In this document: in pieces, positions 1 through 18,242 of the stretch
Layout: every line of letters begins with the position of its first letter
Numbering within the stretch: position 1 is the stretch's first letter
Notes under the pieces: model-generated
Seen by the model: only the letters and a program-made list of their open reading frames with translations
The model's database searches: none
Told to the model about the DNA's origin: nothing
Source: Burkholderiales bacterium
GTDB lineage: Bacteria > Pseudomonadota > Gammaproteobacteria > Burkholderiales > Burkholderiaceae_D
Direction: 5' to 3'
DNA length: 18,242 nucleotides
NCBI GenBank assembly: GCA_005800405.1
Contig: SYFN01000160.1
Coordinates: 1-18,242 of the forward strand
Position numbers and translations under genes: made by a program

Positions 1-211
1 GGCGCGCATTCTCCTGCTCCAGTTGCTTTAAGCGCTTGGCCTGATCAACCTTCATGCCGCCATACTCACGCCGCCAGCGGTAGTAGCTCTTGTCAGTCGC
101 CCCCGCTTCGCGGCAGGCACTGAGTACATCCTTGCCTTGAGCTATCTTGAGCTCAATCTCGCGCAGCTTGGCCACGATCTGCTCGGGCTTTAATCGAACA
201 CCTTTAGGCAT
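1..211 (-). CDS. IS3-family transposase OrfA, N-terminal 70 residues (partial)
   Basis: This is the N-terminal part of the DNA-binding OrfA subunit of an IS3-family transposase. In this family OrfA is normally fused to the catalytic DDE subunit OrfB by programmed -1 frameshifting. The visible 70 residues start MPKGVRLKPEQIVAKL. They contain a helix-turn-helix of the IS3 OrfA type (about residues 12-50, with ACREAG and YYRWRREYGG) and the beginning of a leucine-zipper-like helix (KRLKQLEQENAR, 59-70). The start at 211 is supported by an AAGGAG ribosome binding site about 8 bases upstream on the minus strand. The gene runs off the left edge, so its integrity cannot be judged. Confidence 0.85.
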   Translation of the reverse strand, partial: MPKGVRLKPEQIVAKLREIELKIAQGKDVLSACREAGATDKSYYRWRREYGGMKVDQAKRLKQLEQENAR

Positions 212-285
212 CACTGACTCCTTAAGAATAATAAAAAAGTAATATTATTCTCACTCAATCCGGATCAGTTTTTTAGCGCAGGTCA
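1..285 (-). mobile_element. End of an IS3-family insertion sequence (5' end of the element, truncated by the window)
   Basis: The stretch holds the start of an orfA-type transposase gene reading leftwards and, beyond it, a terminal sequence. Read on the minus strand from base 285 the end is TGACCTGCGCTAAAAAACTG. It begins with TGA, as IS3-family ends do, and resembles ends of the IS407 subgroup. The subgroup is an inference from memory of these ends. The junction at 285/286 is supported from the other side, because a toxin-type reading frame resumes immediately after it. The other inverted repeat and any target duplication lie outside the window. Confidence 0.75.
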
Positions 286-595
286 GTGGAACCTGCTTGG
301 GAGGGATGTTCGCGTAGAGACCCCGGCAGAAATTATGGCGAAGAAGTTATGGCATAGAGGCGACATCGTCACCGCACGCGACATATTCGATCCCTCATTA
401 GTGATAGAGAAAGATCCAGACGCTCTGCGCTCCGCAGCGACTTGTCTGGTACGTCATCGGGAGACTTTCATGAAACAAATGGAGGAAAGGCAATCCCTGC
501 TAAAGATACAGTTTGAGGCTATCGATACGCTTGATCATCGTCCAGCCTTTGAGGACGCATGCAAGCTCGCGTCAGAATTCTTGCGTGGTCTTTAA
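286..595 (+). pseudogene. C-terminal remnant of an AbiEii/AbiGii-type nucleotidyltransferase toxin, cut by the IS element
   Basis: The frame ending at 595 is open leftwards across the IS boundary and reads WNLLGRDVRVETPAEIMAKK from about 287. The passage ETPAEI-AKKL-HRGD--TARDIFD is characteristic of the central to C-terminal part of AbiEii/AbiGii toxins (DUF1814), nucleotidyltransferases of type IV toxin-antitoxin and abortive-infection systems. The helical remainder, rich in charged residues, fits the C-terminal half of that family. The nucleotidyltransferase core and the AbiEi antitoxin are absent, presumably beyond the IS. An ATG at 335 could start an 86-residue protein, but it has no evident ribosome binding site and lacks the catalytic half, so a functional toxin is unlikely. 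The family call is from recognition of the motif, not from a search. Confidence 0.7.
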
Positions 596-621
596 TTCAT
601 AGCGGGCGAAGATCCATTCAC

Positions 622-1203
622 TCACATCCCCAACGGACTCACCCCAACCCAGCGCACATGCAGCCACAGCATGAACACCACGCCGGCACCTAGCCCAACG
701 ACAAGTGTCAGCAGACTGTTGGCCATCGCGGCCGACGGATAGACCGTAGCGTTCATGCGATCGCGGCGACGCGACACGCGGAAATCCAGCACGGCCCAAA
801 TGAGGAAGGCGCCGAACAGCAGCACATCGGCCAGATTGCCGTTGGCGAGCAAGTGCGCCAGCGCCCAGATTTTTACGCCGGCAATCATCGGATGACCAAT
901 TTTGGACTTGATGATGTTGCGCGGGACATAAGCGGCTGCAACCAGAACGAATGCCAGCAGATTGAACAGCACGGCCACATGCCGTGTCCAGAGGGGTGGC
1001 TGCCAAAGCGCGATCGGTGTCATGCGTGCCTGATCATAGCCAACGATCATCAGGACGAAGCCCGCGATGGAGAGCGCAGTCACGAGGCCTTTCCATTTGA
1101 GCTCGCCGATGCGCTCTAGGGTGCGTGTGCGCCAGTCATCGGCAAAGATGCGCGTTGAGTGCGCACCTAAAAAAAGAATCAAACCAGCGATCAGCAGGGC
1201 CAT
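622..1203 (-). CDS. NnrU-family integral membrane protein
   Basis: A membrane protein of 193 residues with about six hydrophobic segments (near 2-16, 40-56, 74-93, 106-120, 122-141, 163-183). The N-terminus MALLIAGLILFLGAHSTRI and the central HPMIAGVKIWALAHLLANG (104-122) are typical of the NnrU family. NnrU was first linked to nitrite and nitric oxide metabolism in denitrifiers. Many members occur in genomes without denitrification genes, and their biochemical role is not settled. Nothing nearby suggests denitrification. I chose the ATG at 1203 because TGGAG lies six bases upstream and the family begins at this point. A start at 1218 would add MMEHA but has no ribosome binding site. It is divergent from the symporter gene at 1395. 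Confidence 0.85.
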   Translation of the reverse strand: MALLIAGLILFLGAHSTRIFADDWRTRTLERIGELKWKGLVTALSIAGFVLMIVGYDQARMTPIALWQPPLWTRHVAVLFNLLAFVLVAAAYVPRNIIKSKIGHPMIAGVKIWALAHLLANGNLADVLLFGAFLIWAVLDFRVSRRRDRMNATVYPSAAMANSLLTLVVGLGAGVVFMLWLHVRWVGVSPLGM

Positions 1204-1394
1204 AGCGTGCTCCATCATGAGATTATTGAGAGCCTGTTTTGGAAGGCTGCTGGCGACCTTGCATCTGCTTGAAACTACGCTGCGTTAACGCCGTTGGCCG
1301 CAGTTTACCGGATTGGGCGAGACTCGGCCGCGAGTCGTTTATGATGAGCGTGCGAGAGCGCAACGCGAACAACCATAAGCCGAGGAGATCACCC

Positions 1395-2669
1395 ATGGAG
1401 CAAGGCACCATCCACAAACGCCAGATTCTGGCGGCCGTTATTGGCAATGCGCTCGAGTGGTATGACTTTGTGGTGTACGGCTTCCTTACCGTGATCATTT
1501 CGCGCCTGTTCTTTCCGTCCGACAGTGAATATGCGTCCTTGCTGATGGCGATGGCCACCTTTGGGGTGGGGTTTTTCATGCGCCCGGTGGGCGGTATCCT
1601 GATCGGCCTGTATGCAGATCGCAAGGGCCGCAAGGCGGCGCTGCAGCTGATCATTTTGCTGATGACGGTATCGATTGCGATGATCGCGTTTGCACCCACC
1701 TACGCCGCTATTGGTGCTGCAGCACCCGTGTTGATTGTGCTGGCACGACTGCTGCAAGGCATGGCCACCGGTGGCGAGTTCGCCAGCGCGACCTCGTTTT
1801 TGGTGGAGAGCGCGCCACCTGACCGTCGCGGATTTTATGGTTCGCTGCAAATGGTCGGTCAAAGTGTGGCCGCGCTCGCGGGTGCAACGGCGGGCATGCT
1901 GATTACGCAGGGACTCACCCCCGAGCAAATTGACAGTTGGGGCTGGCGTTTGCCTTTCTTGTTCGGCCTGCTGATTGGCCCGGTGGGATTGTGGATTCGT
2001 CGCCACCTGAATGAAACCGAGGCTTTTGTGGAAGCCAGTCAGTCTGCAGAGGCACCCGCGGGACTGATGGCCATCTGGCGTTCCTATCGTCGCAGTATTG
2101 CGGTGTCATTTGGTTTGGTGGTGTCGGGCACGATCATGTACTACGTCGTGCTGATCTACATGCCGACCTATGCCAAAACTCAGCTGGGCATTCCGCTCGC
2201 CGAGGCTTTTATTGCGCAGGTGGCAGGGCTGTTGTGTCTGACGGTGGGTACGCCTTTTTTCGGGATACTGTCGGATCGCATCGGGCGTCGTCCCGTGCTC
2301 ATGCTGGCCTGCGCACTGTATTTCGTTTTGCCGTATCCGCTGTTTTCATGGTTGCAGGCCGATCCCGGATTGTTTCGTCTCGCGGTCACGCAAGTGCTGC
2401 TTTGTAGCGCGGTGGCAGTGGGTTTTGGCGCGATATCGACAGCGTTGGCCGAGCAGTTCCCGGTGCGCATGCGCTCGACCGGTCTTGCGCTGGCTTATAA
2501 CTTTGCGGTGATGTTGTTCGGTGGTTTCGCGCAGCTGTTCGTGACCTGGTTGATCAAGGCTACCGGCACCCCATTGGCGCCGGCGTATTACGTCATGTTT
2601 GGTGCGGTGGTGGGACTGAGCGCGTCGTATTTCCTGACAGAACGATTTCGCGATGAGGTCCTGCATTGA
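1395..2669 (+). CDS. Major facilitator superfamily transporter, metabolite:H+ symporter (MHS) type
   Basis: A 424-residue inner-membrane secondary transporter of the MHS branch of the MFS, which includes ProP and the citrate and alpha-ketoglutarate symporters. The sequence shows the MHS N-terminal signature GNALEWYDFVVYGF (17-30), the loop 2-3 motif GLYADRKGRK (71-80), RLLQGMATGGEF in TM4 (118-129), and the repeated loop 8-9 motif GILSDRIGRRP (290-300). The length is normal for the family. The substrate cannot be read from the sequence; an organic acid or a compatible solute are both possible, and the latter would suit the ion-stress theme. The ATG at 1395 is preceded by GAGGAG at a 7-base distance. 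A longer frame from 1239 lacks this signal and adds a non-homologous N-terminus. Confidence 0.9.
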   Translation: MEQGTIHKRQILAAVIGNALEWYDFVVYGFLTVIISRLFFPSDSEYASLLMAMATFGVGFFMRPVGGILIGLYADRKGRKAALQLIILLMTVSIAMIAFAPTYAAIGAAAPVLIVLARLLQGMATGGEFASATSFLVESAPPDRRGFYGSLQMVGQSVAALAGATAGMLITQGLTPEQIDSWGWRLPFLFGLLIGPVGLWIRRHLNETEAFVEASQSAEAPAGLMAIWRSYRRSIAVSFGLVVSGTIMYYVVLIYMPTYAKTQLGIPLAEAFIAQVAGLLCLTVGTPFFGILSDRIGRRPVLMLACALYFVLPYPLFSWLQADPGLFRLAVTQVLLCSAVAVGFGAISTALAEQFPVRMRSTGLALAYNFAVMLFGGFAQLFVTWLIKATGTPLAPAYYVMFGAVVGLSASYFLTERFRDEVLH

Positions 2670-2746
2670 GCTGCACGCGATGTCTTCTGTTTTTTTTAAT
2701 ATGTGTGCCTGCTGCTCGCTGTAACAGGCCATCGAGATAAAACCCG

Positions 2747-3745
2747 ATGCGACATTTTTTGATCCTGCTGGTGCTCTCTCTTGCACTGCCTCTTGCGCAG
2801 GCGGACGACGTCTATGGCCCCGAGCTCGAGGGCTTTGACTATCCATGGCCCGAGTTTCGGTTTCACTTCACCTCGCAGCGTCAGTCGGTGCAGATGGCTT
2901 ATCTCGAGCTCATGCCAGATAAACCCAATGGCCGCACCGCAGTACTTCTGCATGGTAAAAATTTTTGCAGCGCGACTTGGGAAGGCACGCTGCGTTTTCT
3001 GCAGCAGCAGGGCTATCGCGTAATCGCACCGGATCAGATCGGCTTTTGCAAATCCAGTCGGCCTGCGGCATATCAGTACAGTTTTCATCAGCTCGCGCAC
3101 AACACCAAAGCTTTGCTGGATTCACTCGGTGTAGGCAAAGTGACGGTCATCGGCCATTCCACTGGCGGTATGCTGGCTACGCGTTTTGCGCTGATGTTTG
3201 CCGATCAGGTGGAGCAGCTGGTGATGGTCAATCCCATCGGTCTTGAGGACTGGAAGGCCGAAGGTGTACCTGCACTGTCGGTGGATGAATGGTATGCGCG
3301 TGAGCGCAAGGTCACTGCGACGATGATTCGTAATTACGAGCGCAGCACCTATTACGTGAATGAGTGGCGACCCGAATACGAGATCTGGGTACAAATGCTC
3401 GCGGGCATGTATCGCGGGCCGGGTGGGTTTACCGTGGCATGGCACTCAGCGCTCTTGTACGACATGATTTTTACGCAGCCGGTGCTGTATGAATTTCCAA
3501 ACGTGCGGGTACCGACGCTGGTCTTGATCGGCGAGAAGGACAACACCGCGATTGGCAAGGATATCGCGCCGCCTGAAGTGAAATCACGTCTGGGCAATTA
3601 TCCCGCACTGGCGCGCCGCACGGCCGCTGCAATTCCTGGTGCATCGCTGGTGCTCTTCCCCGAGCTAGGTCATGCGCCGCAGATGCAGGATCCGGATCGA
3701 TTTCATCGCGCGCTGATCGAGGGCCTGAATCGTCGCGCGCCATAA
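2747..3745 (+). CDS. Secreted or periplasmic alpha/beta hydrolase
   Basis: A 332-residue alpha/beta-hydrolase-fold enzyme with an N-terminal signal peptide: hydrophobic core FLILLVLSLALPL, likely cleavage after AQA at about residue 19. The catalytic elements are clear: oxyanion-hole region LLHGKNF (67-73), nucleophile elbow GHSTGG with Ser138, probable acid Asp265 in IGEKD, and His309 in ELGHAP. The cap region between about 165 and 240 is rich in aromatic residues. Substrate is unknown; esterase or lipase-like activity on a small ester is possible. It follows the symporter on the same strand after 77 bases, but a T-run near 2690 lies between them, so co-transcription is uncertain. The ribosome binding site is weak. 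Confidence 0.88.
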   Translation: MRHFLILLVLSLALPLAQADDVYGPELEGFDYPWPEFRFHFTSQRQSVQMAYLELMPDKPNGRTAVLLHGKNFCSATWEGTLRFLQQQGYRVIAPDQIGFCKSSRPAAYQYSFHQLAHNTKALLDSLGVGKVTVIGHSTGGMLATRFALMFADQVEQLVMVNPIGLEDWKAEGVPALSVDEWYARERKVTATMIRNYERSTYYVNEWRPEYEIWVQMLAGMYRGPGGFTVAWHSALLYDMIFTQPVLYEFPNVRVPTLVLIGEKDNTAIGKDIAPPEVKSRLGNYPALARRTAAAIPGASLVLFPELGHAPQMQDPDRFHRALIEGLNRRAP

Positions 3746-3800
3746 ATATCGTATTTTCTGCATCGTCATTGCTTCACGATCCTTTGATTATCCTCTCATC

Positions 3801-4607
3801 ATGACCCAAGCACCCAGCGCAGAAGACCAGTTTGACGAGGAGGCATCACGCCGTCTCGAGTCCATTTATCTTACGCCCGACGTGGTCGAGCAGCGCGCGC
3901 AGGTGATGGCCTTGCTTCAAGCGCAGCCCGGGCAGCGTGCACTGGACATCGGCTGCGGCCCCGGCCTCACCACGCAGTCGCTCGCACAAGCTGTGGGTGA
4001 CAACGGGCAGGTGCTGGGCGTGGATATCGCAGCACCCATGTTGATGATTGCGCGTCAGCGCTGCGCGTCCTTGCCTCAGGTGCGCTTCGAGCTATGCGAC
4101 GTGAATGCCTTGCCCTGTGCCGATGCCAGCATGGACATCGCGCTGGCATCACAGGTGTATGAGTATGTTGAAACGATTGACGCAGCGCTCGTAGAACTGG
4201 CCCGCGTGATACGGCCGGGTGGCAGGGCCGTGCTGGTGGATACCGATTGGGAGTCGGCGGTCTGGGCCAGTCTCGATGATACGCGCATGCGCCGTGTGCT
4301 GGAGACCTGGAATGAACACATACCCCATCCCCAGCTGCCTCGCACATTGAAGCGCCGCATGGAAGCTGCGGGCTTCAGTTCAGTGACGGTGACAGTCGTT
4401 CCCTTGCTGAATTCTGTGTACGACCGCCAGACGTACAGCATCGGCATGATGGACATGATCGGCGCTTTCGTGACAGGTCGTAACGGACTGAGTGCATACG
4501 ATATCTCGGCATGGAAGGCAGATGCTGCTGCGATCGGTACCGAGTATGGTTATTTTTTCAGTCTGAGCCGGTATGTGTTTGTGGGGGAGCGGCAGCCCAA
4601 CCATTAA
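3801..4607 (+). CDS. Class I SAM-dependent methyltransferase
   Basis: A 268-residue cytoplasmic protein with a Rossmann-type methyltransferase domain of the UbiE/Methyltransf_11 kind. Motif I is ALDIGCGPG (47-55). The acidic residue at the end of strand 2 is Asp75 in VLGVDIA. Asp100 in ELCDVNALP fits motif II, and the post-motif is LARVIRPGGRAVLVD (133-147). The substrate cannot be deduced; small-molecule O- or C-methylation is the usual role. The C-terminal 90 residues are not a recognised domain. It follows the hydrolase by 55 bases on the same strand, so the two may be co-transcribed. No ribosome binding site is evident before 3801. Its TAA stop overlaps the stop of the convergent TerC-family gene within one TTAA. 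Confidence 0.88.
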   Translation: MTQAPSAEDQFDEEASRRLESIYLTPDVVEQRAQVMALLQAQPGQRALDIGCGPGLTTQSLAQAVGDNGQVLGVDIAAPMLMIARQRCASLPQVRFELCDVNALPCADASMDIALASQVYEYVETIDAALVELARVIRPGGRAVLVDTDWESAVWASLDDTRMRRVLETWNEHIPHPQLPRTLKRRMEAAGFSSVTVTVVPLLNSVYDRQTYSIGMMDMIGAFVTGRNGLSAYDISAWKADAAAIGTEYGYFFSLSRYVFVGERQPNH

Positions 4608-5353
4608 GCCGATGCCTGAGGCTCATCCTGTATAGAAGGCGGGCGCTGATTGAACCACCATCCGGCCAGGACCACCAGTAGCGCACCCGCGCTGCCGGTC
4701 AGGCTGAGGTGAACGCCGAGATTGTGGAAGTTCAGCAGATCCACGGGCAGTATTTCTGCGACGCGCAATTTGATTGCAACATCCGTGGCGATCATGGATC
4801 CACCCAGATAACCCAGCAATGCAGCGCCCATCGTGATCACGGCAGGGACGCGATCCATGATGCGCAGAATGACTGAGCTGCCCCAGATCACGACCGGGAT
4901 ACTGACCATGATGCCGAATATCACCAATACCAGCTTGTGATCGGAGCTGGCTTGTTCGGCCGCGCCAGCCACGGCGATGACATTATCAATACTCATGACT
5001 AGGTCCGCGATGATGACGGTCTTGATCGCGGTGATCAGGCGATCACCCCCGTCAATTTCATCGTTTTCGTCTTCTTTATTCAGCAGTAACTTGACCCCAA
5101 TCCAGAGCAGCAGCACACCGCCGATGATTTTCAGGTAGGGCAGGGTAAGCAGCGTAACCGCAAAGGCAATCAGAATGATGCGAATCACGATGGCCCCCAG
5201 CGCACCGCCAACGATGCCCTTGAATCGCATATGCTCTGGAAGGTGCCGACAGGCGAGCGCGATCACGATCGCGTTATCACCGCCCAGCAGAATATCAATC
5301 AGGATAATCTGGCCGACGATCAGCCAGTTCAGTTGCTGGAAAAACTCAATCAT
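4604..5353 (-). CDS. TerC-family integral membrane protein (YjbE-like, probable metal-ion exporter)
   Basis: A 249-residue polytopic membrane protein of the TerC family. The repeated acidic membrane motifs are present: ILIDILLGGDNA (17-28) and DLVMSIDNVIAVAG (117-130), with charged residues in membrane helices that are thought to bind metal. The compact size and an acidic loop (LNKEDENDEIDGGDR, 91-105) resemble the YjbE-type subgroup. Members such as Alx and some Bacillus TerC proteins affect Mn2+ export; assigning this protein to manganese is an inference. The start at 5353 has AGGGGAG about six bases upstream. I looked for a yybP-ykoY Mn riboswitch in the 170-base upstream gap and did not see one. 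The channel gene at 5525-6436 lies upstream on the same strand. Confidence 0.9.
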   Translation of the reverse strand: MIEFFQQLNWLIVGQIILIDILLGGDNAIVIALACRHLPEHMRFKGIVGGALGAIVIRIILIAFAVTLLTLPYLKIIGGVLLLWIGVKLLLNKEDENDEIDGGDRLITAIKTVIIADLVMSIDNVIAVAGAAEQASSDHKLVLVIFGIMVSIPVVIWGSSVILRIMDRVPAVITMGAALLGYLGGSMIATDVAIKLRVAEILPVDLLNFHNLGVHLSLTGSAGALLVVLAGWWFNQRPPSIQDEPQASA

Positions 5354-5524
5354 GTTGACTCCCCTGGTGTCGTCTCATGCAGTGCCGCTAACGACGTTGG
5401 TTGATTCATCCGGAAGGCTGGTATCGCCAATCGTTTGATGATTAATTCGTTTGAGATGTCGAATTGGCCTCATCCTGCGAATGACAAGGCTGTACAAACG
5501 CCGCACGCAGCCTCGTCAGAGCGG

Positions 5525-6436
5525 CTACGGTTCTTTGATATCTTTTTCTTCACGTACTTGTCGCGCGATGGCCTCGACCTGCTCATCGCTCATGCCGAAC
5601 TGGCGCTTGAGTATTTGCAGGCGCGCGTTTTCTTCCTCGGTCACGATGCCATCCGCCAGCGCTTCCCATATTTCAGTTTCATACATGACTTCACGTCGCT
5701 CTACCTGAGCGGTATACGCAGTTGCGACAACACCGGTAAGAATCGCTGCCAGCGCAATCGCCAACACCTGCGTGAGGACCACCAAAATCACACCGAAAAT
5801 CGTGATCGGATCCACGTTACCCCAGCCAGAAATAATCGTCAGCAAATACCACTTCATGGTCGCTGGTATCGAGGGGAAAACCTCGGGCTGCACATGACCC
5901 TCGGCGATATAAATCAGCGAAGAAAACAGCAGGCAGGAAATCAGCAGCAGGAACAAGGCCGATGCAAACGAATCCCGTTCTGCCTTGACCGCCTCAATCA
6001 GGTCGGAGAGCGCACTGTTATAACGCGACAGCTTGAAAATCCGCATCAGACGGAACAATCGCAGGAAGCGCAGATCTAGCCCCGGGAACAGCAGCTGTAA
6101 GTAGAACGGCACTGTGCCGAAGAAATCGATAAATCCGTAGAAGCTAAATATATATTCTTTGCGACCACGCCATGCACCACCGTCCTGCGCTGAATATTTG
6201 ACGCCATATGACCACACCCGGAGTACATACTCCAGCGTGAAGATCATCACACTCACCACATCAAAAATATGGAAATACGTCACGTAGGCCTCGTGCAGCT
6301 CGTGCACTGATTCCAGAATAATGGCAACCACATTCAAAACCACCACGCTTGCAATGAAAATTTCGCAAGCACGAGCTGCCTTGTTTTCTACTGAGCCTTC
6401 CAGCAGGTCGTAAATGCGCGTTTGAAGGGATTTCAT
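5525..6436 (-). CDS. Voltage-sensor ion channel with non-canonical pore signature (paralogue A)
   Basis: A 303-residue six-helix channel: S1 about 22-42, S2 55-77, S3 98-117, S4 121-138, S5 154-179, S6 211-242. S4 carries arginines every third residue (R123, R126, R129, R132, then K135, R138), so the voltage sensor looks intact. The pore signature is T200-I-I-S-G-W-G-N207 rather than TxxSVGYGD: one residue fewer, Tyr replaced by Trp, and Asn for Asp. Ion selectivity is therefore uncertain and K+ should not be assumed. The cytoplasmic tail (250-303) carries LADGIVTEEE and a helix-loop-helix shared with paralogue B (13318-14208). A perfect TATAAT lies upstream on the minus strand, but no clear ribosome binding site precedes the ATG. 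The TerC-family gene lies 171 bases downstream. Confidence 0.88.
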   Translation of the reverse strand: MKSLQTRIYDLLEGSVENKAARACEIFIASVVVLNVVAIILESVHELHEAYVTYFHIFDVVSVMIFTLEYVLRVWSYGVKYSAQDGGAWRGRKEYIFSFYGFIDFFGTVPFYLQLLFPGLDLRFLRLFRLMRIFKLSRYNSALSDLIEAVKAERDSFASALFLLLISCLLFSSLIYIAEGHVQPEVFPSIPATMKWYLLTIISGWGNVDPITIFGVILVVLTQVLAIALAAILTGVVATAYTAQVERREVMYETEIWEALADGIVTEEENARLQILKRQFGMSDEQVEAIARQVREEKDIKEP

Positions 6437-6526
6437 GTTTCGACAATAAGCCCGAACAAGACGGGTTTCATTGGTTAATGGTTCTGCGGCACTTGTCGTG
6501 CGACCTTGTTGTTGATTTGAACAGAC

Positions 6527-6543
6527 GGCGACATTATATCGCC
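6527..6543 (-). promoter_or_regulatory. TATAAT -10 box inside a 5-base inverted repeat, upstream of channel paralogue A
   Basis: On the minus strand a perfect TATAAT (6538 to 6533) lies between inverted-repeat arms; on the plus strand these read GGCGA (6527-6531) and TCGCC (6539-6543). No good -35 hexamer is seen at 16-18 bases, which may mean activator dependence. Transcription would begin about 90 bases before the start codon at 6436. The dyad around the -10 box could be an operator, which is an inference. Confidence 0.45.
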
Positions 6544-6666
6544 CGCCTGATGTGATTTATGGAAATATTCGTAGCCTTCCTTCGACAATAATTTTGAGGA
6601 TACTGTTATTGATTTAGCAGTTATGCATTTGATAGTTAACAATTTACTCATGTCATTGAGACTGGA

Positions 6667-6696
6667 TTGCCAACAGGCTTTTACAGGCGATACACT
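6667..6696 (+). promoter_or_regulatory. Candidate sigma70-type promoter for the tandem channel gene
   Basis: TTGCCA (6667-6672) and TACACT (6691-6696) are separated by 18 bases, each matching four to five positions of the sigma70 consensus. A transcript would start near 6703 and leave a leader of about 60 bases that includes the shared element at 6723-6743. This is a consensus match only. Confidence 0.35.
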
Positions 6697-6722
6697 TGCC
6701 CATCGCAATGATCCGTTATTCC

Positions 6723-6743
6723 GCGCATTAAAAATATAACAAC
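6723..6743 (+). promoter_or_regulatory. 21-base element shared with the region upstream of the CPA1 antiporter (copy 1)
   Basis: The block starts GCGCATTAAAAA and ends TATAACAAC. It is identical to 12005-12025 at 20 of 21 positions, the single difference being T at 6735 where the other copy has A. It ends 19 bases before the channel ATG. TATAAC within it could serve as a -10 box for a short-leader transcript; alternatively it is a protein- or RNA-level regulatory site. Confidence 0.5.
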
Positions 6744-6762
6744 TTATCCGGCGAAAAAACCC

Positions 6763-8367
6763 ATGCAGGCAGATATCAGCGTTACTCCAGTCCCGAGCAC
6801 ATTCCGCCGGAAAATGTACAGTGCCTTGCTGGACGAGACCTCCGATACCGGGGCGCGGGGCGCGATCAATCGTTTAATTTTTTTGTTAATTCTGCTGAAC
6901 TTGCTGGCTTTGTTGCTGGAGTCAGCGCCCGAGATTGAGGCTGAGTATCGTCAGCTATTTCAATGGTTTGACCTTTTCTCTGTTGCGATCTTCTCGGTGG
7001 AGTATCTGTTGCGCCTGTATCTGGCACCGGAGGATCCCGATTTCGCCCGCGCGTCGATGCCGCGGTTGCAGTATGCAACCAGCTTCATGGGGATTATCGA
7101 TCTGCTGGCCATACTGCCATTCTTCCTCGGCTTGTTCTTCATTCTCGATTCCCGCCTGCTGCGGGTCTTGCGTCTGCTGCGCATCCTTAAAATCACACAA
7201 GTGGTACGCGAAGGCCTGCGCGAGTTCAGAGAGCTCAATCGAGGACGCAAACTGCGTCAACGGGTACACGCGCTGCTGTTCCCCAGTGAATACGGTGGTC
7301 GGCTCAATGAGGTTACCGAAGTCTTTCTCATTTTCTGGATTGTGCTGTCGGTGTTGTCGATTGTGCTGGAATCAGTCGAGAGCATACGCGTGCATTTCGG
7401 CGCGCATTTCGCGTGGCTGGACGCCGCATCGTTCATTGTTTTTGCGACTGAATACGCGCTGCGCATTTATGCTTATCCCGAGCAAGATCGTGCCAGCAGC
7501 GCGCTAATGCAGCGCTTCCGCTTTGTCAAATCACCCTCCGGTCTGCTAGATCTGGTTGCCATTCTGCCCTTCATGCTGGAGCTGGTGCTGGGCGGCACAC
7601 TCGATCTGCGCTTCCTGCGAATCATCCGCATGGTACGTCTGCTGAAGCTCGGTCGCTATTCCTCGGCCAGCGACACCATGTTCGCCGTGATCCGTAAAGA
7701 GACGCCGGTGTTGCTGGCGGCGCTGTTCATGATCGCTTTGCTGGTGTTCATGATGGCGGCATTTGGTTATTTGCTGGAACGTGATGCGCAACCGGATAAA
7801 TTCGAAAACATTCCGCAGTCGATTTACTGGGCGGTGATTACGCTGGCCTCAGTCGGCTATGGCGACATATCACCGGTCACGTCCGGCGGACGATTGATTA
7901 CCGTCGTGCTGGCCTTGGTGGGCATTGGCCTCTTCGCAATCCCGGCGGCGATCATGGCCTCGGGCTTTACCGATCAGTTGCGCCTGAATCGCGAAAAGCT
8001 CAAGCAGGATTTGCTGGCAGAGGCGCGTGCCAGTGTCTTTGACGAAGCCGCGTGTGAAGCCTTTATCCACAATGCGAAGCATCATCATCTGACGGTCGCC
8101 GAAATAAATCAGCTGATCGATGAAATAGAAAAGGGCGACGACAGTATTGAAACCACTCGCGGTGAATTCGAATCGCTGGCGCTGGCTGCTAAAAATCCCG
8201 AATTCGCACTCGCGCAGTACCACACGCTGGTGTCCCGGCTGCGTGAACTCTCAGCGGTGGCAGATGGTGCTTATATCCGTGAGCACCTTGACAAGCCGGG
8301 GCGAGCCACTGATCTGGATCGCGCGATATGGCAACAGATCGACCGTTCACGTTCAGACAAAGGATAG
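6763..8367 (+). CDS. Ion channel with two voltage-sensor domains and one canonical K+ pore
   Basis: A 534-residue membrane protein with an unusual layout. A first voltage-sensor domain (S1 36-54, S2 68-88, S3 107-127, S4 130-147 with R131, R134, R137, R140) has no pore of its own. A second one follows (S1 184-206, S2 219-238, S3 258-277, S4 281-297 with R283, R286, R289, R292), then S5 (312-338), pore helix and filter T360-L-A-S-V-G-Y-G-D368, and S6 (376-404). The filter is that of a K+ channel. The linker after the first S4 (148-180) is basic. The cytoplasmic C-terminus (405-534) is helical and charged, with no RCK or cyclic-nucleotide domain I recognise. Standard Kv-type proteins have one sensor per subunit. 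There is no evident Shine-Dalgarno sequence. The oxidoreductase starts 59 bases after the stop. Confidence 0.9.
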   Translation: MQADISVTPVPSTFRRKMYSALLDETSDTGARGAINRLIFLLILLNLLALLLESAPEIEAEYRQLFQWFDLFSVAIFSVEYLLRLYLAPEDPDFARASMPRLQYATSFMGIIDLLAILPFFLGLFFILDSRLLRVLRLLRILKITQVVREGLREFRELNRGRKLRQRVHALLFPSEYGGRLNEVTEVFLIFWIVLSVLSIVLESVESIRVHFGAHFAWLDAASFIVFATEYALRIYAYPEQDRASSALMQRFRFVKSPSGLLDLVAILPFMLELVLGGTLDLRFLRIIRMVRLLKLGRYSSASDTMFAVIRKETPVLLAALFMIALLVFMMAAFGYLLERDAQPDKFENIPQSIYWAVITLASVGYGDISPVTSGGRLITVVLALVGIGLFAIPAAIMASGFTDQLRLNREKLKQDLLAEARASVFDEAACEAFIHNAKHHHLTVAEINQLIDEIEKGDDSIETTRGEFESLALAAKNPEFALAQYHTLVSRLRELSAVADGAYIREHLDKPGRATDLDRAIWQQIDRSRSDKG

Positions 8368-8426
8368 TTGGAGGGGGTTGGTCATCTGATTTTTAATGTA
8401 AGTCATTGCAAGCGAGAAGTGAACCT

Positions 8427-9908
8427 ATGAAAAAATTCGACTTGTGTGTCATAGGCGGTGGCCCTTCCGGATTTGCCGCCACGATGCGGGGCCTGGACTT
8501 TGGGAAGACAGTCGCGCTCATTGAAAAAAACAAAGTGGGAGGTGCCGGTATTTTCAATGGCGCGCTGTCCTCGAAAACCTTGTGGGAACTGTCGGAGAGC
8601 TACAAAAATACCCGTCATACGGGTTACGGCTATACCGTGCATGATTGCGAGCTCAGCTACGCCGCCGTGATCAACGAAATGCATCGCGCCGTTGGTGACA
8701 AGTATACCCAATTGCGCGAGCAGATCAATTACTTCAAGCGCAAAGCATTGCTGACCGAATTTCAGGGCCACGGCAAGCTGCTCAATACCAACGAGATCGA
8801 AATCACGCTCGCCGATGGCAGTACTGAGATCATCTGGGCGGAAAATATCATACTGGCCATCGGCAGCCGGCCGCGCTATCTGCCGAATATTCCGATTGAT
8901 GAAAAAATCATTCTGACCAGCGATGGCATCGCCTCACTACCTGAATTCCCCAAGAGTATTGTGATCCTGGGTGCGGGCGTGATTGGCTGTGAGTTTGCGA
9001 CCATTTTCTCCAACTATGGGCGTACCAAGGTCTTCCTGATTGACAAGGAGGATCGCATCCTGCCTTTTGAAGATGAGGATATTTCGGCTGCGCTGGCCAG
9101 TAACCTTGAAAAAAAAGGTGTGGTCATTCACCGTGGCTCATCGCTGGAGTCGATGAACATCGTCGATGGCAAGGTCGAGTATGTACTGAACTACAAAGAT
9201 GGTCGTCACGAAACCTACACCGTCGACAATGCCTTGATATCGGTAGGCCGGGTAGCCAACACCGACAATCTCGGACTCGAGGCAGCTGGTGTGCAGCTCA
9301 ATGATCGCGGCTACTGCGTGGATAGTGGAACGCAAACTACGGTGCCGAATATTTATGCGGTCGGCGATTTCACTGCGGATATCTCGCTGGTCAACGTCGG
9401 TGAATTGGAAGGTCGTTACGCAGTCGAACGCATCTTCGGTAACCCACCGCGTGATCTGATGTACGAAAACATCTCCACCATCATGTTTCTGAATCCCGAA
9501 GTCGCGGCGGTCGGCTTGAACGAGACACAGGCCAAGAAGCGCAAGATTCCCTACCGGATGGCGATGATGGATTATCGCTATATCAATCGCGCGATTGCGA
9601 TGGGCAAGACGGGTGGCTTCTTCAAGATTCTGGTGTCGGATGACGATGAGATGAAAATCCTCGGCATGCGCGTCATGGGCAATCATGCCTCGAGCACCAG
9701 TCAGGCGATCGCCTTGATGATCGCGCTTGACGCGGGCATCGATCAGCTCGCTGAACTGATTTTCCCGCACCCCTCAGTACCTGAGGGCATACAGGAATGC
9801 GCGCGTATGTTGCGGGGCAAATCCATCGTGAAACCCGAGGTGTTTAATCTGGATCTGCGCTGCTATCGGGTGGATGCAGAGGGGCGTGTGGAGAATCTTT
9901 ATCACTGA
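8427..9908 (+). CDS. FAD/NAD(P)-dependent oxidoreductase of the pyridine nucleotide-disulfide family lacking the redox cysteines
   Basis: A 493-residue flavoprotein with the fold of lipoamide dehydrogenase and soluble transhydrogenase. It shows the FAD motif GGGPSG (10-15), the NAD(P) motif GAGVIG (182-187), the second FAD motif IYAVGD (309-314), and a C-terminal dimerisation domain with HPSVPE (448-453). Where disulfide reductases have GGTCLNVGCIPSK, this protein has GGAGIFNGALSSK (38-50), so both cysteines are replaced (Gly and Ala). It cannot use a disulfide relay and may instead be a transhydrogenase-like or diaphorase-type enzyme; the acceptor is unknown. The start ATG at 8427 follows GAGAAG. 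A TTG at 8406 would add seven residues without support. It probably shares a transcript with the tandem channel upstream. Confidence 0.88.
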   Translation: MKKFDLCVIGGGPSGFAATMRGLDFGKTVALIEKNKVGGAGIFNGALSSKTLWELSESYKNTRHTGYGYTVHDCELSYAAVINEMHRAVGDKYTQLREQINYFKRKALLTEFQGHGKLLNTNEIEITLADGSTEIIWAENIILAIGSRPRYLPNIPIDEKIILTSDGIASLPEFPKSIVILGAGVIGCEFATIFSNYGRTKVFLIDKEDRILPFEDEDISAALASNLEKKGVVIHRGSSLESMNIVDGKVEYVLNYKDGRHETYTVDNALISVGRVANTDNLGLEAAGVQLNDRGYCVDSGTQTTVPNIYAVGDFTADISLVNVGELEGRYAVERIFGNPPRDLMYENISTIMFLNPEVAAVGLNETQAKKRKIPYRMAMMDYRYINRAIAMGKTGGFFKILVSDDDEMKILGMRVMGNHASSTSQAIALMIALDAGIDQLAELIFPHPSVPEGIQECARMLRGKSIVKPEVFNLDLRCYRVDAEGRVENLYH

Positions 9909-9921
9909 CAAACTCCTGCCG

Positions 9922-10350
9922 TCATCCCGAAATATAACTCTGCAACTGCTCAATCAGTTGCTTCTGCTCTGCGATCATCACCAGCAGTACGTCACCGATG
10001 GAGACCATGCCGAGTAGCTGGCTGTCTTTCATCACGGGCAGATGTCGGATGCGCTTGTCGGTCATGATCTGCATGCACTCATCCATTTTCTGATCGGGAC
10101 TGATGGTGATGAACTCCGCTGTCATGATGTCGCGCACCCGGGTTTCCTGTGTCAGTCGCCCTTTGAGCTCCACGCGTCGCGCATAGTCCCGCTCCGAGAA
10201 GATACCGACCATCGTCGTACCTTCCAGCACCACCAGTGCGCCGATATTGTTCGCCGCCAGGGCTTACAAGGCCTCCCAGACCGTTTGGTCGGGGTGTATC
10301 GAGCAGAGCGCTCGTGGCGAGCTGTGCAAAAAGGCTTCGATGGTCTGCAT
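9922..10350 (-). pseudogene. CBS-domain-pair protein interrupted by an in-frame TAA
   Basis: Reading from ATG at 10350, which has GGAGG six bases upstream, the frame gives MQTIEAFLHSSPRALCSIHP, continues to EAL at codon 28, then hits TAA at codon 29 (10266-10264). It then resumes in the same frame as ALAANNIGALVVLEG and runs to the stop at 9922. The reconstructed 142-codon product is a typical two-CBS protein, with GIFSERDYARR closing the first CBS repeat and RHLPV followed by GMVSIGDVL in the second. CBS pairs bind adenine nucleotides and often regulate transporters. A single base change from CAA (Gln), AAA (Lys) or GAA (Glu) would explain the stop. A downstream product could start at GTG 10233, but no ribosome binding site is seen there. 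Sequencing error is possible. Confidence 0.85.
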
Positions 10351-10390
10351 GGCATACCTCCAGTATCAGGGGGTGGGGGATTGGAATGGT

Positions 10391-10447
10391 CAGGGCGGGG
10401 TGGCCCGAGACCTCAATTTCCGCCCTGGCTGCCGGGCTGTCAAGCCC
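10391..10447. repeat. Two adjacent inverted repeats upstream of nhaD
   Basis: CAGGGCGG (10391-10398) and CCGCCCTG (10420-10427) form a perfect 8-base inverted repeat with a 21-base spacer. GGGCT (10434-10438) and AGCCC (10443-10447) form a second hairpin with a 4-base loop. They lie in the 200-base gap between the CBS gene (divergent) and nhaD. Neither is followed by a T-run, so they are not intrinsic terminators; a regulatory site is possible but not shown. Confidence 0.4.
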
Positions 10448-10550
10448 TGCCGCGCTGGAGATACACCGTAAGTATCTTGCGGCAGACCAACCAGAACCGT
10501 TCCAAGGCGTTTAAAATACCGTTGTTTTTCCATTAAGAAAATCCCCTCTC

Positions 10551-11837
10551 ATGAACACCCTACTCATCCTCATTTTCGTTGTCGCTTATGCGGCGATCGC
10601 TTTCGAGCATCCGATCAAAATCAATAAATCGGCCTCGGCTTTGCTCGGTGCCGGTCTGTTGTGGAGCATCTACGCAGTCATGACCGGCGATTCCGGCCAT
10701 GTGAACGAGCATTTGGGCGAGACACTGATTGGCACCGCGCAGATTGTGTTCTTTCTGATGGGGGCTATGACGATCGTGGAAGTCATTGATGCGCATGACG
10801 GTTTTGATGTCGTGACCGCGCGCATCCGTACCACCAGCCTGAGCTCGCTGATGTGGCTGGTATGTATCGCGACGTTCTTTCTCAGTGCCGTACTTGACAA
10901 CCTCACCACCGCCATTGTGATGGTGTCGCTGGTGAAAAAACTACTGGACTCTCGCGATGAGCGTCTTTTGTTTGCGGGCATGATCGTGATTGCTGCCAAC
11001 GCCGGTGGCGCCTGGTCGCCGATTGGTGATGTCACCACCACCATGCTGTGGATTGGCGGGCAGATCACGGCCTCGTCCATTATCGGCGCGCTGTTCTTTC
11101 CTGCCTTGGTTAACCTGCTCGTACCAGTCGCGATCATCAGTTACTCGCTGCGTGGAAAGCCTGTGGTCGAGCCGCGTCAGGATGCCAACCAACCCCAAGG
11201 CACAGGTACTTCAGAGCGTGAGCGCAACATCATGTTCTTTTTGGGCTTGGGGGTACTGATTGCGGTGCCTGCGTTCAAAACCATTACGTACCTGCCGCCG
11301 TTCATGGGCGTGCTGCTGGGTCTGGGTGTGCTGTGGCTGGTGGGCGATCTTTTACATGGCAACAAGACTGAGGAGGAGCGTGAGCACCTCAATCTGACCA
11401 GTGCGCTCAATCGCATCGACATGGCGTCGATTGTGTTTTTCATTGGCATTCTGCTGGCCGTGGCGACACTGGAGCACTCCGGCATCCTGCCGGCACTGGC
11501 CGGCTGGCTTGATACGACCGTCGGCAGACAAGATCTGATCGTGCTGTTGATTGGTATCGTCAGCGCCATCGTCGATAACGTGCCGTTGGTGGCGGCGGCG
11601 ATCGGCATGTACAGCCTTGATCAATACGGGCCGAACAGTTTCTTGTGGCAGTTTCTCGCCTATTGCGCGGGTACGGGTGGTTCGATTTTGATTATTGGTT
11701 CTGCCGCTGGTGTGGCTGCAATGGGGCTGGAGCGCATTGACTTTGTCTGGTACGTGAAAAAAATCAGTGGGCTGGCGATTGCCGGTTATTTTGCGGGTGC
11801 GCTGGCTTATATCATCCAGCTCACGCTTTTCGGCTGA
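10551..11837 (+). CDS. nhaD: Na+/H+ antiporter NhaD
   Basis: A 428-residue inner-membrane antiporter of the NhaD family (ion transporter superfamily), which exchanges internal Na+ or Li+ for external H+ and is common in halophilic and alkaliphilic proteobacteria. Recognisable motifs are LDNLTTAIVM (115-124) and ANAGGAWSPIGDVTTTML (149-166) in the first half, and VDNVPLVAAAIGM (341-353) and GTGGSILIIGSAAG (374-387) in the second, giving the inverted two-half arrangement of the superfamily. The N-terminus FEHPIKINKSASALL is also typical. The acidic loop around 272-279 lies between the halves. The length is near the family norm. It is 200 bases upstream of a CPA1 antiporter on the same strand. 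The start has no strong Shine-Dalgarno sequence. Confidence 0.93.
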   Translation: MNTLLILIFVVAYAAIAFEHPIKINKSASALLGAGLLWSIYAVMTGDSGHVNEHLGETLIGTAQIVFFLMGAMTIVEVIDAHDGFDVVTARIRTTSLSSLMWLVCIATFFLSAVLDNLTTAIVMVSLVKKLLDSRDERLLFAGMIVIAANAGGAWSPIGDVTTTMLWIGGQITASSIIGALFFPALVNLLVPVAIISYSLRGKPVVEPRQDANQPQGTGTSERERNIMFFLGLGVLIAVPAFKTITYLPPFMGVLLGLGVLWLVGDLLHGNKTEEEREHLNLTSALNRIDMASIVFFIGILLAVATLEHSGILPALAGWLDTTVGRQDLIVLLIGIVSAIVDNVPLVAAAIGMYSLDQYGPNSFLWQFLAYCAGTGGSILIIGSAAGVAAMGLERIDFVWYVKKISGLAIAGYFAGALAYIIQLTLFG

Positions 11838-11849
11838 TGCGGCGCTAAA

Positions 11850-11883
11850 CACATCCATGTGGTGCGGCGAGCCAACGCGGCTC
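11850..11883. repeat. Small dyads downstream of nhaD
   Basis: CACAT (11850-11854) and ATGTG (11857-11861) form a dyad with a 2-base centre, and GAGCC (11869-11873) with GGCTC (11879-11883) can form a hairpin with a 5-base loop. There is no T-run, so this is at best a weak transcript end. Nothing else is evident in the 200 bases between nhaD and the next gene apart from the shared element at 12005-12025. Confidence 0.3.
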
Positions 11884-12004
11884 AGCGCAGGAGTACTTGA
11901 ACAGAATGTGCCCAAGCAAACACACTCGCTGAATCGCAGCCGGGGCTTCATAAATTGAAGGCAAGTGGCGGGGAACGCGATATGCTTGCGGTGTTCGCCA
12001 CAAG

Positions 12005-12025
12005 GCGCATTAAAAAAATAACAAC
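12005..12025 (+). promoter_or_regulatory. 21-base element shared with the region upstream of the tandem channel (copy 2)
   Basis: It starts GCGCATTAAAAA and ends AATAACAAC, and matches 6723-6743 at 20 of 21 positions. It ends 12 bases before the ATG of the CPA1 antiporter, where a ribosome binding site would normally lie. No Shine-Dalgarno sequence is present there. It may overlap the promoter or act in the mRNA leader. Confidence 0.5.
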
Positions 12026-12037
12026 ACCGCAACGTCC

Positions 12038-13312
12038 ATGTTAGAAATCACCGCTACTTGTCTGGTGCTTACGGCACTGCTGGCCTACCTGAATTTCCGC
12101 TACATCCGCCTGCCGATCACCATCGGTGTGATGGTGACCGCCTTGCTCTTGTCGCTGGTGATTATCTTGCTCAATCTTGCAGGGGCAGATTTCGGCTTGC
12201 ACCGCAAGATGGAGACCATGCTGCGCACCATCGATTTTTCCAATGTGCTGATGCAAGGGATGCTGTCTTTCCTGCTCTTCGCGGGTGCCTTGCACATCGA
12301 TCTCTCCGAGTTGCGCGCCTATCGCTGGCAGGTACTGATACTAGCGTTTTTCTCGACGCTGTTGTCTACCTTTATCGTCGGTCTGGCGGCATGGTATGTG
12401 CTGCCCTTCATCGGCATTTCCATGCCGCTGCTCTATTGCCTGTTGTTCGGTGCGCTGATTTCACCAACCGATCCTATCGCGGTGATGGGTATTCTGAAGT
12501 CAGCGGGCATTCCCAAAAATCTGGAGCTCGTGATCTCGGGCGAGTCGCTCTTCAATGATGGTGTGGGTGTGGTGATTTTTTCCATCCTGATGAGCATGCT
12601 GCTCATCGGCGAAGCGCCGACTTTCCACGAAGGCCTGGGCTTGCTGATGCACGAAGCCGGTGGCGGCCTGCTTTATGGTCTGCTGATCGGTTACATCACC
12701 TTTCATCTGCTGCGTAGTATCGATAACTATCAGGTAGAGGTCATGATCACGCTCGCTGCCGTGATGGGTGGCTACGCGCTGGCGAGCAAACTGCATGTCT
12801 CGGGACCTTTGGCCATGGTGGTCGCCGGTCTGGTGGTCGGCAATCATGGGCGCGAGCTGGCGATGTCGGACACCACCCGGCTCTACGTGGACATGTTCTG
12901 GGAAATGATCGATGACATTCTCAATGCCGTCTTGTTTGTACTGATCGGCATGGAGGTCATGTTGATTGCCTTCTCCTGGAGCTTGTTTGCCGCTGGTCTG
13001 GCGATGGTCATCATGACGCTGATTGCACGTGCGCTGACCGTCTGGGTCCCCGTGCACTACCTGCCGGGCTATTTCAAGCTGCCCAGAGGTGCGGGCTTGG
13101 TGCTCACCTGGGGTGGTCTGCGCGGCGGTATTTCGGTGGCACTGGCGCTCTCCCTGCCATCGGGGAATGAGCGTGTTGTCATACTCTCGCTGACCTATTG
13201 CATCGTGGTTGTATCGATTCTGGTGCAGGGACTATCGGTCGGCAAGCTCGCCGAGCGGGTCACCGGGCCTGAAGAGGCGGGTGCAGAGACTTCGGGCGGC
13301 CAAGCCACCTGA
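12038..13312 (+). CDS. CPA1-family cation/H+ antiporter (NhaP type)
   Basis: A 424-residue inner-membrane antiporter of the monovalent cation:proton antiporter-1 family. Key motifs are FLLFAGALHIDL (78-89), GALISPTDPIAV (138-149), GESLFNDGVGVV (168-179) with the ion-binding Asn173-Asp174 pair of electroneutral CPA1 proteins, and TWGGLRGGISVALALSLP (357-374). The protein ends soon after the last membrane helix, so it lacks the long cytoplasmic tail of eukaryotic NHE or some bacterial NhaP2-type proteins. Na+/H+ or K+/H+ exchange are both possible; the sequence does not decide. It follows nhaD on the same strand and ends five bases before the convergent end of channel paralogue B. Its translation start lacks a Shine-Dalgarno sequence. 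Confidence 0.92.
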   Translation: MLEITATCLVLTALLAYLNFRYIRLPITIGVMVTALLLSLVIILLNLAGADFGLHRKMETMLRTIDFSNVLMQGMLSFLLFAGALHIDLSELRAYRWQVLILAFFSTLLSTFIVGLAAWYVLPFIGISMPLLYCLLFGALISPTDPIAVMGILKSAGIPKNLELVISGESLFNDGVGVVIFSILMSMLLIGEAPTFHEGLGLLMHEAGGGLLYGLLIGYITFHLLRSIDNYQVEVMITLAAVMGGYALASKLHVSGPLAMVVAGLVVGNHGRELAMSDTTRLYVDMFWEMIDDILNAVLFVLIGMEVMLIAFSWSLFAAGLAMVIMTLIARALTVWVPVHYLPGYFKLPRGAGLVLTWGGLRGGISVALALSLPSGNERVVILSLTYCIVVVSILVQGLSVGKLAERVTGPEEAGAETSGGQAT

Positions 13313-13317
13313 AGCGT

Positions 13318-14208
13318 TTATTTCTCTTCCTTGCGTATTTCTTCCATCATCGCTTCGACTTGCTGCTCCGTCAGTCGGTACTGACGACGCAGCCTATCCA
13401 GCGTGTCTTTTTCAGCGTCGGTGACGATACCGTCGGCCAGTGCGCGACGCAACTGCTGACCAAAGGCGGCTTTTTTGCGCGAGAGCTGATTGGAAAATGC
13501 GGACGCCACGATACCCGTCATGATCGCCGCCATACACACCCCAAGAAAGCCCGTGATCAAAGCGATGATATCACCGGCCAGTGTCAGCTCTTCCACGTTG
13601 CCATAGCCGGAGGTGATGGTGATCACTGCCCAGTAAATACAGTGGGGGATGGAGCCAAAATGCTCCGGTTGATTGTGACCTTCTGCAAAATACATCAGCG
13701 AGGCCGACACAATCGTTGCAATCAATAGCAAGAAGAGGGCGGAGGTAAATGCTTTTTTCTCTGAGGCGACGGCGTGAAACAGATCCTGCAATGCGGTGTT
13801 GTACTTCGAGAGTTTCAGGATACGCAGCAGACGCAACACGCGCAGCACACGCAAATCCAGATACGGGAACAAGAAGTGCAGATAGAAGGGCGCGGTTGCA
13901 ATGAAATCGATTAGCCCAAAGAAACTGAACACATATTCCTTGCGGCCTTTCCACGCGCCGCCTTGCTCGGGCGTGTAGCGTGCGCCATAGGACCAGGTTC
14001 TGAGTACGTATTCAGCCGAGAAGAACATCACGCTCCAGAATTCGAACTCAGGGAAAAAATCTTTGAAAGCTTCATGGATTTCATGCACCGAATCCAGAAC
14101 GACGGCGGCACAATTGGTCAGCACCACAATGGTGATCACCCATTCAAGAATTCGGCTGGTGCTGTCGTGCGAGGTCCCGTCTAGGATCTCCATGATGCGG
14201 CGTTTCAT
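13318..14208 (-). CDS. Voltage-sensor ion channel with non-canonical pore signature (paralogue B)
   Basis: A 296-residue channel clearly paralogous to that at 5525-6436 (shared WSYG, GGAW-GRKEY-FSF, IDF, SALFLLLI, AEGH-QPE). S1 is about 22-40, S2 55-74, S3 97-114, S4 118-133 (R120, R123, R126, R129, K132), S5 155-177, S6 208-238. The pore signature is T197-I-T-S-G-Y-G-N204, again one residue shorter than the canonical TxxSVGYGD. The C-terminus has LADGIVTDAE and a helix-loop-helix as in paralogue A. The start at 14208 has GAGGAA upstream; a GTG at 14262 would add 18 residues taken from the terminator region and is unlikely. It lies downstream of the DUF1538/PII operon but is separated from it by an intrinsic terminator. 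Confidence 0.88.
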   Translation of the reverse strand: MKRRIMEILDGTSHDSTSRILEWVITIVVLTNCAAVVLDSVHEIHEAFKDFFPEFEFWSVMFFSAEYVLRTWSYGARYTPEQGGAWKGRKEYVFSFFGLIDFIATAPFYLHFLFPYLDLRVLRVLRLLRILKLSKYNTALQDLFHAVASEKKAFTSALFLLLIATIVSASLMYFAEGHNQPEHFGSIPHCIYWAVITITSGYGNVEELTLAGDIIALITGFLGVCMAAIMTGIVASAFSNQLSRKKAAFGQQLRRALADGIVTDAEKDTLDRLRRQYRLTEQQVEAMMEEIRKEEK

Positions 14209-14254
14209 TACGCTTTTTCCTCTTGTACTTTTTTCATGCAAATGCTGAACCTCT

Positions 14255-14291
14255 AAAAACACAGGCCGGCCGATACAACCGGCCAGCCTGT
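14255..14291 (-). terminator. Intrinsic terminator after the coiled-coil gene
   Basis: On the plus strand ACAGGC (14261-14266), C, GGCCG (14268-14272), a 7-base loop, CGGCC (14280-14284), A, GCCTGT (14286-14291) form an 11-base-pair stem with one mismatch. Read on the minus strand, the stem is followed after one G by five T (14259 to 14255). This should end transcription from the DUF1538/PII operon before the channel gene, apart from read-through. Confidence 0.85.
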
Positions 14292-14328
14292 CTGCTGCTT
14301 TGTGTCGTCACCGGGACGGCAGCACACT

Positions 14329-15057
14329 TTAGCTGCCGATTTTGTCGGACACGCGCTTCTGGTTTGCATCGACCTTCTCGCGCAGCGAGATCACCTGATC
14401 ACGCATCTCGTTACCGGCATCCTGCATGTTGTTGAGCTTCTCTTTCAGTGTCTCACCGGTCGAGAAGGTATCGTCGATGATCTTGCGAGTTTCGACCGAG
14501 CTGTTGCGGATGCTGCGAACCAGTTCTTCGATCTCGTTGGCACGCATCTCGTTGCCGTGATGCGAGGCGCTGTCCATCTGCTGCTTGAGCTCACCATCGA
14601 GCCACTGGCCATTGGAATCCGCGATTTCGTCGATGTAGTTGACCATCTCTTCATTGAGTTCGTAGAAGGTCTCGCTGACTTCGCCCAGCGCCTTGATGGC
14701 TTCGGCCATTTTCAGGGCGATGGTGGCCATCTTGCGATTGATCTTGCTACGATGGTCCAGATACTCCACCTTGACACGGTTGGCCATGGAGAGCTGGAAG
14801 GCTTCCTGGTCGGTGTCGGTGGGGTTCAGTTGATCGATCATCATCAGACGATTACGGAACACATCGTCGGTGGTGCGCATGATGAGTTCGCGGTTACCGC
14901 CGGCGTTGACCAGATAACTCTGCTGGGCGTCAGTGATATTTTCCTCGATCGTGCTTCGCGCGACCTGAATCTGACCAACGTTGAATTGAACAATCGCCTC
15001 GATATCAAAAATTGCGCGCTTGTTTTTTGCGATCATGTTTTTAATTACATCACTCAT
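14329..15057 (-). CDS. Coiled-coil cytoplasmic protein of unknown function in the DUF1538/PII operon
   Basis: I do not recognise this 242-residue protein. It has no signal peptide or membrane segment and is almost entirely predicted helix with heptad-like spacing: about 10-75, 84-145 (VSETFYELNEEMVNYIDEIA) and 150-240. The segment GNEMR occurs twice (168-172 and 215-219), each followed by an acidic helix, suggesting a short internal repeat. It is highly charged and almost free of cysteine. The ATG at 15057 has AGGAGA six bases upstream. It is the fourth gene of a minus-strand cluster, 51 bases after PII-like protein 2, and is followed by a strong terminator. Position and lack of enzymatic motifs suggest a scaffold or regulator of the DUF1538 transporter, which is inference only. 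Confidence 0.8.
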   Translation of the reverse strand: MSDVIKNMIAKNKRAIFDIEAIVQFNVGQIQVARSTIEENITDAQQSYLVNAGGNRELIMRTTDDVFRNRLMMIDQLNPTDTDQEAFQLSMANRVKVEYLDHRSKINRKMATIALKMAEAIKALGEVSETFYELNEEMVNYIDEIADSNGQWLDGELKQQMDSASHHGNEMRANEIEELVRSIRNSSVETRKIIDDTFSTGETLKEKLNNMQDAGNEMRDQVISLREKVDANQKRVSDKIGS

Positions 15058-15108
15058 GAAATTCTCCTGGTTCGAGTGGCTGTTGTATAAGGTTTCGCAA
15101 AAGGCGCG

Positions 15109-15474
15109 TCAGGCGCCCACGTGCGAATCTTCCGGCAACGCGATGGGACTGGAACGGGTGAGGCGATTCACATAAATCAAGCCCTGGCCTTGCTCGTCCA
15201 TCTTGGCCTCTTCGTACAGCATTTTGTAAATGTAGTCGGCCTGGTCGGCTGATACGGTGGCATGCAGTATCTCGGTCTTGGGAATCTCGGGCAGATTGCC
15301 TGCCAGAGAAGCACGACCGATCGGGTTACCGCGAACGCTATAGAAATAGCATTCGTTGATGCCCTTGTGATGCAGCAGCTCCATCAGCTTAGATGCACCG
15401 CCCTCATAAAGGATGCAGGTGATCTGACGCGTATAGTCGATGTACGGAATATCCGGTTTATCGTTCTGACTCAT
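15109..15474 (-). CDS. Divergent PII-like (GlnB superfamily) protein 2
   Basis: A 121-residue protein with the beta-alpha-beta-beta-alpha-beta pattern of PII proteins: strand QITCILYEGG (17-26), helix ASKLMELLHHKG (27-38), strand ECYFYSVRGN (41-50), a loop where the T-loop would be (51-65), strand EILHATVSA (68-76), helix DQADYIYKMLYEEA (77-90), strand GQGLIYVNRL (96-105). The opening C-I-L-Y-E-G-G-A-S-K-L is very PII-like. The T-loop is short and lacks the uridylylated Tyr motif of GlnB/GlnK, so control by GlnD is unlikely; nucleotide or another ligand binding remains possible. AGGACA lies upstream of the start. It begins 27 bases after PII-like protein 1, and the pair presumably acts on the DUF1538 protein. 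Confidence 0.82.
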   Translation of the reverse strand: MSQNDKPDIPYIDYTRQITCILYEGGASKLMELLHHKGINECYFYSVRGNPIGRASLAGNLPEIPKTEILHATVSADQADYIYKMLYEEAKMDEQGQGLIYVNRLTRSSPIALPEDSHVGA

Positions 15475-15501
15475 GATGTTGTCCTGTCGTCGTTTAGGCG
15501 A

Positions 15502-15852
15502 TTAATCTTTGAGCAGATTCGGCGGAATGTAGGTGGCCGCCTGCAGCAGTGGTGTTACATAGATGTAACCCATGCCCGGTGTATCCAGCCTGCCCGCGAG
15601 GAATATGCGCTCGAAGATACGATCAGTTTGGTCTTGCGGGACCATCACGCTGATCACTTCGCGTTCCACGTCAACGGCGACGCCCAGAATACCGAGGCGC
15701 TCACGCACGCCGGTACCCACGCCCATGTGCACGGTCGAACCCTGCACGCCCACTTCCAGTAGCGAAGTGTTGATGGTGTCGGCGAGGCCTTTCTGCACGA
15801 CACAAGTAATCAGCGACACCTCGCTAATATTGGTAACTTTACGCTTTGCCAT
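15502..15852 (-). CDS. Divergent PII-like (GlnB superfamily) protein 1
   Basis: A 116-residue protein with a PII-type fold pattern: strand EVSLITCVVQKG (11-22), helix ADTINTSLLEVG (24-35), strand GSTVHMGVGTG (38-48), short loop RERLGILGVAVDVE (50-63), strand REVISVMVP (64-72), helix QTDRIFERIFLAG (75-87), strand GMGYIYVTPL (93-102). The ending GMGYIYVTPL corresponds to GDGKIFVLP of PII. It differs from its neighbour in the T-loop region (GVGTGVRERLG), so the two probably sense different ligands or form hetero-oligomers. The start at 15852 follows AAAAGGGG on the minus strand; a longer frame to 15978 overlaps the DUF1538 gene and is not supported. It lies 43 bases after the DUF1538 stop. Confidence 0.82.
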   Translation of the reverse strand: MAKRKVTNISEVSLITCVVQKGLADTINTSLLEVGVQGSTVHMGVGTGVRERLGILGVAVDVEREVISVMVPQDQTDRIFERIFLAGRLDTPGMGYIYVTPLLQAATYIPPNLLKD

Positions 15853-15895
15853 TCGTTTCCCCTTTTTTCTATTCTGTTGATTCGGTGACGGTTGA

Positions 15896-17683
15896 TCAGG
15901 CCTGTGCAGCGGCCAATTCTTTCTTGACCTTGTACTGGACATAGACGCCCAGGCCGAGAACAGCCACGATCGGTGCAATGGATGCAGCAGCCAGGATGCC
16001 GAAACCTTCGACAGCGTTCACCGCGCCACCAAAGCCCAGACCCATAGCCAGCACCAGCGGAACGGTCACTGGACCTGTCGTCACGCCCGCGCTATCCCAG
16101 CCTATGTTCACGAACTCTTCAGACGATAAAACGGTCAGGCTAACTGCGATGATGTAGCCCGGCACCAGTATGTAGAGCAGGTTGTAGTCGAACACCAGCT
16201 TGGTCACGCCGAGCATGATGCCCGTCGAGACGCCTGCAGCAACTGCGTACATCAACATGGACTTCTTGAACGAGCCATTGGTCATGTTCTGTACGGTAGC
16301 GCCGAGTGCATTCAATGCGGGTTCAGCCATCGTTGCACCAAACCCAAGTATCCAGGCAAAGACGCAGGAAATCACGATCCCCCAGAAGCTGCCATACAGC
16401 GGTCCGTAAGCGCCGGTTTCACTTGGAACGCGGAGCGATTCGGGCAGTGTGATGTTCGTGAACGAACCGGGGATGATGTTACCAGCCTGCTCACCAAGCG
16501 CGGACAAGCCATACTTCAGACCGATGTTGAACAAGCACATACCGACGACCGACAGCACGAGGCCGTAGCAGATAATGAAAGCATTCGGCAGACGGGTGCG
16601 CAGTACACCGAACAGGATGATCATCAGGAAGATCACGAGCGGCACAATCGCCTGCACGCCATCTTTGATTGGGCCCATCAGGATTTGATTCCAAACCGTG
16701 GAACTGTCTCCGCCAGCCGCTTTCATTGCCTCGTACACGACGGCATTGGCTGCCTTCATCTCGTCAACGGAGAGCGTCGCGCCGAAATAGGCGCCAAGAC
16801 CGAGCACGGCAACCACTGGATAGATAGAGGCCAGTGTCACGATACCGAAGCCCGAAAGTGAACTGTCGCCTTTGCCACCGGAGTTCGCCACGCCAATACC
16901 CAGCGCGAGCACCAGAGGCACGGTCACAGGACCCGTGGTTACGCCGCCGCAGTCCCACGCAAGACCAACAATGGATGCAAGGTTGCTGTCCAAGGCGCAG
17001 TAGCCTGTCAGAATTACACCCGGTAGCAGGCTCCAATAGATGAGGGGCTTAAGGCTCCAATTATTCAGGAAGCGCATCGTGCCGATGATGGCTGCGACGC
17101 CCACGCCAAACCCGACCAGCAACACCGTCATGTCGGTTCGCACCATCAAGAGGTAGAAGAGGGCAGGAGCTTTTTCCGGATCTACCAGCGCACCAGCCAG
17201 TTTCAGCGTACCAATCGCGGGTTCCGCGTAGGTTACGCCAATGCCGAGCAGGCCAGCGATAAACAGAACCCCGACCAAAGGCAGTTTCTTCGGCAAGGTA
17301 TTGCCGATGATGTCGCCGAAGGGCATCAGGCCCAGTTTCAGGCCTTCCATGAAGACCATCAAGCCGATAATCACGGCCACCAGACCTGCGGTAATTTCAG
17401 CGGCGCCCATGATAGAGCGCTGCAATACGAGAATCTGGAACAGCACCAGATAAGCAGCGAGCGGAAACACCGCCGCAATCTGCTCCATGATCCGAACGCT
17501 CAGATAAGGCTGCAGCAAATTGTAGATGTCCGTGCCTGCCAACTTCAGTTTTTCTGGCTTTATCGGGATTTCATTCCCGTTTTTATCCAGTTTTGGCCTC
17601 GGAATTAATTTCGAGTAGCTGATCGAGTCGGAATCGACCGTCACAGCCTGCACGTAGTCACCGAAGCGTATATTTTTAGCCAT
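15896..17683 (-). CDS. DUF1538 membrane protein, two repeats fused (UmpAB-like putative cation/H+ antiporter)
   Basis: A 595-residue polytopic membrane protein built of two DUF1538 halves. The signature WD-GGVTTGPVTVPLVLA occurs at 243-260 (WDCGGVTTGPV) and 529-546 (WDSAGVTTGPV), and AEPAIGTLK (153-161) is matched by AEPALNALG (453-461). A hydrophilic N-terminus of about 60 residues precedes the first helix. From memory, separate DUF1538 proteins UmpA and UmpB of a Halomonas were reported as a two-component Na+(Li+,K+)/H+ antiporter; here the halves are one polypeptide. Function by homology is an inference, but nearby NhaD and CPA1 antiporters fit. The start has AAGGGGGGAG immediately upstream and a promoter at 17720-17749. 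It heads an operon with two PII-like genes and a coiled-coil gene. Confidence 0.9.
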   Translation of the reverse strand: MAKNIRFGDYVQAVTVDSDSISYSKLIPRPKLDKNGNEIPIKPEKLKLAGTDIYNLLQPYLSVRIMEQIAAVFPLAAYLVLFQILVLQRSIMGAAEITAGLVAVIIGLMVFMEGLKLGLMPFGDIIGNTLPKKLPLVGVLFIAGLLGIGVTYAEPAIGTLKLAGALVDPEKAPALFYLLMVRTDMTVLLVGFGVGVAAIIGTMRFLNNWSLKPLIYWSLLPGVILTGYCALDSNLASIVGLAWDCGGVTTGPVTVPLVLALGIGVANSGGKGDSSLSGFGIVTLASIYPVVAVLGLGAYFGATLSVDEMKAANAVVYEAMKAAGGDSSTVWNQILMGPIKDGVQAIVPLVIFLMIILFGVLRTRLPNAFIICYGLVLSVVGMCLFNIGLKYGLSALGEQAGNIIPGSFTNITLPESLRVPSETGAYGPLYGSFWGIVISCVFAWILGFGATMAEPALNALGATVQNMTNGSFKKSMLMYAVAAGVSTGIMLGVTKLVFDYNLLYILVPGYIIAVSLTVLSSEEFVNIGWDSAGVTTGPVTVPLVLAMGLGFGGAVNAVEGFGILAAASIAPIVAVLGLGVYVQYKVKKELAAAQA

Positions 17684-17719
17684 GCTCCCCCCTTAAACAG
17701 TGAAAGTTACTGCCGGGAA

Positions 17720-17749
17720 AGCATACTTGATGCGATGGCGGATTGACAA
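17720..17749 (-). promoter_or_regulatory. Candidate sigma70 promoter of the DUF1538/PII operon
   Basis: On the minus strand TTGTCA (17749 to 17744) and TATGCT (17725 to 17720) are separated by 18 bases. The first matches the -35 consensus at five of six positions and the second the -10 at four of six. The transcript would begin near 17713, giving a leader of about 30 bases that ends in a strong ribosome binding site. Confidence 0.5.
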
Positions 17750-17827
17750 TCGCTAAATGAAGATTAATTGCATTTTGTTGAAGTACCCGCCCCCTTTTTT
17801 TATGACCGGGCGGTCGGATCCGGTGAT

Positions 17828-17848
17828 TTATTCGCTGCCTCCGAATAA
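17828..17848. repeat. 7-base inverted repeat in the divergent region
   Basis: TTATTCG (17828-17834) and CGAATAA (17842-17848) are perfect complements with a 7-base spacer. The position between two divergent transport promoters makes a regulator binding site plausible. There is no T-run on either side to suggest termination. Confidence 0.4.
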
Positions 17849-18013
17849 TCGCCTTTGCACAACGTGTTTAATGCCGAAACAAACCTAAATAGCGCATTTT
17901 TCGGATTTTTGATTCCAATTAATTTTTATTTTGATAATTTATTGACTGATCTCCGAATGGGTCGAAATGTTTCTGCAGAAAAAAAATTCTTATTTGCCTT
18001 TGCGAGGCGCACC

Positions 18014-18019
18014 TATAAT
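18014..18019 (+). promoter_or_regulatory. Perfect -10 box for the trkA transcript
   Basis: TATAAT occurs at 18014-18019. No good -35 is present at the usual distance; TTATTT at 17990-17995 with an 18-base spacer is the best I see. A transcript would begin near 18026 and have a leader of about 145 bases, much longer than needed for translation. Confidence 0.5.
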
Positions 18020-18025
18020 CAAATC

Positions 18026-18118
18026 CAGGTTTGTCGAGAGCGCCGGAGACCTACCTCTGGAGGCCAAGCCGTCGCTGGGGTGCGAAGCCATCAACCGAGC
18101 AATCGAGCGCCCGTTTTT
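18026..18118 (+). promoter_or_regulatory. Structured trkA leader with a terminator-like hairpin (possible riboswitch or attenuator)
   Basis: The leader contains a GC-rich, hairpin-dense block. CCGGAG and CUCUGG can pair (one G-U) around ACCUAC (about 18043-18060). UCGC and GCGA pair around UGGGGU (18072-18085). GGUU near 18028 can pair with AACC at 18093-18096. Competing with the second hairpin, GGGUGC (18078-18083) can pair with GCGCCC (18107-18112), followed by G and five T (18114-18118), which resembles an intrinsic terminator. Mutually exclusive pairings ending in a T-run before a transport gene suggest an attenuator. No known class could be assigned with certainty. Confidence 0.45.
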
Positions 18119-18170
18119 CAGCTACTCAAATTTACGACGGTATCCAAGCAGCACTACACTCAAAAAAACA

Positions 18171-18242
18171 ATGAGAAAAGTCATCATCTTGGGCGCCGGT
18201 CAGGTCGGGTCCTCCGTCGCCTCCAATCTGGTCTCCGAAGAC
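18171..18242 (+). CDS. trkA: TrkA, NAD-binding regulatory subunit of the Trk K+ uptake system (N-terminal fragment)
   Basis: The first 24 residues begin MRKVIILGAGQVGSSVASNL and continue to the window edge. The Rossmann motif GAGQVG (8-13) directly after the initial strand, followed by ASNLVSED, is the usual TrkA start. TrkA is a cytoplasmic protein with RCK domains that binds NAD(H) or ATP and gates the membrane subunit TrkH or TrkG for K+ uptake. The start lacks a Shine-Dalgarno sequence; the bases before it are A-rich. In many gammaproteobacteria trkA follows rsmB; here it is first behind its own promoter and a long leader. Only 72 bases are visible, so the family call rests on the N-terminus. 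Confidence 0.85.
   Translation, partial: MRKVIILGAGQVGSSVASNLVSED

Follow-up and report, generated by a model that had tools for sequence, protein, structure and literature searches.

A recurrent pair of PII-like genes beside fused DUF1538 genes suggests a PII-regulated cation/H+ antiporter

What is the function of two different PII-like proteins encoded directly after a fused DUF1538 protein? PII proteins are known mainly as sensors of nitrogen and carbon, and DUF1538 is a family of membrane proteins that has received little study. The question is raised by contig SYFN01000160.1 of a Burkholderiales bacterium, analysed here as a single stretch of 18,242 nucleotides (the window), in which the minus strand reads, in order, fused DUF1538 gene, PIIa, PIIb, rod gene, hairpin and channel gene. 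The features are as follows:

15896..17683, minus strand: fused DUF1538 (UmpA-UmpB-like) protein, 595 aa (Pfam/NCBIfam, AF2 model)
15502..15852, minus strand: PIIa, conserved PII-like protein, 116 aa (PF00543, residue survey)
15109..15474, minus strand: PIIb, divergent PII-like protein, 121 aa (profile-profile and PDB profile matches, 86 homologues)
14329..15057, minus strand: rod protein, 242 aa, three long helices predicted (homologues, AF2, position after PIIb)
14261..14291, minus strand: terminator-like hairpin and T-run, where the four-gene unit probably ends (14 pairs, 9 G-C)
13318..14208, minus strand: Ion_trans channel with variant filter TITSGYGN (PF00520, E 1e-29)
18171..18242, plus strand: first part of a trkA-like gene in divergent orientation, truncated where the contig stops (MRKVIILGAGQVGSSVASNLVSED, identified by eye)

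The four proteins and the channel were all found at the positions originally predicted, and the trkA-like start MRKVIILGAGQVGSSVASNLVSED resembles the start of a complete gene in another locus (L049). The ribosome sites of the four genes are AAGGGGGGAGC-ATG, AAAGGGGAAACGA-ATG, ACAGGACAACATC-ATG and CCAGGAGAATTTC-ATG; these had been described as strong, which holds for three genes, but the site of PIIb is moderate as judged by eye. The proposed compact minus-strand operon is retained for the four genes (14329-17683), and the channel is set apart from it by the hairpin at 14291-14261. Assignment of this hairpin as a terminator closing the four-gene unit is suggestive only, the terminator-type scan having returned 10 such sites versus 5.3 +/- 2.2 in shuffles. 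Because the hairpin intervenes, the channel gene, whose likely start is ATG 14208 and not GTG 14262, is probably transcribed apart from the four-gene unit in the window.

On the genomic side, the original prediction was to be judged by recurrent linkage in other genomes, and such linkage was found. A scan of named genomes took the best 80 of 415 relatives; 3' DNA of 1 kb or more is available for 74 of these 80 loci, and in all 74 the fused gene is followed by two tandem PII genes. These two-PII loci span Proteobacteria, Nitrospinota and three other labels, and the labels among the relatives include marine SAR116, Planktomarina and Nitrospina. The linkage also extends to ordinary DUF1538 pairs, beyond what had been claimed: in a set of 77 DUF1538 systems, covering every kind and leaning to strong matches (it draws on 73 of 87 other DUF1538 genomes, those with the stronger matches, and mostly on one system for genomes with four or more matches), a PII gene lies directly 3' in 72 and 5' in 2, and none was detected in three (G139, G144 and G170). 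In this count two long fused systems scored one PII each; for one of them (G148) the second PII was found with another profile, and for the other (G120) the analysed stretch ends too early for it. Chance co-location is rejected on the 74/74 and 72/77 counts. In addition, PF00543 matches number 2 to 4 per genome in four genomes of the same genus, which would make random adjacency a rare event. In 41 of 77 loci, many of which belong to closely related SAR116 members, an ATG in the PIIa frame overlaps the fused gene's stop codon, an arrangement that would suit coupled translation.

Two PIIs are not a rule for any fused DUF1538 protein, which is ruled out by short fused forms that carry one PII each. 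In all six Bacillota plasmid records, a single ORF bears two PII domains, and this fusion argues for PII-PII contact; the four records with annotation name the ORF 'P-II family nitrogen regulator'. Orthology between PIIb and the first of the two Clostridial PII domains was not favoured: FastTree joins the Clostridial domains to each other, though with support of only 0.67-0.71 (and only 0.55 for PIIa in the same tree).

What kind of PII proteins are these? PIIa belongs to the superfamily by PF00543 (E 2e-7, over the Pfam cut-off), and PIIb by profile only. PIIb by itself has no Pfam match; its family profile aligns with the PIIa profile over 108 columns (E 1e-19) and has a PII chain as its best PDB match (E 4e-4). 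When 20 of the PIIb members were scanned singly, 4 matched PF00543 at E 0.1 or better, the window PIIb not being among them. Median identity is 0.26 for PIIb and 0.56 for PIIa. In canonical GlnB/GlnK proteins, R38, Q39, K90, R101 and R103 serve ATP and 2-oxoglutarate, and Y51 is uridylylated. A survey of these six positions (the K58 column being gapped) found the equivalents of K90, R101, R103 and Y51 in none of 77 PIIa sequences, with I or V at position 38 and R at position 39 in all 77; for PIIb, in a loose alignment, K90 and Y51 were found in 0/77, R101 in 7/77 and R103 in 2/77. By this survey, neither protein is a canonical GlnB/GlnK. PIIa has lost the residues that bind phosphate and accept uridylylation in canonical members, which leaves no ground for presuming the usual PII switch, and the idea that the system reports a nucleotide or metabolite level is unsupported as far as sensing by the canonical pocket is concerned. 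Against SbtB chains, the PIIa profile reaches only an E of about 0.7, along some 40 residues. The most complete same-genus genomes searched (G003 and G020) each have two ordinary GlnB/GlnK-type PIIs elsewhere, which marks PIIa as an extra, dedicated copy. PIIb, given its fast divergence, may have another role.

The fused protein is a DUF1538 member by a wide margin, with two copies of PF07556 in one 595-aa chain (E 8e-100; 332.9 bits versus the Pfam cut-off of 22.6, in two stretches). NCBIfam UmpA matches best at residues 66-297 and UmpB at 340-588, with scores far below both equivalog cut-offs (190 versus 490 and 154 versus 500 bits) of models that were built for separate subunits. At its N terminus the fused protein carries a Lys-containing extension of some 60 aa, mostly absent from split UmpA/UmpB ORFs (median 61 aa in fused proteins versus 6 aa in split ORFs). 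This extension is of low confidence in the AF2 model (overall pLDDT 80.5, pTM 0.81), and comparison of the fused protein with solved folds gave no convincing match. In a DUF1538 tree built from a subsample, and flagged by the tool for long branches, the two halves of the long fused form make one group each (100/99), placing the fused form in its own deep group separate from split UmpAB. The fused protein thus bears only a remote likeness to the characterised UmpAB, and its substrate could differ, because it falls below the NCBIfam cut-offs and forms its own deep group.

The proposed identity of DUF1538 as a cation/H+ antiporter has experimental precedent in one pair: UmpAB, the split pair of Halomonas zhaodongensis, was shown by experiment to work as a two-component Na+(Li+,K+)/H+ antiporter when placed in E. 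coli (PMC5484666). The umpAB insert has no PII gene among its intact ORFs (PMC5484666); that pair can therefore be active without a PII partner, and a modulator or brake fits. The main text of that paper has no occurrence of P-II or PII (PMC5484666). DUF1538 is also listed, with TrkH and KdpA, in a table of key pH-adaptation features (PMC13255231).

Taken as a whole, the locus fits best, and somewhat better than evenly, with an operon for a monovalent-cation/H+ antiporter that is controlled, probably as a brake, by its own two-part PII regulator. The fused UmpA-UmpB protein would move the same ions as UmpAB. PIIa, whose pocket and T-loop are highly conserved yet depart from the canonical pattern, would bind the fast-evolving PIIb to form a hetero-oligomer, which would dock on the antiporter from the cytoplasmic side, the N-terminal extension perhaps helping. 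The hetero-oligomer would gate the antiporter, most likely as a brake that responds to some ligand different from ATP plus 2-oxoglutarate. What the sequences show is which genes are present, in what order and how often, together with the domain assignments, the lost residues and the extension; we infer the ions moved by the fused form, the binding, the direction of control and the roles of the extension and the rod.

Three other explanations were weighed. The transporter may have another substrate (e.g. bicarbonate, ammonium or another ion), with the PIIs reporting carbon or nitrogen state. This is unlikely, although the depth of the fused clade and its distance from the UmpA/UmpB cut-offs would allow it, and SbtA-SbtB and AmtB-GlnK do carry carbon or nitrogen compounds (PMC8352866). 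PIIa lacks the canonical ATP/2-oxoglutarate residues, and the recurring neighbours include several with a link to Na+ or K+: genes of trkA/trkH-like type and channels occur near DUF1538 loci, and NhaP-like genes of about 820 aa occur in 8 of the best 80 of 415 relatives, both NhaP-like proteins scanned having Na_H_Exchanger and cNMP_binding domains.

Alternatively, the PIIs may be co-expressed sensors that act elsewhere, e.g. on GlnB/GlnK or on enzymes, rather than on the antiporter. PII proteins in general have a broad target range, and fast PIIb evolution fits poorly with a fixed interface; nevertheless, the PII-DUF1538 adjacency is near-constant while other neighbours change, and this together with the overlapping frames makes such a role distinctly unlikely. 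The fixed gene order and those same overlaps would also suit PIIs that are activators or assembly factors, the fused antiporter being inactive in their absence. Against this, the split UmpAB pair works in E. coli with no PII partner of its own (PMC5484666), but the host's PIIs will presumably have been there, and the fused clade may behave differently; an activating or assembly role is judged quite improbable.

How do the rod protein and the channel fit the preferred reading of a PII-braked antiporter? The rod protein, predicted to be a helical coiled coil, is indeed predicted to be helical, the modelled form being three long helices of 73-81 residues (pLDDT 94.2). It has no family above the cut-off in Pfam or NCBIfam, and it has 365 homologues, 120 of them listed. 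The rod gene lies 3' of PIIb in 40 of the best 80 of 415 relatives, and directly after PIIb in all 40 of the named loci that have it. In that reading it would be a lineage-specific accessory, perhaps a scaffold. The channel, suggested as a partner, is a recurrent neighbour: 36 loci with a rod gene have at least 400 nt beyond it, and in 11 of them, all with betaproteobacterial labels, the channel follows the rod gene directly, within 400 nt. Its membership in the same transcription unit is improbable in the window. Canonical K+ channel filters are of the TVGYGD type; the window channel has TITSGYGN instead.

If correct, the preferred reading would extend PII control to monovalent-cation or pH homeostasis across several bacterial groups, and the one characterised DUF1538 antiporter would gain a missing third component. 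More tentatively, and on balance somewhat doubtfully, DUF1538 proteins family-wide may be PII-controlled cation/H+ antiporters. The fused clade would then have evolved a heteromeric switch (conserved sensor plus divergent partner) that reads some ligand different from ATP/2-oxoglutarate, a comparable two-domain PII would have arisen separately beside DUF1538 in Clostridia, and PII proteins would include a branch dedicated to the homeostasis of pH and monovalent cations. The two-PII version suggests an undescribed mode of ion-exchange regulation in bacteria.

What distinguishes this candidate system from known ones? NifI1/NifI2 of nitrogenase are likewise two different PIIs encoded beside the protein that they control, and act as a heteromer; their target, however, is an enzyme, and they respond to 2-oxoglutarate. 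PII-gated transporters are already known, whereas the DUF1538-PII pairing was not found in the open-access literature searched, a scope that excludes most subscription journals. The T-loop of GlnK enters AmtB, and that of SbtB partly blocks SbtA, although the same source cites a report that SbtA is regulated in vivo independently of SbtB (PMC8352866). SbtA-SbtB resembles the window system in having transporter and PII-like genes in one operon, and its T-loop insertion is a model for the gating that may operate here; it differs in its transporter family, in having a single PII-like protein and in the binding of AMP/cAMP by SbtB (PMC8352866). In PII-NG/CzcABC, a PII variant is also clustered with a proton-driven cation exporter, but the pump is the heavy-metal CzcABC and there is one PII (PMC7726332). 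UmpAB, as described, shares the transporter type, being of the DUF1538 family with a UmpA-like followed by a UmpB-like half; unlike in UmpAB, the halves in the window are fused in one chain, which has an N-terminal extension and is accompanied by two PII genes.

The DUF1538 module lies on the minus strand of the window, which is an entire contig of a 71% complete, 2.16-Mb genome. Its genes and flanking elements are as follows.

Genes of the module and its flanks
15896-17683, minus strand: fused DUF1538 protein, with the DUF1538 family assigned twice in one chain
15502-15852, minus strand: PIIa, the conserved PII-like protein, by P-II family assignment
15109-15474, minus strand: PIIb, the divergent PII-like protein, placed in the PII superfamily by profile
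14329-15057, minus strand: rod, a helical protein according to an AF2 model
14291-14261, minus strand: terminator-like hairpin between the rod gene and the channel gene
13318-14208, minus strand: channel, by Ion_trans family assignment, beyond the hairpin
from 18171: trkA-like gene, divergent

A Pfam/NCBIfam scan of the window proteins detected no family above cut-off for PIIb or the rod. The PIIb family profile matches the PIIa profile at E 1e-19 in a profile-profile comparison and a PII chain in the PDB at E 4e-4; by profile, PIIb is a predicted member of the PII superfamily. The AF2 model of the rod (pLDDT 94.2) has three long helices, and that of the fused protein (pLDDT 80.5) has a poorly ordered N-terminal extension. 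Counted from the earliest start codons, a median of ~61 residues precedes the first DUF1538 core in the fused protein versus ~6 in split UmpA/UmpB ORFs.

How widely does this arrangement recur? Within the genus, the distribution of the fused protein is patchy (10 of 20 other genomes). The order fused DUF1538-PIIa-PIIb-rod was found in all eight genus loci with enough flank, one rod being cut by a contig end; the other genus loci break off inside the first gene. An alignment of five fused proteins, used to scan the species genomes of GTDB, yielded 415 relatives; the analysis covers the best 80. Going by record titles, which are submitters' labels and in some cases apparently wrong (one MAG is titled Bordetella), 67 of the best 80 of 415 belong somewhere in the Proteobacteria and 9 to Nitrospinota; Nitrospirae, Bdellovibrionales, Opitutales and Elusimicrobia have a single record each. 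The original prediction was to be checked by looking for recurrent sets of two PII genes and a coiled-coil gene beside DUF1538. The PII pair does recur, being 3' of the fused gene in 74/74 loci with at least 1000 nt of room (best 80 of 415); the remaining six loci have two PII genes in two cases (954 and 957 nt of room), one in the Opitutales record (299 nt) and none in three (155 nt or less). The rod is present in 40/80 loci, always immediately after a PII gene (40/40; best 80 of 415); among the 66 loci whose flank reaches 1900 nt, 36 have it. A separate order-wide search detected the rod in 7/399 genomes, the source genome included. All four other full-length rods are in the order fused DUF1538-PIIa-PIIb-rod, two of them followed by two channel genes; of the remaining matches, one is a fragment interrupted by stops close to the end of its contig, the other a weak coil match.

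Ordinary DUF1538 systems are also mostly accompanied by PII. DUF1538 is present in 88/397 phylum-wide genomes, again including the source genome. The neighbourhood survey covered 73 of the other 87 genomes, with 77 systems in all. A PII gene is directly 3' in 72/77 systems, and exactly one is so placed in 65/69 split umpA-umpB pairs. PII lies just 5' of the split pair in genome G187 and 5' with an intervening CBS-like gene in G438; none was detected at the systems of G139, G144 and G170, three of the 77 surveyed. On plasmid records with DUF1538, PII adjoins in 9/9. It has one domain in the three alphaproteobacterial records, which represent two species. In the six Bacillota records, from five species, one ORF carries two PII domains, of which the first is weak in one record. 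The seven annotated plasmid records carry the public label 'P-II family nitrogen regulator'. Clostridial two-PII-domain ORFs directly after DUF1538 (L205, L207, L208, L210, L211, L212) have a diverged first and a better conserved second domain. Short CBS-like genes, named by eye, recur next to PII in DUF1538 loci L053, L054, L055, L056 and L065.

PIIa is more conserved than PIIb in 703/703 pairs (median identity 0.56 vs 0.26; every second locus, 38 of 76). Roles of the surveyed PII residues are those described for them in the GlnB/GlnK literature, and GlnB/GlnK of the same genus served as reference. PIIa retains glycines G35, G37, G87 and G89 in 77/77 and T29 in 75/77, has Q39 replaced by R and R101 by T in 77/77, and retains K90, R103 and Y51 in 0/77; both B-loop glycines are retained in only 17/77 PIIb. 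None of the 79 phylum-survey PII ORFs retains K90, R101 or Y51, and three retain R103; this set includes some loci sampled twice and two ORFs that belong to long fused systems. Because canonical residues are replaced, the DUF1538-linked proteins are a PII branch with a predicted pocket of its own, and ATP and 2-oxoglutarate sensing by them should not be assumed.

Halomonas zhaodongensis UmpAB is a Na+(Li+,K+)/H+ antiporter when assayed in E. coli (PMC5484666). The 4.2-kb clone contained one cut and three intact ORFs, the last two being umpA and umpB, and co-expression of these two alone sufficed for antiport, so on this account a PII partner was not needed. In AmtB-GlnK and SbtA-SbtB, the PII T-loop enters the transporter, and a report cited in the same source has SbtA working independently of SbtB in vivo (PMC8352866). 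Since UmpAB works without a PII partner, and given these two precedents, the simplest model by analogy is that PII would dock on the DUF1538 antiporter as a brake. The two PII proteins, together with the two-domain ORF of Bacillota, suggest that PIIa and PIIb would assemble into a mixed oligomer in which PIIa would be the sensor and PIIb would have a structural or docking role.

Of the 36 rod loci (best 80 of 415) that extend at least 400 nt past the rod, 11 have a channel gene starting within this distance, all with betaproteobacterial labels. Seven of these have tandem channel pairs, with filters of S/T/A-GYGN in the first and mostly GWGN type in the second; this tandem placement hints at a heteromeric channel. 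The window itself encodes a paralogue of the downstream channel (5525-6436, minus strand; filter TIISGWGN), whose 63-66% identical relatives are in tandem with a GYGN-type channel right after the rod in seven named loci (best 80 of 415). A 534-aa protein at 6763-8367 (plus strand) has two Ion_trans stretches; visual inspection shows two S4-like arginine motifs but one canonical pore filter, SVGYGD, possibly representing two voltage-sensor domains and one pore.

Other ion-transport genes adjoin the module. In same-genus loci, trkA-like and trkH-like genes are divergent to the module, in 4 and 5 of the best 80 of 415 respectively (by eye). In 8/80 the neighbour is an NhaP-like gene encoding about 820 aa; the two such genes scanned have Na_H_Exchanger and cNMP_binding domains. 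In the window, a CitMHS gene (10551-11837, plus strand), which we take to be NhaD-like, and an NhaP-like Na_H_Exchanger gene (12038-13312, plus strand) point towards the module, and the window is therefore rich in ion-transport genes. Locus L059 (9133-16640, minus strand) has on one strand fused DUF1538-PIIa-PIIb-trkA-trkH-umpA-umpB-PII (trkA by Pfam, trkH by eye), that is, trkA and trkH between a fused two-PII system and a split umpAB-PII system. SAR116 loci share further recurrent genes, Mrp-like ones among them (by eye), which may be simple synteny among close relatives.

PII control of transporters is already known. For the DUF1538-PII link, no paper was found in the open-access literature searched; the pairing is widely distributed and offers a clear test. 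A PII variant adjoining a proton/metal antiporter is already known from PII-NG with CzcABC (PMC7726332), and the likeness is that of a PII variant next to a proton-coupled antiporter, CzcABC being a metal antiporter.
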